A stretch of 64,000 nucleotides of DNA from Methyloglobulus sp. GTDB taxonomy: Bacteria; Pseudomonadota; Gammaproteobacteria; Methylococcales; Methylomonadaceae. The stretch spans positions 1-64,000 of the forward strand of contig JABFQX010000056.1 in NCBI GenBank assembly GCA_013141505.1. Reading direction: 5' to 3'. This document shows positions 1-64,000 of this stretch, one piece after another; position 1 is the stretch's first letter; each line of letters opens with the position of its first letter. A program made the translations under genes and the position numbers. The notes below the pieces were generated by a model that saw nothing but the letters and a program-made list of their open reading frames with translations, was not told the DNA's origin and searched no databases.

Positions 1-728
1 ACAATACCCGCATCGCCAGCATGTTCGGTTTGGATGAAATTCAGTAATTGCTGGCGGGCATTTTGTTTTTGGACGATACGGTAGCGAATATTGGGGCGAT
101 CAAATCCGCTTAAGAAGAGTTGGGAACTTTCAAGGCCAAGGCGAAATTGAATTTCCTTGCGGGTTTTATCGTCCGCCGTTGCCGTCAAGGCAATGCGGGG
201 AACCTGCGGAAAACGCTCATGCAGCAAAGAAAGCCGTAGATAATCAACCCGAAAATCATGCCCCCATTGAGACACACAGTGGGCTTCATCAATGGCAAAC
301 AAGGCGATTTTCAGGCGGCTAAATAGTGCCAATGTCCGTTCATTGGCTAAGCGTTCGGGGGCAATATAGAGCAGATCCAAGTCGCCATTGAGCAAAAGCC
401 GTTCGGTGTACTGGACTTCTTCAAACGATAACGAAGAGTTCAGAAACGCCGCTTTAATGCCCACTTGCAGTAATGCGCTGACCTGATCTTGCATCAAGGC
501 AATCAACGGGGAAATAACAATGCCAACGCCCGGCCTGATCAGTGCCGGTATCTGGAAACACAGGGATTTTCCGCTACCCGTAGGCATGACGACCAGGGCA
601 TCATGACCGTCAATAAGGTGGTTGATAATGTCTGATTGCTGCCCCCGAAAGCGCTTGTAGCCAAACACCGAGTTAAGAATTTCCTCGGCTTGGTTAAGTT
701 CGTTTGCTTGGCTATGGACGGTTTCCAT
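1..728 (-). CDS. recQ: ATP-dependent DNA helicase RecQ (N-terminal part, runs off the window)
   Basis: Reading the minus strand from the ATG at 728 gives an open frame to the window edge, about 242 residues. It shows the RecQ N-terminal order: motif 0 (FGYKRFRGQQ), the Walker A motif MPTGSGKSLCFQIPAL, a region with SPLIALMQDQV, and the DEAH box in AIDEAHCVSQWGHDFR. These identify a superfamily 2 3'-5' DNA helicase used in recombination and fork repair. The zinc-binding and HRDC parts lie outside the window. The gene is divergent from gshA across an 89-bp spacer that must hold both promoters. The family call is firm; the exact paralogue cannot be settled without the C-terminus. Confidence 0.93.
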   Translation of the reverse strand, partial: METVHSQANELNQAEEILNSVFGYKRFRGQQSDIINHLIDGHDALVVMPTGSGKSLCFQIPALIRPGVGIVISPLIALMQDQVSALLQVGIKAAFLNSSLSFEEVQYTERLLLNGDLDLLYIAPERLANERTLALFSRLKIALFAIDEAHCVSQWGHDFRVDYLRLSLLHERFPQVPRIALTATADDKTRKEIQFRLGLESSQLFLSGFDRPNIRYRIVQKQNARQQLLNFIQTEHAGDAGI

Positions 729-817
729 CGTGAGGATTTGTTTCTCGAATAGCGCATTACCTTTATAATGGCTGGATTATACAGGACAGTAAGCGCATAA
801 CCCCACAAAATGGCATC

Positions 818-2395
818 ATGAATAATACACGACTTGACCGTCTCAGCCGGCTTATTGCCAATGACCAGCAAATCCTGATTTGTGGTGGCCTTAAAGGGAT
901 AGAAAAGGAAAGTCTACGCATTTCCAAAGGTGGCCAGATTAGCCATAAACGCCATCCTGATGCCTTGGGCGCGGCTTTAACGCATCCTTACATTACAACG
1001 GATTATTCCGAGGCGCTGATTGAATTAATTACCCCGCCTTTCGCCGATATTAAAGATACGCTGGGCTATTTGCAAACAATCCACCAGTTTGTTTATCAGC
1101 ACCTGGACGATGAAATCTTGCTGTGCACCAGCATGCCCTGTGGTATTGATGGCGATGAAAGCATACCGATAGCGGAATATGGTTCGTCTAATGTCGGCAG
1201 GATGAAGCATGTTTATCGACATGGTTTATGGCATCGTTATGGTCGCACAATGCAAGCGATTGCCGGCATCCATTTTAATTTTTCCGTACCGGAAGCGCTG
1301 TGGCCGGTACTGCAAAGCCAGGAAAATGGCGCAATCAGTCTTGAACAATTCACCTCTGACAGTTATTTTGGCTTGGTCAGGAATTTTCAACGTATCGGTT
1401 GGATAATTCTGTACCTGTTTGGTGCGTCACCAGCAATCTGCAAAAGTTTCTTCAAAAGCCGTCCGCAGCTGATGAGCCAGTTTGAGGAATTCGATCAAGG
1501 CACTTTGTACCATCCCTATGCGACTTCATTGCGGATGAGCGACATTGGCTACAAAAGCAAAAATCAGGCGGATCTCAGGATTAATTACAACTCGTTGCCT
1601 GAATATGTCAGCAGTTTAAGTCAGGCCATCGCAACGCCTTATCCTGAATATGAAAAAATCGGTGTGGTGGTTGACGGCGAATACCGCCAGCTTAACGCCA
1701 ATGTGCTGCAAATCGAAAACGAGTTTTACAGCATTATCCGGCCCAAGCAAATTGCCCAGTCTTGTGAAAAGCCAACCTTGGCGTTGAAGCGGCGCGGTGT
1801 GCGTTATGTAGAAATGCGCTCTCTGGATTTGGACTTGTTTAATCCCATCGGTATCGACGAAAGCAAAGCCTGTTTTATCGAAGCGTTATTGCTGACGTGT
1901 TTGTTAGCAGAAAGTCCGCCTACGACCGAAAAAGATTTCCACATCAATAATTGCAATCAATTGGCAGTCGCTAACTTTGGTCGAAAACTGGGTCTTGAAC
2001 TTGAGCGCAACGATAAAAAAGTAACTTTACGGGACTGGGCGACTGAGATCCTCGATTCCATGCAGGAAGTCTGCGAAATATTGGATTCAGGTGACGAAAC
2101 CAAGCCTTATAGCAATGCCCTTCGTGATCAACAGCAAATTGTGCAGAACCCTGACTTGACGGCATCGGCGCGCATGTTGGCGGGTATGCGCCAGGATGGG
2201 CAACCGTTTAGCCGTTTTGCCTTAACGAAATCGGTGCAACATGCAGACTGCTTCGTTCATTGCAAACTCGATGCAACGCGTGAGCAGCAGTTTACCGAAA
2301 TGGCGCAACAATCCATCGCCAAGCAAGCGGCATTGGAAAGCCAGGCGCAAGTCCCTTTCGACGAATTCCTTAAGCAGTATTTTGCCCAGCAATAA
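818..2395 (+). CDS. gshA: Glutamate-cysteine ligase (type 1, GshA)
   Basis: The 525-residue product matches the proteobacterial type 1 gamma-glutamylcysteine synthetase in length and in its N-terminal block GGLKGIEKESLRIS, followed by the DYSEALIELITPP and GIHFNFSVP segments. It makes gamma-glutamylcysteine from glutamate, cysteine and ATP, the first and rate-limiting step of glutathione synthesis in the cytoplasm. The ATG at 818 is preferred because it directly precedes the conserved N-terminus. cysH starts 3 nt after the stop, so the two genes probably form one operon linking cysteine supply to glutathione. gshB is not in the window. Confidence 0.95.
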   Translation: MNNTRLDRLSRLIANDQQILICGGLKGIEKESLRISKGGQISHKRHPDALGAALTHPYITTDYSEALIELITPPFADIKDTLGYLQTIHQFVYQHLDDEILLCTSMPCGIDGDESIPIAEYGSSNVGRMKHVYRHGLWHRYGRTMQAIAGIHFNFSVPEALWPVLQSQENGAISLEQFTSDSYFGLVRNFQRIGWIILYLFGASPAICKSFFKSRPQLMSQFEEFDQGTLYHPYATSLRMSDIGYKSKNQADLRINYNSLPEYVSSLSQAIATPYPEYEKIGVVVDGEYRQLNANVLQIENEFYSIIRPKQIAQSCEKPTLALKRRGVRYVEMRSLDLDLFNPIGIDESKACFIEALLLTCLLAESPPTTEKDFHINNCNQLAVANFGRKLGLELERNDKKVTLRDWATEILDSMQEVCEILDSGDETKPYSNALRDQQQIVQNPDLTASARMLAGMRQDGQPFSRFALTKSVQHADCFVHCKLDATREQQFTEMAQQSIAKQAALESQAQVPFDEFLKQYFAQQ

Positions 2396-2397
2396 CC

Positions 2398-3120
2398 ATG
2401 AATACAATTGATATTGACCAATTACAGGTCGAACTGGATGGTAAAAACCCCCGGTTTATCCTGAAAAAAGCACTGGCATTATTCGACAATATCGCCATTT
2501 CTTTCAGCGGTGCGGAAGATGTGGCGTTGATAGATATGGCGGTCAGTATCCGCAAAGATATAACGGTTTTCACCTTGGATACGGGGCGCTTGCATCCTGA
2601 AACTTACCGCTTTATCGAACAAGTCAGAAAACATTATCGACTGGATATTGAGCTGTTAACACCTGATCGTGAGGTGTTGGATGCATTTACCAAACGCAAG
2701 GGCTTATTCAGCTTTTATGAAGACGGGCATGAAGAATGCTGCAAAATCCGCAAAGTGGAACCGCTCAGGAGACGTCTGGTTAATGTCAATGCCTGGATCA
2801 GCGGGCAACGCCGTGACCAGAATCCGGGTACCCGGCAGGATATTGCTGAGATCCAAATTGACAGCGTTTTTTCTACCGCAAAAAACCAGTTGGTTAAGTT
2901 TAATCCCCTGCTTAACTGGAGCTCGGCACAAGTATGGAATTATATCGAGGCCAACCAGGTGCCTTATAACGAACTGCATAACAAAGGCTTTATCAGCATT
3001 GGCTGCGAACCCTGCACCCGTGCCACCTTACCCCACGAACATGAACGAGCAGGACGCTGGTGGTGGGAAGAAAACACCAAAAAAGAATGTGGTTTGCATG
3101 TGACAAACGTTGCCAAGTAA
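2398..3120 (+). CDS. cysH: Assimilatory adenylyl-sulfate (APS/PAPS) reductase CysH
   Basis: This 240-residue protein of the PAPS reductase family has the PP-loop-like SFSGAEDVALIDM segment near residue 36, the arginine motif in ISGQRRDQNPGTR, and the C-terminal active-site signature KKECGLH. It also carries the adjacent cysteines C114-C115 (EECCKIRK) and the pair C203-x-x-C206 (GCEPC). In this family the CC/CxxC cysteines bind a [4Fe-4S] cluster and mark enzymes that accept APS, whereas the E. coli PAPS type lacks them. APS specificity is therefore inferred. The enzyme reduces activated sulfate to sulfite for cysteine synthesis. It follows gshA by 3 nt. Confidence 0.92.
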   Translation: MNTIDIDQLQVELDGKNPRFILKKALALFDNIAISFSGAEDVALIDMAVSIRKDITVFTLDTGRLHPETYRFIEQVRKHYRLDIELLTPDREVLDAFTKRKGLFSFYEDGHEECCKIRKVEPLRRRLVNVNAWISGQRRDQNPGTRQDIAEIQIDSVFSTAKNQLVKFNPLLNWSSAQVWNYIEANQVPYNELHNKGFISIGCEPCTRATLPHEHERAGRWWWEENTKKECGLHVTNVAK

Positions 3121-3280
3121 TATCCCCAAGTTTATTCCCTCGCTTTGCCTCCCGACCTATTTAAGTTAATACTGACTTAAATACTCATGTTACGCACCAT
3201 CATAAAATTGCGAGTTGTTTTTACAGATGTGTCGCTACCGCGACGATTATTTAGAAACCAGTTCTCGCACTGGCAGGCGA

Positions 3281-3452
3281 GATACTTTCTTTTGCTTCGC
3301 CAAAAGAAAGTATCCAAAGAAAAGGCGCCCCGGATGCCGCTTGCTTCCTGTGCGCTGTCGGTTTTGCCGGGGGTTGCCAAAAGGGACTCCTGTCCCTTTG
3401 GCAACGCGCGGCTTCCCTGCCGCGCCCCTTCCGGGCTGTTCCCGACAAAACC
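3281..3452. repeat. Multi-hairpin dispersed repeat (REP-like)
   Basis: This 603-bp gap (3121-3723) contains no credible gene but holds a structured element. A perfect 14-bp inverted repeat with a 6-nt loop lies at 3281-3294/3301-3314. Further on, about 3359-3371 pairs with 3440-3452 (one mismatch) and encloses two more hairpins: about 3374-3388/3392-3404 and about 3406-3412/3418-3424. The whole would fold as a cloverleaf. Similar GC-rich hairpin blocks are scattered in many proteobacterial genomes, which I state from memory. The remaining 270 bp up to 3723 hold the upstream region of the first barrel gene; no clear promoter was picked out. Confidence 0.6.
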
Positions 3453-3723
3453 GCCAGTGCTCGGCGCGGCATACGGGAATTAAGCACCAACTGCGTAACA
3501 TCAGTTAAATAGTTAGAAACTTTCGCTCCGGTTCAGCCGCCATTCACATTCACATGCAATGATAGCTGTGCTGAACAAATACCGGATTTAAAACGCCCAT
3601 TCAATCATCATCGAATGGGCAAATGGACTTGATTTATTCCGTAGCAGCAAGGAAAAAATACCGCCCAAGAACCTCCGGATTGTTTGGTTTAATCAAAAAA
3701 ATCTAACTTTCTGGAGAAATATC

Positions 3724-4428
3724 ATGTTGTCATTAAAATCTCATGTCCTGATCCTGTCAGGGCTTCTTGTTTCTGCCACAGCCATTGCAGAAGAACACAA
3801 ATTCTATGTGCAGTTTAATGCGGGTGCGGCATTTGCGCCGTCAGATTCACAATCATTCGGCCCTTTTAATGGCTGTGTTGTTACGCCAAGCGGTTTTGGC
3901 TGCGGCAGCAATCTGACTGAAACTGTTAAGCAGCCTTATGATGCTGGTTTTGCGGGTAGTGTGGCGCTAGGGTATCGTATTGCCGACCAGCTTCGTATCG
4001 AAGTAGAAGGCATCTATCAATCCAATAACATGAATAAAGTAAATGTTTCTTTTTCCGGTGTTGAATTCGGGAATGTCCCTTCATTTTCCTCGCCATTTAA
4101 AGGCGAACGGGAACGCACAGCATTCTTGTTGAATGGTTATTACGACTTCAAAAACAGCACCGCCTTTACCCCTTATATCACGGCTGGTATGGGAGGATAT
4201 CATATGAGACTAAAAGGGGAGCGTAGCAGCGTTGAAAATGACTTGGACTTTGCCTGGCAAGCGGGTGCTGGGGTTAATTACAAACTGGATGACAGGATCA
4301 GCTTTGATTTGAAATACCGTTATTTTGGTGGTGCAGATGCTGAACTCCAAAGCCCAAATGGATTTTCAAATAGATTGTATGAAGTCGGCGACCATCAAGT
4401 CATGGCTGGCATAAGGGTTGGTTTTTAA
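3724..4428 (+). CDS. Outer-membrane beta-barrel protein, first of a tandem pair
   Basis: The 234-residue protein begins with a signal peptide (hydrophobic core LILSGLLVSATA, cleavage probably after AIA-E). Alternating hydrophobic strands follow, ending in a C-terminal aromatic residue (MAGIRVGF), the usual recognition signal for barrel assembly by BAM. The fold is that of small 8-stranded OmpA/OmpW-like barrels (OMP_b-brl type). The last ~110 residues are almost identical to those of the next gene, while residues ~38-105 differ strongly. A Shine-Dalgarno-like CTGGAGAAAT precedes the ATG. The specific function is unknown. Confidence 0.85.
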   Translation: MLSLKSHVLILSGLLVSATAIAEEHKFYVQFNAGAAFAPSDSQSFGPFNGCVVTPSGFGCGSNLTETVKQPYDAGFAGSVALGYRIADQLRIEVEGIYQSNNMNKVNVSFSGVEFGNVPSFSSPFKGERERTAFLLNGYYDFKNSTAFTPYITAGMGGYHMRLKGERSSVENDLDFAWQAGAGVNYKLDDRISFDLKYRYFGGADAELQSPNGFSNRLYEVGDHQVMAGIRVGF

Positions 4429-4488
4429 CCACATACACTGCTGGTGTAAAAATATCAACCAATCAATTTTCGGGGACAATACAATATT

Positions 4489-5226
4489 ATGTCTATTTTA
4501 CAAAAACTAAGATGTTCCGCTCTTATGTTAGCAGGTCTTGGTGCTGTTGCTTCAGCCAATGCAACTGAACACAAAGCCTATGTGCAGTTTAATGCCGGTG
4601 CGGCATTTGCGCCGTCTGATTCAGTTGACGGTTCGATTACCGGCTGTACTTTTTCGGGAGCATCGCCTTCTTATTGCTTTAACTTAAAAACTCACTTTAC
4701 ACGGGATTATGATCCAGGCTTTGCGGGTAGCTTGGCTTTAGGCTACCAGGTTGCAGATCAATTTCGCCTAGAAGGCGAAGTGCTGTATCAGTCCAATGAT
4801 AATGGTAAGGAACATTTTTCGTTAAGTATCCAGCCTGTTACAAGGCACAGTCACGGCTCCTCCTCGCCTTCATCAGCACCTTCAAAAGGTGACAGAGAAC
4901 GCATGGCATTCCTGTTAAACGGTTATTACGACTTCAAAAATAGCACCGCCTTTACGCCTTATATTACGGCTGGCATGGGTGGGTATCACTTGCGCTTAAA
5001 GGGGGAACGCAGCAGCGTTGATAATGACCTGGATTTTGCTTGGCAAGCGGGCGCTGGCGTTAATTATAAGTTGGATGACAGGATTAGTTTTGACCTGAAA
5101 TACCGATATTTCGGCGGCACTGATGCAGAGCTTCAAATGCCAAGCCCAAGCGGGGTATTTACGTCAAGCCGACTTTATGACGTCGGCGACCATCAAATCA
5201 TGGCTGGTGTAAGGGTTGGTTTTTAG
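4489..5226 (+). CDS. Outer-membrane beta-barrel protein, second of a tandem pair
   Basis: This is a 245-residue paralogue of the preceding gene, 60 bp downstream in the same direction. It has a signal peptide (MLAGLGAVASANA, cleavage probably after ANA-T), the shared block KAYVQFNAGAAFAPSDS after it, and the shared C-terminal half ending MAGVRVGF. The regions predicted to be extracellular loops differ: this copy has a His/Ser/Pro-rich insertion near residues 105-130. The arrangement is a recent tandem duplication with loop divergence. The role is unknown; a small porin or surface receptor-like barrel is likely. Confidence 0.85.
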   Translation: MSILQKLRCSALMLAGLGAVASANATEHKAYVQFNAGAAFAPSDSVDGSITGCTFSGASPSYCFNLKTHFTRDYDPGFAGSLALGYQVADQFRLEGEVLYQSNDNGKEHFSLSIQPVTRHSHGSSSPSSAPSKGDRERMAFLLNGYYDFKNSTAFTPYITAGMGGYHLRLKGERSSVDNDLDFAWQAGAGVNYKLDDRISFDLKYRYFGGTDAELQMPSPSGVFTSSRLYDVGDHQIMAGVRVGF

Positions 5227-5227
5227 G

Positions 5228-5425
5228 TTATTTAACCCCTCACCCTAACCCCAATACCGTTAAACTAAGGCGTTCGCTGAGCGAAGTCGAAGCGAATTGT
5301 TGGCTCCGGTTCCCGTGAGCAGAGCCGAACGGCTCAGCCAGCGGAAAACAGCTCCGGGGGCACCTAATAACGGCATTGCCCTAACCCTCCCCTCTCCCTA
5401 TTCATTGTGGGAGGGATTTTTGGGC
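5228..5425. repeat. MITE-like dispersed repeat, copy 1, nested in a CCCTCACCCTAACC-type repeat
   Basis: The block around 5272-5375 (GAGCGAAGTCGAAGCGAATTG onward) reappears in similar form at 8589-8684. Its ends, near 5252 (AATACCGTTA) and 5368 (TAACGGCATT), are nearly inverse to each other and could be terminal inverted repeats. The flanks carry CCCTCACCCTAACCC and CCCTAACCCTCCCC, pieces of a common intergenic hairpin repeat also seen at 7541-7573, as if one repeat had inserted into another. The GGGAGGGATTTTT end near 5408-5420 could act as a terminator. No coding capacity is apparent. Confidence 0.5.
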
Positions 5426-5434
5426 GGTTTGTCC

Positions 5435-5758
5435 TTAATATCTTGCCACCGTACTATCGACTTCAATCGACCACGCATCAATGCCACCCACCAAATTGCT
5501 AACCATCTTATAACCGACTTGAGCCAGAAAATTGGCGGCTTGCATACTACGCATACCGTGATGGCAAATCAGCACAATGTCCTGATCTATATCAATTTCT
5601 CGTAACCTTTGCGGAATCTGGTTGAGCGGTATTAAAACACTGCCGTCAATATGGGCAAACTCAAATTCATTCGGTTCCCTGACATCCAATAAGATTAGTT
5701 GCTGCTTATCTTGAATTTTTGTTTTCAATTCAGTGGCTGAAAGTTGTTTAATTGCCAT
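5435..5758 (-). CDS. Single-domain rhodanese-like sulfurtransferase
   Basis: The 107-residue protein is a single rhodanese domain with the N-terminal LLDVREPNEFEFAHI motif and the active-site loop CHHGMRS, whose cysteine would carry a persulfide. The end of the domain is seen in VGGIDAW. Such stand-alone domains move sulfane sulfur to acceptors such as thioredoxin or cyanide; the actual partner is not evident. It lies 15 bp downstream of the aminotransferase gene on the same strand and is probably cotranscribed. There is no signal peptide, so it is cytoplasmic. Confidence 0.88.
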   Translation of the reverse strand: MAIKQLSATELKTKIQDKQQLILLDVREPNEFEFAHIDGSVLIPLNQIPQRLREIDIDQDIVLICHHGMRSMQAANFLAQVGYKMVSNLVGGIDAWSIEVDSTVARY

Positions 5759-5773
5759 TTTTATTCCTTGTGA

Positions 5774-6940
5774 TTAAATTTGGTTGATAAATCTTTCTAA
5801 GCGTTGCATGGCAACCGCCATGCGTTCGATGGAAGTTGTGTAAGCAAAGCGCAGATGCTGGTGGGCAAGATGGCTACCAAAATCTTTCCCTGGCGTTATC
5901 GCAACACCTTCGGCTTCCAAAAGGTCGAGTGCAAGTTGATAGCTGTCGTCGGTAAATTTTGCACAATTGGCATAGATATAAAATGCGCCGTCGGGCTTGA
6001 CTGGGATTTCAAAACCTAAATGCACTAATGCGGCATAAAGAAAGTCTCGTCTGGCGGTAAATTCAGCCCGCCGTATTTCCAGTTCAGCAAGCGTGGATTG
6101 ATCAAATGCTGCCAGTGCGGCATATTGGGACAGCGTTGAGGTGGCAATGAAAATATTTTGCGCCAATTTTTCAGTGGTTTCGACGAATGCGTCCGGGACG
6201 ACCAGCCAGCCGACTCGCCAGCCCGTCATGCCGAAATATTTGGAAAAACTGTTGATGACAAAAACATCATTGCTGTATTCAAGCGCGGTTGGTGCATTTT
6301 TACCATATACCAGGCCGTGGTAAATTTCATCCGAATAAAAACAACCGCCCTTGTCATTCACAAGCTCAATACACTGCTTAAACACGTCCGGTTCGATGAG
6401 TGTGCCGGTAGGGTTTGAAGGCGATGCAATCACCGCGCCTTTTGTTGCTTGCGACCAATGCTGCTTAAGCAATTCTGCCGTCAACTGGTAACGCGTTGTT
6501 GCATCAACCGGTAGTTTTTTCGCTTTGCCCTCAAACAAGCGGATAAAGTTACTGTTACACGGATAACACGGGTCAGCCATCAAGAGTTCATCGCCTGGGT
6601 TCATACTGGCAGCTAGTGCCAGTAAGAAGGCACCAGACGCACCCGGCGTAGCGAATATACGTTCTTTATCTACGACGACCGAATAGTGGCGTTGGTAGAA
6701 ATCCGCGATTTTTTGACGTAACTCCGTCAATCCTGCGGCAGGTGTGTATTTAATGACACCAGTTTGGAGTTGCTTGATACCGGCATCGACAATGGTTTGT
6801 GGGGTGGCAAAATCCGGTTCGCCGACTTCCATGTGAATAATGTCGCGGCCTTGCCTTTCCAATTGCTTGGCACGGCTTAGCAATTCCATCACGTAGAACG
6901 GTGTAATATCAGAGGTTCGGTTCGCTAATCGGCTTAACAT
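5774..6940 (-). CDS. Class I/II pyridoxal-phosphate aminotransferase
   Basis: The 388-residue protein has the fold type I aminotransferase landmarks: MEVGEPDFATP near residue 38, PSNPTGT with the conserved Asn, SDEIYHGL, and the PLP lysine in NSFSKYFGMTGWRVGW. The C-terminal arginine that holds the substrate carboxylate is in HLRFAYT. It belongs to the aspartate/alanine/aromatic group (often called AspC- or AlaC-like), and the amino donor cannot be decided from sequence alone. The ATG at 6940 is 110 bp from the divergent dksA. The rhodanese gene follows at 15 bp. Confidence 0.88.
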   Translation of the reverse strand: MLSRLANRTSDITPFYVMELLSRAKQLERQGRDIIHMEVGEPDFATPQTIVDAGIKQLQTGVIKYTPAAGLTELRQKIADFYQRHYSVVVDKERIFATPGASGAFLLALAASMNPGDELLMADPCYPCNSNFIRLFEGKAKKLPVDATTRYQLTAELLKQHWSQATKGAVIASPSNPTGTLIEPDVFKQCIELVNDKGGCFYSDEIYHGLVYGKNAPTALEYSNDVFVINSFSKYFGMTGWRVGWLVVPDAFVETTEKLAQNIFIATSTLSQYAALAAFDQSTLAELEIRRAEFTARRDFLYAALVHLGFEIPVKPDGAFYIYANCAKFTDDSYQLALDLLEAEGVAITPGKDFGSHLAHQHLRFAYTTSIERMAVAMQRLERFINQI

Positions 6941-7050
6941 AAGGTCAGGTATTTTTTATTGTACAAAATCATATCAATAATCCTTGCTAACCGCTGACTA
7001 TTCTGCTAAAAATGCGCGGTTTATAAATTTTGCCATTTAGGAGTTCTTGG

Positions 7051-7485
7051 ATGTCCGATAATCCCAAAGCGGGTATGTCGCCTTTCAGTTTTAAGCCTTA
7101 TGTAGAGAAGGAAGGCGAAGAATACATGAATGAGCCTCAATTAAAACATTTTGAGACCATTCTTAATAACTGGAAAGTGGAATTAATGAAGGAAGTGGAT
7201 CGTACGGTTCATCATATGCAAGATGATGCCGCCAACTTCCCTGATCCAAATGACCGTGCCACGCAAGAATCTGAATTCAGCCTGGAATTAAGGGCGCGTG
7301 ACCGCGAGCGCAAGCTGATCAAAAAAATTGATGAAGCGCTTAAAGAGATTGAATCTGGCAGTTATGGTTTCTGCGAGTCGTGTGGCATTGAGATAGGTGT
7401 GCGCCGACTGGAAGCCAGACCGACAGCGACTTTGTGCATCGACTGTAAAACACTCGATGAAATTCGTGAAAAACAGATGGGCTGA
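7051..7485 (+). CDS. dksA: RNA polymerase-binding transcription factor DksA
   Basis: From the ATG at 7051 the product has 144 residues, close to the E. coli length of 151. An upstream in-frame TTG at 7030 is rejected because TAGGAG at 7038-7043 is a good ribosome site for 7051. The coiled coil carries the tip aspartates in [14 protein letters not shown], and the C4 zinc finger is CESCGIEIG...CIDC. DksA enters the secondary channel of RNA polymerase and, with ppGpp, turns down rRNA promoters. gluQ follows, as in many gammaproteobacteria. Confidence 0.95.
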
Positions 7486-7553
7486 TAACCATCTTGCCCT
7501 TCACTGTCTTAATATAATTGATTTATTTCCCTATTTTAATCTCCTCACCCCAA

Positions 7554-7580
7554 CCCTCTCCAGCAGGAGAGGGGGGCTTT
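7554..7580 (+). terminator. Hairpin between dksA and gluQ
   Basis: A perfect 8-bp stem (CCCTCTCC, loop AGCA, GGAGAGGG) is followed by GGGGCTTTCTT, a weak T-rich tail. It lies inside a CTCCTCACCCCAACC repeat of the kind also found near 5236 and 5378, so it may simply be a dispersed repeat that doubles as an attenuator between the two genes. Confidence 0.45.
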
Positions 7581-7590
7581 CTTACACTTA

Positions 7591-8520
7591 ATGGTGATCT
7601 TGCCTCTGCATCATAGCGCCAATCATGCTTATGTCGGGCGTTTTGCCCCCTCACCGACCGGGCCACTGCATTTAGGCTCGCTGTTTACTGCACTTGCCAG
7701 TTTTCTTGATGCCCGTTCCCACAAAGGAAAGTGGCTGCTCAGGATTGATGATCTTGATACCCCGCGCAATAAAGAAGGATCGGTTGACGCTATCTTAAAA
7801 ACCCTGGAAGTTTTTGGGCTGCATTGGGATGGTAGCGTTTGCTATCAAAACCAACATCTCGACAAGTATGAAGATTTATTGCATCAGCTAGAACAAAACC
7901 AGCTTACTTATCGTTGTACTTGTAGCCGTAAATCGTTGGCCGAGATGTTTTCTGGCGATAGACTGAACAGCAAGCACAGCGTTTATCCTGGAAACTGCCG
8001 AAATAAAGCCATCCCTGCCCGTATCCCTCATGCTATCCGACTTAAAGTCGATCCGTGTACCTTAACCTTCAATGATGAATTGCAAGGTTTGATTAGCCAT
8101 GACTTGGCACAGCAACACGGTGATTTTATCTTAAAGCGCAAAGACGGCATTATCGCTTACCAATTTGCCGTGGTTGTCGATGATTATCTGCAAGGCATCA
8201 ACCACGTCGTACGCGGCCGCGATTTGTTCGAAGAAACTCCCAAGCAGATTTATTTGCAGCAACTATTGGGCTTCCCTACGCCTACTTACATGCACGTTCC
8301 TGTTATCGTTGACCAACAGGGCTATAAACTCAGCAAGCAAACTCTGGCAACGGCGGTGGATACCCAATTACCCAATAAGATTCTCTTTGACCTGTTGGTG
8401 TTGCTCAAACAAAATCCGCCTGATGAGCTTGGTGGCGCTTCTATCAATGAACTGCTCGATTGGGCGATTGGGAATTGGCAACCTGATGATTTGGCTTTGT
8501 GTTGCACAATCAACGCGTAA
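7591..8520 (+). CDS. gluQ: Glutamyl-Q tRNA(Asp) synthetase
   Basis: The 309-residue protein resembles the catalytic half of glutamyl-tRNA synthetase without the anticodon domain. It shows GRFAPSPTGPLHLGS with the HIGH-type HLGS, LLRIDDLDTPR, cysteines in YRCTCSRK for a zinc site, and KLSKQT in place of KMSKS. GluQ attaches glutamate to queuosine in tRNA(Asp) rather than to a tRNA end. Linkage behind dksA is the standard arrangement and supports the call. The ATG at 7591 gives a short N-terminal extension before the conserved GRFAPSP. Confidence 0.93.
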   Translation: MVILPLHHSANHAYVGRFAPSPTGPLHLGSLFTALASFLDARSHKGKWLLRIDDLDTPRNKEGSVDAILKTLEVFGLHWDGSVCYQNQHLDKYEDLLHQLEQNQLTYRCTCSRKSLAEMFSGDRLNSKHSVYPGNCRNKAIPARIPHAIRLKVDPCTLTFNDELQGLISHDLAQQHGDFILKRKDGIIAYQFAVVVDDYLQGINHVVRGRDLFEETPKQIYLQQLLGFPTPTYMHVPVIVDQQGYKLSKQTLATAVDTQLPNKILFDLLVLLKQNPPDELGGASINELLDWAIGNWQPDDLALCCTINA

Positions 8521-8538
8521 GATTAAGAAAGATAGTCC

Positions 8539-8584
8539 GTAGGGTGCGTTTTACGCACCAGTTGGCGCATGGAGTGCGCCCTAC
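8539..8584. repeat. REP-like hairpin after gluQ
   Basis: GGTGCG at 8543-8548 pairs with CGCACC at 8554-8559. A larger imperfect stem pairs GTAGGGTGCG (8539-8548) with GTGCGCCCTAC (8574-8584). The TAGGGTGCG...GCGCCCTA form is typical of dispersed intergenic palindromes. No T-run follows, so it is not a classical terminator. Confidence 0.5.
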
Positions 8585-8588
8585 ACGA

Positions 8589-8684
8589 CTGAGCGAAGTC
8601 GAAGCGAATTGTTGGCGTCGACTTCGCTCAGCCAACGGAAAACAGTGTGGGGAAGTGCCTAACTTAACCGCATTGGTAACATGT
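8589..8684. repeat. MITE-like dispersed repeat, copy 2
   Basis: This block matches the one at 5272-5375. It contains a perfect 14-bp inverted repeat at 8589-8602/8618-8631, the same GAAGCGAATTGTTGGC core, GCCAACGGAAAACAG, and the same exit GTGCCTAACTTAACCGCATTGG. The left end differs from copy 1. Together with the neighbouring hairpin it fills most of the gap between gluQ and the next gene. Confidence 0.5.
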
Positions 8685-8744
8685 CCCATCACGCTGGTCT
8701 ATGAAAAATTACCCACATTTTCAGGGATTAATTAACAGACACGA

Positions 8745-8756
8745 CCCCCCCCCCCC
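8745..8756 (+). repeat. Homopolymeric run of 12 C
   Basis: Twelve consecutive C residues lie 231 bp upstream of the secreted-protein start at 8988. Such runs slip during replication. The position allows an effect on promoter spacing or strength, but it is outside the coding frame, and no promoter was identified around it. Confidence 0.8.
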
Positions 8757-8987
8757 GCTAAACTTTGGCTGACTTCAATTTTTATTGAGGTTGACCGGAA
8801 ACGCTGTTTCAAGCAGTCCGGTAGCCCATGCGTAACAAACTATTGGTTGCAGTTTAAACCGAACAGTGTGCAAGCGTATGGACAAGGAAGCGGTATTTAA
8901 CCATTTGTGACGCTGTAATTGTCTTTACAATCACGCCGCATTGCGGGGGCAAGTCATGCTAATAAGCGGCAATAAAGAGTATTTATT

Positions 8988-9689
8988 ATGAATCGTCTCA
9001 AAATTTCAAAAAAACGTGGTTACTTGATTGCAGTATCTGCATTTTGTTTGTTAGATGTAACAGCCGCTCACGCAGGCAGTACTTATGTTAATAGTAAAAT
9101 GAATGCGGATGATTGGGGCAAAATCTATCTAAGCACTACTAACCCAAACACGATCCCACTACCTGCCCAGGCCGAAGGATTGCAATTTGGTACCTCGTTA
9201 GGGTGGGGTTCTACTCATGTAAATACGCTTTTTCTTCCGCAAAATCCCAGCACGGGGCGAAACTTTCATGACTACTGGATCAACATTTGGGTTCAAGATA
9301 TTGGTGGTGGTGGCCCTGATTTGCTAGGTCAGTTTACCTTAACAGGTGCGCCCGGAAATGGCTCTCCAATCATCGGTGCTGTTAATGGTTGTAGGTTCGA
9401 CAATGGTACGGTGACTATGTTGACCAATACCACGCAATGGTCAGTAACAAAACCACAACCGCAATCAATTTCATCGTTACCAAACCCCGCAGGTTATCCT
9501 GTTTGGACTTCTAATTACTTACCCCCCTTTGTGGCTCCGTCACAAATACCGTTTTCTTTAGGCGCAAATGGAGTAAGTCCTTGGGGACTGCGGTCTGGAA
9601 TTAATGCGGCTGCTAAGTGGATAACGACAGCATCACCTTATGTTAGTTATACAGAAGCATGGTTTAGCACTCATATTAGGTGTCCATAA
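8988..9689 (+). CDS. Secreted protein of unknown function
   Basis: The 233-residue product has an N-terminal signal peptide (basic MNRLKISKKRGY, hydrophobic core, cleavage probably after AHA-G). The mature part is rich in Asn, Gly, Pro, Thr and aromatic residues with no charged clusters: an extracellular beta-rich look. Only two cysteines are visible in the mature chain (NGCRF and the penultimate residue of RCP), which could form a disulfide. I do not recognise a family. It stands alone between repeat-rich spacers and has a weak ribosome site (AAAGAG). A run of 12 C lies upstream. Confidence 0.75.
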   Translation: MNRLKISKKRGYLIAVSAFCLLDVTAAHAGSTYVNSKMNADDWGKIYLSTTNPNTIPLPAQAEGLQFGTSLGWGSTHVNTLFLPQNPSTGRNFHDYWINIWVQDIGGGGPDLLGQFTLTGAPGNGSPIIGAVNGCRFDNGTVTMLTNTTQWSVTKPQPQSISSLPNPAGYPVWTSNYLPPFVAPSQIPFSLGANGVSPWGLRSGINAAAKWITTASPYVSYTEAWFSTHIRCP

Positions 9690-9700
9690 GCAGAGGGGAA

Positions 9701-9754
9701 GAACCGCATCGCCCATGTTTCGCGGTTGATGCGGTTCACTGCGTCTACCGCATC
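9701..9754. repeat. Overlapping hairpins after the secreted-protein gene (REP-like)
   Basis: GAACCGCATC (9701-9710) is a perfect complement of GATGCGGTTC (9728-9737). The same GATGCGGT (9728-9735) also pairs with ACCGCATC (9747-9754), so the two stems are mutually exclusive. It starts 12 bp after the stop codon, so it may stabilise or end the transcript, though no T-run follows. Confidence 0.5.
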
Positions 9755-10149
9755 CTACAATCTGACTTTACCAAAACCCGACCATGACTTAAGTCCAATT
9801 AGGTCAGGTTGCGCCGACATTTCGATTTCCAAAAATGTCACATTTATGCCCCGGAGGGTATAGCCGCTCACGCATCAATTCGACCAACGGGACGACTGCA
9901 CGGATGCAGGAGGTAGGGTAACGCAGGAGCAGTTACCGAGAAATCTTAAATTTCAGTGGCTTAAGATTTCTCACTCGCGTTCGAAATGACATCGAATATT
10001 TTTTGTCATGTACAGAGATATCTTTTATGTGCATGATAAAGGCGAACGACCTTGAATCATTGCGGTGTTGCATGAGCGGATGGACTTAGTTTCGAGATTA
10101 CAGGATCGTCTGGGATAATAAGACTTTAAATTAAAACTGGGCAAGCACC
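9755..10149. other. Upstream region of acs with one strong hairpin
   Basis: No gene is supported here. A perfect 12-bp stem lies at 9938-9949/9961-9972 with an 11-nt loop and no T-tract. It could be a leader hairpin of acs or the remains of a repeat. A promoter for acs is expected in the last 150 bp but none was clear enough to call. Confidence 0.4.
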
Positions 10150-12087
10150 ATGTCAGAAGCCAAAATATACGAAGTTAAGCCGGAAATCGCCGCAACCGCA
10201 CACATAAATAAAGCACAGTACGAAGCATGGTACCAGCTCTCCATTGAGCAACCAGAAAAATTCTGGGCAGAACAGGCAGAGAAGTTTCTGGACTGGAGTC
10301 AGCCTTGGGATAAGGTGATGGAATACGATTACCCCAAGGGACATATCCGCTGGTTTGAAGGCGGCAAGCTGAATGTCAGCGTCAATTGTCTTGATCGGCA
10401 TTTGGCAAAGCGCGGTGACCAAGTCGCGATCATATGGGAAGGTGATGATCCCGGCCAGCACAAAAAAATCACTTATAACGACTTACATAAAGATGTCTGC
10501 AAATTCGCCAATGTGCTGAAAGCACAAGGCGTTAATAAGGGCGACCGTGTGTGTATTTACTTGCCCATGATTGCTGAAGCCGCCGTTGTCATGCTGGCCT
10601 GTACCCGTATCGGTGCGGTGCATTCCATCGTGTTTGGCGGGTTTTCGGCGGAAGCCTTGAAAGACCGCATTCAGGATGCCGATTGTAAAGTTGTGGTGTG
10701 CGCGGATGAAGGCTATCGCGGTGGTAAAACTATTCCGCTGAAAGAAAGCGTCGATACCGCGCTGCTAGAATGCCCGAATGTGCAAAAAGTGATTGTGGTT
10801 AAGAATAGCGGGCAGGCGATTAATTGGGTTAAAAGCCGCGACCTTTGGTATCACGAAGCAATGGTACACGTGCCGGATGATTGTCCACCGGAGGCGATGG
10901 ATGCGGAGGATCCCTTATTTATTCTGTATACCTCCGGCTCGACTGGAAAACCCAAAGGGGTGCTGCATACCACCGGCGGTTATTTGCTATTTGCCGCGAT
11001 GACGCACAAATATGTCTTCGACTACCACGACGGCGATGTTTATTGGTGTACGGCGGATATTGGCTGGGTGACGGGGCATTCTTACGTTATTTACGGCCCA
11101 TTGTGCAACGGAGCGACTACCTTAATGTTTGAAGGCGTGCCGACTTACCCGGATGCAAGCCGGTTTTGGCAAGTGGTCGATAAACATCAGGTCAATATTT
11201 TTTACACCGCACCGACCGCCATCCGTGCCTTGATGGCGCAAGGCGATGACTTTGTTAAACGAACTAAACGAAGCAGCCTGAGGATTTTGGCGAGCGTTGG
11301 TGAGCCGATAAACCCGGAGGCATGGGAGTGGTATTACCATGTCGTCGGCGATGCGCGTTGCCCCATTATGGATACTTGGTGGCAAACCGAAACCGGCGGC
11401 ATTTTGATTACGCCGATGCCGGGCGTGACCGATTTAAAGCCCGGTTCGGCGACCTTGCCGTTTTTCGGTGTGCAACCGGAAATTGTCGATAGCAATGGCA
11501 GCGTGTTAGCAGGTGAGGCCAGCGGTATTCTGGTCATCAGCAAGCCCTGGCCGGGGCAGGCGCGTACTATTTACGGTGACCATCAACGTTTTGTCGATAC
11601 TTATTTTAAAGCCTATCCCGGCTATTATTTTGCCGGAGACGGCGCGCGGCGCGATCAGGACGGTTGTTACTGGATTACCGGACGTGTCGATGACGTGATT
11701 AATGTCTCTGGACACCGGCTCGGTACGGCGGAAGTGGAAAGCGCTTTAGTCTTGCATGAACATGTCGCCGAAGCCGCCGTGGTCGGTTTTCCGCATGATA
11801 TTAAAGGCCAGGGTATTTATGCTTATGTTACCTTGAATGAAGGTGTCGAGCCGACAGAAGTCTTGCGGCAGGAGTTGATTCAACTGGTCAGGAAAGAAAT
11901 CGGCGCCATCGCCAGTCCGGATGCCATCCAATGGGCAAAAGGGCTGCCGAAAACCCGTTCCGGTAAAATTATGCGCCGTATCTTACGTAAAGTCGCGGCG
12001 AATGAGTTGGATAATCTGGGTGATACGTCAACCTTGGCTGATCCAAACGTGGTAGAAAATATTATTGCGAATCGAATAGGCAAATAA
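10150..12087 (+). CDS. acs: Acetyl-CoA synthetase (acetate-CoA ligase, AMP-forming)
   Basis: At 645 residues this is full length for Acs. It has the ANL-family P-loop [12 protein letters not shown], the acetate-pocket region [10 protein letters not shown], the hinge and A8 motif [16 protein letters not shown], and the C-terminal lysine motif [11 protein letters not shown]. That lysine forms acetyl-adenylate and is acetylated by Pat-type enzymes in other bacteria. The enzyme converts acetate, ATP and CoA to acetyl-CoA, AMP and PPi. A gene for a membrane-anchored carrier-like protein begins 11 nt after the stop and is probably cotranscribed. Confidence 0.96.
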
Positions 12088-12098
12088 TCAAAAACAAA

Positions 12099-12530
12099 AT
12101 GAACCTATCTATTCAATTAGCAATAGGCATTGTTGTTTCTATCTTAATTGTTGTTATTGTTGGAAAATATTCTGAAAGAAAACAAAAGCAATTGCTGGAT
12201 TTGGCCTTTAAGGGCAGGGAATCATTAACCACAGAACAGTTTTATCAACGTTTTTTTGAAAACCAAGGCATACCTTTTGATGTGGTTGAAGGTGTAAAAA
12301 ACATTTTTTCTGAAGAATTGGCTATTGATTTCTCCAGGCTGCATGATGACGATGACTTCTCGAAAAATATCAGATTTATCTGGGATTTAGATTCGATGGC
12401 AGATGTTGAGATAGTCTTGGCGCTTGAGAAAAAATTCTCTATTAGAATTGATGACGATGAAGCAGCTAACATCCGTACATTTAGAGACCTTGTACATTTT
12501 GTCAATGATAAAACAAAGCGATCAGAATAA
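12099..12530 (+). CDS. Membrane-anchored acyl-carrier-like protein (DUF1493-like)
   Basis: The 143-residue protein starts with one transmembrane helix (about residues 5-22, AIGIVVSILIVVIVG), then a basic Lys/Arg stretch that would stay in the cytoplasm. Residues ~95-138 resemble the acyl carrier fold: LDSMADVEIVLALEKKF followed by an acidic loop and TFRDLVHFV. Ser99 sits where ACPs attach phosphopantetheine (D-S-L; here D-S-M). The similarity resembles the DUF1493 group, judged from memory. It follows acs by 11 nt, which suggests a link with acyl or acetyl activation, but a role as carrier is inference. Many residues upstream of Ser99 are acidic. Confidence 0.6.
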   Translation: MNLSIQLAIGIVVSILIVVIVGKYSERKQKQLLDLAFKGRESLTTEQFYQRFFENQGIPFDVVEGVKNIFSEELAIDFSRLHDDDDFSKNIRFIWDLDSMADVEIVLALEKKFSIRIDDDEAANIRTFRDLVHFVNDKTKRSE

Positions 12531-12608
12531 TCTCGGATGTTTTGTGCTGCTTGTTCTTAAGTTTCCAAAGAGGAAAGTAGATTAATGTTGAGTTGAGTTA
12601 ATTTAAAA

Positions 12609-12872
12609 TTAACGTCTGCCGTTTCTTCCGGCAGTGGCTTCCTCAAACTTAACTTTTAAAGGTTTGCCGCAGTAAAGATTGCCATCTAATCCTGCAATCG
12701 CGGCCCTAGCTTCATGGCCTTCCATGCCGATAAAACCGAAGCCTCTGCATTTGCCGCTGAAAATATCGGCGATAAGCTGTACTGAACGGACTTTGCCGTA
12801 TTCGGCAAATAAGGCGGTTACGGTTTCTTCAGTGGCATCACTGGGAAGGTTTCCTACAAATAATCGTTTCAA
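12609..12872 (-). CDS. Single-RRM RNA-binding protein
   Basis: The 87-residue protein is one RNA recognition motif: RNP2 is LFVGNL at residues 4-9 and RNP1 is KCRGFGFI near residue 42. A short Gly/Arg tail (GRNGRR) ends it. Such small glycine-tailed RRM proteins occur in cyanobacteria and many proteobacteria, where they are often linked to cold or stress response. It lies 75 bp downstream of a cold-shock gene on the same strand, which fits a role in RNA handling at low temperature. Its RNA target is unknown. Confidence 0.9.
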   Translation of the reverse strand: MKRLFVGNLPSDATEETVTALFAEYGKVRSVQLIADIFSGKCRGFGFIGMEGHEARAAIAGLDGNLYCGKPLKVKFEEATAGRNGRR

Positions 12873-12913
12873 TGTTCATGTCCTAATTTTAAATAAAGGG
12901 TTGTTTGCTCGAC

Positions 12914-12935
12914 CAAGCCGGGTTTAACGGGCTTG
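12914..12935 (-). terminator. Hairpin between the cold-shock and RRM genes
   Basis: On the minus strand CAAGCC and GGCTTG form a 6-bp stem around a 10-nt loop just after the cold-shock stop codon. No T-run follows, so it could be an mRNA 3' stabiliser or a partial terminator. Confidence 0.35.
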
Positions 12936-12947
12936 ACTGCGGAAGTT

Positions 12948-13154
12948 TTAAGCTGATTTTACGTTCGAGGCTTGCGGGCCTTTGGCGCCGGATTCTACGT
13001 CATAGCTGACTGCCTGACCTTCGGCCAGAGTCTTAAAGCCACCTTGATTGTCGACGGCAGAAAAATGTACGAATACATCCGCGCTGCCGTCATTCGGTGA
13101 GATAAAGCCAAAACCTTTGGCCTCGTTGAACCATTTTACTGTGCCTGTAGCCAT
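12948..13154 (-). CDS. Cold-shock protein (CspA family)
   Basis: The 68-residue product is a single cold-shock domain with both RNA-binding motifs, KGFGFI and VFVHFSAV. It begins [17 protein letters not shown], as most CspA-family proteins do. These proteins melt RNA structure and act as chaperones or antiterminators. A second family member lies at 36954. The RRM gene is downstream on the same strand. The long untranslated stretch before it (see the next entry) is usual for cold-regulated csp genes. Confidence 0.95.
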
Positions 13155-13454
13155 GTTAAATCCTCAATAAACTTTTACAATTGATTGCTAACCATACAAG
13201 GCAGAGAAGGTGGGACGCTTGGATTCTGAAAGTACTGATCAACAGATTAAAACGGAAGCCTGTTATATGACGTAAACGCCTGATTTTCTTCCGTTCATGT
13301 TCTCATTATAAGGATTAACCCTAAGGATAGCTATTGAAATATTTTGAGGCGGACTGAATTGAAGGCGGTCCGCCATTTCTAAGGCGGGTGGTTAAAGGAA
13401 TTTGCGCTGCTATATTTTTATGGTAAAAGCGTTGTTATTTATAGTGAGGGATTT
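13155..13454. other. Divergent upstream region of the cold-shock gene and arsC
   Basis: There are 300 bp with no gene. The part next to 13154 is the likely 5' leader of the cold-shock mRNA. An 8-bp inverted repeat (AACGGAAG...CTTCCGTT) lies near 13250-13290, and a perfect 7-bp stem (GGCGGAC/GTCCGCC) lies at 13348-13374. No cold-box match could be claimed. Confidence 0.4.
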
Positions 13455-13937
13455 ATGCTAAACATCTTGTTTTTATGCACAGGCAATTCCTGTCGGAGTA
13501 TTTTGGGGGAGGGCTTACTTAACCATCTTGCTGGCAAGCGCTTCCGGGCTTTTTCTGCCGGTAGCCACCCTACCGGAAACGTCAGTTTAAACGCGCTGGC
13601 TACTTTGGAACGTAACGGGATCCCAGCAACCGGTTTTACCAGCCAATTTTGGGAAGAATTCGAGGATCAAGACATTGATATTGCCATAACGGTTTGCGAC
13701 CAAGCGGCTGGTGAGGTGTGTCCCGCCTACCTGAAAAATGTAACACGTGCACATTGGGGGCTGCCTGATCCAGCACATGTGCAGGGCACAGATGAAGAGG
13801 TAGCCAAGGCATTTCAGGCAACATACGAGGCGTTATCGGACAGGATAAAAAAAATGCTGGCCTTGCCTGTGGAAGATATGACTAGCGCTGAAATAACAGC
13901 GGCCCTGGACAACATCGGCAACATGGGGTCTCCATAA
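13455..13937 (+). CDS. arsC: Arsenate reductase / low-molecular-weight phosphatase family (ArsC type)
   Basis: The 160-residue protein starts with the LMW-PTPase loop LFLCTGNSCRS, with Cys8 as the nucleophile, and has the general-acid aspartate in LPDPAHV. A further cysteine pair in VCDQAAGEVCP matches the redox cysteines of thioredoxin-coupled arsenate reductases rather than plain phosphatases. It would reduce arsenate to arsenite for export. No ars regulator or efflux pump is adjacent, so it is a stand-alone resistance gene or a housekeeping homologue. The GTGAGGGA ahead of the ATG is a usable ribosome site. Confidence 0.8.
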   Translation: MLNILFLCTGNSCRSILGEGLLNHLAGKRFRAFSAGSHPTGNVSLNALATLERNGIPATGFTSQFWEEFEDQDIDIAITVCDQAAGEVCPAYLKNVTRAHWGLPDPAHVQGTDEEVAKAFQATYEALSDRIKKMLALPVEDMTSAEITAALDNIGNMGSP

Positions 13938-14060
13938 AATCGGCTGACCATCTGAGTTAATCCAGAATTAAGGTGTGGGTAGTAAATTCAACTTGCCATT
14001 TGCAATGGCGTTTACTGGCATGAATACCGTGCTTTTTTAACAAATTTTGAGGGATTTATT

Positions 14061-14531
14061 ATGCAAATATCGTTATTCCGCGGAGTTGCCGTGTTGCTGT
14101 GCGTTGCCTCAACGGCTCATGCGGGCGTTTTATTGGAAAGGAGCGAAAGACAGGTTTTTGGGTCGCAGTTCCTGCTTAACCAAAAATGCACGATCAATGT
14201 CAATGAGGCGAATCCTTTGATCAAAGACAAAGGGCAATTGATAAAGCAATACGATATAGACGGGATGCTTACCAAAGAAATTACGCCAATGCAACTGAGT
14301 GCGGATGCCATCAAGCTAATAATTAACCAGGCGGCAACTGGCAAGATAACTGTAAAACCCTATATATTTGATTCGCCAATTATCAGTCACAAAGCGTATT
14401 GGAAAACCGCCGCCGGTCCAGTCAAAACGGTAATTTTGCACGAGAGCAATGGCTATAACGCCAAGGAAACCAGCAACGATTCCCCTGCAGTACAACCGCT
14501 GATCGCTTTAATTGAGGCCAATTGCAAATAA
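14061..14531 (+). CDS. Exported protein of unknown function
   Basis: The 156-residue protein has a clear signal peptide (AVLLCVASTAHA, cleavage probably before GVLL). The mature part has cysteines in NQKCTIN and at the penultimate position (NCK), which could form one disulfide. No catalytic motif is recognised. GAGGGA precedes the ATG by a normal distance. It is convergent with glgP, and a strong hairpin separates them. Confidence 0.75.
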   Translation: MQISLFRGVAVLLCVASTAHAGVLLERSERQVFGSQFLLNQKCTINVNEANPLIKDKGQLIKQYDIDGMLTKEITPMQLSADAIKLIINQAATGKITVKPYIFDSPIISHKAYWKTAAGPVKTVILHESNGYNAKETSNDSPAVQPLIALIEANCK

Positions 14532-14554
14532 GCTTGGCGTATTGGTACAGCACC

Positions 14555-14585
14555 CCCTATGGGCCTTGTTTCAAAGCCCATAGGG
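14555..14585. terminator. Hairpin between convergent genes
   Basis: A perfect 10-bp stem (CCCTATGGGC/GCCCATAGGG) with an 11-nt loop sits between the converging exported-protein gene and glgP. It could serve both transcripts. Neither side has a strong T-run, so the terminator role is likely but not certain. Confidence 0.5.
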
Positions 14586-14598
14586 ATGCCACAAGGAC

Positions 14599-17106
14599 TT
14601 AACAGATGCCGGAAACCTTAACGGGGGTTAGTTTCCAAATTTCGTCGTTATATTCAGTGATCGTCCGGTCGGTGGAAAATTTGCCGCTGGCAGCGGTGTT
14701 GAGGATGCTCATTCGTGTCCAGCCCTCGACATCACGGTAAGCGGCTTCGACGCATTTTTGGGCATCAACAAAACTGCGGAAATCAGCAATAGTCAACCAA
14801 GGGTCATGAGGGCTAAGCATCGAGCCAATCAAGCTATCAAAAATGCCTAGCTCGAATTGATTAAAATGCCCGCATTCAAGTAGTTTTAACACCCGTTGCA
14901 AGTCTTCATCGCCATTGATAATCGCGACCGGGTCGTAATGATGGCGGATTTCCTCAACCTGTTCTTCAGTCAAGCCAAACAGGAAGAAATTCTCATCGCC
15001 GACTTCCTCTCGAATCTCAATATTGGCACCGTCCAGCGTACCGATTGTCAATGCACCGTTCATCATAAATTTCATGTTGCCGGTGCCGGAGGCTTCTTTG
15101 CCTGCGGTGGAGATTTGCTCGGACAAATCGGCGCCAGGGCAAATGATTTCCATCGCTGAAACCCGATAATTAGGGAGAAAAATTAGCTTAAGTTTGTTGC
15201 CAACATCTGGGTCTTGATTAATGACATTGCCGACATTGTTAATCAATTTGATGATTTTTTTCGCCATGTAATAACCCGGCGCAGCCTTGCCGCCGATCAA
15301 CACACAACGATTCGTCCAGTTCGCCGTATCACCGCGCTTAATACGGTCATAAAGATGGATGACATGAAGTACATTCAGCAGTTGGCGCTTGTATTCATGG
15401 ATGCGTTTGACCTGAATGTCAAACAAGGCGTTAACATCAAGGTCAATGTCATGTTCCTGTTTCTTGAGTTCAACCAGCTTTTGCTTGGCGCTTTGCTTGA
15501 TTTGTTGCCAGCGCTTGCGGAAAGCCTTGTTGTCGGCATGAGGGGCGAGGTTTTTTAATAGCGATAAATCAGTTAACCAGCCATCGCCAATGGTTTTGGT
15601 GATTAAAGCCGCCAATTCAGGATTGCACGAGGCTAACCAGCGCCTTGGCGTAACCCCGTTGGTTTTGTTGTTGAACTTGTGCGGCCAGAGTTCATAAAAA
15701 TCACGGAATAATCCTTGCTGTAGCAGTTTTGAATGTAACTCAGCCACACCGTTTATAGAATAGCTGCCGACAATTGCCAAATACGCCATCCTCACGTGCT
15801 GCTCATGCCCTTCTTCAATGATTGACATTCGTGCCATACGCGCATTGTCGCCAGGCCAGTGGGCGGATACTTGGGCAAGGAAGCGGGCGTTGATTTCAAA
15901 GATGATTTCCAATAACCTGGGCAATAATTGTTTGAAAAGGCTGACCGACCAACGCTCCAGCGCTTCAGGTAGCAAGGTATGATTTGTGTAGGCCATCGTG
16001 TTGCGGGTGATTTCCCAGGCGTGATCCCAGTCTAGACCATGAATGTCCATCAGCAAGCGCATCAATTCGGCTACCGCGATACTGGGATGTGTATCATTGA
16101 GCTGGAAGCAGTTTTTTTCGGCAAAGTGGGTAAAATCATGACCGTGCCTTCCCGTCCATATTGACAGGACATCTTGGAGACTTGCCGATGCCAGAAGATA
16201 TTGCTGCTTCAGACGGAGAACTTTACCGTTTTCACTGGCATCGTTGGGGTACAGTACCATGGTAATGTTTTCAGCCGAATTCTTTGCGGCAACGGCTTCA
16301 GCATAATCGCCCTCGTTAAATTCCTGTAAATTGAATTCATCTGTCGCTGTCGCCTTCCATAATCGCAGTGTGTTGACGGTGTTATTTTGGAAGCCAGGTA
16401 TGGGCGTATCAAACGGTATGGCTAGCACGTCATGGGTATCTACCCAACAAACGCGTTGTTTGCCTGCTTCATCAATATGGGTCTCGGTATGGCCACCAAA
16501 CTTGATGACCTGCTTATACTCAAAGCGTTCAATTTCCCAAATGTTGCCATTGCGTAGCCAGTGGTCAGGTTTTTCGACTTGCTCACCATTGATAATTAAC
16601 TGCGAAAACATCCCATATTCATACCTTAAGCCGTAGCCTGTAACAGGTAGTTGCAAAGTTGCACAACTATCAATGAAACAAGCGGCAAGACGCCCCAGAC
16701 CACCATTACCCAGACCAGCATCGAATTCACTGTCAATAAGCTCTTCCATTTCAAGGCCGAGGTCATACATGGCTTTTCTGACAGTATCGGTTACGCCCAG
16801 ATTGATCATGGCATTACTGAGTGTGCGACCCATTAGGAATTCCATGGACAGATAATTGCCGCGTTTGCAGTCCTGTGTCTTATAAGCGTTGTAAGTTCGC
16901 TTCCAGCGTTCGATTAAGCGGTCGCTGATCGCTAAAGATAAGGCCTCATAGGCGTAGTGCAAGGATTTACAGTTTTCGTCCCGTCCGAGTCGATGACCGT
17001 AATAACGCTTGAAATCGTCCATCAAGTGTTGCCGATCCATTCCTAAATCGGGAAGGGTGCAAATAGTTGACGTAGGGTTGCTTTTTTTAAAAGTTCTATG
17101 GGGCAT
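14599..17106 (-). CDS. glgP: Glycogen/alpha-glucan phosphorylase
   Basis: The 835-residue protein matches the family length. It carries NYLSMEFLMGR near residue 82, GLGRLAACF, FQLNDTHPSIAVAELMR, VKRIHEYKRQLLN, and the pyridoxal-phosphate site KEASGTGNMKFMMNG, where the lysine binds the cofactor. It releases glucose 1-phosphate from storage glucan using phosphate. No other glycogen gene is next to it. The ATG at 17106 leaves about 25 residues before the conserved domain. It is divergent from the dcw operon. Confidence 0.95.
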   Translation of the reverse strand: MPHRTFKKSNPTSTICTLPDLGMDRQHLMDDFKRYYGHRLGRDENCKSLHYAYEALSLAISDRLIERWKRTYNAYKTQDCKRGNYLSMEFLMGRTLSNAMINLGVTDTVRKAMYDLGLEMEELIDSEFDAGLGNGGLGRLAACFIDSCATLQLPVTGYGLRYEYGMFSQLIINGEQVEKPDHWLRNGNIWEIERFEYKQVIKFGGHTETHIDEAGKQRVCWVDTHDVLAIPFDTPIPGFQNNTVNTLRLWKATATDEFNLQEFNEGDYAEAVAAKNSAENITMVLYPNDASENGKVLRLKQQYLLASASLQDVLSIWTGRHGHDFTHFAEKNCFQLNDTHPSIAVAELMRLLMDIHGLDWDHAWEITRNTMAYTNHTLLPEALERWSVSLFKQLLPRLLEIIFEINARFLAQVSAHWPGDNARMARMSIIEEGHEQHVRMAYLAIVGSYSINGVAELHSKLLQQGLFRDFYELWPHKFNNKTNGVTPRRWLASCNPELAALITKTIGDGWLTDLSLLKNLAPHADNKAFRKRWQQIKQSAKQKLVELKKQEHDIDLDVNALFDIQVKRIHEYKRQLLNVLHVIHLYDRIKRGDTANWTNRCVLIGGKAAPGYYMAKKIIKLINNVGNVINQDPDVGNKLKLIFLPNYRVSAMEIICPGADLSEQISTAGKEASGTGNMKFMMNGALTIGTLDGANIEIREEVGDENFFLFGLTEEQVEEIRHHYDPVAIINGDEDLQRVLKLLECGHFNQFELGIFDSLIGSMLSPHDPWLTIADFRSFVDAQKCVEAAYRDVEGWTRMSILNTAASGKFSTDRTITEYNDEIWKLTPVKVSGIC

Positions 17107-17490
17107 ATATATTCCAGAAGCTAAGTTTCAGGTCAATACTACCCGCTTTGGAAATTAAATTAAAGTTTGGGTTGATATTTGCTCCTAACTAACATAATCG
17201 TGGTGTTGTCAGGTTGTTTTCATGCAAAAGATGCGGCAGAAACGAAAACTGATTGAAGCCGAGACGACGCTTTAATGGATTGTGGATCTGGATTAAAAAC
17301 TCAAATGCTAATGGCGGAGGGGTAGATATCGGCTTGCAAACTCACGCAAAGATTATCTGCAATGTTTAAAGTAAATTGTCAATAAAATTATTTAAAACAC
17401 TGATAAAAGTACACTTTATTTTTATATTTTACGGCTATTAACCTCGTTCTTGTTTCATTCTAAGTTATTGTCAAAAAAGAAACTTTTTAT
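17107..17490. other. AT-rich divergent intergenic region of glgP and mraZ
   Basis: No gene or strong palindrome is supported. The last 100 bp are very AT-rich and lead into the mraZ promoter. The glgP promoter must also lie here. Confidence 0.4.
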
Positions 17491-17518
17491 TTGAAATCCC
17501 CTATCCTTGTGCTATTCT
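17491..17518 (+). promoter_or_regulatory. Likely sigma-70 promoter of the dcw operon
   Basis: TTGAAA at 17491-17496 and TATTCT at 17513-17518 are spaced 16 bp apart. They lie just upstream of the GTGG-rich MraZ operator region, as the Pmra promoter does in E. coli. The assignment is by resemblance only. Confidence 0.5.
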
Positions 17519-17558
17519 AAATTCAAGTGGAAAGTTTGTGGAAATTTATGTAGCTCTG

Positions 17559-17597
17559 TGGTGTTTTGTGGGGTTATTTAGTGGGGCTTTATGGGGG
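17559..17597 (+). promoter_or_regulatory. MraZ-binding boxes (TGGGG repeats)
   Basis: TGGTG at 17559, TGGGG at 17569, TGGGG at 17582 and TGGGG at 17592 are spaced 10, 13 and 10 bp. MraZ is known to bind TGGG-type direct repeats one helical turn apart at its own promoter. Two further GTGG copies 11 bp apart lie at 17527 and 17538. The last box doubles as the ribosome site (GGGGGA) of the TTG start at 17602, so MraZ binding may overlap translation signals on the DNA. Confidence 0.6.
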
Positions 17598-17601
17598 AAT
17601 C

Positions 17602-18069
17602 TTGTTTCGAGGCATCACTGCGGTCAATCTTGACGAAAAAGGTCGTTTTGCCATTCCTACCCGTTACAGGGATAAGGTGCAGGAGATTTGTGCCTGTCAA
17701 TTGATTGTTACTGTTGCCGTAGACGAGCGTTTTGTCGGTATTCCTGGTTGTTTGTGGATCTATCCAATGCCTGAATGGGAAGAGATCGAAAGAAAAATTA
17801 AAGATTTGCCCGCCGCTAATAAAAGAGCAACCCAATTAAAACGCTTCCTTATCGGCAATGCCTATGAGTGTGAAATGGATGGTCAAGGGCGACTTTTGTT
17901 GCCTGAAAAATTAAGAAAATTCGCCAATCTTGAGAAAAAAGTTGTGTTATTGGGTCAGCTTAGTCGTTTTGAGCTTTGGAATGAAGAAACATGGGCTATT
18001 AAAGAAGCGCAATTTATGGACGGTGATGACGATGAAGGGCTGGATGATTTAGGTGGTATATCTTTTTAA
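17602..18069 (+). CDS. mraZ: Transcriptional regulator MraZ
   Basis: From TTG at 17602 the product is 155 residues and begins MFRGITAVNLDEKGRFAIP, which aligns with the usual MFRG start of MraZ (152 residues in E. coli). An upstream start in the same frame would add 12 residues through the operator and is rejected. The protein has two SpoVT-AbrB-like halves with the motifs DEKGRFAIPTRY and DGQGRLLLPEKLR. It represses the dcw operon through the repeats upstream and is the first gene of the operon, 16 bp ahead of rsmH. Confidence 0.92.
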   Translation: MFRGITAVNLDEKGRFAIPTRYRDKVQEICACQLIVTVAVDERFVGIPGCLWIYPMPEWEEIERKIKDLPAANKRATQLKRFLIGNAYECEMDGQGRLLLPEKLRKFANLEKKVVLLGQLSRFELWNEETWAIKEAQFMDGDDDEGLDDLGGISF

Positions 18070-18085
18070 TCGGGTTATTTAGCCT

Positions 18086-19012
18086 GTGCAACATAAGCCA
18101 GTCATGTTGGCTGAAGCTCTGGAACAATTGGCTATCAAGGGAAGCGGCATCTACCTTGATTGTACTTTTGGACGGGGCGGGCATAGCCAAGCGATTTTGT
18201 CGTTATTGGATTCATCGGGTCGATTATTGGCATTGGATAGGGATGTCGATGCAGTAAGCTCAGATACAGCAAAAGCAATGCTCAAGGATGAGCGGTTTAC
18301 TTTAAAACATAGCTGTTTTTCGGCGTTAGAAAATGTGGTTGCCAGTGGGTGTTTGACCAACCAAATAGACGGGATATTGCTGGACTTAGGCGTGTCATCG
18401 CCGCAGTTGGATAACCCCGGCAGGGGCTTCAGCTTTATGCAGGACGGTCCCTTGGATATGCGGATGGACTACACTGCGGAACTGACAGCCGCCAAATGGT
18501 TGGCGACAGTTGATGAAAAGGATCTGGTCAGAGTGTTATTCGACTACGGCGAGGAGCGCTTTGCTCGGCGGATTGCCCATGCAATCGTTGTCACCAGGGT
18601 TGAAAACCCGTTAATGACAACTCGGCAATTAGCTGGATTAATAGAGCAAGTTGTGCCAAAGCGTGAGCCACACAAACACCCGGCAACCCGTAGTTTTCAG
18701 GCGATACGGATAGAAGTTAATAAGGAACTGGAAGAGCTAAAAAATGTGTTGCAGCAATCTATCCGGGTGCTGAAACCAGGTGGTCGATTAGTGGTCATTT
18801 CCTTTCACTCGCTGGAGGACAGGATAGTCAAACAGTTTATAAGAAGCGAGTCGGGCGCCAAGTATGATCCTGGCAAGTTACCTATAAAAGAAGCAGATAT
18901 TACTAAAGGTATCTTACGAAAACGAGGTAAGCCGTTGAAAGCAGCCGAACAAGAGGTTAGAGAAAATCCAAGGGCACGTAGCGCAATCATGCGGGTAGCC
19001 GAGCGGGTTTAA
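18086..19012 (+). CDS. rsmH: 16S rRNA (cytosine1402-N4)-methyltransferase RsmH
   Basis: The 308-residue protein starts with GTG and has HKPVMLAEALEQL and the SAM-binding LDCTFGRGGHSQAIL at the N-terminus, then GILLDLGVSSPQLD and RSFQAIRIEVNKELEEL. The end RKRGKPLKAAEQEVRENP also fits the family. It methylates C1402 in the ribosomal P site. It is the second gene of the dcw operon and is followed by ftsL after 2 nt. Confidence 0.95.
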   Translation: MQHKPVMLAEALEQLAIKGSGIYLDCTFGRGGHSQAILSLLDSSGRLLALDRDVDAVSSDTAKAMLKDERFTLKHSCFSALENVVASGCLTNQIDGILLDLGVSSPQLDNPGRGFSFMQDGPLDMRMDYTAELTAAKWLATVDEKDLVRVLFDYGEERFARRIAHAIVVTRVENPLMTTRQLAGLIEQVVPKREPHKHPATRSFQAIRIEVNKELEELKNVLQQSIRVLKPGGRLVVISFHSLEDRIVKQFIRSESGAKYDPGKLPIKEADITKGILRKRGKPLKAAEQEVRENPRARSAIMRVAERV

Positions 19013-19014
19013 CG

Positions 19015-19314
19015 ATGTCGAGCAGGCAGCTTATAAAGGTTATCAGTAAGTCTGAATTGATAGGGTTAATTGCATTGCTGCTTGTGTTGGTCGGTTCTGC
19101 ATTAGCCGTTATTGACTGTAAAAATGTGTCAAGGTCGATTTTTATCGAGATTGAGCGGCAAGAAAAATCATTGGATCAATATGAAGTCGAGTGGGGGCAA
19201 ATGCAATTGGAATTATCGACCTTAGCGGAGCAAAATCGGGTTGAGGCAATTGCTATAAAGCGCTTAAAGCTATCAGCACCGCCTCGTGACAGGATTATTT
19301 ATATCAAACCTTAG
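19015..19314 (+). CDS. ftsL: Cell division protein FtsL
   Basis: The 99-residue protein has a short cytoplasmic N-terminus, one transmembrane helix (about residues 14-33, LIGLIALLLVLVGSALAVI) and a periplasmic heptad-like coiled coil. Sequence is poorly conserved in this family, so the call rests on length, topology and the position between rsmH and ftsI. It would join FtsB and FtsQ in the divisome. The next gene starts directly after its stop codon. Confidence 0.88.
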   Translation: MSSRQLIKVISKSELIGLIALLLVLVGSALAVIDCKNVSRSIFIEIERQEKSLDQYEVEWGQMQLELSTLAEQNRVEAIAIKRLKLSAPPRDRIIYIKP

Positions 19315-21141
19315 ATGCTTATTTCAAATGAAAACAAGCCACGGAATCAGGCCAACGATTTTTCAGGTAGAAGGAGGTTTTTACTCACCTTCATTATGAC
19401 TTGTATGGCTGTTCTTGTTGTGCGTGGCATTCATTTGCAGGTATTCAAAAAAGATTATTTGCAGGATAAGAGTAAATATGTTGATACCGTGTCTATTTCA
19501 TCGTATCGGGGCATTATTGAAGATCGTAATGGTGAGCCCTTGGCCATTAGTTCGCCTGCGCCTTCAATCATCATTAGCCCTAAAGAGCTATTGAAAGACG
19601 ATGAAAGCGTTGTGGTGCAAATGGAAAAACAGAGTCAGAAATTGCATGGTGGTGAGGCTTTGTCAGCAAGCCAGAAAGCGGATGTTCTGGCGGCATATAG
19701 AAATGAAAAGTTAACAAAATTTCGGCAGATGGAAAAATGGCTCAATCTACCATCCGGGAAAATTGATGCCATTCTTGGCGAAAAGAAGACTAAAAGCTTT
19801 GTTTATCTGGCAAAAAAAGTGAGTCCTGGTGTTGCCGACCAAATAAAAGATTTGAAGATTGCCGGTGTCGATATTCGCCGGGAGTTCAAGCGGTTTTATC
19901 CTTCAGGAGAAGTGACCGCTCACCTGCTCGGATTTACTGATGCAGAAGATGTCGGGCAGGTCGGCCTAGAACAAAAGTACGAATCCCGGTTGAAGGGTAC
20001 GGATGGTAAAAAGCGAGTGATTAAAGATGGTCTGCATCAAGTGATTGCAGATGTTGAAAATATAAGCTCGCCGGTTCCTGGCAAGAATCTTGTGCTGAGT
20101 ATTGATCAACGCATTCAATATCTGGCTTATAAGGAGCTACAAAATGCGGTTAAAGTCAATAAAGCCAAATCCGCTGCCTTGATTGTATTGGACAGCAAAA
20201 CTGGCGAAGTATTGGCGGCAGTTAATCAGCCGTCGTTTAACCCTAACTCAAAGCAAGACCTTAAAGAAAGTTTATATCGTAATAGGGCGATTACCGATAT
20301 TTTTGAGCCCGGCTCCACCGTTAAGCCATTTGTTGTGGCGGCCGCTCTTGAAGGCGGCTATATCTACAGGGGTAATTTCTTTGATACCAATGGCGTATTT
20401 GAAGTCGACGATCACACGGTTAGAGATGTACATAACTATGGCATGTTGGACGTAGAAGGGGTGCTAAAAAAATCCAGCAATATTGGGGTCGCAAAAATGG
20501 CCTTGAAAATGCCTGTTAATTATTTTTGGCGCATGTATAGCAAATTGGGCTTTGGTGAATCTCCCGCCACAGGCTTTCCTGGCGAAGCCAGCGGTCATAT
20601 GCCTGATGCGAAACGGATGCGCGATTTTGATCGGGCAACTTTATCGTTTGGTTATGGTGTAAGTGTATCAGCCATGCAGCTTGCCAGGTCGTATACAGCT
20701 CTGGCCGACGATGGCATCTTACATTCTGTCAGTTTATTGAAGCGTGATGAAGACATTGACGCAAAACGGGTGCTGTCACAAAAAACTGCTCGGACGGTTA
20801 GGAAAATGCTTGAGAGTGTCATCACAAAAGATGGCACTGCTTATGAGGCTAGGGTCGATGGCTACCGTGTCGCAGGTAAAACAGGAACTGTAAAAAAGGC
20901 CGGTGCTCATGGTTACTCGCCGGACAGTTATTTTGCAGTTTTTGCAGGTCTGGCACCAGCCAGTGACCCGCGCTTAGTGGTCGTAGTGATGATAGATGAG
21001 CCATCGGCAGGACAATATTATGGCGGCTTGGTTTCCGCGCCCGTATTTGCCAAAGTGATGGCAGGTTCACTGAGGATACTAGGCGTAACCCCGGATCAGG
21101 AAAACACCATGCCACTATTGCTTGCCAGGAAAGGCGGGTAG
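19315..21141 (+). CDS. ftsI: Septal peptidoglycan transpeptidase FtsI (PBP3)
   Basis: The 608-residue class B penicillin-binding protein has one N-terminal membrane helix (about residues 24-42), the dimerisation domain and the transpeptidase domain. Active-site motifs are STVK with Ser334, SSN at 387-389 and KTG beginning at Lys522. It cross-links septal peptidoglycan together with FtsW. Its ATG abuts the ftsL stop, so translation is probably coupled. Confidence 0.95.
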   Translation: MLISNENKPRNQANDFSGRRRFLLTFIMTCMAVLVVRGIHLQVFKKDYLQDKSKYVDTVSISSYRGIIEDRNGEPLAISSPAPSIIISPKELLKDDESVVVQMEKQSQKLHGGEALSASQKADVLAAYRNEKLTKFRQMEKWLNLPSGKIDAILGEKKTKSFVYLAKKVSPGVADQIKDLKIAGVDIRREFKRFYPSGEVTAHLLGFTDAEDVGQVGLEQKYESRLKGTDGKKRVIKDGLHQVIADVENISSPVPGKNLVLSIDQRIQYLAYKELQNAVKVNKAKSAALIVLDSKTGEVLAAVNQPSFNPNSKQDLKESLYRNRAITDIFEPGSTVKPFVVAAALEGGYIYRGNFFDTNGVFEVDDHTVRDVHNYGMLDVEGVLKKSSNIGVAKMALKMPVNYFWRMYSKLGFGESPATGFPGEASGHMPDAKRMRDFDRATLSFGYGVSVSAMQLARSYTALADDGILHSVSLLKRDEDIDAKRVLSQKTARTVRKMLESVITKDGTAYEARVDGYRVAGKTGTVKKAGAHGYSPDSYFAVFAGLAPASDPRLVVVVMIDEPSAGQYYGGLVSAPVFAKVMAGSLRILGVTPDQENTMPLLLARKGG

Positions 21142-21150
21142 CGTGTCGAT

Positions 21151-22650
21151 ATGAGGCTTGATAAATTACTTGAAGGATTAATTTATACTTCGGATAAGCA
21201 ATCAGACCTTATCAAAGATGGTTTGGAAATAAGTGGCTTGGCTTTGGATAGCCGAGCCGTAAAAGCGGGTGATTTATTTATTGCTTTGGAGGGTGCGAAG
21301 CAGCACGGGCTAGCACATATTGACGAAGTTATAAATAAAGGTGCTTATGCAGTCCTATTTGACCCTAAAGGAGGCGGTAGCCAAATCGCCGAAAACAAAG
21401 CTGCAATTCCGGTTATTCCGGTAGAAGATTTGAGTTCGGTTCTGGGTGCAGTCGCAGCTCGTTTTTACGGTCATCCTTCTAAAGATTTGGATGTAATTGG
21501 CATAACAGGTACCAATGGCAAAACATCCTGTAGCCAGTTTTTAGGCCAAGTGATGGATGCTTGTGGAATTATCGGAACCTTGGGCTGGGGGTGTTGGGGA
21601 CAGCTTACTAAAACATTAAATACAACACCGGATGCATTGGCGGTGCACTACATTTTGGCTGAATTTGTTAAGACGAAAATGCGAACCGTGGCAATGGAAG
21701 TGTCGTCACACGGACTTGATCAGGGACGCGTTAATGGGGTGTCTTTCAAGGGTGCGGTATTTACCAATATAAGCCGTGATCATTTGGATTATCACGGCTC
21801 AATGGCAGACTACCTGACGGCTAAATTGAAGTTGTTGCAAGCGCCAGGGCTTAAGTTTGTGGTTGTTAACCTGGATGATGACAGTTGCAATCAGATCATC
21901 GCAGCGGTGCCGCAATCGGTTGTGATATGGGGTGTCAGCGCACAAGGGAAAAATATTGCTCATGGTGAGTTTGTGGGTGCTGAGGGAGTGCAGCATACGC
22001 ATGAAGGAATTGAATTTACCGTACATTGGCAAAACCATGTTCAACAGATAAAACTGCCTCTCTATGGCGATTTTAATGCTGAAAACTTGTTATGCGTGTT
22101 GGCAGTTATGTTGGCAATGGGTCATACCTTGAAAGAAGCAGCCATGAAATTGCAAATGATAAAACCGGTTGCGGGCCGCATGGATCGGTGCGAAGTGGCG
22201 ACAGATAAGTTAAGCGTTTTAATAGATTATGCCCATACCCCCGATGCGCTTAACCGGGTATTGGCAAGTGTGCGTAAGCATAATCGGCAAAAGTTGTGGG
22301 TGGTTTTGGGCTGTGGTGGTAATCGTGATGCAGGCAAACGTCCGCAAATGGGCGGCATCGCAGAACAGTGGGCAGATCGGGTGATTATCACTGACGATAA
22401 TCCACGTTTTGAGGATAACGTAGAGATAGCGAATGAGATATTGGCAGGTTGCAGTTCAAGTAAAGCTATGCTGATCCAGGATAGGAAGCAGGCAATACAA
22501 CATGCCATAGCGAACGCTGCTGAACATGATTGTATTGTGATTGCCGGTAAAGGTCATGAAAACTATCAGGAAATCAACGGTATTCAATATCCGTTTAATG
22601 ATAAAAAAATTGCAGAAGAAGCATTACATAACAGGTTTTTAACGCAATGA
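21151..22650 (+). CDS. murE: UDP-MurNAc-tripeptide synthetase MurE
   Basis: The 499-residue Mur ligase has the ATP loop ITGTNGKTSCSQF, the central VAMEVSSHGLDQGRV block, and the C-terminal motif TDDNPRFED. DNPR is the signature of enzymes adding meso-diaminopimelate, so a Gram-negative type wall is indicated. It adds the third residue of the stem peptide. Its end overlaps murF by 4 nt. Confidence 0.96.
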   Translation: MRLDKLLEGLIYTSDKQSDLIKDGLEISGLALDSRAVKAGDLFIALEGAKQHGLAHIDEVINKGAYAVLFDPKGGGSQIAENKAAIPVIPVEDLSSVLGAVAARFYGHPSKDLDVIGITGTNGKTSCSQFLGQVMDACGIIGTLGWGCWGQLTKTLNTTPDALAVHYILAEFVKTKMRTVAMEVSSHGLDQGRVNGVSFKGAVFTNISRDHLDYHGSMADYLTAKLKLLQAPGLKFVVVNLDDDSCNQIIAAVPQSVVIWGVSAQGKNIAHGEFVGAEGVQHTHEGIEFTVHWQNHVQQIKLPLYGDFNAENLLCVLAVMLAMGHTLKEAAMKLQMIKPVAGRMDRCEVATDKLSVLIDYAHTPDALNRVLASVRKHNRQKLWVVLGCGGNRDAGKRPQMGGIAEQWADRVIITDDNPRFEDNVEIANEILAGCSSSKAMLIQDRKQAIQHAIANAAEHDCIVIAGKGHENYQEINGIQYPFNDKKIAEEALHNRFLTQ

Positions 22651-24008
22651 AGATGATGCTTAGTGAGATAGCCAAAATAGTACAAGGTGAGCATATAGGT
22701 GCTGATGTGGCAATTGCATCGGTCAGCATTGATACCCGTGCCATTCAGTCTGGCGAGCTTTATGTGGCTATCAAAGGACATCAGTTTGATGGCAATGACT
22801 TCGTAGACAAAGCGGAGCAAGTTGGCGCTGGTGCAGCGATATTGCATAAAGGCGTGTCCACAAACTTGCCGCATGTTTTGGTTAATGACACTCGGTTGGC
22901 ATTGGCGGAGTTGGCGGGCTCATGGCGCGATAAAGCAGATGTAAAAGTTGTAGGCATTACCGGCAGTAACGGCAAAACAACAGTTAAAGAAATGGTCGCT
23001 GCAATTTTGGGTGTGGCGGGTGTTGTGTTGTATACCAAAGGCAACCTCAATAACGATATTGGCGTGCCGTTAACACTGCTGCGATTACAGGATGAGCATC
23101 GGTTTGCCGTAATCGAAATGGGTGCAAATCATTCTGGCGAAATTGCCTACACCAGCCAATATGTCAAGGCCGACGTTGTCATTCTAAATAATGCTGGAGC
23201 GGCCCATATAGAAGGTTTCGGCAGTTTGGATGGTGTTGCCAAAGCGAAAGGGGAGATCATAGAAACCCTTAAATCTGAAGGCACAGCGGTACTTAACAAG
23301 GATGACAAATATTTCGAATATTGGAAAGAACTGGCTGGCGAAAGAAAAATTTTGTCTTTTGGTTTGGATGAAGGCGCGGATGTGTCAGCGCGAAAAATTC
23401 AAACCAAGATTGTCGAAAATAGATTTGCAACGACATTTGAACTTTTTACAACTGATGCGGCGGTAAACATAAATTTACAACTGGCAGGACAGCACAATGT
23501 CTTGAACGCCTTGGCGGCAACTGCTGCAGGCCTTGCCTTAGGGCTGAACATAGAGCAAATCAAACAGGGTCTTGAGCACATAAAACCTGTTACCGGAAGG
23601 ATGCAAGCCTTAGTCGGTCGGTTGGGAAATACAGTGATTGATGACACTTACAATGCCAATGCGGCTTCATTGAAAGTCGGGCTTGAAGTGTTGGCTCAGT
23701 GTAAAGGCCAGCATTGGGTGGTGCTGGGTGCATTTGGTGAACTGGGCGCTGAAAGCCCGAAAATACACGAAGAAATGGGTGAACTAATAAGCTCCAAAGG
23801 TGTTGTGCGCCTGCTGGCTATAGGCTCCGATGCTAAAAATACCGTCAGGGTTTTTGGCAAAGGAGCCACTTTTTTTGATAGCCAAGATGAATTGATAGGC
23901 ACATTAAAAGCCGAGCTGAAAGGCGACGAGACTATTTTGATCAAAGGCTCAAGGGCGCAGCGAATGGAAAACGTCGCCGCCGCCCTGGTGGATAATTTCA
24001 GGACATAA
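22647..24008 (+). CDS. murF: UDP-MurNAc-tripeptide-D-Ala-D-Ala ligase MurF
   Basis: The 453-residue Mur ligase has VSIDTRAIQSGELYVAIKG at the N-terminus, the ATP loop ITGSNGKTTVKEM, and IDDTYNANAASLKVGLE in the last third, which is typical of MurF. It adds D-Ala-D-Ala to complete the pentapeptide precursor. The ATG lies in the last codons of murE (4-nt overlap), and mraY follows after 3 nt. Confidence 0.96.
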   Translation: MKMMLSEIAKIVQGEHIGADVAIASVSIDTRAIQSGELYVAIKGHQFDGNDFVDKAEQVGAGAAILHKGVSTNLPHVLVNDTRLALAELAGSWRDKADVKVVGITGSNGKTTVKEMVAAILGVAGVVLYTKGNLNNDIGVPLTLLRLQDEHRFAVIEMGANHSGEIAYTSQYVKADVVILNNAGAAHIEGFGSLDGVAKAKGEIIETLKSEGTAVLNKDDKYFEYWKELAGERKILSFGLDEGADVSARKIQTKIVENRFATTFELFTTDAAVNINLQLAGQHNVLNALAATAAGLALGLNIEQIKQGLEHIKPVTGRMQALVGRLGNTVIDDTYNANAASLKVGLEVLAQCKGQHWVVLGAFGELGAESPKIHEEMGELISSKGVVRLLAIGSDAKNTVRVFGKGATFFDSQDELIGTLKAELKGDETILIKGSRAQRMENVAAALVDNFRT

Positions 24009-24011
24009 AGG

Positions 24012-25094
24012 ATGCTACTTTACCTCGCAGATTATTTGATGACGTTTGATGGTGGTTTCAGGGTTTTTCATTACCTGACGTTTCGCGCCATTTTAGGCGC
24101 ACTAACCTCCTTAACGATTTCATTGCTGATTGGCCCGTACATGATTAGGCGGTTAAGCCGAAAAAAAATCGGCCAAAGTATCCGCGAATTAGGCCCGCAA
24201 TCGCATTACGAAAAAGCGGGTACACCGACCATGGGTGGTGCGCTGATATTGATAGCCATAGCTTTTAGCACCTTGCTATGGGCTGATCTTGGCAACCGTT
24301 ACATCTGGGTCATATTGCTGGTCACATTAGGTTACGGGGTTGTCGGTTTTATCGACGATTACCGCAAAGTGGTCAAACGCAACAGTGATGGCTTGTCGGC
24401 TAAAGCCAAATATTTTTGGCAATCCATTATCGGTTTTATGGCGGTGGTATTCCTTTATAAAACCGCTGTCGTTCCCGCAGAAACGCAATTTTTTGTGCCG
24501 TTTTTTAAAGATGTCATGCTCGATATGGGCTGGATGTACATGGTTCTCAGTTACTTTGTCATTGTCGGAACTAGCAACGCTGTCAATTTGACCGATGGCC
24601 TGGATGGTTTGGCTATCATGCCGACTGTTATGGTGGCGGCAGGTTTGGGTATTTTTGCTTACCTTTCCGGGCATGTTGGTTTCTCGGAATATTTGGCAAT
24701 TCCCTATTTGCCCAATGCCGGGGAACTGATGGTGTTCTGTGCGGCATTAATTGGTGCGGGCCTGGGGTTTTTATGGTTCAACACGTATCCCGCGATGGTT
24801 TTTATGGGCGATGTTGGCGCTTTGGCATTGGGCGGTGCGTTGGGCGTATTGGCTGTGTTGGTCAGGCAGGAAATTGTCTTGATTATTATGGGTGGTGTGT
24901 TTGTTATGGAAACTCTATCAGTGATGATCCAGGTGGCCTCTTACAAAATGACCGGCAAACGGGTCTTTCGCATGGCTCCTATCCATCACCATTTTGAATT
25001 AAAAGGTTGGCCTGAGCCACGGGTGATCGTCCGTTTCTGGATTATCACTTTCATTCTGGTACTGGTTGGTTTGGCGACTTTAAAACTAAGATGA
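24012..25094 (+). CDS. mraY: Phospho-MurNAc-pentapeptide transferase MraY
   Basis: The 360-residue multi-pass membrane protein has the family motifs [27 protein letters not shown] with the paired aspartates, [10 protein letters not shown], and [12 protein letters not shown] near the end. It transfers phospho-MurNAc-pentapeptide to undecaprenyl phosphate, giving lipid I at the inner membrane. About ten transmembrane segments can be seen. murD overlaps its stop by 4 nt. Confidence 0.97.
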
Positions 25095-26464
25095 AACTCG
25101 ACAAAGACATTATCAAAGCACGTTTAAAAGACTGTCTTGGTCTGGATTCTCGTGCGTCAAAAATTGTCGTCGTCGGTCTAGGGGCTACCGGTATTTCGGT
25201 CGCCCGTTTTTTGATGGATTTGGGTTTTGAATTTGTCGTTGCCGATAGTCGTGAACACGTTGTTTCTGAACAACTGCGCGAGGAGTTGGCAGCCATAGAG
25301 ATAGTCACTGGCAAATTCGACGAAGCATTATTCAGCCAAGCAACGCATCTGATCGTCAGTCCAGGCGTGGCATTGACTGAAAAAGCTATCGCAGCAGCAA
25401 TCAGCAAAGGCGTTGAAGTTGTTGGCGATATCGACTTATTTGTCTGCTCGGTTAATGCGCCAATCATTGCCATTACCGGTTCCAACGGCAAAAGTACGGT
25501 CACAACTATGGTTGGGGAAATGGCGAGTGCCGCAGGTATAAAGGTGGGCGTTGGCGGTAACCTGGGCATCCCGGCACTGGATTTACTGAAGCAACCCGCA
25601 GAACTGTATGTATTGGAACTGTCAAGTTTCCAACTGGAGAGGACGAGACATTTAAACGCGCTTGCTGCGACGGTGCTAAATGTCTCTGCTGATCATTTGG
25701 ACAGGCACACAAGTGTTGCCGATTATGCAGAACAAAAGCAACGGGTTTTTATGGGTAGCGAGGTTATGGTTATCAATGTCGATTATCCAATAGTCGCCGC
25801 CATGCAAGAACAAGGTAGGTCAACCATAACCTTTTCAATCATTAACAAGGCCGACTTTTACATTGCTGAAAATGCAGGGATAGAGTACCTGATGCACGGT
25901 GAAAAACCTTTGCTAGCCTTGTCGGAGTTACCGCTTGAAGGTAGGCACAATGCTGCGAATGCACTGGCTGCATTGGCTTTGGGTGTTGCGGCAGGATTTG
26001 ACGAGCAAGCAATGTGCAAGGTACTTAAGCACTTTAAAGGTTTGGAACACAGGATGCAACGCGTTGCTGAAATTGGCGGTGTCATCTGGGTGAACGATTC
26101 TAAAGCCACCAATATCGGTGCGTGTGTTGCAGCCTTGCAAGGTTATCAACATAAGGTGATCCTCATTGCTGGCGGTGACGCAAAAGGTGCGGACATGAAT
26201 GAGTTGGTTCCTGCGGTTAAGGCGAAAGCAAAAGGTGTTGTCATCATGGGAAAAGATGCAGCATTAATAGAACAAGCAATCGACGGCTGTGTGCCTGTCT
26301 ATAAAGCCGAAAATATGCAGCAAGCGGTAAGGATTGCCGCCAGCATAGCGGAAGTTGGCGAGAGCGTATTATTGTCACCTGCTTGCGCCAGTCTTGATCA
26401 ATATAAAAATTACCAAGATCGCGGCGATAAATTTGTCCAGGCTGTATTGGAGTTGATAGCGTGA
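25091..26464 (+). CDS. murD: UDP-MurNAc-L-Ala-D-Glu ligase MurD
   Basis: The 457-residue Mur ligase begins with a nucleotide-binding segment ([16 protein letters not shown]), followed by the ATP loop [24 protein letters not shown], and [10 protein letters not shown] in the C-terminal domain. It adds D-glutamate as the second residue of the peptide. It overlaps mraY by 4 nt at the start and ftsW by 4 nt at the end, which indicates tight translational coupling. Confidence 0.96.
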
Positions 26465-27636
26465 TCACACGAATCAAAAACTCTGGGACAGAAAGATTTT
26501 ATTTTGACGCTACGCTCGTTTTGGTTACCGTCAGCATCCTGGTAATAGGCTATGTCATGGTTGCATCCGCGTCATTGCATCTTGGCGTAGAGATGAAAGA
26601 GGACAGCTTTTATTATCCGATAAGACAGTTAGCCCATATCGCCATGGGCTGTGTCCTTGCTTTAGGTATTGCCAGAACACCTATGGAAGTTTGGGAAAAA
26701 ATAGGGCCAAGACTTTTTCTTGGTGGCCTAGTTTTACTGGTTGTTGTGTTGATTCCGGGCTTGGGCGTCAAGGTTAATGGCAGTGTGCGATGGCTATCAA
26801 TTGGTGGCCTACGTATCCAGGTGTCCGAGGTGGTGAAATTGTTTTCGGTGATCTACATGGCCGGTTATGTTAATCGGCATCAGGGTAACTTACAGGAATC
26901 AGTGTACGGTATCATCAAGCCGTTATTGCTGTTTTCCGTAGCCTGTGTGTTGTTATTGTTGGAGCCGGATTTTGGTTCATCGGTGGTTATATTGATGATC
27001 GCTATGGGTACCTTATTTTTGGGTGGAGCAAGATTAGGGCAGTTTATAAATTTGCTATTACTGGTGGCTGCATTGGCTGTGGTTCTGGTTATTAAAGAGC
27101 CTTATCGGATGAGCAGATTGCTCAGCTTTACTGATCCTTTCAAGGATTATCTGAAATCAGGATATCAACTTTCACAAGCATTAATCGCATTTGGCCGCGG
27201 TGAATGGACGGGAGTAGGATTAGGCAATGGCATCCAGAAATTATTTTATCTGCCTGAAGCGCATACCGACTTTTTGTTTTCCGTTATTGCTGAAGAACTG
27301 GGTCTGGTAGGCGTGATTACAGTGATAGGGCTTTTCACAGTATTAATCTGGCGGACTTTTGAAATTGCCTTGGCGGCTGAACAAGGTGGGCAACCGTTTT
27401 CCGCATTTGTTGCCTATGGATTAGGGATATGGTTTGGTTTCCAGACCTTTGTCAACATAGGTGTCAACATGGGGCTATTGCCTACCAAAGGATTGACCTT
27501 GCCGTTGATGAGTTATGGCGGCGGCAGCATGATGGTCATGTGTTGTGCTATAGCCTTACTGTTTAGGGTACACAGTGAAACGGCGGCTCTTAAACAAGAA
27601 GTGCCAAGAGAGAGGTCAGCGTGGGCAAGCGTATAG
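26461..27636 (+). CDS. ftsW: Septal peptidoglycan glycosyltransferase FtsW (SEDS)
   Basis: The 391-residue polytopic membrane protein starts with GTG overlapping the murD stop. It has the SEDS landmarks LLLEPDFGSSVVI with the catalytic aspartate, YQLSQALIAFGRGEWTGVGLG, LPEAHTDFLFSVIAEELG, and NMGLLPTKGLTLPLMSYGG. It polymerises lipid II at the septum with FtsI. murG begins 16 nt before its end. Confidence 0.95.
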   Translation: MITRIKNSGTERFYFDATLVLVTVSILVIGYVMVASASLHLGVEMKEDSFYYPIRQLAHIAMGCVLALGIARTPMEVWEKIGPRLFLGGLVLLVVVLIPGLGVKVNGSVRWLSIGGLRIQVSEVVKLFSVIYMAGYVNRHQGNLQESVYGIIKPLLLFSVACVLLLLEPDFGSSVVILMIAMGTLFLGGARLGQFINLLLLVAALAVVLVIKEPYRMSRLLSFTDPFKDYLKSGYQLSQALIAFGRGEWTGVGLGNGIQKLFYLPEAHTDFLFSVIAEELGLVGVITVIGLFTVLIWRTFEIALAAEQGGQPFSAFVAYGLGIWFGFQTFVNIGVNMGLLPTKGLTLPLMSYGGGSMMVMCCAIALLFRVHSETAALKQEVPRERSAWASV

Positions 27637-28676
27637 TCATCATGGCAGGAGGAACCGGAGGCCATGTGTTTCCGGCGCTGGCTGTCGCGCAATGGTTGCT
27701 TGATGCTGGTTGGGAAGTCAGTTGGCTCGGAACGCACAAAGGTCTTGAAAGCAAGGTGGTTCCCGAAAATAGTATAGACATAGATTGGCTTTCAGTTGCT
27801 GGAGTACGTGGAAAGGGAATGTTATCCAAGCTGGCTTCAATCTTTAAATTGATACAGGCTTGCGGGCAAGCACTGATCATTTTACGTAAGCGCAAACCCG
27901 ATGTGGTATTAGGCATGGGTGGATTTGTCGCAGGGCCCGGTGGGCTGATGGCGAAGGTACTAAATATTCCATTGATAATCCATGAACAGAACCGTATTCC
28001 AGGTACGACCAACAGACTATTGGCAAAAATTGCCAACCGGGTGCTGGAAGCATTCCCGGATAGTTTTAAAAAAGTAATTAATGCGACTTGTACGGGCAAC
28101 CCGCTTCGCAAACAATTTCAAAATTTGTCAGATGCAAAGGTTAAAAATCATGACCAAGCCCTAAGGCTTTTAATTATCGGCGGGAGCCAGGGTGCACAAG
28201 TTTTGAATGAAGTGATTCCTGATGCGCTAGCAAGTTTAAAGGATTTGGAAGTAAGGCATCAAACAGGTGTTGTTATGCAAGAACAGGTCGCCAAGCGTTA
28301 TCAAGACTTAGGTGTAGAGGCCGAAGCGACAGCGTTTATACAAGACATGGTTTCAGCGTATCAGTGGGCGGATATGATCATCTGCCGTGCCGGTGCGATG
28401 ACAGTCAGCGAAGTGGCGGCGATGGGTTTGCCAGCTATTTTGATTCCTTTGCCTAATGCAATTGACGATCACCAAATGGCAAATGCCCGCTACCTTGCTG
28501 AGGCTGGCGCTGGCTTTATCCTGCCACAAAAAGATTTAAACACAGTTAACTTACTTGAACTTATAACGAAAGCTCAACAGCAACTCAATACGATGACACA
28601 AGCCGCAAAGCAATGTGCGCGGTTGGATGCCACCGAGTCTGTGGCGAAGTTATGTATTAGCGAGGCTAGCCGATGA
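27621..28676 (+). CDS. murG: UDP-GlcNAc transferase MurG
   Basis: The 351-residue GT-B transferase begins at GTG 27621, inside the end of ftsW. It has [42 protein letters not shown] and the donor-binding [16 protein letters not shown]. It adds GlcNAc to lipid I to make lipid II on the cytoplasmic face of the membrane. murC overlaps it by 4 nt. Confidence 0.96.
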
Positions 28677-30130
28677 TTGCTAATACCTCATTAGAGCCGA
28701 ATCGTGTATTTGGCAATATCAAGTGGATTCATTTTGTAGGTATTGGCGGCACCGGTATGTGCGGCATAGCCGAGGTATTATTTAACTTGGGCTATACCGT
28801 ATCGGGATCGGACATTAAAGAAAGTGCAGTTACCCAAAGGTTGGCGGAATTGGGTTTGACGATAGAAATTGGTCATAAACGAGAAAATATAAAACAAGCA
28901 GATGTGGTGGTGGTTTCCAGTGCAATTGATCGCACAAATGATGAAGTGGATGAAGCCTATTTGAATAGGATACCGGTCATTCCCCGTGCTGAAATGCTCG
29001 CGGAATTAATGCGTTTCCGCTTTGGTATTGCCGTTGCCGGGACGCACGGAAAAACTACGACGACCAGTTTGGTTGTGTCAATGCTTGCCGAAGGAGGATT
29101 GGATCCCACCTATGTGATTGGTGGTCGTCTGAACAGTGCTGGTGTGAATGCTAAGTTGGGCTTGGGTAATTATCTGGTCGCCGAAGCGGACGAGAGCGAT
29201 GCGTCATTCCTATACTTACAGCCGATGATGGCGATAGTCACCAATATCGACCAAGACCACATGGCGACGTATCAGAACAGTTACCAGCGACTGAAAGATA
29301 CCTTTATAGAATTTCTGCATCACATGCCTTTCTATGGTTTGGCGGTGATGTGCATTGATGATGAGGGTGTTCGGGAAGTCTTGCCAGCAATATCCAAACC
29401 AGTGACAACATACGGAATCCACAAAGAGGCGGATGTACGCGCTGAAAATGTGCAGCAAACAGGCATGTATACCTCGTTTGAAGTGGTACGCAAGGGCAAG
29501 CCAAACAATATGCAAGTTACTTTGAATATGCCCGGCTGGCATAACATGCTCAATGCGCTTGCGGCTATTGCCGTGGCGACCAAGCTGGAAGTGACCGATG
29601 ACGCAATCATCAAGAGTTTGGCGGCATTCAAAGGCGTGGGCAGGCGGTTTCAGGTCAATGGCGATTTACCATTCAATAACGGCAAACTGACTTTTGTTGA
29701 TGACTACGGACATCATCCCCGTGAGCTTGCGGCGACCCTTGAAGCCTTGCGCCAAGCATGGCCGGATAGACGTGCTGTTGTCATCTTTCAGCCCCATCGC
29801 TACAGCCGTACCCGCGATTTATTTGAAGATTTCGTACACGTACTTTCCACAGTCGATGTGCTTATTTTGAAGGACGTTTATTCAGCAGGAGAAACAGCCA
29901 TTCCGGGTGCAGACGGTAGGGCATTGAGCAGGGCAATACGGACGCGCGGTAAGGTCGATCCGGTTTTTCTCGAAGACTGGAATGAGTTGGCTTCTGTGTT
30001 GGCAAGTATCGTCAAAAAAGATGATGTCATTTTAACCGTAGGTGCGGGAAATGTCGGGCAGATCGCGGCGCAGTTACCGGAATTGCTGGCAAAAGAATTA
30101 GCGGTTGCAAGTAGGCATGGCAATGGCTGA
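28673..30130 (+). CDS. murC: UDP-MurNAc-L-alanine ligase MurC
   Basis: The 485-residue Mur ligase has the N-terminal [17 protein letters not shown] dinucleotide-like loop, the ATP loop [26 protein letters not shown], and [16 protein letters not shown] with the catalytic histidines. It attaches the first L-alanine to UDP-MurNAc. It overlaps murG at its start and murB at its end. Confidence 0.97.
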
Positions 30131-31001
30131 ATTAAAAGGTCGATTGTTAATCAATGAGCCCTTGGCGAAATATACCAGTTGGCGTGTAGGCGGTGTGGCA
30201 GATAGTCTTTACATCCCTTTTGATAAACAGGATTTATGTGAATTTACCAAAAGTTTGCCGGATAACGAGCCAGTATTGTGGATGGGGCTTGGCAGCAACT
30301 TACTGGTAAGGGATGGCGGTATTCGTGGCACTGTTATCAATACTAAAGGGCGTTTAAAAGACATGCGGATTACCAACGATGGTTTGGTGTACGTGGAAGC
30401 GGGTGTTCCTTGTGCACATGTGGCGCGGTTTTGTGCAGACAAGGGTTTTGTGGGTGCAGAGTTTTTGGCGGGTATCCCGGGAACGATGGGCGGCGCATTG
30501 AAAATGAACGCGGGCGCATTTGGCGGCGAAACTTGGCGCATTGTCAAGAATGTGGAAATGCTCAATGTTAAAGGCGATGTCACACAGCGAGATCCACAGC
30601 ATTTCGAGATCAATTACCGCTCGGTTAAGAACTCGGAGAATGAATGGTTTCTATCGGCAAATTTATCCTTAGCTCAAGGTGATTCGGCAAGCAGTATCCA
30701 GAAAATTAAAAGTTTGCTGGAGACGAGGGCAAAAACGCAGCCGACCAATCAGCCAAGTTGCGGATCAGTTTTCAAAAATCCAGAAGGTGATTTTGCGGCA
30801 CGGTTAATTGAAGCGACGAAATTAAAGGGTTACAGCATTGGTGGTGCGTGCGTGTCGGAAAAACATGCAAATTTCATCGTTAACACGGGCACAGCAACAG
30901 CAGCGGATATTGAAAACCTTATTAAATATGTCAAAAGACGAGTGCAATACCTTCATGGTGTCGAGTTGCAAACAGAAGTATGTATGGTAGGCGAGGAATA
31001 A
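30117..31001 (+). CDS. murB: UDP-N-acetylenolpyruvoylglucosamine reductase MurB
   Basis: From the ATG at 30117 the product has 294 residues. A second ATG at 30123 is equally possible, and a TTG at 30105 is less so. Motifs are [31 protein letters not shown] for [19 protein letters not shown] and [10 protein letters not shown] with the active-site serine. The short type I form without a large insertion differs from E. coli MurB. It reduces the enolpyruvyl group to make UDP-MurNAc. It overlaps murC by 14 nt. Confidence 0.93.
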
Positions 31002-31003
31002 GC

Positions 31004-31927
31004 GTGATTACAAAACCGGAAGAATTTGGACGTGTTGCAGTGTTGATGGGCGGCACTGCTGCCGAACGGAAAGTGTCCTTAAAAAGTGGCGCGGCGGTTT
31101 TTGCGGCATTACAACGCAAGGGTGTCGATGTGGTTGCCATAGATGTCACGGATAGTTCTATTGATGCACTGGCCGGTCAGCGGATAGATCGCGTGTTCAA
31201 CATTATTCATGGCCGTGGCGGCGAAGACGGAGAGTTGCAAGCGGTACTGGATGTGATGAATATCCCCTATACCGGCAGTAGCGTGATGGCTTCAGCACTC
31301 AGCATGGACAAATTACGGACTAAATTATGCTGGCTGGGTTATGGCTTGGCTACACCCAAATGGTATTTGCTAAAAAATGCTGATGATTTGGATGCGTGTA
31401 TCGAAAGATTGGGTTTTCCGCTCATAGTGAAACCGGCTGAAGAAGGCTCCAGTATCGGTATGAGCAAAGCCAATAACAAAGATGAATTGGCAAAAGCCTT
31501 GCAAGTCGCGGCTGAATTCAAGTGCGATATTTTTGCCGAAACTTGGGTTGTAGGCAAGGAATATACGGTTGGGTTATTGAATGGCGTTGCCTTGCCAGTT
31601 ATCCAATTGGAAACACCCAATGCCTTCTATGACTATGAAGCAAAATACAATGCCACTACGACGAAATACCATTGCCCATCGGGGTTAAGTGATGACCAGG
31701 AAGCGCAACTACAACAACTGGCGGTTAAAGCGAGCGAGGTTGTTGGTGTTAAAGGTTGGGCGAGGGTGGATGTCTTCATTGATGAAACGGGACAGCCGCA
31801 ACTGATTGAAATCAATACAGTGCCAGGCATGACTGACCATAGCTTGATACCGATGGCGGCTAAACAAGCGGGTATCGGATTTGATGAACTGGTTTGGCAA
31901 ATTCTGGAAACCAGTTGCCGGAAGTAA
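31004..31927 (+). CDS. ddlB: D-alanine-D-alanine ligase DdlB
   Basis: GTG at 31004, preceded by GAGGA, gives 307 residues, almost the E. coli length. An upstream ATG at 30980 lies inside murB and is rejected. The ATP-grasp landmarks are VLMGGTAAERKVSLKSG, FNIIHGRGGEDGELQ, KPAEEGSSIGMSKAN, and INTVPGMTDHSLIP. It forms the dipeptide used by MurF. ftsQ follows at once. Confidence 0.96.
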   Translation: MITKPEEFGRVAVLMGGTAAERKVSLKSGAAVFAALQRKGVDVVAIDVTDSSIDALAGQRIDRVFNIIHGRGGEDGELQAVLDVMNIPYTGSSVMASALSMDKLRTKLCWLGYGLATPKWYLLKNADDLDACIERLGFPLIVKPAEEGSSIGMSKANNKDELAKALQVAAEFKCDIFAETWVVGKEYTVGLLNGVALPVIQLETPNAFYDYEAKYNATTTKYHCPSGLSDDQEAQLQQLAVKASEVVGVKGWARVDVFIDETGQPQLIEINTVPGMTDHSLIPMAAKQAGIGFDELVWQILETSCRK

Positions 31928-31930
31928 TTG

Positions 31931-32677
31931 ATGCAAGCTGTAAAAACACTGTCGGTTTTCGTGCTATTGGCGTTGGCAGTTTGGGGTTTACGGCAACAAG
32001 CCGTCAGCGACAAGTTGGCTGAATATCTACCGATACGGTATGTAAGTATAAGGGGTATGGGCGTGACTAAATATGTTACTAAAGATGACATAAAGGCAGC
32101 CGTCATGCCCTTGGTTACGACCAGTTTTATTGATGCCGATATGCAGCTTATACACGAAGCCGTTGAGAAGTTGCCCTGGGTAAAAAGTGCGTCGGTTGAT
32201 CGAGATTGGCCTGACATTATCGACATAGATGTCTATGAACGTAAGGCGTTTGTCCGTTGGGGACAAAAGAGTTTGTTGACTGAAAATGGTGAGCTGTTTA
32301 CGCCCAACAATGTGGATCAATTTCAATCGTTGTTGTTGGTAGAAGGGCCAACTCAGCAGGAAGCTAAAACACTGGAAATTATGAAGGGTGTGAATACTGC
32401 CCTGGAAGATCAGGCGCTGGAAATGGCTGAGTTTAAGGTAAATGACAGAGAGGCTTGGCAAATCAAGTTAAAAACAGGCTTGCAAATAGTGTTGGGACGC
32501 ACCGGTCAGTTAAAAAAGTTACAGCGGTTTTTGGCTACTATGCCCGTGTTAGGCCAAGAGAAAATTGCCGCTATGCAACTGGTTGATTTACGTTACCCGA
32601 ATGGTTACGCGGTGTCATGGAAGTCTGGAAGTGAACCGATAGACTGGGGCAAACCGAAAACCCAAGACACCAATTAG
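31931..32677 (+). CDS. ftsQ: Cell division protein FtsQ
   Basis: The ATG at 31931 gives 248 residues; a TTG at 31928 is one codon upstream. There is one N-terminal membrane helix (LSVFVLLALAVWGL), a POTRA domain starting at YVSIRGMGVTKYVT, and the FtsQ domain with PWVKSASVDRDWPDIIDIDVYERKAFVRW. It bridges FtsL/FtsB and other divisome proteins in the periplasm. The place between ddlB and ftsA is standard. Confidence 0.93.
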   Translation: MQAVKTLSVFVLLALAVWGLRQQAVSDKLAEYLPIRYVSIRGMGVTKYVTKDDIKAAVMPLVTTSFIDADMQLIHEAVEKLPWVKSASVDRDWPDIIDIDVYERKAFVRWGQKSLLTENGELFTPNNVDQFQSLLLVEGPTQQEAKTLEIMKGVNTALEDQALEMAEFKVNDREAWQIKLKTGLQIVLGRTGQLKKLQRFLATMPVLGQEKIAAMQLVDLRYPNGYAVSWKSGSEPIDWGKPKTQDTN

Positions 32678-32711
32678 ATTGTCAATATGAAGACGACACT
32701 GAGCAAATAAT

Positions 32712-33938
32712 ATGGCGAAGAAAACAGAACGAAATTTAATAGTCGGTCTAGACATAGGCACTTCCAAAGTGGCCGCTATTGTGGGCGAATTGTCCAGTGA
32801 TGGCACACTTGAAGTCATAGGAATAGGTTCGACATCTTCCCGTGGCCTGAAAAAAGGCGTGGTGGTCAACTTGGAATCGACGGTGCAATCTATTCAACGC
32901 GCTATAGAGGAAGCTGAATTAATGGCAGGTTGTCAGATTAAATCAGTATTTGCGGGCATTGCCGGCAGTCATATCCGTAGTCTCAATTCGCATGGTGTGG
33001 TGGCTATTAAAGATAAGGAAGTCACCCAATATGACATTGACCGGGTGATTGATTCGGCGCGAGCAGTAGCCGTTCCGGCTGACCAGAAGATCCTGCATAT
33101 CCTGCCACAGGAATTTATCATCGACCTGCAAGATGGCATTAAAGAGCCTATAGGTATGTCGGGTATTCGATTGGAAGCGCGGGTTCACATGGTCACTGGG
33201 AGTGTGAGTGCATCGCAAAACATCATCAAGTGCATCAGGCGCTGCAATCTTGAAGTCGAAGACATCGTGCTGGAGCAATTGGCATCTTGCAATTCGGTTT
33301 TAACAGAAGATGAAAAGGATCTAGGTGTGTGTTTAATTGACATCGGCGGCGGCACTACTGACATCGCAATCTTTGCCGAAGGTGCCATCAAACATACTGC
33401 AGTGATACCGATAGCGGGCGACCAAGTGACCAACGATATTGCCGTGGCATTACGGACACCCACCGTGAACGCCGAGGAAATCAAACGTAAATATGCCTGT
33501 GCACTGACACAATTAGCGCCCATTGATGGCGTAATTGAAGTGCCCAGTATAGGCGACCGCGCACCGCGCAAAATCTCGACACAAAATTTAGCCGAGATTA
33601 TCGAGCCAAGGTACGAAGAACTTATGTTACTGGTGCAATCGGAACTGCGGCGTAGCGGTTACGAAGAACTGATTGCGGCTGGCATTGTGTTGACGGGCGG
33701 TAGCTCAAAAGTAATGGGATTAATTGAGTTGGCGGAAGAAATTTTCCATATGCCGGTGCGTATGGGTGTGCCACAAAATGTCACCGGACTGGCCGAGGTC
33801 GTAAAAAACCCCATACATTCGACTGGCGTCGGCTTATTAATGTATGGAAGGGAGCATCAAGGTGGCGTTAGGAGTGTAGATCCTGAGGACTTGGGATTTT
33901 TTGCAAAAGTGAAAAGTTGGTTTCAGGGAAATTTTTAA
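32712..33938 (+). CDS. ftsA: Cell division protein FtsA
   Basis: The 408-residue actin-like ATPase has VGLDIGTSKVAAIVGEL (phosphate 1), the SHI-motif domain 1C, LIDIGGGTTDIAIF (phosphate 2), and VLTGGSSKVMGL (adenosine). The C-terminus ends in a basic amphipathic stretch (FFAKVKSWFQGNF) that would anchor it in the membrane. It tethers FtsZ filaments. It lies 34 bp after ftsQ and 37 bp before ftsZ. Confidence 0.97.
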   Translation: MAKKTERNLIVGLDIGTSKVAAIVGELSSDGTLEVIGIGSTSSRGLKKGVVVNLESTVQSIQRAIEEAELMAGCQIKSVFAGIAGSHIRSLNSHGVVAIKDKEVTQYDIDRVIDSARAVAVPADQKILHILPQEFIIDLQDGIKEPIGMSGIRLEARVHMVTGSVSASQNIIKCIRRCNLEVEDIVLEQLASCNSVLTEDEKDLGVCLIDIGGGTTDIAIFAEGAIKHTAVIPIAGDQVTNDIAVALRTPTVNAEEIKRKYACALTQLAPIDGVIEVPSIGDRAPRKISTQNLAEIIEPRYEELMLLVQSELRRSGYEELIAAGIVLTGGSSKVMGLIELAEEIFHMPVRMGVPQNVTGLAEVVKNPIHSTGVGLLMYGREHQGGVRSVDPEDLGFFAKVKSWFQGNF

Positions 33939-33975
33939 TTATTAGCAGATCTTTTTTTATAACGAGGCAAAGACT

Positions 33976-35136
33976 ATGAAATATGAACTTGTAGATATGT
34001 GCAGTGAAAACGCAATTATTAAGGTAATCGGTGTCGGCGGCGGTGGCGGCAATGCAGTCAACCATATGGTCGATTGCCACATTGAAGGCGTTGAGTTTAT
34101 TTGTGCAAATACCGATGCTCAGGCTTTAAGAAAACTCAATACCAGCACCATTATTCAGCTTGGCGTTGAACTGACTAAAGGTCTTGGTGCAGGTACCAAC
34201 CCAGAAATAGGTAAAATGGCGGCAGAAGAAAATAGGGATCGCATCAAAGAAGTTATCACCGGTGCGGATATGGTGTTCCTGACAGCTGGCATGGGCGGTG
34301 GTACAGGTACCGGTGCTATTTCGGTTATTGCTGAAATAGCCAAAGAATTGGGAATATTGACAGTAGCCGTAGTGACCAAGCCCTTTGCATTTGAAGGCAA
34401 AAAGAAATTGGCAGTCGCCGAGCAAGGTATTGCCGAACTGGAAAAATATGTTGATTCAGTCATCACCATCCCTAACGAAAAATTGTTGCCTGTATTAGGC
34501 AAGAATGCGTCTTTGTTGAATGCGTTTAAAGCCGCAAATGACGTTTTGCTTGATGCGGTTCAGGGTATCACCGACCTGATTGTTCATCCTGGCATGATTA
34601 ATGTCGATTTTGCCGATGTTAGGACGGTCATGGCGGGAATGGGTGCGGCAATTATGGGTACAGCGACCGCTAAAGGTGACAATCGCGCCCGCGAAGCGGC
34701 GGAAAAAGCGATTGCCTGCCCATTGCTGGAAGATATTAACTTGCAAGGCGCGCGTGGAATTTTGGTGAATATATCGGCTGCCGATATGGGTATCGCAGAA
34801 TTCAATGAAGTCGGTAACATCGTTCATGAATTCGCTTCGGAAGATGCCGTGATTAAAATTGGTACCGCTATAGATGCGACACTGGGCGATGAAATAAAAG
34901 TGACGGTTGTTGCCACTGGAATGGGTGTCCAGCGTGCACAAGTCATCAGGCCTAACAGCAGTTTGACCAGAAAAGCCGCTACCGGTGAAATTGATTATAC
35001 CGCGCTGGACAAGCCTACCGTGATACGGCAAAACAAGCCCGAAACACGGGAAACCCGTTTTGGCGCCCAGCCCAAAAAAGATATGGATTTAGATTATCTG
35101 GATATTCCGGCTTTCCTAAGACGACAAGCTGATTAA
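33976..35136 (+). CDS. ftsZ: Cell division protein FtsZ
   Basis: The 386-residue tubulin-like GTPase has VIGVGGGGGNAVNHM, the T4 signature GGGTGTGA, and the T7 catalytic loop NVDFADVRTVM. The C-terminal peptide DLDYLDIPAFLRRQAD, which binds FtsA and ZipA, is present after a short variable linker. GAGGCAAAG precedes the ATG at 33976. It forms the Z-ring and closes the division part of the operon. Confidence 0.98.
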   Translation: MKYELVDMCSENAIIKVIGVGGGGGNAVNHMVDCHIEGVEFICANTDAQALRKLNTSTIIQLGVELTKGLGAGTNPEIGKMAAEENRDRIKEVITGADMVFLTAGMGGGTGTGAISVIAEIAKELGILTVAVVTKPFAFEGKKKLAVAEQGIAELEKYVDSVITIPNEKLLPVLGKNASLLNAFKAANDVLLDAVQGITDLIVHPGMINVDFADVRTVMAGMGAAIMGTATAKGDNRAREAAEKAIACPLLEDINLQGARGILVNISAADMGIAEFNEVGNIVHEFASEDAVIKIGTAIDATLGDEIKVTVVATGMGVQRAQVIRPNSSLTRKAATGEIDYTALDKPTVIRQNKPETRETRFGAQPKKDMDLDYLDIPAFLRRQAD

Positions 35137-35152
35137 GTGCTGGTATTTTTCT

Positions 35153-35178
35153 TGACCTCAAGGTATAAAAGCCGATTA
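35153..35178 (+). promoter_or_regulatory. Possible promoter of lpxC
   Basis: TTGACC at 35153 is followed by AT-rich candidates for a -10 box (ATTATG/TATGAT) 17-19 bp further on. E. coli also has a separate lpxC promoter after ftsZ. The spacing and the -10 match are imperfect. Confidence 0.3.
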
Positions 35179-35220
35179 TGATAGAATGGTTTTTTTGCCT
35201 CTTTGACATGGCTTAATTTT

Positions 35221-36144
35221 ATGATTAAACAGCGAACCTTGAAAAATACTATCAGAGCCACAGGTGTGGGTCTTCATACGGGCGATAAGGTGTATTTGAC
35301 TTTGCGCCCCGCAGAGCCCAATACCGGAATCAGGTTTCGTCGCGTGGATTTGGATTTCCCGGTCACTATTCAGGCAACACCTGGTAACGTCGGCGAAACA
35401 GTACTTTCGACGACATTGGTTTCCGGAGATACTAAAATCTCGACGATAGAACACTTGCTGTCTGCCTTTGCGGGGCTGGGCATTGATAACGCCATTATTG
35501 ATGTTAGTGCCGCCGAGGTGCCAATCATGGACGGCAGTGCTGGACCTTTTGTGTTTTTGCTGCAATCGGCAGGCGTTGAAGAGCAGGATAGTCCAAAGCA
35601 ATATATCCGTATAAAACATAGTGTTAGGGTTGAAGATGGCGATAAGTGGGCGGCGTTTGAGCCGTTCGACGGCTTTAAAGTCACCTTCACAATCGACTTC
35701 GAGCACCCGGCTTTTGCCGATAATGTAAAGACGGCGACGATGGATTTCTCATCAACTACGTTTGTTAAAGAGGTCAGCAGAGCCAGGACTTTCGGCTTTA
35801 TGAGGGATATTGAGATGCTCAGGAAGAATAATCTGGCTTTGGGCGGCAGTCTCGAAAATGCCATCGTGGTGGATGACGACAAAATCCTTAATGAAGATGG
35901 GCTTCGTTACGCGGATGAATTCGTTAAGCACAAAATCCTTGATGCGATAGGCGATCTTTACCTCTTAGGCCATAGCCTGATAGGGCAATTTACCGGTTAT
36001 AAATCAGGTCATGGTTTGAACAATAAGTTGCTGAGAACCTTATTGGCCGATACGGACGCTTGGGAAAAAATTACGTTTGACGAAGAGAGCGATGCACCGA
36101 TTTCATTTATGCGTTCCGCTGAATCGCCACGTTCTGCGGCGTAG
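35221..36144 (+). CDS. lpxC: UDP-3-O-acyl-N-acetylglucosamine deacetylase LpxC
   Basis: The ATG at 35221 gives 307 residues (E. coli has 305); a TTG at 35203 is in frame but less likely. The zinc ligands are in [11 protein letters not shown] and [14 protein letters not shown] (His and Asp), and GHKSGH-like residues follow in [12 protein letters not shown]. It catalyses the committed step of lipid A synthesis, showing that the organism makes lipopolysaccharide. It is convergent with dciA, 11 bp away. Confidence 0.96.
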
Positions 36145-36155
36145 ATATAAAAAAG

Positions 36156-36653
36156 TTACACTTGTTTTTGCAGGCGGGCGAGGGTTGTGCTGAGCCTGCC
36201 GAGCGCATCTTTTAGTTGTGGATCTGTAGTTGAGTAACTATAGGCATGAAGTTCATCGACCACGGTTTGTGAAGGGATGATTGCCGTTTTTTTGGGGCTG
36301 TTTCCTTCATGAGTTGATATCGTCACTTTTACCTTTAACGAGGTAACAGCTTTTGTCACAGCAATCTTGCTTATAGTGCCGAGCATAACGCTGTCGTAAA
36401 AGCGCAATTGCGACGCCCAAGCTGCTGAATCAGTAAAAATCACCAGTTTATTGTTATTGATAACGCAATGTAACGCATGATTGGCAAGATGTGCTGGCAA
36501 AACTGCCTTAATCTGTTTCAGGACGCTGAGCTGTTCACTGACTTGCCTGATTAACAAGGTAAGCGATTTATTGGTGTACCATAATAGGGTCTTAGTGGGT
36601 GGTGTACGCGGTGTCATTTTAAACCCATTAATTACTTGTCTATTTGGTGGCAT
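36156..36653 (-). CDS. dciA: DUF721 protein, probable replicative helicase loader DciA
   Basis: The 165-residue protein has the DUF721 pattern: a short N-terminal helical part, then a KH-like core with LVIFTDSAAWASQLRFYDSVML. In Pseudomonas the DUF721 gene dciA lies between lpxC and secA, as here, and acts with DnaB at replication initiation. The N-terminal start is uncertain: MTPRTPPTK at the 13th codon is an alternative. Function is inferred from family and context. Confidence 0.72.
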   Translation of the reverse strand: MPPNRQVINGFKMTPRTPPTKTLLWYTNKSLTLLIRQVSEQLSVLKQIKAVLPAHLANHALHCVINNNKLVIFTDSAAWASQLRFYDSVMLGTISKIAVTKAVTSLKVKVTISTHEGNSPKKTAIIPSQTVVDELHAYSYSTTDPQLKDALGRLSTTLARLQKQV

Positions 36654-36953
36654 GCTGTCGTTAGTTTAAGCTATAACCGAATTTTGCTGTTAGGATCTTT
36701 CATTGGGTATTTGGTGTGATGATTGCAGTTTGCCGTAGACACTCTGCAACCAAAAGAACAATAGTTTAGTGATTGACACCTGCTTATCTTAAGCAATATA
36801 ATGAAGCCAGCTTGAAATTGATTTACCGCTATGCTTATCTCTACGAAGTTGCTCAGTCTTTACTCGTCCTGTTTATCCATAAAGTAGTTTTCAAATTTCC
36901 CGCTCCATTAGCCCAACGGGCTTAAAATTTAATTTTACAAAAGGATACACAAT
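36654..36953 (+). promoter_or_regulatory. Upstream region and leader of the second cold-shock gene
   Basis: This 300-bp stretch has no gene. Its end holds a small hairpin (AGCCC AAC GGGCT at 36910-36922) and then AAAAGGA, the ribosome site of the cold-shock gene. A long leader is usual for csp genes, but no cold-box match was established. Confidence 0.4.
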
Positions 36954-37154
36954 ATGACTACTGGTACCGTTAAATGGTTTAACGCAGAAAAAGGTTTTGG
37001 CTTCATTCAACAAGAAAGTGGCCCAGATGTTTTCGTTCATTATCGCAATATCGGCGGCAGCGGCTTTAAATCTTTAGATGAAGGCCAAAAAGTTCAGTTT
37101 ACTATCACTCAAGGCCAAAAAGGCCCGCAAGCTGAAGAAGTAACACTGCTCTAA
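36954..37154 (+). CDS. Cold-shock protein (CspA family), second copy
   Basis: The 66-residue cold-shock domain protein begins [18 protein letters not shown] and has the second RNA-binding motif as VFVHYRNI. It differs from the copy at 12948 in the second half. It would bind single-stranded RNA or DNA and act as an RNA chaperone. It is monocistronic, with its own leader and a terminator directly downstream. Confidence 0.95.
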
Positions 37155-37166
37155 GCTAAAAAATAT

Positions 37167-37208
37167 AAGCTACAGTCCTCGTTTTACAATGGGGCTGTGG
37201 CTTTTTTG
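37167..37208 (+). terminator. Intrinsic terminator of the second cold-shock gene
   Basis: AAGCTACAGTCCTC (37167-37180) pairs with GGGGCTGTGGCTT (37191-37203) using G-U pairs, and a run of six T follows. It starts 13 bp after the stop codon. Confidence 0.8.
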
Positions 37209-37237
37209 TTTTTGACGGAAAGGGAAAGGTATTGCAG

Positions 37238-37699
37238 TTAATCGTATTTGCGATTGTTATACAACAACCAACCTCCCGGATGTGATCCCCTCGGGTCATG
37301 GTGTGTCCAGTGAACGACCCCCCCTTTATTATTCCACTCGTATTCACCGTAAAAAGAAATCATCTCGCCTTCCTTTAAACCGTCAACCTCAGCCGCTAAA
37401 TCGCTATTATGCGCGATAAGCAGTTTTTGCCCGGAAGTCAGCTCCACAATAAACCGTTGGTGCCGTGATCCGCTGTTGTCTTTTTTGAGTATTTTAACGA
37501 TTCGACCTGTTTGCTTGACCTGAAAATTGCTTTGTTGGTTTTCAAAGGCTTCTTTGAGGCTAGCTAAGTCCGATAAATCAGTTTTAGGGCTTTGTAATAT
37601 CGAGGGGTTGGAACCAATTGTCTGCCGATTAGTAGACAGCAAAGCTGTTACAGTGGAAAGAATAATAAAAACAAAAATTTTAAAAAATAATTTTTTCAC
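37238..37699 (-). CDS. DUF3465 exported/anchored protein
   Basis: The 153-residue protein begins with a hydrophobic helix (FFKIFVFIILSTVTALLS), a signal peptide or anchor. The rest has FIVELTSGQKLLIAHNSDLA and the strongly conserved block VVHWTHHDPRGSHPGGW, which matches the DUF3465 family as I remember it. The histidines in this block suggest metal or nucleic acid binding, but no function is known. It is convergent with the cold-shock gene and divergent from secA. Confidence 0.75.
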   Translation of the reverse strand: MKKLFFKIFVFIILSTVTALLSTNRQTIGSNPSILQSPKTDLSDLASLKEAFENQQSNFQVKQTGRIVKILKKDNSGSRHQRFIVELTSGQKLLIAHNSDLAAEVDGLKEGEMISFYGEYEWNNKGGVVHWTHHDPRGSHPGGWLLYNNRKYD

Positions 37700-37903
37700 A
37701 GGGCAAGTGTTTGAGCGTGATTTGAGTAGATTTTTTCTTGGTAACGAATATCGATAGGTCGTTTAAACCTGAGAGCTGACGGCGTTTGTTAAATGTAACC
37801 AAAAAAAACTGAACGCAGAAGGCTTTAAAAACTCACTATTACCTTCACAACAAGTATTCATCAATATTGTTGTTCTAGTTAGAATCAGGCGTTTTTTGTA
37901 CCT

Positions 37904-37928
37904 TATAATTTTTCATACAGTATATAAT
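37904..37928 (+). promoter_or_regulatory. Possible secA promoter region
   Basis: Two TATAAT hexamers lie at 37904-37909 and 37923-37928, 45-70 bp upstream of the secA start. No convincing -35 box fits either at 16-18 bp, so this is only a suggestion. Confidence 0.3.
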
Positions 37929-37972
37929 CAACGGTTTGATTCAACTACACCCAATTTACATCGGAAATAGAT

Positions 37973-40693
37973 ATGCTGAGCAAGCTGGTTAGATTTGTTT
38001 TTGGAAGCCGAAATGACAGGCTTGTTAAGAAAAAGAGGAAGCTGGTTAAAAAGGTTAATGCGCTCAGCGCAGATTACCAAACATTATCTGATGATGCCTT
38101 AAAAGCTAAAACTCAGCAGTTTCGGGATCGTTTAAACCGTGGGGAAAAGTTGGATAACTTAATTCCGGAAGCCTTTGCGGCGGTCAGGGAAGCCTCATCG
38201 CGCGTATTCGGCATGCGTCATTTTGATGTCCAGCTAATTGGCGGCATGATCTTAAATGACGGCAAAATTGCGGAAATGAAGACCGGCGAAGGTAAGACGC
38301 TGATGGCTACTTTGGCGGCCTATCTCAATGCCTTGCCCGGCAAAGGCGTACATGTTGTTACTGTCAACGATTATCTGGCAAAACGGGATTCCGAATGGAT
38401 GGGCAGGGTTTACAGTTTTCTCGGCATGACCACAGGTGTGATTATCAGCCAGATGGAGCATGATGAGCGCAGCAAGTCTTATGCCGCCGATATTACTTAC
38501 GGCACTAACAATGAGTTCGGTTTTGATTATCTGCGCGACAACATGGCCTTCAGCCTGGAGCAAAAAGTTCAGCGTGGGCTGCATTTTGCCGTTGTCGATG
38601 AAGTTGACTCGATCCTGATTGACGAGGCCAGAACGCCGCTGATTATTTCTGGGCCTACCGAAGAAAGCACTGAAGTTTACATAAAAGCCAATGCCATCAT
38701 TCCTTTGCTAAGACGGCAAGAAAAAGAACAAGGCAATGGTGATTACTGGGTGGATGAGAAAGAGCGTCAGGCTTATTTGACCGAGGCAGGCCATGAAAAT
38801 GTAGAAGACTTAATGGTGAAACACGGCTTGATGGTCGAAGGCAGTAGTTTATACGATGCTTCTAATATCAGGTTGATGCATTATTTAAATGCCTCTTTAC
38901 GTGCCCATGCGTTGTTCAAAAAGGATGTGGAATACATCGTCAAGGACGATCAAGTTATTATTGTTGACGAATTTACTGGCCGTATCATGCCGGGTCGGCG
39001 GTGGTCTGAAGGGTTGCATCAAGCGATTGAAGCGAAAGAGCGTGTCACTATCCAGAATGAAAACCAGACGATGGCAACGATCACCTTCCAAAACTATTTC
39101 CGTTTGTACGAAAAACTTTCGGGGATGACCGGAACGGCTGACACCGAAGCCTTCGAGTTGAACAAAATTTATGGTCTCGAAGTCGTTGTCATCCCTACCC
39201 ACCGTAAGATGGTTCGCAAAGATATGGGCGATATGGTGTATTTGACTGCCGACGAAAAGTATAACGCCGTTGCAGAAGACATCAAAAAATGCGTACAGCG
39301 TGGACAGCCGGTGCTGGTAGGTACAACATCAATCGAAAATTCCGAACGGTTGTCAAACTTGCTCAAAAAGCTCAGTGTTACGCATGAAGTGCTCAATGCT
39401 AAACAACACGAACGCGAAGCCCATATAGTCGAACAGGCCGGTATGCCAGGTGCGGTGACTATTGCGACCAATATGGCCGGTCGAGGAACAGATATTGTCT
39501 TGGGCGGTAATTTGGAAGCGGAGTTGTCCGCTTTAGGCAGTGATGCCAGCGATAGCGATAAGGAACGCGTACGTAGCGCATGGCTTGAAAGACACAATCA
39601 AGTGCTTGCCGCAGGTGGATTGCATGTCATTGGTTCCGAGCGCCATGAATCCCGGCGTATCGACAACCAGTTGCGAGGGCGCTCTGGTCGTCAGGGCGAT
39701 CCTGGCTCATCTCGCTTCTACTTGGCGCTGGAAGATGATTTGATGCGAATTTTTGCTTCCGAAAAAGTCGCAGCCTTGATGCAAAAACTCGGTATGGGTG
39801 ACGGTGAAGCCATCGAACATCCCTGGGTTACCCGCTCCATCGAAAACGCCCAACGTAAAGTGGAAAACCGTAACTTCGATATCCGTAAAGAAATCCTTGC
39901 CTATGATGACGTTGCCAATGACCAGCGCAAAGTAGTCTATACACAGCGTAATGAGTTGATGGAAGCCAAGGATATTTCCGACATCGTCGTCGAAATTCGC
40001 AAAGATGTCGTCAACAACCTCATCACCCAGTATATTCCACCCAAAACAATGGAAGAACAATGGGATATAAAAGGTTTGGAAGAACATCTGTATCAGGAGC
40101 TAAATGTTGAAGTCCCGATACGGAAAATGCTCTATGACGATAAACGACTGCAAGAAGCAGGGTTGCGTAGCCGCATCATTGATGTTTTGGGTCAGTTTTA
40201 CAGTCATAAAGAAGAGCAAATGACCACTGATCTTATGCGGCATTTTGAAAAATCGGTCATGCTGCAAGTCCTGGACAACAGTTGGAAAGAGCACCTGACG
40301 GCGATGGATTATTTACGTAAAGGCATCCATCTTAGGGGGTATGCACAAAAAGATCCCAAGCAGGAATACAAGCGTGAAGCCTTCGAAATGTTCACCAGCT
40401 TGCTAGATCACGTCAAATATGAAGTTACTCGGATTTTGTTCAGGGTGCAAGTCCGGCAGGAAGAGGATGTCCAAGCAATGGACGAGCAAATGCAGGCTCC
40501 CAGAGAAATGCATTATGAACATGCCGAAGTGTCGGCCTTGGGTGAGCATAATCCGGAAGTAGCTCTCGAAGAAATGCCAGTCGTACTTTCTGCCCAGCCT
40601 TTCGTAAGGGAAGCGAACAAGGTAGGGCGTAACGATCCGTGTCCGTGCGGCTCAGGCAAGAAGTTTAAGCAGTGTCATGGGAAGTTAGATTAA
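37973..40693 (+). CDS. secA: Preprotein translocase ATPase SecA
   Basis: The 906-residue protein has the SecA order: Walker A region [29 protein letters not shown]-type strand, [19 protein letters not shown] (DEAD-type), [15 protein letters not shown], and [21 protein letters not shown]. The C-terminus carries the zinc site [14 protein letters not shown] that binds SecB. It drives Sec-dependent export at the inner membrane. It lies alone after the dcw-lpxC-dciA segment. Confidence 0.98.
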
Positions 40694-40863
40694 CCGTCAT
40701 TCCATAAGAAGGCCGCCAAGGATGGCGGGAAATACGGTGGTAATTAGGGAACTACTTGAGCCGCTTACCGACAAAATACCCAACTACGGGTATTGTAAAT
40801 TCTCAGATAAGCGGGTAGTTCATGTACCCTACCTTGCTGGTAGGTTGGCAACTAATAGAAAGT

Positions 40864-42081
40864 TCATTTTTCAGGATTAAGGCTGTTAAGGAACCGCACT
40901 ATAGCCAACCCAAGCTCATGAGCCATATTTACTGGCACTGCATTACCAATCTGCTTGTATTGCGCGGTCAACGGCCCTGAAAATTGCCAATCATCCGGGA
41001 AGGTCTGTATTCGGGCGTATTCCCTCACGGTAAAGGGTCGAGTTTCGGCAGGATGGCAGCGTTCAGTTTGTTTTTGGGCGGGCGCGCAGGTCAACGTCAG
41101 GCTAGGCTCATTCCAACTCATTCGCCGTGCCATGCCTGTTTTACCTCCGCCTAGGTAAAAACTTTTTTTCATATAGTCTATTTGCACATCTATCGGTAAA
41201 TCACGCCAGTAACCACCCTCTGGGACTTGTTCCATTACGGCTTTTTTTCCAGGCGGGTAAGTTTGTCCGGGTGATTCTGGGACATCACAAGGAAATAATT
41301 CACCCGCGCACAAGGCATCTTTAATGGTATAGATTCTCTGATATTCACGCGGCCAGTTAAATTTATGTTTAGACAAGTCGTTACGTATGCCGACTAAAAT
41401 CAAGCGTTCCCGCTTTTGTGGGACGCGATAGAAAAGGGCTTTTATCAGATGGGGTTCTAATAACTGGTAACCTAATTCATCAATGACAGACTTGATATTT
41501 TCTAAAGTGCGGCCATTATCGTGGGTAAGTAACCCCCGCACGTTTTCGGCCATGAAAAGCTTGGGTTGGGTTTCTTTGATAGCCCGTGCAAACTCGAAAA
41601 ACAGTGTTCCCCTAGCATCTTCAAATCCCATTTTTTTACCGGCATAACTGAAGGCTTGGCAAGGGAAGCCACCCGTAATGACATCAATTTTATTTTTGTA
41701 AGAAGAAAAATCGATATTGGCAATGTCGCCACAAACAACCTGCCAGTTTGGACGGTTAGCTTGTAGGGTCGCACAGGCATTTTTGTCAATTTCGTTGAGC
41801 AGTACGGTATGCAGTCCGGCTTTTTCCAAACCTATCGCAAGTCCACCTGCTCCGGCAAAGAGTTCGATAGTTTTATAGGTGTTCGTTGCTGTGGGGATTT
41901 GGCGTTCGGAATCATCAAAGATGAAATGTAATTTATCAAATTGCCTGAGTTGCTCTTTGCTATAAAAGCCGTGATTATTTGTTGAGTTTCGGATAGGCGT
42001 GAGCTTGCCATTGCTATCCCAACGGCGCAATGTTTCTTTAGAGATTCCTAGCATATCAGCAAGTTGTGCTACAGAATACAT
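40864..42081 (-). CDS. DNA cytosine-5 methyltransferase with N-terminal MerR-like HTH
   Basis: From the ATG at 42081 the product has 405 residues. A GTG at 42120 is in frame but overlaps a good TATAAT box, so the shorter form is preferred. Residues 1-55 form a MerR-type helix-turn-helix (MYSVAQLADMLGISKETLRRWD). The methyltransferase motifs follow: I (ELFAGAGGLAIGLEKAG), IV (GGFPCQAFS with the catalytic Cys), VI (ENVRGL), VIII (QKRERLILVGIR) and X (QIGNAVPVNMA). It protects host DNA from the nuclease nearby. The HTH may let it repress its own operon. The target is likely the GGNCC type if the neighbour is truly Eco47II-like. Confidence 0.9.
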   Translation of the reverse strand: MYSVAQLADMLGISKETLRRWDSNGKLTPIRNSTNNHGFYSKEQLRQFDKLHFIFDDSERQIPTATNTYKTIELFAGAGGLAIGLEKAGLHTVLLNEIDKNACATLQANRPNWQVVCGDIANIDFSSYKNKIDVITGGFPCQAFSYAGKKMGFEDARGTLFFEFARAIKETQPKLFMAENVRGLLTHDNGRTLENIKSVIDELGYQLLEPHLIKALFYRVPQKRERLILVGIRNDLSKHKFNWPREYQRIYTIKDALCAGELFPCDVPESPGQTYPPGKKAVMEQVPEGGYWRDLPIDVQIDYMKKSFYLGGGKTGMARRMSWNEPSLTLTCAPAQKQTERCHPAETRPFTVREYARIQTFPDDWQFSGPLTAQYKQIGNAVPVNMAHELGLAIVRFLNSLNPEK

Positions 42082-42111
42082 ATTTGAAGGACGGTGTAGT
42101 ACATTGGCTTT

Positions 42112-42117
42112 ATTATA
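42112..42117 (-). promoter_or_regulatory. TATAAT box of the methyltransferase gene
   Basis: On the minus strand a perfect TATAAT lies 30 nt upstream of the ATG at 42081. The -35 region is poor, as in promoters that need an activator. The region up to 42180 is shared with the divergent vsr gene, a natural site for control by the methyltransferase HTH. Confidence 0.45.
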
Positions 42118-42180
42118 CACTTCAACTGAAAACTACTGTTACCGACTCCGGTAAAACCATGGCAATCAGCGGGGAACGAA

Positions 42181-42645
42181 TTGACTGACCGTATTGATAA
42201 GGACACCCGTTCACGGATTATGTCGGCTGTCCGAAGCCATGGGACACGCCCTGAAAAACAGGTGCGCTCTGCACTGCATCGGCAAGGTTTCCGATTCCGG
42301 TTGCAGATTAAGCAATTGCCTGGGACACCCGACTTGGTTTTGCGTAAATACAAGGCGGTAATCTTTATCAATGGTTGTTTCTGGCATCAACATCAAAACT
42401 GTAAGGCTTCACATATCCCCAAAACCCGCAGCGAATTTTGGCAGAAAAAATTTGCCCGTAATGAGCTTAGAGACCAGAAAGTATTGTACCAACTGAAAAT
42501 AATGGGTTGGAGGGTCGCTATATTATGGGAATGTGGTTTGAGCAAAAAACAGCAGGAAGCGACTATAAAACGATTGGCTTTATGGCTTAGATGGGGCGGG
42601 GAATATCTTGAAATTCCTGTCTATGATGAATTTACCGAGCAATAG
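42181..42645 (+). CDS. vsr: Very-short-patch repair endonuclease Vsr
   Basis: The 154-residue product begins at TTG 42181 (TDRIDKDTRSRIMSAVRSHG), which matches the start of known Vsr proteins. Motifs are GTPDLVLRKYKAVIFINGCFWHQH, with the catalytic Asp and His residues, and RSEFWQKKF. Vsr nicks T:G mismatches that arise when 5-methylcytosine deaminates, so it belongs with the C5-methyltransferase. It is divergent from that gene. Its stop codon directly abuts that of the nuclease gene. Confidence 0.93.
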   Translation: MTDRIDKDTRSRIMSAVRSHGTRPEKQVRSALHRQGFRFRLQIKQLPGTPDLVLRKYKAVIFINGCFWHQHQNCKASHIPKTRSEFWQKKFARNELRDQKVLYQLKIMGWRVAILWECGLSKKQQEATIKRLALWLRWGGEYLEIPVYDEFTEQ

Positions 42646-43347
42646 TCAGCCAAATGCTTTATGGAAAAAATCGTGGGCAAACTCGCGATTGGAAAATTTG
42701 TAGCCGGAATTTTCCTCAATAATGTCCGGCAGCACGGCAAAAAGCTGGCTAAGGGCATCGGGTATGCCCGTCACCAAGCCATAAAAACTGTAGCCGTCAA
42801 TTTGGCGGATCAGCGGGTTTGCCTTGCGCTGTTGGCCTTGTTCGCGATCCGATGGGGTGAATTCCTTATCATAACGCTGCCCACCTTTTGGGATGACTTC
42901 GACGTAATAGCCGGTAAAGCCTTTATATTGATGACCTTTGGTCATGACCTGCATTTCAAGATGGTCATAGATTTTGACTTGGTCAGAGCCTTTTACCGTA
43001 TTGTATTTGTTTTTAACTTCGGCGATTACCTTATGGTTTTCACTGACCAAATCAACAACACCGCCAGTTCCTGTATCCCTCCAATCCTTTACTAACCCAA
43101 GAATCCGCTGATGAAAAGCACCGACATGGTTTTGTAAGGTTTTTTGTATTTGACGGTTTTTCTCGCCAATTTCCCATGCTGTTTCATCGACATCAAAACC
43201 GGATATTTCAAAAAGTACAGCAAATGGATCGATGACATTGCGAGTGAAATTGCTCTCAGATTTTAGCTTTGCGGCTTTGGCAATGGTCAATAAATGGCGC
43301 ACTTCTTGATTAAGTGCATCATCAGGTATAAAGCTGAGTTTAGGCAT
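42646..43347 (-). CDS. Type II restriction endonuclease (Eco47II-like)
   Basis: The 233-residue protein has a PD-(D/E)XK-type centre: GGVVDLVSENHKVIAEVKNKYNT, with Asp, Glu and Lys spaced as in that fold. Overall form resembles the Eco47II/Sau96I family that cuts GGNCC, judged from memory. Its place beside a C5-methyltransferase and Vsr supports a type II system. The gene is convergent with vsr with no base between the stop codons. Recognition sequence is inferred only. Confidence 0.75.
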   Translation of the reverse strand: MPKLSFIPDDALNQEVRHLLTIAKAAKLKSESNFTRNVIDPFAVLFEISGFDVDETAWEIGEKNRQIQKTLQNHVGAFHQRILGLVKDWRDTGTGGVVDLVSENHKVIAEVKNKYNTVKGSDQVKIYDHLEMQVMTKGHQYKGFTGYYVEVIPKGGQRYDKEFTPSDREQGQQRKANPLIRQIDGYSFYGLVTGIPDALSQLFAVLPDIIEENSGYKFSNREFAHDFFHKAFG

Positions 43348-43463
43348 GTTTTTTAAAAATTACATTTTATCTATGGATAAGAAATTATCGTTTTTCAATC
43401 AATCGGCTCACGAAGCAACAAAAAGGCATCCAAATTTTATCCTGACTCAATCAAGGTATAAAA

Positions 43464-43670
43464 TTAGTCGGCGGCAGAGCCTGATCCATTTTCTTTTTCG
43501 GCAGCTTTCATTCGTTCGGTGGCAAGCGCTGTGGCTTTGTTGATGTCGTCCGTTGTTTTATCGATAATTTGTCTAGAAACAGTACTTATAGTAGGTGAAG
43601 GTTGTTTTTCTTTTTCGCAGCCTGTTAGGGTAAACGCGAATACCAAGCAAAAAAGCAGTAATTTACACAA
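43464..43670 (-). CDS. Small lipoprotein
   Basis: The 68-residue protein has a lipoprotein signal peptide (KLLLFCLVFAFTLTGC, lipobox LTGC). The mature part is helical and charged (IIDKTTDDINKATALATERMKAAEKENG) and would be a short periplasmic coil. AGGAGA lies just upstream on the minus strand. Function is unknown; it lies between the restriction island and the symporter genes. Confidence 0.65.
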   Translation of the reverse strand: MCKLLLFCLVFAFTLTGCEKEKQPSPTISTVSRQIIDKTTDDINKATALATERMKAAEKENGSGSAAD

Positions 43671-44345
43671 GTTATTCTCCTGAAATGGTTTGGGGCGGTG
43701 GGATTATGTATTGAAACCATGCGCTTGTAGTGTAGTCTAGTCGCCTGATTTTATATTGCGTTTTTAGTTATTGTATTGCTATTTGTTATGTTGCTTTATT
43801 AGTTCATCTCTAATAACTGACCTTTGACCACTGAAATCCGGTCATTGACCATGTCCCCCTATTACCCCGCTTATGTTTTATCCATAATAATTTCCAACCC
43901 ATTGATTAGCATGGTTCAGCTTGAATAATAACTAGGGGAAAATTGTTACACTAGGCGTTTTTAAACTAAGTGCTTTTAAGTAGGAAAACATGTTTATTGA
44001 GAATTGATTGAAATACTTGGTAGTGGGTTAAACATGTGTTTTTTAATGAACTTGTTGGCTTCATAACCTAAAGATCATTTCTGCCCTTGAGGGTACGATT
44101 GCCTATGAGTCGGGGGTATTTTGGAGTGACAAACCTAGGTTTGTCACTCCGCCCAATATTAATTTACAGGTTTAACCTACTGTCGAAATACTCAATAAAA
44201 GAAAAGTTTTCATCAGGAGTAGGTTTTGTAAATTGGTGGCACTTATCTCAGCCTTCGGTTGAACTGGCATCAAAATATAGGCATTAGCGACACATTACGT
44301 CCACTCTGTTACAGTTACTCAAATACAATCAATAAGGTGCAAAGC
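43671..44345. other. Gene-free region before the symporter genes
   Basis: No gene is supported in these 675 bp. It is AT-rich and includes one perfect palindrome (listed separately). The first 100 bp hold the small lipoprotein promoter on the minus strand. Frames that could extend the symporter upstream lack conserved sequence. Confidence 0.5.
44123..44150. repeat. Perfect 28-bp palindrome
   Basis: GGAGTGACAAACCT is followed directly by its exact reverse complement. It could form a 12- to 13-bp hairpin in RNA or serve as a dimer-protein site. It lies 196 bp upstream of the symporter start. No second copy was seen in the window. Confidence 0.6.
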
Positions 44346-45611
44346 ATGACTACTCATCCACACGTTCAAAAACCGAACCGGCAAACGCTTTATGTTGTGA
44401 TTGCCCTTGTGCTGGGCATAGTGGTTGGCGAATGGCTTAATCTGACGTTCAACGATTCAGGTGTCATCAACCCGGATTCTACGTTAAACCAGATTATTTC
44501 AGTATTTAAAGTGCTGACTGAAATTTTTTTGCGGCTGGTTAAAATGATTATCGCGCCATTGGTGATCTCAACGCTGGTTGTGGGCATGGCTAAAATGGGC
44601 GACATTAATACGGTTGGGCGTATTGGCATCAAGGCGTTGTTGTGGTTTTTTTCGGCATCCATTTTCAGTTTGCTATTAGGCATGTTGCTTGTGAATGTAC
44701 TGTCGCCGGGCAGTTTATTACATATCGACTTGCCATCAGTCGGGGCTGATACCGGGCTGCCTGACGTTAAGCCGACCCTCAGCACATTTGCCGCACATAT
44801 CTTTCCGAAAAGCGTGGTGGAGGCGATGGCCGATAACGAAATCTTGCAAATCGTGGTGTTCTCGATGTTTTTCGGCGTAGCCTGTGCTTCATTGGGCGAG
44901 TTGGCGCAACCGATGGTTAAGTTGCTGGATTCGCTGACGCACATCATGTTGAAAGTCACCAGTTATGTCATGCACTATGCGCCCGTGGCGGTATTTTCGG
45001 CGATGGCTTCGGTTATCGCGCAGCATGGCATCGGCGTGTTGCTGACTTACGGCAAATTTATCGGCGAGTTTTATTTTGGCTTGTTATTGCTTTGTACCTT
45101 TTTGGGTTGTTTTGCATTCTTGTTTATAGGGCGAAGAATTTTGTCCTTAATCAGCCACATCCGTGAACCGATGTTACTTGCATTCGGCACCGCCAGTAGC
45201 GAGAGCGCTTATCCTAAGCTGTTGCAACAACTGGAACGCTTTGGGTGTGATGAAAAAGTCTGCGGTCTGGTATTGCCCTTGGGCTATTCCTTTAACCTTG
45301 ACGGCAGCATGATGTATATGACCTTCGCCGTGCTGTTTATTGCCCAGGCTTACGGCATTGATATGCCGCTTGCCGACCAGCTTTTGATGTTGTTGGTCTT
45401 GCTGTTTACCAGCAAAGGCGTTGCCGGTGTGCCGAGAGCCTCTTTGATCGTGATTTCCGCTACCTTGTCGATGTTCAAAATCCCCGAAGCCGGATTGTTG
45501 CTGTTACTTGGCATCGACCAAATTCTGGACATGGGTCGGAGTGCGACGAATGTATTTGGGAATAGTGTGGCTTCGGCGGTGATTAGTAAATGGGAAAAGG
45601 CGTTGAAATAG
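44346..45611 (+). CDS. Dicarboxylate/amino acid:cation symporter (DAACS family)
   Basis: The ATG at 44346 gives 421 residues. About eight transmembrane segments and two re-entrant hairpins are seen, with the family motifs [16 protein letters not shown] (HP1 serine stretch), [13 protein letters not shown], and [19 protein letters not shown]. It would import C4-dicarboxylates or glutamate with protons or sodium. The substrate is undecided. A second family member follows after 31 bp; the two are clearly diverged, not a recent duplicate. Confidence 0.85.
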
Positions 45612-45642
45612 ATGGGCGTTGAACTTTAATGTGGTATCCGAC

Positions 45643-46926
45643 ATGAACCGAAATTCAACACATCAAGCTAATAAAAAACTCCACCAACACCTTTATTTCC
45701 AGGTGCTGACCGCAATTACCCTCGGTATTTTACTCGGTCATTTTTATCCTGAAACAGCGGTAAATATGAAACCCTTGGGTGACGGTTTCATCAAGCTCAT
45801 CAAGATGATTATCGCACCGATCATTTTCTGCACCGTGGTAACGGGTATTGCCGGGATGCAGGAGATGGATAAGGTCGGCCGTGTCGGCGTTAAGGCGCTG
45901 CTTTATTTTGAGGTGGTAAGTACGTTGGCGCTGATTATCGGCTTGCTGGTCGTCCATATCATCAAGCCCGGTGTGGGTATGAATGTCGATGCCAGCGCAC
46001 TGGACACCAAAGGTCTCGCTACCTATACGGAGGCCGCAAAGACGCACGGCGTAGTTGATTTCCTGCTCAATATTATTCCTTCCAGTGTGATCGATGCCTT
46101 TGCCAAGGGCGATATCTTGCAGGTATTGCTGTTTTCATTGCTGTTCGGCTTTTCCCTCGCCGCGATGAAAGGTACGGGGGCAGAAGTGATGAACTTCATT
46201 AGTAAAGTTTCACACGTCTTGTTTGGTATCGTAGAGACGATAATGAAGCTCGCGCCCATCGGTGCTTTCGGGGCGATGGCCTATACGATTGGTAAGCACG
46301 GAGTGGCCTCACTTTTGCCATTGGCTTCATTAATGGGCAGTTTCTACCTAACCTGTTTGTTGTTTATTTTTGGCGTGTTGGGGTTGATTGCGCGGCTTAC
46401 AGGCTTCAGCATTCTGCGATTTATTGTCTATATCAAGGATGAGCTGTTGATTGTATTAGGCACGTCATCGTCAGAATCGGTCTTGCCGCGCATTATGACT
46501 AAATTGGAAAAATTAGGCTGTTCCAAATCGGTGGTTGGGCTGGTTATTCCTACAGGCTATTCGTTCAACCTTGACGGTACGTCGATTTATCTGGCAATGG
46601 CGGCAATCTTCATCGCCCAGGCGACCAATACACCCTTAACCCTAACACAGGAGTTAACCTTGCTTGGTGTCTTGTTGCTTACATCTAAAGGCGCGGCAGG
46701 AGTTACCGGTAGCGGCTTTATTACCTTAGCAGCAACGCTTTCAACCGTGCCGACCATTCCTGTCGCTGGACTGGCGTTGATACTCGGAATTGACCGCTTC
46801 ATGTCCGAAGCACGTGCATTGACCAACCTGATTGGCAATGGTGTAGCCACAATAGTTGCTGCGAAATGGGAAAATGAGTTGAATGAAGAACAGCTTGCTG
46901 CTGAGTTAAATGCTGAGACTAAATAA
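45643..46926 (+). CDS. dctA: C4-dicarboxylate transporter DctA
   Basis: The ATG at 45643 gives 427 residues. The sequence follows DctA closely: [65 protein letters not shown] and [15 protein letters not shown]. It is an inner-membrane symporter for succinate, fumarate and malate. It is downstream of another DAACS gene by 31 bp and is probably cotranscribed. A TTG at 45619 is less likely as a start. Confidence 0.9.
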
Positions 46927-46949
46927 AATTAGTCGGCTGGCAGAAACGA

Positions 46950-47138
46950 AAAATGCATCTCCCACCTGTGCCGATATGTGCTTTCGTCCTTGAACCGGAG
47001 GTTCAAGTGGGGACAGGGTCGTTAAATCAGGCTTCTCGTCGAAACGGGCATGCACACCATTAGCGATTATTTGCCCCCGGGGTTATTACAGGTTCAGGAA
47101 ACACCCAGCACACTGTCAAACACTGCAGGAGATACAGG
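46950..47138 (-). ncRNA. ssrS: 6S RNA
   Basis: The minus strand downstream of zapA carries a sequence resembling 6S RNA. It shows GTGCATGCCCGTTTCGACG, then GAGAAGCCT, then the hairpin CTTGAACC-TCC-GGTTCAAG (46989-47007), in the same order as E. coli ssrS. The ends pair (ATCTCC near 47130 with GGGAGAT near 46957), and ATTTTTCG follows the 3' end. The gene order zapA-ssrS is also that of E. coli. 6S RNA mimics an open promoter and holds sigma-70 RNA polymerase. Ends are approximate to 5 bp. Confidence 0.85.
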
Positions 47139-47157
47139 TCTATAGTTTACCCCGGTT

Positions 47158-47460
47158 TTAATCTTTTTCCAGAGCGTTTTCAATTTTAATCATCATTGAA
47201 GTAAAACAGTCTTTCCAGCTTTGGTTAAGTGCGATTGGGCTTTGTTTTTTTAGCGTCTGTAATTCGTGGCTTAAATTAAGCGCTGCCATAACGGCAATCC
47301 GCTCAGGACCGCTGACTTTACCGGAGTCGCGCATTTTACACATCTGCGTGTCCAGGTCACTGGCCGATTTAATAAGATTGTCCTGTTCACCCGACTCACA
47401 GACAATTTTGTACTCTTTGCCCATGATAGTGACTGATACGGTTTGCGGTTTATTGTTCAT
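47158..47460 (-). CDS. zapA: Cell division protein ZapA
   Basis: The product has 100 residues from the ATG at 47460. It begins NNKPQTVSVTIMGKEYKIVCE, with the typical compact N-terminal domain, and continues into a helical coil (ERIAVMAALNLSHELQTLKK). ZapA tetramers bundle FtsZ filaments. It overlaps the upstream zapB-like gene by 1 nt (TGATG). 6S RNA lies directly downstream, as in E. coli. Confidence 0.92.
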   Translation of the reverse strand: MNNKPQTVSVTIMGKEYKIVCESGEQDNLIKSASDLDTQMCKMRDSGKVSGPERIAVMAALNLSHELQTLKKQSPIALNQSWKDCFTSMMIKIENALEKD

Positions 47461-47699
47461 CAACCTTGCCCCATCGTTTTCAGGCGTGAGATCATCGCTT
47501 CAACCCGATTCCTAGCCAGCGTGGTTTTTTCAACTAGCGCCGCTTTTTCCTTAAGCCAATCATGTTGCTTGCTTTTTAGCGATTCATTTTCATGTTTGAC
47601 GGAGTTGTATTGCTCTATTAATTGATCCAGCTTCTTTTCAAGCTCCCTGATGTCTAGCGATTGGCTATCCAAGGAAGGATAGGGTTGTTTTTCTGTCAT
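47460..47699 (-). CDS. ZapB-like coiled-coil protein (TIGR02449 type)
   Basis: The 79-residue protein is mostly one coiled coil (ELEKKLDQLIEQYNSVKHENESLK) and ends in NRVEAMISRLKTMGQG. It belongs to the small family usually found directly before zapA in gammaproteobacteria. Its stop overlaps the zapA start by 1 nt. A role with ZapA and FtsZ is inferred from context and similarity to ZapB. Confidence 0.85.
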   Translation of the reverse strand: MTEKQPYPSLDSQSLDIRELEKKLDQLIEQYNSVKHENESLKSKQHDWLKEKAALVEKTTLARNRVEAMISRLKTMGQG

Positions 47700-47885
47700 A
47701 GCATCACTTATTGAAGTTACGTGGACAACGGCTAATTGTGGTTGTGGCTTGCTAGTTGCTGAACCAATGGCAAACTGAGATTAAGGGGATGCAGCAATAA
47801 TGCCTTCACTTAAGGATTAACAATTTTGCGATAAATGGTAGCATAAGCCCCTTACATTCTAGTACATTTATACTATTTCACCGAA

Positions 47886-48416
47886 ATGCTCTACCAAGAT
47901 ATCAATACAATAGTTGTAAAAACGAACAGTGAACTCTCGGCGGCGGAAGCCCAAGGCATGGCGGCAGGTATGCTGTGTGTTAAAAGCGGAACTCAAACCG
48001 AGTTTTGGTTACAGGAGATCTTGCAAGATAACCATAAGGCGACAGAAGATGATATAGCGTTTCTGGCAAATCTGTTTGCGGAAACACGAAGCCTGTTATG
48101 CAGTGATGAATTCGAGTTTGAGCTATTGTTGCCTGATGAAGATTGTTCTTTTAGTGAACAGGTCGATGCGTTGGGGCAATGGTGTCAGGGATTTTTATAT
48201 GGTTTAGGCGCCGCCACCACTACATCATCATGGTCGGAAGAAGTGCGGGAAATCGTTAAGGATATTGCCGAATGCACCAAGCTCGAAGTGGGTGAAGAAG
48301 ACGAAGATGCCGAAAATGACATTATGGAAATTACTGAGTATCTTCGCGCTGCCGTCATTTTTTTGCGTACCGAACTCAACATTGACACCAGTGACACCAG
48401 TGACACCATTCATTAA
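47886..48416 (+). CDS. ygfB: UPF0149/YgfB family protein
   Basis: The 176-residue acidic helical protein has LSAAEAQGMAAGMLC near the N-terminus and QWCQGFLYGLG in the middle, both typical of YgfB. The place before pepP-ubiH is the E. coli order. It has no known catalytic motif; in Pseudomonas YgfB acts on gene regulation of beta-lactam resistance, which I state from memory. The C-terminus carries three 9-bp repeats (48384-48410) that encode DTSDTSDT, so tail length could vary. Confidence 0.9.
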   Translation: MLYQDINTIVVKTNSELSAAEAQGMAAGMLCVKSGTQTEFWLQEILQDNHKATEDDIAFLANLFAETRSLLCSDEFEFELLLPDEDCSFSEQVDALGQWCQGFLYGLGAATTTSSWSEEVREIVKDIAECTKLEVGEEDEDAENDIMEITEYLRAAVIFLRTELNIDTSDTSDTIH

Positions 48417-48430
48417 GCATTAGGAAACGC

Positions 48431-49741
48431 ATGAAACAAAGTGAATTCAAAAAGCGGCGCAAGCAATTAATGCAGCGTATCGGTAAAGGCAACATTGCCT
48501 TGCTGGGTAGTTCAGCGCCAAAAATACGTAACCGCGATGTCCATTACCCTTTCCGGCAGGACAGCGATTTTTATTACCTGACCGGATTTTCCGAACCGGA
48601 TGCTTTGGCGGTCTTCATCCCAGATCGTGAGCAAGGCGAATACATTTTGTTTTGTCGGGAATTTGACGAAACCAAAGCCTTATGGGAAGGCGCCCATGCC
48701 GGTTTAGAGGGTGCAATTGGGCATTATCAAGCCGACGATGCATTCCCCATTGATGACATAGATGACATCCTGCCCGGTATGTTGGAAAACAAACATAAAG
48801 TTTTTTATCCGATGGGTCGCGACCCTGACTTTGACCATCATTTGCTAGACTGGATCAATCACATTCGCGGACAGTCCCGTTCAGGAATTATCGCGCCGGG
48901 CGAATTGGTGTCACTGGAACATATTGTCCATGAAATGCGCCTTTTCAAAAGTGCCGAAGAAATCAAATTAATGCGCCGTGCTGCGGAAGTTTCGGCGCAA
49001 GCGCACCTAAAAGTGATGCAGGCTTGTAAAGCTGGGATGTATGAATACCAGGTTGAGGCAGATTTGGTGCATCATTTCATGCAGGAAGGCTTGCGTAATG
49101 TCGCCTATCCATCCATCGTAGCAGGCGGAAAGAATGCTTGCGTGCTGCATTACACGGAAAACTCAGACAAACTCAAGCAAGGGGATTTATTGTTGATTGA
49201 TGCGGGTGCCGAATGTGACCACTATGCCGCAGACATTACCCGTACCTTTCCGGTATCGGGGCGGTTCAGCGAGCCGCAAAAACATCTGTATCAATTAGTC
49301 CTGGATGCTCAATCTGCCGCCATCGAAGAAGTTAAACCTGGCGCTCCTTGGCACATGGCGCACGATGCTTCGGTTGAAGTGTTGACGAGGGGGTTAGTCG
49401 CCCTTGGTTTATTGCAAGGCAAAGTGAAAGCACTGATCAAAAAAGAAAAATACAAACAGTTCTATATGCACCGTATCGGGCATTGGTTGGGCATGGACGT
49501 CCATGACGTTGGCGATTATAAAGTAGATCAAAAATGGCGGTTACTGGAGCCGGGCATGGTGCTGACCGTTGAACCCGGTTTGTATATTCCTGTCGATTGT
49601 AAGAGCGTTGACGAAAAGTGGCGCGGCATTGGTATACGCATCGAAGATGATCTGTTGGTAACCGAACAGGGTTACGAAATCCTGAGCCGCAATGCTCCGA
49701 AAACCATCGCGGAAATAGAAGCCCTTATGCAGGGACATTAA
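48431..49741 (+). CDS. pepP: Xaa-Pro aminopeptidase PepP
   Basis: The 436-residue M24 peptidase has the N-terminal domain with YPFRQDSDFYYLTGF and the pita-bread catalytic domain with LLIDAGAECDHYAADITRTFP, HRIGHWLGMDVHDVG, and LEPGMVLTVEPGLYIP. The two Asp, His and two Glu ligands for the metal pair are in these blocks. It removes N-terminal residues before proline. It shares one base of its stop with the ubiH start. Confidence 0.95.
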   Translation: MKQSEFKKRRKQLMQRIGKGNIALLGSSAPKIRNRDVHYPFRQDSDFYYLTGFSEPDALAVFIPDREQGEYILFCREFDETKALWEGAHAGLEGAIGHYQADDAFPIDDIDDILPGMLENKHKVFYPMGRDPDFDHHLLDWINHIRGQSRSGIIAPGELVSLEHIVHEMRLFKSAEEIKLMRRAAEVSAQAHLKVMQACKAGMYEYQVEADLVHHFMQEGLRNVAYPSIVAGGKNACVLHYTENSDKLKQGDLLLIDAGAECDHYAADITRTFPVSGRFSEPQKHLYQLVLDAQSAAIEEVKPGAPWHMAHDASVEVLTRGLVALGLLQGKVKALIKKEKYKQFYMHRIGHWLGMDVHDVGDYKVDQKWRLLEPGMVLTVEPGLYIPVDCKSVDEKWRGIGIRIEDDLLVTEQGYEILSRNAPKTIAEIEALMQGH

Positions 49742-50973
49742 TGCAAATTGAAGAAATCTTGTTTGATGTCATCATAGTCGGCGGAGGGTTGGCTGGTAAT
49801 TGTTTGGCGTTGGCGTTGGTGGGCAGCGGGTTAAAGATCGCTCTAGTCGAGGCTCATACCAATGAACAATTGCTGAACTCGCCGATGGCTGACAGGGCTT
49901 TGGCGTTGGCAGCAGGTACAGTGGAGACCTTGGAATCCTTAGGTGTTTGGCAAGGCATTAAGGCGAAATCCACCGCTATCACTGACATTCATGTCTCTGA
50001 TCGTGGACATTTCGGCAAAGTCAGGCTATCAGCCAAGAAGCAAGATGTCGATGCTCTGGGCTATGTGATAACTGCACGGGATATTGAAGGCCATGTCGCG
50101 GCATTAACCGGCGCAACCGAGATGATCCGGCTATGTCCGGCACGGCTGGTCGGACTTATGTCCGATGACAATAGCGTTAATGTCAGCATCAAACAACATG
50201 ACGTATCCATGTGCCTGACCGCAAAACTGCTGATTGGCGCGGACGGCGCTAATTCATCCGTACGCACACTGTTGGACATACCTCAGCAAGTTAGAGAATA
50301 CGGGCAAACCGCTTTGGTCACTACCGTCAAGACCACGCTTCCGCACCATCATACGGCTTACGAGCGCTTCACCGAGTCTGGGCCATTGGCATTTCTGCCC
50401 ATAGGAAAAAACCGTTGCTCTGTGGTCTGGACGCGCAGCAAAGAGGATGCTGATACACTTATGTCCGGTAGTGAAGATGATTTTCTTCAGGCGCTTCAGC
50501 AGTGTTTTGGCTACAAATTAGGGAAACTTAGCTTGGCAGCACCCAGGCGGGCATTTCCTGTGTCGCTTATAAGGGCTGAACGTATGCAGTCAGGCCGAGC
50601 AGTTATTATAGGCAACGCTGTCCATCAATTGCATCCTGTCGCAGGGCAGGGATTTAACTTAGGGTTACGTGACGTGGTGCAACTTGCCGATAGCCTTATC
50701 AAGCAACATGAATCCGGTGAAGATGTCGGTTCAGCAAGCTTCCTGAGCGGCTACGTTGCCGCACGAGAAAAAGACCATCAGCTGACTATCACCTTCACGG
50801 ACAGCTTGGTTCGGCTTTTTTCAAATGAATGGCTTGGCTTAGCGGCGGCGCGAAATATCGGCCTTGCTCTGCTTGATCATAGCCCTGCTGCGAAGACTTT
50901 GTTGGCAAGGCATGCGATGGGGTTGGCGCAACGACTACCGCGAATTTTTAGTCGAAGTCATTTGGGTGGTTAG
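49741..50973 (+). CDS. ubiH: 2-octaprenyl-6-methoxyphenol hydroxylase UbiH
   Basis: The 410-residue FAD monooxygenase has DVIIVGGGLAGNCLALAL, the second FAD motif LLIGADGANSSVR, and HQLHPVAGQGFNLGLRD near residue 300. This DG/GD pattern defines the UbiH/UbiF/VisC family. After pepP in gammaproteobacteria the gene is normally ubiH, which hydroxylates the ubiquinone ring. The ring position is assigned by synteny. Confidence 0.9.
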   Translation: MQIEEILFDVIIVGGGLAGNCLALALVGSGLKIALVEAHTNEQLLNSPMADRALALAAGTVETLESLGVWQGIKAKSTAITDIHVSDRGHFGKVRLSAKKQDVDALGYVITARDIEGHVAALTGATEMIRLCPARLVGLMSDDNSVNVSIKQHDVSMCLTAKLLIGADGANSSVRTLLDIPQQVREYGQTALVTTVKTTLPHHHTAYERFTESGPLAFLPIGKNRCSVVWTRSKEDADTLMSGSEDDFLQALQQCFGYKLGKLSLAAPRRAFPVSLIRAERMQSGRAVIIGNAVHQLHPVAGQGFNLGLRDVVQLADSLIKQHESGEDVGSASFLSGYVAAREKDHQLTITFTDSLVRLFSNEWLGLAAARNIGLALLDHSPAAKTLLARHAMGLAQRLPRIFSRSHLGG

Positions 50974-51275
50974 CTTGCAATCATTCTAATCAAGAGGTGT
51001 TTCGTTCCCTTACATTTCGTCCAAAATCAACTACGCTTGAGCAGGTTAAATGCAGTGGCATAATGGCTGACTAAGTTACATCAAATTACATGTTTTTTTG
51101 CTAAAAAAAGCCAAATAAAAGTAATTTACTTGAAAATTGAGCCTAATAGAGTTTACCTGATTCGTGTGTATCTGGTATATTCCGCCCTAGCCATTGAATT
51201 TGCTAATGGCAAGTAATACGGTTGGGTTAAAAGAACGAAAATATAATAAATTAATTTTAGTGGATGGGGAATGTT
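50974..51275. other. Gene-free region before a membrane-anchored protein gene
   Basis: There are 302 bp of AT-rich DNA without a gene. The end holds the ribosome site GGGGA for the ATG at 51276. A T-rich stretch near 51090-51130 may include its promoter; no exact boxes are called. Confidence 0.4.
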
Positions 51276-51779
51276 ATGACAGAAGGTTTATTTGTTTTAA
51301 CCACGATATTTGTTGCATATGTTATTTACGTTATCGTGAATGAAAAAAAAGCTGGAACCGCTGGGGAGGCTAAGAAGTCAGCGCCAGTTGCGGCTCAATC
51401 TGTGGCTCAGGTCGCTGTTGCCGAAAAACCAAAAGCTCCCGCAGCAAAAGCCAAGCCTGCTGCGGCAAAAGTAGCCTCACCTAAAGTTGCTGCAACGGCC
51501 AAAAAGTCTGTACCGGCTGCCCCATCTCCCGCCCCCGTTGCTGCTGCACCAGAAGTGTCCGCAAGCATTAAAGGCAGTGGTTTGAAAGATCCCAAAACCG
51601 GCGAGGTAGCGACAACCTACACTAACTATCGTTTTACTAAGCGCTGGATCAAAGAAGCTTTGGTTGCAGAAAAGCTGGTTGAAAAAATCTACAAGAATGA
51701 CGAGATAAATGCTGATGTTGAAGCCAAAATAAAAGCTGGCATCGCTAAACTCGAAGGCATGAAAAAATACCAACCTTAA
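51276..51779 (+). CDS. Membrane-anchored protein with Ala/Pro/Lys-rich linker
   Basis: The product has 167 residues from 51276; the start at 51264 is 4 codons earlier and has a worse ribosome site. One N-terminal membrane helix (LFVLTTIFVAYVIYVIV) is followed by about 75 residues of Ala/Pro/Lys/Val-rich linker. A C-terminal domain (about residues 110-167) is predicted helical: NYRFTKRWIKEALVAEKLVEKIY. No known family is recognised. Topology suggests a domain held away from the membrane by a flexible spacer. Confidence 0.75.
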   Translation: MTEGLFVLTTIFVAYVIYVIVNEKKAGTAGEAKKSAPVAAQSVAQVAVAEKPKAPAAKAKPAAAKVASPKVAATAKKSVPAAPSPAPVAAAPEVSASIKGSGLKDPKTGEVATTYTNYRFTKRWIKEALVAEKLVEKIYKNDEINADVEAKIKAGIAKLEGMKKYQP

Positions 51780-51800
51780 TCAAGTTAGCGCACGGTAAAA

Positions 51801-51848
51801 AAGGCTTTAGAAAATTTGGCGATTAGCTAAAATCATTTCTTTAGCCTT
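51801..51848. terminator. Imperfect hairpin between convergent genes
   Basis: AAGGCTTTAGAAA (51801-51813) pairs with TTTCTTTAGCCTT (51836-51848) at 11 of 13 positions. It separates the convergent membrane-protein gene and pilR and may terminate both. Confidence 0.35.
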
Positions 51849-51850
51849 AA

Positions 51851-53188
51851 CTATTCTTCCATATTCAGTTTTTTCAGTCGGTAACGAAATGACCTGAAAG
51901 TTAGTCCCAATTGTTTCGCGGCTGCCGTTTTATTCCACTTGTTTTCCTCAAGGGCGGTCGTTATAGCTTTGCGCTCAATACCGTCCAGATAATCTTCCAA
52001 ACTTTCCACGGCAGGGTCGTAGTCGGGGTTGTCTGTGCTGTTACCGGCAACTAAAGGCAGGTTAAGGTCATCGACATCAATCGTATTGCCTTCGTACAAA
52101 GCCAGTGCCCGTTCAAGAATATTTTCCAGTTCCCGTACATTGCCGGGAAAACGGTAATGTTGCAGCGCAGCCAAGGCAGATGCCGAAATGGTCGGCTTGT
52201 TTTCACCCGCTAACTTGGTCAATATATATTCCGTTAGCATGGGAATATCGGACGATCTCTCCCGCAATGACGGCAATATCAGGTCGATCACATTGATTCG
52301 GTAATACAAGTCCTGCCGAAATATTCCGGCCTTTACCATATCGGCAAGGTTACGGTGGGTGGCGCTGAGCAGTCGAATATCGACCTGTATTTCCAATTGC
52401 TCCCCCACCGGGCGAACTTTCTTTTCCTGAATGGCGCGGAGTAACTTAACTTGCAAGGGTTGAGGTAAATCAGCGACCTCATCGAGAAACAGCGTGCCGC
52501 CGTCAGCAGCCTGAAATAAGCCTTTTTTATCGGTGACTGCACCGGTAAAACTGCCTTTTTTATGCCCGAAAAATTCACTTTCCATCAATTCATGTGGAAT
52601 CGCCCCACAGTTGATAGCAATAAAAGGCTTGTCGCTGCGTGAACTTTGCTGATGGATCAATCGCGCCACCAATTCCTTGCCCGAACCCGATTCACCGCTT
52701 ATGTAGACAGGTGCTTGGCTTCGCGCCAATTTGTCGATTCTTGAGCGGATGTCACGCATCACGGAAGAATCGCCCAGTAAGGTGTGTCGGGTACGCCGCT
52801 CTTTAAGCATGTCAGGAGAGTCGGCCAGTTTTAAAGCGCTGTTAATAAGTTGCCTTAACCCTACCAGGTCGATAGGTTTAGAGACAAAATCGAAAGCGCC
52901 TTTCTTCATCGCCTGAATAGCCGTGTCCATACTGCCATAGGCAGTAATGACTGCTATTGGGATAGGCCGGGACATTTTTTGCACATAATCGACCAATTCC
53001 AAGCCGTTGCCGTCCGGTAATTTCATATCGGTCAGGCATAAGTCGAAAGGTTTTTGTTGCAGTAACTGGTTGGCGGAGGCAACGTTTTCAGCAGAATGAG
53101 TTTCAATGCCCATCCTGTTCAATGTCAATTCCAGTAATTCGCGGATATCAGGCTCGTCGTCGACAATCAATGCCAAAGGTTTTTTCAT
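51851..53188 (-). CDS. pilR: Sigma-54-dependent response regulator PilR
   Basis: The 445-residue regulator has a receiver domain (LIVDDEPDIRELLEL, with phosphoacceptor Asp in LCLTDMKLPDGNG), an AAA+ domain with GESGSGKELVA (Walker A), GSFTGAVTD (sigma-54 contact) and GGTLFLDEVADLP (Walker B), and a Fis-type HTH at the end (NKTAAAKQLGLTFRSFRYRLKKL). It activates pilin transcription in type IV pilus bacteria. It overlaps pilS by 4 nt. No pil structural gene is in the window. Confidence 0.88.
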   Translation of the reverse strand: MKKPLALIVDDEPDIRELLELTLNRMGIETHSAENVASANQLLQQKPFDLCLTDMKLPDGNGLELVDYVQKMSRPIPIAVITAYGSMDTAIQAMKKGAFDFVSKPIDLVGLRQLINSALKLADSPDMLKERRTRHTLLGDSSVMRDIRSRIDKLARSQAPVYISGESGSGKELVARLIHQQSSRSDKPFIAINCGAIPHELMESEFFGHKKGSFTGAVTDKKGLFQAADGGTLFLDEVADLPQPLQVKLLRAIQEKKVRPVGEQLEIQVDIRLLSATHRNLADMVKAGIFRQDLYYRINVIDLILPSLRERSSDIPMLTEYILTKLAGENKPTISASALAALQHYRFPGNVRELENILERALALYEGNTIDVDDLNLPLVAGNSTDNPDYDPAVESLEDYLDGIERKAITTALEENKWNKTAAAKQLGLTFRSFRYRLKKLNMEE

Positions 53189-54813
53189 ATCTCAATTGTA
53201 GTAAGGTTTGCGTCCTGTAAGCATAGCCTAAAGCAGCTATGGTGTTCATCCGTTAGATGATAGCTCAATTTTGCCTGATTTAATTCCGCCAGTTCCCTGG
53301 AAATATAAAGCCCTAGTCCGGTGCCGTTGGCGGAAGTGGTAAAAAAGGGCTCAAAAAGCTGTTTGAGGTGCTCAGGATTAATGCCATCGCCGTTATCAAT
53401 AACATCAATACAAGGCCCGTAGCTGGTGCTTTGAAGGCTAATAATAATCTGCCCGCGTTCCGGGTGGCCGTAGCGAAGGGCATTCTGGCAGAGGTTATCC
53501 AGAATCTGCTTTAAATGCCCTGGATCGATAAATGCCCATAGAGGCATTTTATTCACACTGAGGGTAAATGCCTCGGCTGTCAGCGTGTTTTCAATATAAA
53601 AATTGTCCAAATAATCTTGTATCCAGAAAGACAAATCAATTTTTTCTCGAGCAGAATCTGTCCTTTTCGATAAGTTTAAAATATCTTCGATGATTTCGTT
53701 GACGCGACCTGAATTGGTTTGGATGATCTTGGTTAAGCGTAGATCCTGAGTTGTTAACTCCGGGCTTTCCGACAATAGCTGTCCAGCATGGCTGATTGCG
53801 CCCAGTGGATTACGTATTTCATGGGCAATACTGGCTGTTAGCCTACCGAGGGAAGCTAGTTTACTTTGCTGCAAGCGTTGGTTGTACAGGGCAATATCTT
53901 CCAGGATAATCATGAAAAACAGGTGTTGGTGCATGGGCAAGGCCATAAAACGGCATTGTATTTCAAACTCACCGGCTAACTGTAACATCACGACATTGTG
54001 TTCCGGCGATACTCGCCACTGTTGAAAAGCGCGGAGCAGATCCGCAGAAATTCCTATAAGTCGTGCCGGCATAAAATGTAAACCAGCCAAGCGCAAGGCC
54101 GCCTGATTAGCCATTTGTATTGATTGATACTCGTCAGTGATGATAATTCCAGATTGCAAATGCTGGATGATATATTCGTTAAGCTCCTCCAACTTAATGA
54201 TGGTTTGCTGCTGTTGATCGGCCAGTATTAACATCTGTTCTGACCGTCTTGCTAAAACCAGGGACAACAAGGCAATAGCAAAATAAGACGCACCTAACAT
54301 ACCTGCATAGGTGTAATTGGTTTTAACGAACAAATGATTAAAAGACGCGTAGAACTCCTCGGTCAAGATGGCTATGCTGGCGAGTGCCGCAAACACCAAG
54401 GCGCAACGTCCACCAATCAACAAGCCCCCCGCCGCTACCGAGACAGCAAGTAAAATACCTATGCCGCTGCTGATTCCACCGGACGCATGCATCAACAAGG
54501 TCAGCATGATGATGTCGGTGAAGATTAATAACTGCGCTAAAAGGCTGTAACTTAACGTCCTCCAAAACAGGCAGACACCTAAAAGTATGGTCAATGCCAA
54601 GTAGCTATGGCTGATATAGCCATAGGAGACGCCATCAAAAGAGCCGAGCAAGGTCGGTTCATAGCGGAAGTAAAAAAGTACGGCAAAGGAACTGGCGAGG
54701 ATAAAACGAAAAACGTAATAGACTTGTAGCAACTGCCAGGCTTGGCTGGCAGGTACGCCATAGCCTTTGGAAAAAGGGCAGGGATAGATAATCTGTGCGT
54801 TAGTATCGGACAT
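53185..54813 (-). CDS. pilS: Sensor histidine kinase PilS
   Basis: The 542-residue protein has about six N-terminal transmembrane helices, a PAS-like region (LEELNEYIIQHLQSGIIITD), the H-box SIAHEIRNPLGAISHAGQ, the N-box DNLCQNALRYGHP, and G-boxes DVIDNGDGINPE and TTSANGTGLGLYI. This matches PilS, which senses pilin levels in the membrane and phosphorylates PilR. It is divergent from sucC across 121 bp. Confidence 0.88.
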   Translation of the reverse strand: MSDTNAQIIYPCPFSKGYGVPASQAWQLLQVYYVFRFILASSFAVLFYFRYEPTLLGSFDGVSYGYISHSYLALTILLGVCLFWRTLSYSLLAQLLIFTDIIMLTLLMHASGGISSGIGILLAVSVAAGGLLIGGRCALVFAALASIAILTEEFYASFNHLFVKTNYTYAGMLGASYFAIALLSLVLARRSEQMLILADQQQQTIIKLEELNEYIIQHLQSGIIITDEYQSIQMANQAALRLAGLHFMPARLIGISADLLRAFQQWRVSPEHNVVMLQLAGEFEIQCRFMALPMHQHLFFMIILEDIALYNQRLQQSKLASLGRLTASIAHEIRNPLGAISHAGQLLSESPELTTQDLRLTKIIQTNSGRVNEIIEDILNLSKRTDSAREKIDLSFWIQDYLDNFYIENTLTAEAFTLSVNKMPLWAFIDPGHLKQILDNLCQNALRYGHPERGQIIISLQSTSYGPCIDVIDNGDGINPEHLKQLFEPFFTTSANGTGLGLYISRELAELNQAKLSYHLTDEHHSCFRLCLQDANLTTIEI

Positions 54814-54934
54814 GATGGTGTTGAAAATTACGTTTTCAGGGACTTAGCCAGAATTGTCGGTTATCATAACTATAGCCTAAACTTGCACAGCCGTATAAAG
54901 TTCAAACCGTATTGTCGTCACCAAGGAATTATCA

Positions 54935-56104
54935 ATGAATATCCATGAATATCAGGCCAAACAACTGTTTTTGGAATATGGGATACCTGTCCCAAATGGT
55001 AAGCAGGCAGCGACTGCACAACAAGCAGTAGACGTTGCCGCGCAACTTGCCGGTGATACCTGGGTCGTCAAAGCTCAGGTGCATGCCGGAGGCCGCGGCA
55101 AGGCAGGCGGCGTTAAAGTCGCCAAAAGCAGTGGCGAGGTTGCCGAATTCACAAAGGCCATGCTCGGCAGGCAATTGGTCACGCATCAAACGGATGCTGC
55201 CGGTTTGCCTGTCAAACAAGTCCTGATAGAAAAGACCTACCCCATCGAACGCGAACTTTACTTAAGTCTTCTGGTAGACCGTAGCAGTGAACGGATGGTT
55301 TTCATTGCCTCGGCAGCGGGCGGCATGGATATTGAGACTGTTGCCCATGATTCCCCTGAACAAATACAATCGATAAAGATCAACCCCATAACCGGCCTGC
55401 AAGCCCACCAATGCAGAACTGTCGCTTACGCTTTAGGCTTGAAAGGCAAGCAACATCAAGCGTTGGAAAAAATTATGCGCGGCATGGTTGATTTGTTTTT
55501 AGCAAAAGATGCTAGCCAGATTGAGATTAACCCGCTCATCGTCACCAACAACGGCGAATTAATGGCGCTCGATGCCAAAATCAATTTTGATGATAACGCC
55601 TTGGCATTGCATCCCGATATTCTGGCGCTAAAAGATCCCTCCCAAGAAGATGACAGGGAAAACATCGCCCAGCAATTTGGCCTTAACTACATTACTCTGG
55701 AAGGTAATATCGGCTGCATGGTGAACGGTGCAGGGCTGGCGATGGCGACAATGGATCTGGTCAAGCTCAAAGGCGGCAAACCTGCCAATTTCCTTGATGT
55801 TGGCGGTGGCACTAACGTCGAAAAAGTCTGTGAAGCCTTTAAATTGATCCTTTCCGACACCCATGTCAAAGCCGTATTGGTGAATATTTTCGGCGGCATC
55901 GTCAAATGCGATGTGATTGCACAAGGCATCTTGGCGGCAATACAGGAAGTCCATGTCACTATTCCTGTCGTGGTTAGGCTGGAAGGAACGAATGTTGAGG
56001 AAGGCAGGGCGTTATTAAGCAACACCGGACTCAATCTTTATGCAGCGGACGATTTAGCCCACGCCTCCGAACAGGTCGTAGCCTTAGCAGGAGAAGCGGC
56101 ATGA
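54935..56104 (+). CDS. sucC: Succinate-CoA ligase (ADP-forming) beta subunit
   Basis: The 389-residue ATP-grasp protein begins [20 protein letters not shown] and has [36 protein letters not shown], and [34 protein letters not shown] is the CoA-contact region. It closely follows E. coli SucC over the full length. With SucD it makes ATP from succinyl-CoA in the TCA cycle. In methanotrophs the related malate-CoA ligase (mtkA) also exists, but the close SucC match favours succinate. sucD overlaps by 4 nt. Confidence 0.9.
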
Positions 56105-56970
56105 GCATACTTGTCAATAAAGATACAAAAGTCATCTGCCAAGGCTTTACCGGCAAACAAGGTACATTCCACTCCCAAGGCGCACTGGAATACGGGACAA
56201 AACTGGTTGGTGGTGTTACCCCAGAGCGTGGCGGCGAAAGCCATTTAGGCTTGCCCGTATTCAATACCGTCCAAGATGCAGTAACCGCGACTGGCGCAAC
56301 TGCCAGCATGATCTACGTGCCGCCCTTTTACGCGGCGGATGCTATCCTGGAAGCCGCCGATGCAGGGATAAAACTCATTGTCTGCATTACTGAAGGCATA
56401 CCCATCTTGCAAATGCTGAGGGTAAAAGCGGCCATTGCCAGTTCCGATGCCTTATTGATCGGCCCCAACTGCCCCGGCATCATTACGCCAGGGGAATGTA
56501 AGATCGGCATTATGCCGGGCAAAATTCATTTACCTGGTTGTATCGGTATTGTTTCTCGTTCTGGTACTTTAACTTACGAATCAGTCTTTCAAACCACCAA
56601 CGAAGGCTTAGGGCAAAGCACCTGCGTCGGCATAGGTGGCGATCCCATACGTGGTATGAATTTTATTGATGTACTCAGCCGCTTTCAAGCCGACGACCAA
56701 ACCAAAGGCATCGTTATGGTGGGTGAGATCGGCGGCAGTGATGAAGAAGCCGCTGCCGAATACATCGAAGCCCACATCACCAAACCCGTCGTAGCTTATA
56801 TCGCTGGACAAACTGCACCTGCGGGTAAGCGAATGGGGCATGCCGGGGCGATAGTCACGGGTGGCAAAGGTACAGCAGAAGGTAAAGTGGCTGCACTTAA
56901 GGCGGCTGGAGTTGAAGTGGTGAATTCACCGACGGATATTGGCGTGGCGATCAAGGCGGCTTGTAAATAA
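56101..56970 (+). CDS. sucD: Succinate-CoA ligase (ADP-forming) alpha subunit
   Basis: The 289-residue protein begins with the CoA-binding domain ([20 protein letters not shown]) and has [20 protein letters not shown] and the segment [17 protein letters not shown], whose histidine is phosphorylated in catalysis. It pairs with SucC as the ligase core. It starts within the end of sucC. The 2-oxoglutarate dehydrogenase genes are not adjacent. Confidence 0.92.
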
Positions 56971-57001
56971 TTGATGTGTCAACGTATTTCCGTACACAAA
57001 G

Positions 57002-57275
57002 TTAAGCGGCATATTGCTGAGATTCGTAGTCGACGTGGGATAAATATCCATTAGCGGAATGTAAGTGCTCCCGGTTATACCAAAGGGTACAAGTAAAATG
57101 CCTCAAACTATTCAAACACAGCTTGTTTAGCTTCTTCTCGATTACGGAAGGTTTGATGATGTATCAGTTCGGTTTTTAAAGTGTACCCACTACGCCTTCT
57201 CCTACAGGCAAATCCAGTTTTTCCAAAGATTGCCGAATTCGCCGAGTACCATATGGTTGTCCGGCTATTGGCAAA
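57002..57275 (-). pseudogene. IS3-family transposase remnant (orfB)
   Basis: On the minus strand the end reads HSANGYLSHVDYESQQYAA and then a stop, the C-terminus of IS3-group transposases. Upstream are TLKTELIHHQTFRNREEAK and, farther, QPYGTRRIRQSLEKLDLP. The middle catalytic part is missing, a TAG interrupts VFE-(Y)-FEAFY, and about 13 bp are inserted before YNREHLH. It is thus a dead fragment with an internal deletion. It fills the gap between sucD and the cytochrome gene. Confidence 0.75.
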
Positions 57276-57319
57276 AGTTGATTGGATAATCGGAGCCAGA
57301 TGGCTATCGACCTGTTCGC

Positions 57320-57970
57320 GTGCCGTCGGTTTACGCTGGAGCCAACTCTAGTAAGGCACTCCGGGAAACGCTCGCTTGTGAATACGGGCTGCCGGAAAAG
57401 AAGGTAGCCAGCACATTACAACACTCTGTAGCGGCAAGTACTTTGGCGGGCAAAAAACTGTTTTTGCAAAAAAACTGCGGCAGTTGCCACAGCGATGCTG
57501 ATCCAAGCAAGGAGTTCGATCCCATGATGCCCGCGCCGAAAATTGCCGGACAAAGCAAATATTATCTGATCAAAATCCTGGCCGACTTCCGTGACGGCAA
57601 GTTGAAAGGTACTGTAATGCCTTCCATGACTAAATCTTTGAAAGACGATGAAATCGCGCACTTGGCTGAATGGCTCTCCGGTTTACCCAAACCCGGCCTA
57701 AAAAAATCAGGCCAAAATCGTCCGGCTATCCTCAACGGCGATAAAACAAGGCTCATCCAGGCTTGTGAAAGCTGCCACGGACTAAATGGCAAAGGCACGG
57801 CCAGCGCACCTTTTATAGCAGGCCAAAATCGTGATTATTTCGATAACCAATTTAAGGCTTTCGCCGATGGCAGCAGACCGAATGATTTGCATGGCGGTAT
57901 GTCAAGGATCGCCAAATCGTTAACCCCTACCGAAATACAACAGCTTACCGATTACTTTACCTCGCCGTAA
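57320..57970 (+). CDS. Diheme cytochrome c (c4-like), probably 5'-truncated
   Basis: The frame codes for 216 residues from a GTG at 57320, and it has two haem sites, CGSCH near residue 53 and CESCH near residue 151, each followed by a c4-type domain with a Met ligand region (GTVMPSMTKSL and GGMSRIAKSL). No signal peptide precedes the first haem, though such proteins work in the periplasm. The first ~45 residues look unrelated. The IS3 remnant directly upstream probably replaced the true 5' end. It may be nonfunctional. Confidence 0.75.
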   Translation: MPSVYAGANSSKALRETLACEYGLPEKKVASTLQHSVAASTLAGKKLFLQKNCGSCHSDADPSKEFDPMMPAPKIAGQSKYYLIKILADFRDGKLKGTVMPSMTKSLKDDEIAHLAEWLSGLPKPGLKKSGQNRPAILNGDKTRLIQACESCHGLNGKGTASAPFIAGQNRDYFDNQFKAFADGSRPNDLHGGMSRIAKSLTPTEIQQLTDYFTSP

Positions 57971-58006
57971 ACCTAAAATTCTTGTGCGTAACTTGCCCTC
58001 CTCAAT

Positions 58007-58039
58007 GCTGCCGGAAGCCTGATCTTCGGCAGCTTTTTT
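58007..58039 (+). terminator. Intrinsic terminator after the cytochrome gene
   Basis: GCTGCCGGAAG and CTTCGGCAGC form a 10-bp stem with one bulged G and a 6-nt loop, followed by six T. It lies 36 bp after the stop codon. Confidence 0.85.
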
Positions 58040-58228
58040 GTTTCAAAAACAATAAAAAATATTTTACCGAGACAGAACGCCCTTATTTTGTCCTGAATAT
58101 AACCAGTAAGAATCTTCTGGATTTCTTAATACGGAGGATACCAAAGGCATAGATAAACCTTGTGGGTATCTTGGTTCAACAAAAAATATACGGCAAGGTT
58201 AATTTGCCAAAACGATAAGGTTAACAAT

Positions 58229-58670
58229 ATGAAAAAATGATTTTAATTTTTATGCAGGCAACGTTGCTGACAGGGTGCGCTGGAGTCGGTTCTGGCGCGG
58301 GCGGCATGGCAAGCATCAACCAAAGCTGGGAACCCGCTGTCGATAGTTATGGCGACCAGAACGCCGCCAAAATCAAACCGGATTTGGCGGAATGTAAGCA
58401 ATTGGCAGCCAAGTCGGTCGAGAATTCACAAGCGCAAAACGGTGGTGCGGCGGGTGGTGGATTAAGATCGGCACTCGATTGGGCGCGTACAGCTAAAAAT
58501 ATCGCCGATGCCGCCAGATACGGGAACCCTCTCTAAATACTGCTGAATATGGCCTAGATAAGTTGGATTCACAAGGCACAAACAGCACAAATCAAACCAG
58601 TACAGCCGATAACCAATATAAATCGGCGGTAACCGATTGCATGCGTAACCGTGGTCATAAAGTTATGTAG
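58229..58670 (+). pseudogene. Glycine-rich lipoprotein gene with two frameshifts
   Basis: ATG at 58229 is followed by six A and then TGA; one more A would join it to ILIFMQATLLTGCAG, a lipoprotein signal peptide with lipobox LTGC. This frame runs as a Gly/Ala-rich protein to a stop near 58536. A different frame then continues with YGLDKLDSQGT and ends YKSAVTDCMRNRGHKVM at 58670, the usual end of glycine-zipper-type lipoproteins. The gene is therefore broken at both ends of the main frame. The intact ancestor would have about 145 residues. Confidence 0.65.
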
Positions 58671-58765
58671 TTTTATCGAAAAAATATAGAATCCGGAACG
58701 TTGGCGGGTATTGACCTGCTTAACCTTCCCTTGGACAAACTCAATACCAGACTTAAAGGACAAAA

Positions 58766-59203
58766 ATGAAAACTTTTACAATCGGACAAATGATGCTTTT
58801 TGCGATATTTTCTTACCCAGCCTATGCAGAAACATTGGCTATAGAACCTGGGCTTTGGGCGTTGGAACACCAAAGCGCGAGCAACCTGAAGGGCGCAAGA
58901 CAACGCTCCTGCATAACCGAAGACAGTATTTCAAATCCAGTTAGGAGCAATATGATACTCAGCTGCACAGGCAAGTTGTCGGCATCATCAACCCGTACCA
59001 GTGCAGAATGGGAATTGATTTGCCCTGACGGGAAAAACCAGAAACTTCAAGTCAAGGCGCTTTCACCAAAACTATTAGAAGTATCTTCCACCCCGCTTGG
59101 CCATACCAATGTTGCAAGAAAAAAGGCTTACAAAGTCAAGTCGATTGCCAAATGGATTTCGGCAGATTGTGGAAATGCACCTATCTTTCCGGCAAGCCGA
59201 TAA
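58766..59203 (+). CDS. Exported DUF3617-type protein
   Basis: The 145-residue protein has a signal peptide (MMLFAIFSYPAYA-E). The mature part begins IEPGLWALEHQS and has cysteines in RSCIT, ILSCTG, LICPDG and ADCGN that could form two disulfides. This resembles the DUF3617 family (periplasmic, function unknown), judged from memory. AAAGGAC precedes the ATG. It lies between a broken lipoprotein gene and another lipoprotein. Confidence 0.7.
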   Translation: MKTFTIGQMMLFAIFSYPAYAETLAIEPGLWALEHQSASNLKGARQRSCITEDSISNPVRSNMILSCTGKLSASSTRTSAEWELICPDGKNQKLQVKALSPKLLEVSSTPLGHTNVARKKAYKVKSIAKWISADCGNAPIFPASR

Positions 59204-59285
59204 TCGACAACATATGTTCTGCCATATTGAACAAAAATAAAAAAAGCGTAATGAATGCGTTTAATTTAAAAATTTAGGGGATGCC

Positions 59286-59795
59286 ATGAAATATCTTATT
59301 TTGTTATTACCAGCGCTATTACTTCTCATGTTGACGGGTTGTAGCCATTATTACAAAGCCGAATTATATAATCACCAAAACATTAGCGCAGCAAGCAATC
59401 TTAAGCCCGGCATGTCGCAAAACGAAGCAGTGAACATTATGGGCGACCAACCAGTTAGAGTAGATCAGGATGGAAGTACAACAATCTCGCAATACTGCGA
59501 TACCCAGTACGATTATTCAAACTTTGCCGTGCTGTACTTTTCACCTTCTGGATTAATCAAGACCAATTTCTATACGATTACCTGGTCTGAAGCCGCAGAT
59601 ACCTATTTATTTCCTGAAGATTACGCAGAATTCCATACCGACAACAAGCAGGTTGATTGTCGGCATTTTGCCCAGCCCAACGGGGAAATAAAACGCTCCT
59701 TTTTCGGTGGCAAGCAATTAAATTTTAGTGCAACAAATTCTGAGATAGAAGAGAACGCGCGGCAATGGGCTGAAGCCAGGCATAACTATTTATAG
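59286..59795 (+). CDS. Lipoprotein with SmpA/OmlA-like segment
   Basis: The 169-residue protein has a lipoprotein signal peptide ([14 protein letters not shown]). Residues ~38-56 read [20 protein letters not shown], the helix-turn pattern found in SmpA/BamE-like domains. No other motif is recognised. It starts after TTAGGGGATGCC and ends 86 bp before the xoxF-like start. Its partner is unknown. Confidence 0.75.
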
Positions 59796-59881
59796 TGCTC
59801 CCGTTAATTATGGGTCACCCGGACCAGTCGGGCCACGTTCGCCTGACGGCTATTGCTGTAGATAAGGTTAAGGAGGCGTAT

Positions 59882-61858
59882 ATGAAGCATTACAAAAGCA
59901 TAAGTATTTTTAGACGGACTGTTTTGACGGTCTTAATTTCATCAATGTTTTTCGGATTGGTTTTGGCCAACAGCGAAGTTGAAAAACTGACCGAAAACCC
60001 CGCAAACTGGGCGACGTGGGGCGGCAATTATGCCGCCACGCGCTACAGTACACTGGCGCAAATCAACGCCGATAACGTCAGTAAACTGACACCTGCGTGG
60101 ACATTTTCCACCGGTGTGTTGCGAGGGCATGAAGGTGGGCCGTTGGTTGTCAACGACATTATCTACATCCACACGCCGTTCCCCAACACGGTTTATGCAT
60201 TAGACCAGAAAAGCCACTCTGTGATTTGGGAGTACACGCCCACGCAAGATGCTGATGTCACCTTATCCGTCATGTGCTGCGATGCCGTCAACCGTGGCTT
60301 GGCTTATGGCGACGGTAAAATCTTCTTACAGCAAAATGATACGGTATTGACTGCGCTAGATGCCAAAACCGGCAAGCGAATTTGGAGCGTGCAAAACGGC
60401 GACCCTAAATTGGGTATGACCAACACCAATGCGCCGCTGGTGGTGAAAGACAATGTTATTACCGGTATTTCCGGTAGTGATTATGGTGTGCGCGGTTTCC
60501 TGGTAGCCTACAACATCAAAACGGGCAAGATGGCTTGGAAAGGTTATAGCATAGGGGAGGATAACGACATACTTATCGATCCCAATAAAACCACGACGTG
60601 GCTAGACGGCAAAATGTAGCCGGTGGGGACAAACACAGGTATCAAATCATGGCAAAACAATCGTTGGCAGATAGGCGGTGGTACGACGTGGGGTTGGTAC
60701 AGCTACGACCCGAAACTTAACCTGATCTATTACGGCTCAGGTAATCCGGTCTCCTTTAACCCAATGACACGGCCTGGCGACAACAAATGGACGAATGCCT
60801 TATGGGCGCGTGATGCTGATACTGGCGTGGTGAAGTGGGTTTATCAAATGACCCCGCATGACGAATGGGGTTTCGATGGGGTGAATGAATCCGTACTCAT
60901 AGATCAAGATATTCAAGGCAAGCCACGAAAAACGCTGGTGCATTTTGACCATAACGGCTTTACTTATGTGTTGGACAGAGAAACAGGGGAATTGCTTAAG
61001 GCCGATAAGTTTGACCAATCGGTTAACTGGGCGAGTCACATTGATTTAAAAACAGGTCGTCCGCAAGTTGATCTTAAGTACAGCACCGCACATCACGGTG
61101 AAGAGGTTAACACTCACGGTATCTGCCCAAGCCTTGTTGGCGCAAAGGGGCAACAACCCGTAACTTATTCCCCACAAACCAGACTTTTTTACGTGTCAGG
61201 GGTTCATTTGTGCCAAGACTTAGAGCCTTATGCCACTGAGAAACACATTACTGGCCAGCCCTACATAGATACCACCATAAGCTTAAGGCCGAACAGTAAA
61301 GATGCAATGACTGGCCTGATTGATGAAGACACTATCTCAGAAGCAAACGATTATTTAGGTAATTTGGGTCAATTAACGGCTTTCGATGCTAAAACCGGAA
61401 AAATTGCTTGGTCTAACAAAGAGCGTTTTATGGTTGGTTCGGGTGCTCTTTCCACGGCGGGCGGGCTGGTTTTTTATGGTACGTCAGAAGGCTATTTTAA
61501 AGTGCTTGATGCCAAATCAGGGAAGGAGTTATACCAGTTCAAAACGCCATCCGGCATCGTCGGTAACATTAATACGTGGAGCTTTAACGGCAAGCAATAT
61601 CTAGGAGTATTGTCAGGCATTGGTGGTTGGGCGGCGACTGCAATTCCCAGTCCACTCGAAGAAAAAGACAAGAAATTCGAAAAAGATTTAAGAATGAAGA
61701 TAGATGCTGAAAAAGACCCTGCCAAAAAAGCTGAACGTGAAGAAAAGTTCCAGAGCTGGCTTCGAGAATGTTCTGCTAATAGAGGAGAGTATCATTCACC
61801 TTTAGGCAAAACTACCAAAGTCGGCGGCACTTTTACGGTATTTGCACTGCCTGATTAA
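59882..61858 (+). pseudogene. XoxF-like PQQ methanol dehydrogenase, interrupted by an amber codon
   Basis: The frame from ATG 59882 (AAGGAGG just upstream) to 61858 has 658 codons. It starts with a signal peptide ([13 protein letters not shown]) and shows the quinoprotein features: the paired cysteines in [32 protein letters not shown], and [17 protein letters not shown]. Codon 246 (60617-60619) is TAG where CAG is expected (K-M-stop-P-V-G). After HDEW the catalytic Asp is Gly330, while the lanthanide-type Asp332 two residues later is kept ([11 protein letters not shown]). The cofactor-metal Glu is Asp (GSDYGVRG). A Lys/Glu-rich helix of ~45 residues is inserted near the C-terminus. All this argues for a decaying or altered enzyme. 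Confidence 0.85.
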
Positions 61859-61865
61859 ACTAAAA

Positions 61866-61925
61866 AATCAAACTTAATCCGACAGTTTCTGGCTTGCGCC
61901 ACAAAACATCGGGTTAAGTTTGATT
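61866..61925. terminator. Long inverted repeat after the xoxF-like gene
   Basis: A 17-bp stem (61866-61882/61909-61925, one mismatch) with a 26-nt loop begins 7 bp after the stop codon. It may end the transcript or bound the repeat array that follows. No T-run lies directly behind it. Confidence 0.5.
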
Positions 61926-61937
61926 CTGCATTTATTG

Positions 61938-62180
61938 ATAACGGCTTACTAGATGACACCGCATGATGAATGCAAACTAACCAAAACCTAATGCTATCAA
62001 ATGACACCACATGACGAGTAGGGCAGGGTATCGGCAAGGCGTAAGCAGTGCCATTTACCAAATGACACCGTGTGATGAATGGAATTAAGTACAAAGTTTA
62101 ACAGCTATAAAATGACCCCTCATGACGAGTGGAATAGCGGTACAAAAAGTAAATATGCTTACAATTTAAAAAATTACTTC
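61938..62180 (+). repeat. Array 1 of xoxF active-site fragments (4 clear copies)
   Basis: The short core YQMTPHDEW (DNA TATCAAATGACNCCNCATGA) recurs with its ATG at 61953, 62001, 62062 and 62112, spaced 48, 61 and 50 bp. In the xoxF-like gene the same core has its ATG at 60848. The copies read MTPHDEC, MTPHDE-stop, MTPCDEW and MTPHDEW. The spacing is not a multiple of 3, and stops follow, so the array is not translated as one protein. The 61-bp spacer resembles the codons just before the core (DTGxxKW). A decayed fifth copy may lie near 62173. The rest of the gap to 62387 has nothing else. Confidence 0.8.
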
Positions 62181-62387
62181 ATCAGTTCTCAATTTAATTA
62201 CCAGGACACCTGATTTCCATCCTGAATACTGTAAATAAGAACCCGGATACGGTTCTTATTAGGGCGGCAGGAAAACAAGATCGATTTACTTGCCACTCTT
62301 CTAAATCATAAATAATTGCATGCGTTGCATGGGAAATTAACTCCCAGTAGCCGTGCGTAACAACTATTGATTTACGAGGAACACAGC

Positions 62388-63038
62388 ATGAAATACATTT
62401 TTGCATTATGCGCGACTTTAACCACGCTATTGAGCCTATTGCCAGTCGCACAGGCAGACGGTTTCCACGATGACCGATGGTATATCTCCGTTTTTGGTTC
62501 ATACCTTGGCGCAGACAGCCATCGTGGTGGGGATGGCGGCGGCGGTGGCATGGGCATCGGTAAAATACTCAACGATCATTTCAATATTGAGCTAAGAGGT
62601 TTTGGCGGCTTATTAGGTGCCAGCTACATTGATACCGCTGCCGTAGGCCACAAAAGTTGTAATCAAGGCAGTAGTTTTACCAGCCTTGGTACAACCTCAT
62701 GTACAACTGATGATGGCAACCGTAAAGACTTGACCATTGGCGGCGGCATGGTGGATCTGCAATATTACTTTACCCGCGATACCTTCTCGCCTTACGCCGT
62801 CATTAGTGCAGGCATCATGAACACGGATAAATACGTCGGCAATGTCAGTGCCTTGGGCTTTGTCGGGGAAGCTGGCGCTGGTTTAAATTACGCATTGACG
62901 GATAACTTTTTTCTCCGCAGCGACATCCGCTATCGCTATAACAATAATTTCGGTCGCCAACTCCTATCAGGGACGGACGAATACCATGACTTTACCGTGA
63001 ATTTTGGCCTTGTTTATGTGTTTGGTGACAAGCACTAA
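62388..63038 (+). CDS. Outer-membrane beta-barrel protein
   Basis: The ATG at 62388, after GAGGA, gives 216 residues; an earlier ATG adds 7 residues and is less likely. A signal peptide (LLSLLPVAQA-D) precedes alternating strands. The N-terminal mature part has a Gly-rich loop (GGDGGGGGMGIGK), and the end is FTVNFGLVYVFGDKH. Size and pattern fit an 8-stranded OmpA-type barrel, related in style but not closely to the tandem pair at 3724-5226. It lies between the two xoxF-fragment arrays. Confidence 0.8.
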   Translation: MKYIFALCATLTTLLSLLPVAQADGFHDDRWYISVFGSYLGADSHRGGDGGGGGMGIGKILNDHFNIELRGFGGLLGASYIDTAAVGHKSCNQGSSFTSLGTTSCTTDDGNRKDLTIGGGMVDLQYYFTRDTFSPYAVISAGIMNTDKYVGNVSALGFVGEAGAGLNYALTDNFFLRSDIRYRYNNNFGRQLLSGTDEYHDFTVNFGLVYVFGDKH

Positions 63039-63113
63039 GTCTGACTGATTTATTAAAAGCTCTCAACTTTATAACGATCAAATTATCCCCTAACATTTTA
63101 TTAGGGGAAACGA

Positions 63114-63596
63114 ATGAACAGAATTATTTCAACGATATTATTTTTATCGTCAATCTTACTTTTGGGCTGTGCTGATAGTTTTAAGCGTGAAAATATCGGC
63201 GGCAAGATGTATGAAACGAATTACACCCACTCATCAGATGGTAATGTGACACAAGCCATTAGACGTGAAAACGGTGATATTGAGAAACGTACATATAGTT
63301 CTGATAAAACACTGATTTCAGTCACTGTTGATTATAGCAATGGCGATACTGGTATTTATGAAATAGTAAATGGCAAACGTACTAAGCGGACAGTTGAAAC
63401 CACTGAATATACCGAAGTGACTGATTTAGATTCAGAGGGAAATGAAGTTTCCGGTGAAATAAGATACGCTAATGGGGATATTGGCAAAATTGAATTTGAA
63501 AATGGTAAGCCAGTAAGAGAAACAATTACCTACACCGATGGATATGTAAAATCATATGATTATGATTCAGACGGCAACTTAGATGCTGTAAGGTGA
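63114..63596 (+). CDS. Lipoprotein with repeated N-G-D strands
   Basis: The 160-residue protein has a lipoprotein signal peptide (LFLSSILLLGC). The mature part repeats a short strand-turn unit: ENGDIEKRTY, SNGDTGIYEIVNGK, ANGDIGKIEFENGK, TDGYVKSYDY. This resembles MORN- or YD-type repeats that form a long beta-sheet. AGGGGAAACGA precedes the ATG. Function is unknown. It and the barrel gene are the only genes between the two repeat arrays. Confidence 0.75.
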   Translation: MNRIISTILFLSSILLLGCADSFKRENIGGKMYETNYTHSSDGNVTQAIRRENGDIEKRTYSSDKTLISVTVDYSNGDTGIYEIVNGKRTKRTVETTEYTEVTDLDSEGNEVSGEIRYANGDIGKIEFENGKPVRETITYTDGYVKSYDYDSDGNLDAVR

Positions 63597-63814
63597 AATA
63601 GTACCGCGTCCGGAGGATAAAACCCACCATCCGTAAGGCATAGTTAGCCGCGCAATGTCATTGAACCTAAACGACCACCGACATTACCGCGCGGCGCTTA
63701 TGCCCCATGAATAAACCCCTCGCATGGTTTCCCGATAATCATCAGGAATAGACAAGTTTATGGGTTGCTCAGGATACACCTATAATGATGGTAAAATTTT
63801 GTTCAGCAAAACAA
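63597..63814. other. Short gene-free spacer
   Basis: No gene, promoter or palindrome is supported in this part. It leads into the second repeat array. Confidence 0.4.
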
Positions 63815-64000
63815 GGTCGTTTTGACTGTGTTGTAGCTAATGCTGAAGTCCAGATACCGGCAAAGTCAAATGGTTTACCAAATGACCCCGCAAGACGAAT
63901 AAGATCTCAAACCATAATCGTACATTATCAAATGACTCCTTATGACGAGTGTGCTCTAGAATTGGTAAGGCATAAAGCAGGATGGCTTATCAAATGACAC
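63815..64000 (+). repeat. Array 2 of xoxF active-site fragments (3 clear copies, runs off the window)
   Basis: Core ATGs lie at 63882, 63932 and 63994, spaced 50 and 62 bp; the last is cut by the window edge. The first has the longest match: 63853-63902 encodes DTGKVKW-(V)YQMTPQDE with one base missing. It differs from the local xoxF-like gene by V to K and by synonymous changes. A decayed copy may lie near 63821. A frame at 63785-63997 crosses the cores but is not credible as a gene. Confidence 0.8.

Follow-up and report, generated by a model that had tools for sequence, protein, structure and literature searches.

An acyl carrier protein family with a predicted N-terminal membrane anchor

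Acyl carrier proteins (ACPs) are usually soluble, and reach membrane enzymes by diffusion or docking. Those known to meet the membrane, AcpM on MmpL5 and DltC with DltB, do so by docking. The D-alanyl carrier protein DltC serves the membrane acyltransferase DltB; it lacks a membrane helix and is encoded in a dlt operon. Mycobacterial AcpM is described as a cytosolic protein that is kept on MmpL5 mainly by charge interactions (PMC12346298). Among the titles and abstract openings of the open-access literature searched, no description of a membrane-anchored ACP was found, and the phrase 'membrane-associated acyl carrier protein' occurred, in the portions of open-access papers covered, only as the cited title of a 1989 work on an ACP-binding protein.

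Here we describe a gene in a 64,000-nucleotide stretch of Methyloglobulus DNA (the window) whose product joins a carrier domain to a hydrophobic N-terminus (Table 1). We call it the tethered ACP, the tether being a prediction.

Table 1. The tethered ACP gene, its parts and its neighbours: positions in the window, strand and basis of each assignment
Feature	Position	Strand	Basis
acs, acetyl-CoA synthetase, 645 aa	10150..12087	+	ORF; named by reading; neighbour, not conserved partner
Tethered ACP gene	12099..12530	+	ORF, 143 aa; PF00550 above cut-off; full-length alignment with 7 other intact relatives
Hydrophobic stretch, codons 3-21, predicted membrane helix	12105..12161	+	Kyte-Doolittle mean 2.93; modelled helix 3-36, pLDDT about 55
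Basic linker, codons 22-36 (4 K/R, 2 D/E)	12162..12206	+	Charge count; suggests cytosolic C-terminal domain
Family-specific stretch, codons 37-62, from anchor to carrier domain	12207..12284	+	F37, R40, F48, Y49 invariant in 8/8; modelled helix 45-52
PP-binding (acyl carrier) domain	12291..12503	+	PF00550 match
Aromatic residues FIWDL (codons 93-97), just before D-S	12375..12389	+	Profile alignment puts the family's extra residues here; W95 invariant in 8/8
Ser99, predicted 4'-phosphopantetheine attachment site	12393..12395	+	D98-S99 invariant in 8/8 intact proteins
RRM RNA-binding protein	12609..12872	-	PF00076; directly behind acs in congener G007

Carrier domain, fold and predicted anchor

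The open reading frame starts with ATG, and no clear Shine-Dalgarno sequence was seen in the 25 nt upstream of it. A Pfam search assigns residues 65-135 of the product to PF00550 (E 7.3e-07), at 29.8 bits and hence above the curated cut-off of 20.8. The acyl carrier protein model TIGR00517 also matches (E 2.8e-11), but its 43.1 bits fall short of the equivalog cut-off of 70.45, so that the protein does not qualify as an AcpP equivalog; the NCBIfam ACP models as a whole score it below their cut-offs. Ser99, in the context WDLDSMADVE, aligns with the serine of the ACP D-S-L motif both in solved ACPs and in the genome's own AcpP, and immediately precedes a modelled helix (residues 100-113), just as the conserved serine of PF00550 stands at the start of helix II. 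Reading frame, PF00550 match and motif alignment thus bear out the initial annotation, which had picked out Ser99 in D-S-M as the pantetheine position; the comparison that it proposed with DUF1493 is not borne out, that family being absent from the Pfam matches of the protein up to E 10, a range from which the HMMER filters remove most weak matches.

The fold had been proposed as a check on the carrier reading, and it is predicted to be the helical bundle of ACPs. The AlphaFold model, made from 4 alignment rows and of moderate confidence (mean pLDDT 67.8), contains helices at residues 3-36, 45-52, 60-74, 84-94, 100-113, 119-122 and 128-142. Foldseek puts ACPs on top with high probability, but with no E-value below 0.001. 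In a second fold comparison carrier proteins and domains again come first (Z 8.0-9.7, rmsd 2.1-3.6, 71-84 residues), headed by an oxidase-ACP didomain (Z 9.7, rmsd 2.8, 84 residues) and continuing mostly with single ACPs down to Z 8. The model of a relative, the L042 protein, has the same helix order (mean pLDDT 64.4) and also finds ACPs first, but at Z 7.9 or less, with no match at Z 8. Such Z values are modest for a small helical domain, and stronger evidence comes from the sequence profile: among PDB sequences the family profile matches solved ACPs best, the top one being 5h9g at 6.5e-12.

Residues 3-21 are the most hydrophobic 19-residue window of the protein and its sole strongly hydrophobic stretch; the best window starting at residue 36 or later averages 1.13 on the Kyte-Doolittle scale. 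All eight intact members of the family described below have a hydrophobic N-terminus, the best window beginning at residue 1-4, with no Lys or Arg ahead of it and three to seven in the 15 residues behind. The positive-inside rule is the basis for placing the C-terminal domain in the cytosol. Identity between the window protein and the others is 9-25% over the first 42 alignment columns against 46-50% over the rest, so that the anchor is conserved in character and not in letters. One locus, L034, reads open through the hydrophobic stretch yet offers no ATG, GTG or TTG at which to begin it, and initiation at the nearest standard start codon would remove most of the anchor. The membrane helix initially annotated is a real hydrophobic stretch that relatives retain, from which an anchor is predicted; the single-span topology is read from hydropathy and charge pattern only, the anchor helix being modelled at a pLDDT of about 55. 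On these predictions the ACP appears to be fixed to the inner membrane, with its carrier domain on the cytosolic side.

Relatives and conservation

The family consists of eight intact proteins, including that of the window, and one broken copy in genome G202, which was excluded from the eight-row alignment. The other seven intact proteins are 39-43% identical to the window protein, and the relatives are scattered: apart from Methylococcales, the hosts comprise one genome from a different class and two MAGs, one of Rhodocyclaceae and one of Azoarcus. Within the window's own taxonomic family, 22 of 237 genomes pass 1e-10, but clear relatives, at 4.7e-37 or below, are confined to six (own genome included); in the remaining 16 the match begins only at column 45-63, with E-values between 2.1e-12 and 8.8e-11, and by range and score these were taken as ordinary ACPs. 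An order-wide profile search of 311 genomes at 1e-13 returned the identical six. Draws from the class and the phylum gave one genome in 369 (the window's own) and two in 398 (own and G862), respectively, and G862 was the only one found among the 78 genomes of its order. Three loci came from a scan of genome contigs, made with two peptide patterns only: those of the Rhodocyclaceae MAG, the Azoarcus MAG and a Methylococcaceae MAG, the last lying, as judged by length and gene content, on the same contig as in G040 and counted once. A single-sequence search matched 100 of 101 genomes, G040 being the only clear case besides the window's own (1.7e-27; next 5.4e-10). Left out of the count from that search were an ACP beside a ketosynthase (L005), a standard AcpP (L013) and a ferredoxin fusion (L022), together with weak matches containing internal stops (L004, L008 and others), which are absent from the order profile search at 1e-13. 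The fusion, at 1504-2277 of its locus (contig C73 of G044, a genome from the window's own taxonomic family), is a 257-residue protein in which 4Fe-4S ferredoxin motifs precede a C-terminal PP-binding domain with Glu in place of the pantetheine Ser (GADEYDQIEL), a substitution that rules out the usual loading of its carrier domain.

The serine at the pantetheine position, whose conservation the initial annotation had made a test of the carrier idea, is invariant in all eight intact proteins, in a D-S-[M/L] motif. Altogether 25 positions are invariant, among them, besides the F37, R40, F48, Y49, W95, D98 and S99 of Table 1, D85, D86, F87, N90, A101, E110, F113, E121 and A122. In all eight proteins helix I and the serine are separated by an additional four to five residues, rich in aromatics, in a stretch that aligns without gaps. 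Set against the two top-matching PDB ACPs, the family profile shows an excess of four residues right ahead of D-S; compared with the genome's own AcpP there are a net five in the same region, but the pairwise alignment sets the gap earlier in the loop, and the exact position of the insert is therefore alignment-dependent.

For the three closest pairs of genes, dN and dS are 0.16 and 1.02, 0.20 and 1.05, and 0.15 and 1.76, which indicates purifying selection in those three pairs; among the seven pairs involving the window gene, dS was not computable in six. The broken copy (L037, contig C1, 1864791-1865120) has an in-frame stop and no readable anchor and still shows D-S-L. The genome, G202, is rated 100% complete, in 6 contigs, and with its copy broken the gene is dispensable there. 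Taken on its sequences, the family of ACPs with a predicted anchor is real, conserved and rare.

Neighbourhoods and apparent horizontal movement

The two genes lie on the same strand, and the initial annotation had rightly noted the gap of 11 nt between acs and the tethered ACP gene, taking it to suggest joint expression and to hint at acyl transfer at the membrane. Acetate activated by Acs might on that arrangement be handed to the tethered carrier at the membrane, but we regard this as very improbable. A tblastn search with the window Acs found no acs in the 6.0-13.0 kb around each of the seven other intact copies and the broken one. None of the seven other genomes of the genus passes the search for the tethered ACP family; acs is found in six of them, and in none of these six is a tethered ACP gene seen behind it within the readable sequence (about 1.49 kb in five, 76 nt in one). 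Furthermore, the product of Acs is acetyl-CoA, for which no carrier protein is needed. For predicted promoters and terminators the counts were 5 where 5.6 were expected and 5 where 4.3 were expected, and numbers so near expectation carry no information on joint expression. An acs-coupled carrier is accordingly rejected, the linkage not being conserved in the stretches and congeners read, and the position beside acs is probably an accident of the landing site.

What that landing may have looked like is suggested by the congener G007, where 15 nt lie between the stop codons of acs and of the RRM gene, which converge; in the window the same two neighbours enclose 521 nt containing the ACP gene. 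In the other readable congeners the genes downstream of acs differ from those of the window. The simplest account is the gain of a single gene between acs and RRM, though loss elsewhere may also have produced the pattern.

Around the other copies the neighbours change from locus to locus. Upstream lie a HARE-HTH protein at 65 nt, with HerA on the far side (L003), a gene read as peptide chain release factor 3 at 330 nt (L035), an AcrB-type RND transporter gene at 15 nt (L036, in G107), a gene read as UbiA immediately before the copy (L034), a transposase gene at 163 nt (L042) and a Sel1-repeat protein gene at 35 nt (L043); at L052 a divergent polyketide-cyclase-like gene is found upstream and a ThiF-family gene downstream. 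At L046 (G192) the tethered ACP gene is followed by a gene (3181-4140) whose product has a legume-type lectin domain. All-versus-all comparison of 261 ORFs of at least 90 codons, drawn from nine loci with 12 kb taken from the window and 6.0-13.0 kb from each other locus (broken G202 included), revealed at 1e-6 nothing shared besides the ACP and one antisense shadow. With no further ORF of that size shared between the nine loci, neither a partner nor a substrate can be named from them.

Composition points in the same direction as the single-gene gain. The window ORF has 34.3% GC, whereas the mean for 83 segments of 432 bp, cut from 36 long window ORFs that do not overlap, is 47.1% (SD 2.4, lowest 40.7%), with none as low; an earlier control of 88 segments agreed. 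At 34% against 47%, the window gene looks horizontally acquired. Gene GC is below that of the locus in six of the seven other intact cases and equal to it in L003. The L003 protein, from a Methylococcaceae genome, shares 70% identity with the Rhodocyclaceae copy and 67% with that of Azoarcus, against 39-49% with the four remaining intact copies from its own family, and the tree groups these three at 97/94, its remaining forks being weakly supported; mis-binning of one contig in a MAG could in principle create this grouping. Overall, the sequences suggest that the family moves horizontally between lineages.

The scattered occurrence of the family, the foreign composition of the gene, its gain on its own and the decay of one copy would also suit cargo that is selfish or interfering, a decoy on a tether that diverts the phosphopantetheinyl transferase (PPTase), the partners of ACPs or acyl groups towards the membrane on behalf of a mobile element. 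The transposase gene near the L042 copy fits this, as does a match of the window protein to the C-terminal half of the phage family phrog_18343 (PHROGs; 138 positions, function unassigned there). From that match, members of phrog_18343 may share the anchor-plus-carrier layout, but no member was found. The window protein has no match at 1e-5 among phages or plasmids. At 1e-3 the L042 protein matches 17 plasmid records, namely 13 enterobacterial acpP genes, three E. coli records unannotated under the match and one Legionella acpP in a fab cluster, all taken as ordinary ACPs since none covers 80% of the query. Allowing E up to 1, phage records number three for the L042 protein and six for the window protein; in the three of these nine regions that were read, the proteins (81, 86 and 187 aa) have no comparable hydrophobic stretch, the highest values being 0.64, 0.95 and 1.44. 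Among viral contigs, 70 matches to two peptide patterns included no relative, PADLOC, a search for defence systems, matched neither the window nor the L042 protein, and no recombinase was seen by eye among the window ORFs beside the gene. We consider a cargo function improbable, if less so than a partnership with Acs.

Possible role and comparison with known carriers

The window's genome contains one match to PF01648, a PPTase, by which Ser99 could be loaded. It also encodes a separate AcpP-like protein with GADSLDTVEL (contig C3), so that the window protein does not pass as its fatty-acid ACP; with an ordinary AcpP and a PPTase already present, the tethered protein would be an extra carrier. 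The same genome (G000) has a short ACP-like protein with GMTSLSS on contig C90 and, on contig C94, four PP-binding domains in frames of 1844 and 3089 aa that are NRPS/PKS-like by size. The tethered ACP might conceivably be a carrier for those large frames, but this is very improbable: they lie on a different contig, nothing was found connecting the two, and no such frame was seen beside the relatives.

Carrier chemistry at Ser99 is likely. In the explanation we prefer, and to which we would give about an even chance, the protein is a free-standing, pantetheinylated ACP, held at the inner membrane by a one-helix anchor, that presents acyl groups to a membrane partner and spreads as a single gene. 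The host PPTase would load Ser99, and the tethered holo-ACP would pick up acyl groups from soluble fatty-acid synthesis and offer them, on the surface of the membrane, to a membrane-bound acyltransferase or some other membrane protein. The pantetheine arm may be pointed at the membrane or the partner by the aromatic residues that precede Ser99 together with the conserved stretch behind the anchor, and the gene would travel horizontally as a unit, landing beside unrelated genes. With the carrier domain predicted to be cytosolic, holding acyl groups next to membrane enzymes is the most economical role. Of what was first proposed, the tethered carrier survives, with its serine kept in all eight intact proteins and its predicted ACP-like fold, and the partnership with acs does not.

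The same protein could instead be a docking or regulatory subunit, binding a membrane protein structurally as AcpM binds MmpL5 and transferring no acyl group. AcpM complexes occur among the fold matches (Z 7.8-8.2); AcpM is described as anchored to the transporter MmpL5 on its cytoplasmic face (PMC12346298); and the 1989 title, as given in the reference lists of five papers, names acyltransferase/acyl-ACP synthetase a membrane-associated ACP-binding protein. The RND transporter gene of G107 would fit as well, but such a gene adjoins the ACP in only one of the eight intact loci. The invariant D-S speaks for a loaded pantetheine arm, though loaded ACPs can be structural subunits too. On balance we think a docking role unlikely, while ranking it somewhat above selfish cargo.

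Returning to the acyl-presenting carrier, a bolder form of it can be put forward tentatively, as possible but rather less probable than the general reading. Self-anchored, single-gene ACPs may move between Pseudomonadota lineages and reroute fatty-acid intermediates into the membrane acyltransferases of each host without a dedicated partner gene, the aromatic residues letting the arm reach a membrane-embedded active site. More generally, an ACP that has an anchor of its own, is conserved and apparently passes between lineages by itself would offer a natural test of whether location alone redirects acyl flux, and possibly a tool to steer acyl chains to membrane enzymes.

Compared with AcpP (TIGR00517), the tethered ACP shares the PP-binding domain and the D-S motif, and 26 of 68 aligned residues are identical to the AcpP of its own genome; it differs in its N-terminal hydrophobic helix, the stretch at residues 37-62, the four to five residues before the serine and its score below the cut-off. 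DltC, likewise a carrier protein, appears in the fold comparison (7r49 at Z 8.9, 4bpg at Z 7.9), but the NCBIfam model of DltC matches the window protein only at E 0.016. AcpM on MmpL5 (PMC12346298) offers the likeness of an ACP kept on the cytosolic face of the inner membrane; there, however, the ACP is held by its partner, whereas the tethered ACP is predicted to use a helix of its own.

Follow-up and report, generated by a model that had tools for sequence, protein, structure and literature searches.

Does a 50-bp piece of methanol dehydrogenase coding sequence, stranded at 63853-63902 in a 64,000-nucleotide stretch of Methyloglobulus DNA (the whole stretch analysed, hereafter the window), point to a donor other than the xoxF-like gene that lies beside it, or can it be accounted for by what has happened locally? 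The proposal that it is xoxF-derived with a 1-base deletion, made in a sequence-only reading of the window, was borne out. The codons for DTGKVKW are present at 63853-63873 on the forward strand (GATACCGGCAAAGTCAAATGG), whether judged by the sequence itself, by profile or by blastn; they are followed by TT where GTT is expected, one base being missing at 63873-63875, and then by TACCAAATGACCCCGCAAGACGAA TAA (63876-63902, forward strand), which is YQMTPQDE and a stop. The whole reads as DTGKVKW, one base lost, VYQMTPQDE, stop. With respect to the 15 letters originally read, the peptide and the deletion stand, and the gap placed at H/Q is really a Q codon (CAA). A whole-genome blastn search with the intact xoxF returned 63853-63908 at 81% over 56 nt (E=3.4e-6), and a nucleotide profile built from 30 xoxF genes matched 63851-63904 in the 64-kb window (E=3.3e-8), the only other strong match in that search being the adjacent paralogue and the weaker ones being sister units of the kind described below. 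The fragment is homologous to xoxF nt 926-980, in the expected place and on the expected strand. No open reading frame crosses it, given the base missing at 63873-63875 and the TAA at 63900-63902, and it is not a functional xoxF gene. Just upstream, likewise on the forward strand and in the order expected from xoxF, 63779-63840 is a tentative further relic corresponding to xoxF nt 413-476, most xoxF genes aligning there at nt about 420-476. The match is marginal by profile (E=0.2 when 2.7 kb were searched) and by local alignment, with scores from 20.5 (local gene) to 23 against 20.0 for the best of 200 shuffles, and it may come from the decayed gene that also gave rise to the fragment.

One intact xoxF is present in the genome (G000:C11:6087-7940) and its motif is DTGEVKW. 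The full-length paralogue adjacent to the fragment (59882-61858, forward strand, with Pfam PQQ matches in its C-terminal part) has DTGVVKW, and a third methanol dehydrogenase, on contig C41, is distant, at 39% identity over the aligned part. The comparison with all methanol dehydrogenase genes of the genome that had been suggested as a check has now been made, and neither xoxF carries DTGKVKW. An outside donor or simple drift from the local gene had been expected to gain in likelihood if no xoxF of the strain or its relatives had that motif; the congener G004 has it, at locus L044. The adjacent paralogue is 67% identical in amino acids to the intact xoxF and forms a long branch, with 67% identity to xoxF genes that share about 87-94% mutually. 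Its in-frame TAG (60617-60619) means either that the gene became a pseudogene recently or that a base was miscalled. Within it the codons for YQMTPHDEW (60842-60868, forward strand) are the segment that the units discussed below copy; the local sequence is GATACTGGCGTGGTGAAGTGGGTTTATCAAATGACCCCGCATGACGAATGG, ending at 60868, and its third bases do differ from those of the fragment, as was noted at the outset.

Is the fragment then nearer to a typical functional XoxF than to its neighbor? That assertion holds for the 5' half and fails for the 3' half: against the intact xoxF and the local gene, respectively, the 5' 21 nt have 2 and 6 differences and the 3' 27 nt have 5 and 2. Over the 48 bases the genes of five relatives are level at 6 differences, with the intact xoxF at 7 and the local gene at 8. 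The source may have been another or a lost xoxF, 48 bases being too few to fix a donor. Given the long branch of the local gene, a fragment that parted from it before that gene's own changes would look just this 'typical', and common ancestry suffices for the differences between the fragment and a neighboring paralogue that is diverging fast and has an in-frame TAG. We infer that the donor was a xoxF of this lineage, either ancestral or lost; a donor distinct from the adjacent gene's ancestor is possible, though the data do not call for one. A distinct DTGKVKW-type xoxF, lost or foreign, as source of a fragment inserted separately from the sister units described below would draw on the motif in the congener and on the closeness of the 5' half to the intact xoxF; it has against it the opposite leaning of the 3' half, the long branch of the local gene and the company that the fragment keeps, and we consider it quite improbable.

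That company consists of seven sister sequences. The 3' part of the fragment is unit 5 of eight copies of one XoxF codon stretch, 25-nt units with the consensus TAY-MAA-ATG-ACN-CCN-NNN-GAY-GAR (codons Y-Q-M-T-P-H-D-E), all on the forward strand where they lie in the window. In block A they are TAC TAG ATG ACA CCG CAT GAT GAA TGC (unit 1, start 61947, 61947-61973), TAT CAA ATG ACA CCA CAT GAC GAG TAG (unit 2, start 61995, 61995-62021), TAC CAA ATG ACA CCG TGT GAT GAA TGG (unit 3, start 62056, 62056-62082) and TAT AAA ATG ACC CCT CAT GAC GAG TGG (unit 4, start 62106, 62106-62132). In block B they are TAC CAA ATG ACC CCG CAA GAC GAA TAA (unit 5, start 63876, 63876-63902), TAT CAA ATG ACT CCT TAT GAC GAG TGT (unit 6, start 63926, 63926-63952), TAT CAA ATG ACA CCG CAT GAT GAA TGA (unit 7, start 63988, 63988-64000 and on to contig position 64014 beyond the window) and unit 8 (start 64038), which is outside the window at contig 64038-64064. 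Seven occurrences of the unit pattern with at most two mismatches were observed in the window versus 0.08 expected. Spacing is 48/61/50 bp in block A and 50/62/50 bp in block B; the units share no common reading frame, and a single frameshifted protein across the array was rejected on these spacings.

Blocks A and B can be aligned over 197 bp with 72% identity (E=3e-22), so that one is a copy of the other. The units alternate between two types, GAA/CCG in the odd ones and GAG with CCA or CCT in the even ones, and therefore pairs have also been duplicated; units 4 and 8 have an odd AAA codon in common. Of the 8 units, 6 no longer have the Trp codon that follows the conserved stretch. Unit 5 is in register with the three other units of block B and with block A, and so has a history in common with them, which speaks against a separately inserted piece. 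The other seven units, together with the duplication of the blocks, show that most of the history is one of local duplication and not of separate donation. On our best reading, the fragment belongs to an array that derives from xoxF and was duplicated locally, and it is the unit that has been preserved best; on the evidence of homology and arrangement an xoxF origin with local duplication is very probable indeed.

What has become of the units since the blocks parted is less straightforward. Between A and B, 4 of 64 sites differ at codon positions 1 and 2 of the units, 11 of 32 at position 3 and 40 of 100 in the spacers (positions 1 and 2 vs spacers, p=6e-7; position 3 vs spacers, p=0.68; positions 1 and 2 vs position 3, p=7e-4), with no indels within units and three gapped columns in the spacers, and pS and pN for the units are 0.63 and 0.05. 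Parsimony applied to the eight units together puts 15 of 20 changes at position 3 (p=1.7e-4). At two-fold sites there are transitions only (47:0 pairwise) and at four-fold sites transversions prevail (10:27 pairwise), though such pairwise counts are not independent. The differences between the A and B units are few, 15 in one genome, and recognition of the units by their likeness to xoxF brings some bias towards the conserved first and second positions. The equal rates over codon positions and spacers that neutral pseudogene debris predicts are not what this small sample displays, and a codon-like constraint on the units, by selection or by re-templating, is likely.

Need there be any constraint at all? 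A tandemly duplicated scrap of xoxF pseudogene in neutral drift, its codon signature owed to chance and recognition bias, would fit with the decaying paralogue and its in-frame stop next door, with the 1-base deletion and stops in the units and with the confinement to one genome, and the binomial test on the A/B differences alone gives p=0.0018, which is modest for a choice made post hoc. Nevertheless, an indel-free unit survives at all 8 of the 8 array positions while the spacers differ by 40%, the contrast of positions 1 and 2 with the spacers is strong and two-fold sites have transitions only, and relatives' xoxF genes are without comparable debris nearby. Because changes concentrate at position 3 and in the spacers, neutral debris is disfavored, albeit on few sites of one genome and with some recognition bias; we regard it as unlikely, though it deserves to be taken seriously.

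Constraint could alternatively be supplied from outside the units. Units that have no function of their own might be refreshed again and again from functional xoxF genes, by gene conversion over short tracts or by xoxF DNA that enters the cell; of the possibilities considered this is the version closest to the earlier outside-donor idea. It would yield the genetic-code signature directly, with spacers, which are without a donor, left to drift, and 22-nt cores do match third bases of relatives' real xoxF genes (unit 7 with G013, unit 4 with G007 and unit 8 with G043). Against this, about 256 synonymous versions and many genomes make exact matches of short cores expected, no unit is identical to the intact xoxF or the adjacent paralogue, the Trp codon has gone unrefreshed, which a pure form of the model would not lead one to expect, and tracts of 25 nt are short for RecA-dependent conversion. 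Refreshment of this sort seems to us rather improbable. The xoxF origin of the array is well supported; the reason for its conservation is not.

Among 311 genomes of the order the array is absent from every other one; a single double-unit match there, in G035, lies inside an ordinary coding gene and was dismissed. A double-unit search of 237 genomes of the family gave nothing other than unrelated sequence, and viral contigs and plasmids gave zero matches to the array. With nothing similar in the family, order, viral and plasmid sets, a mobile or widespread repeat is rejected. Nor did the xoxF profile turn up stray pieces of xoxF when 265 kb of sequence flanking the xoxF and OMP genes of relatives were searched, and no description of xoxF fragment arrays was found in the open-licence literature. 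Two Bacteroidota matches in GTDB contigs are chance, due to decamer repeats of the ATGACGCCCA type; ATGAC-type decamer arrays (ATGACGCCCA, ATGACGAATA) are present in the Bacteroidota MAG KLAP56 at L049 4400-4600 and L050 5960-6150, both apparently intergenic. Repeats of TTCGAAATGACACC on contig C61 were rejected as kin of the array, being a different palindromic intergenic repeat: at the end of that contig (L062 5031-5741) the repeats are intergenic, measure about 208 bp, combine TTCGAAATGACACC units with palindromic GAGAAATCTTAA...TTAAGATTTCTC and run up to the contig end.

Between the stop codon of the paralogue and array A there is a long hairpin (61866-61925, forward strand; RNA fold and self-inverted match) of -28.8 kcal/mol, z -6.8, that has no T-run; contig C67 contains a weak partial match to it of 40 bp (124517-124556). 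Downstream of array A is an outer-membrane beta-barrel gene (62388-63038, forward strand; Pfam OMP_b-brl, E=9.7e-10), followed by a small lipoprotein-like ORF (63114-63596, forward strand) with no Pfam match. Outside the window, a sodium:solute symporter gene (contig C19 64099-65538; L017 5100-6539) begins about 35 nt beyond the end of block B, and the arrays are oriented as their downstream genes. A comparable match to the symporter gene (E<=1e-60) was present in 1 of 60 other relatives searched, in another family and at 43% identity; the gene was possibly acquired horizontally. By eye there is no Shine-Dalgarno-like sequence or ribosome-binding site upstream of the eight unit ATGs. The array has no conserved RNA fold (fold z-scores 1.0, -0.6 and -1.7, with a weak alignment fold) and zero Rfam matches, and a structured RNA element was rejected on these two counts.

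Could a protein be what reads the units? Homing endonucleases that target conserved codons tolerate wobble-position changes of the host gene (PMC3943268), and units kept as decoys or operators for a DNA-binding protein of such tolerance would suit the transport genes downstream of both arrays. Nothing in the data points to such an enzyme, though, selection of arrays of targets lacks any explanation, and strict Y/R at two-fold sites fits the genetic code better than it fits protein-DNA contacts; we find it very hard to credit.

The history that we favor can be put as follows. A xoxF copy of this lineage would have decayed beside the surviving paralogue to a scrap of the W-motif (DTGKVKW) plus YQMTPHDE; the scrap would have multiplied in tandem, giving the odd and even unit types and then pairs, and the four-unit block would then have been copied 1.9 kb away, after which codon-like constraint would have held the units while the spacers drifted. 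The arrays might now be cis elements in the leaders of the outer-membrane-barrel and symporter genes, and there the units might perhaps be read as codons, as Met-Thr-Pro-His-Asp-Glu mini-ORFs. Taken whole, as a locally duplicated array from a decayed xoxF, under codon-like constraint and with a cis role, the explanation is one towards which we lean on sequence grounds. A cis role in the two leaders is the favored reading of mechanism, held with low confidence, and any particular functional mechanism is at best unlikely; this step draws on one genome, with no orthologous array for comparison. That the eight copies of active-site codons, outside any full gene, are a pseudogene-derived cis element, read as codons or re-templated and tying xoxF sequence to neighboring genes, is a thought we would entertain without much conviction.

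Scraps of bacterial pseudogenes are expected to disappear fast and with disregard for codons. Here a catalytic gene has left one short segment in eight copies, which have diverged as though they were still read as protein. Should sister strains agree, it would be a pseudogene fragment turned repeated functional element or a case of very-short-tract gene conversion in bacteria, both of them testable within one organism, and the codon-like conservation is worth that strain comparison. Should it not be confirmed, the lesson would be that fragments of conserved motifs easily suggest outside donors where local duplication suffices.

How does the array stand beside systems already familiar? Pseudogene remnants and partial tandem gene duplications likewise leave short pieces of gene by a paralogue, with frameshift and stops, but here a single 25-50-nt segment is involved, eight times over, at regular spacing, in two copied blocks and with divergence biased to third positions. 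Silent gene-cassette arrays, the pilS-like stores for conversion, also keep partial variant gene copies beside a related gene; the present units are far shorter than known cassettes, and what they span is a catalytic motif that hardly varies and in which changes would be harmful. Elements of ~25-29 nt at ~50-62-nt intervals bring CRISPR arrays to mind, yet these repeats are diverged and match the cell's own gene, and the intervening sequences are common to both blocks; with unit identity down to 69-72% of the reference copy and spacers homologous between blocks, a CRISPR array was rejected. Operator or leader repeats that precede transport genes also have conserved boxes and looser spacers, as do these two arrays, each in one orientation before its gene; the difference is that here the boxes originate in the coding sequence of xoxF and their variation is that of codons.
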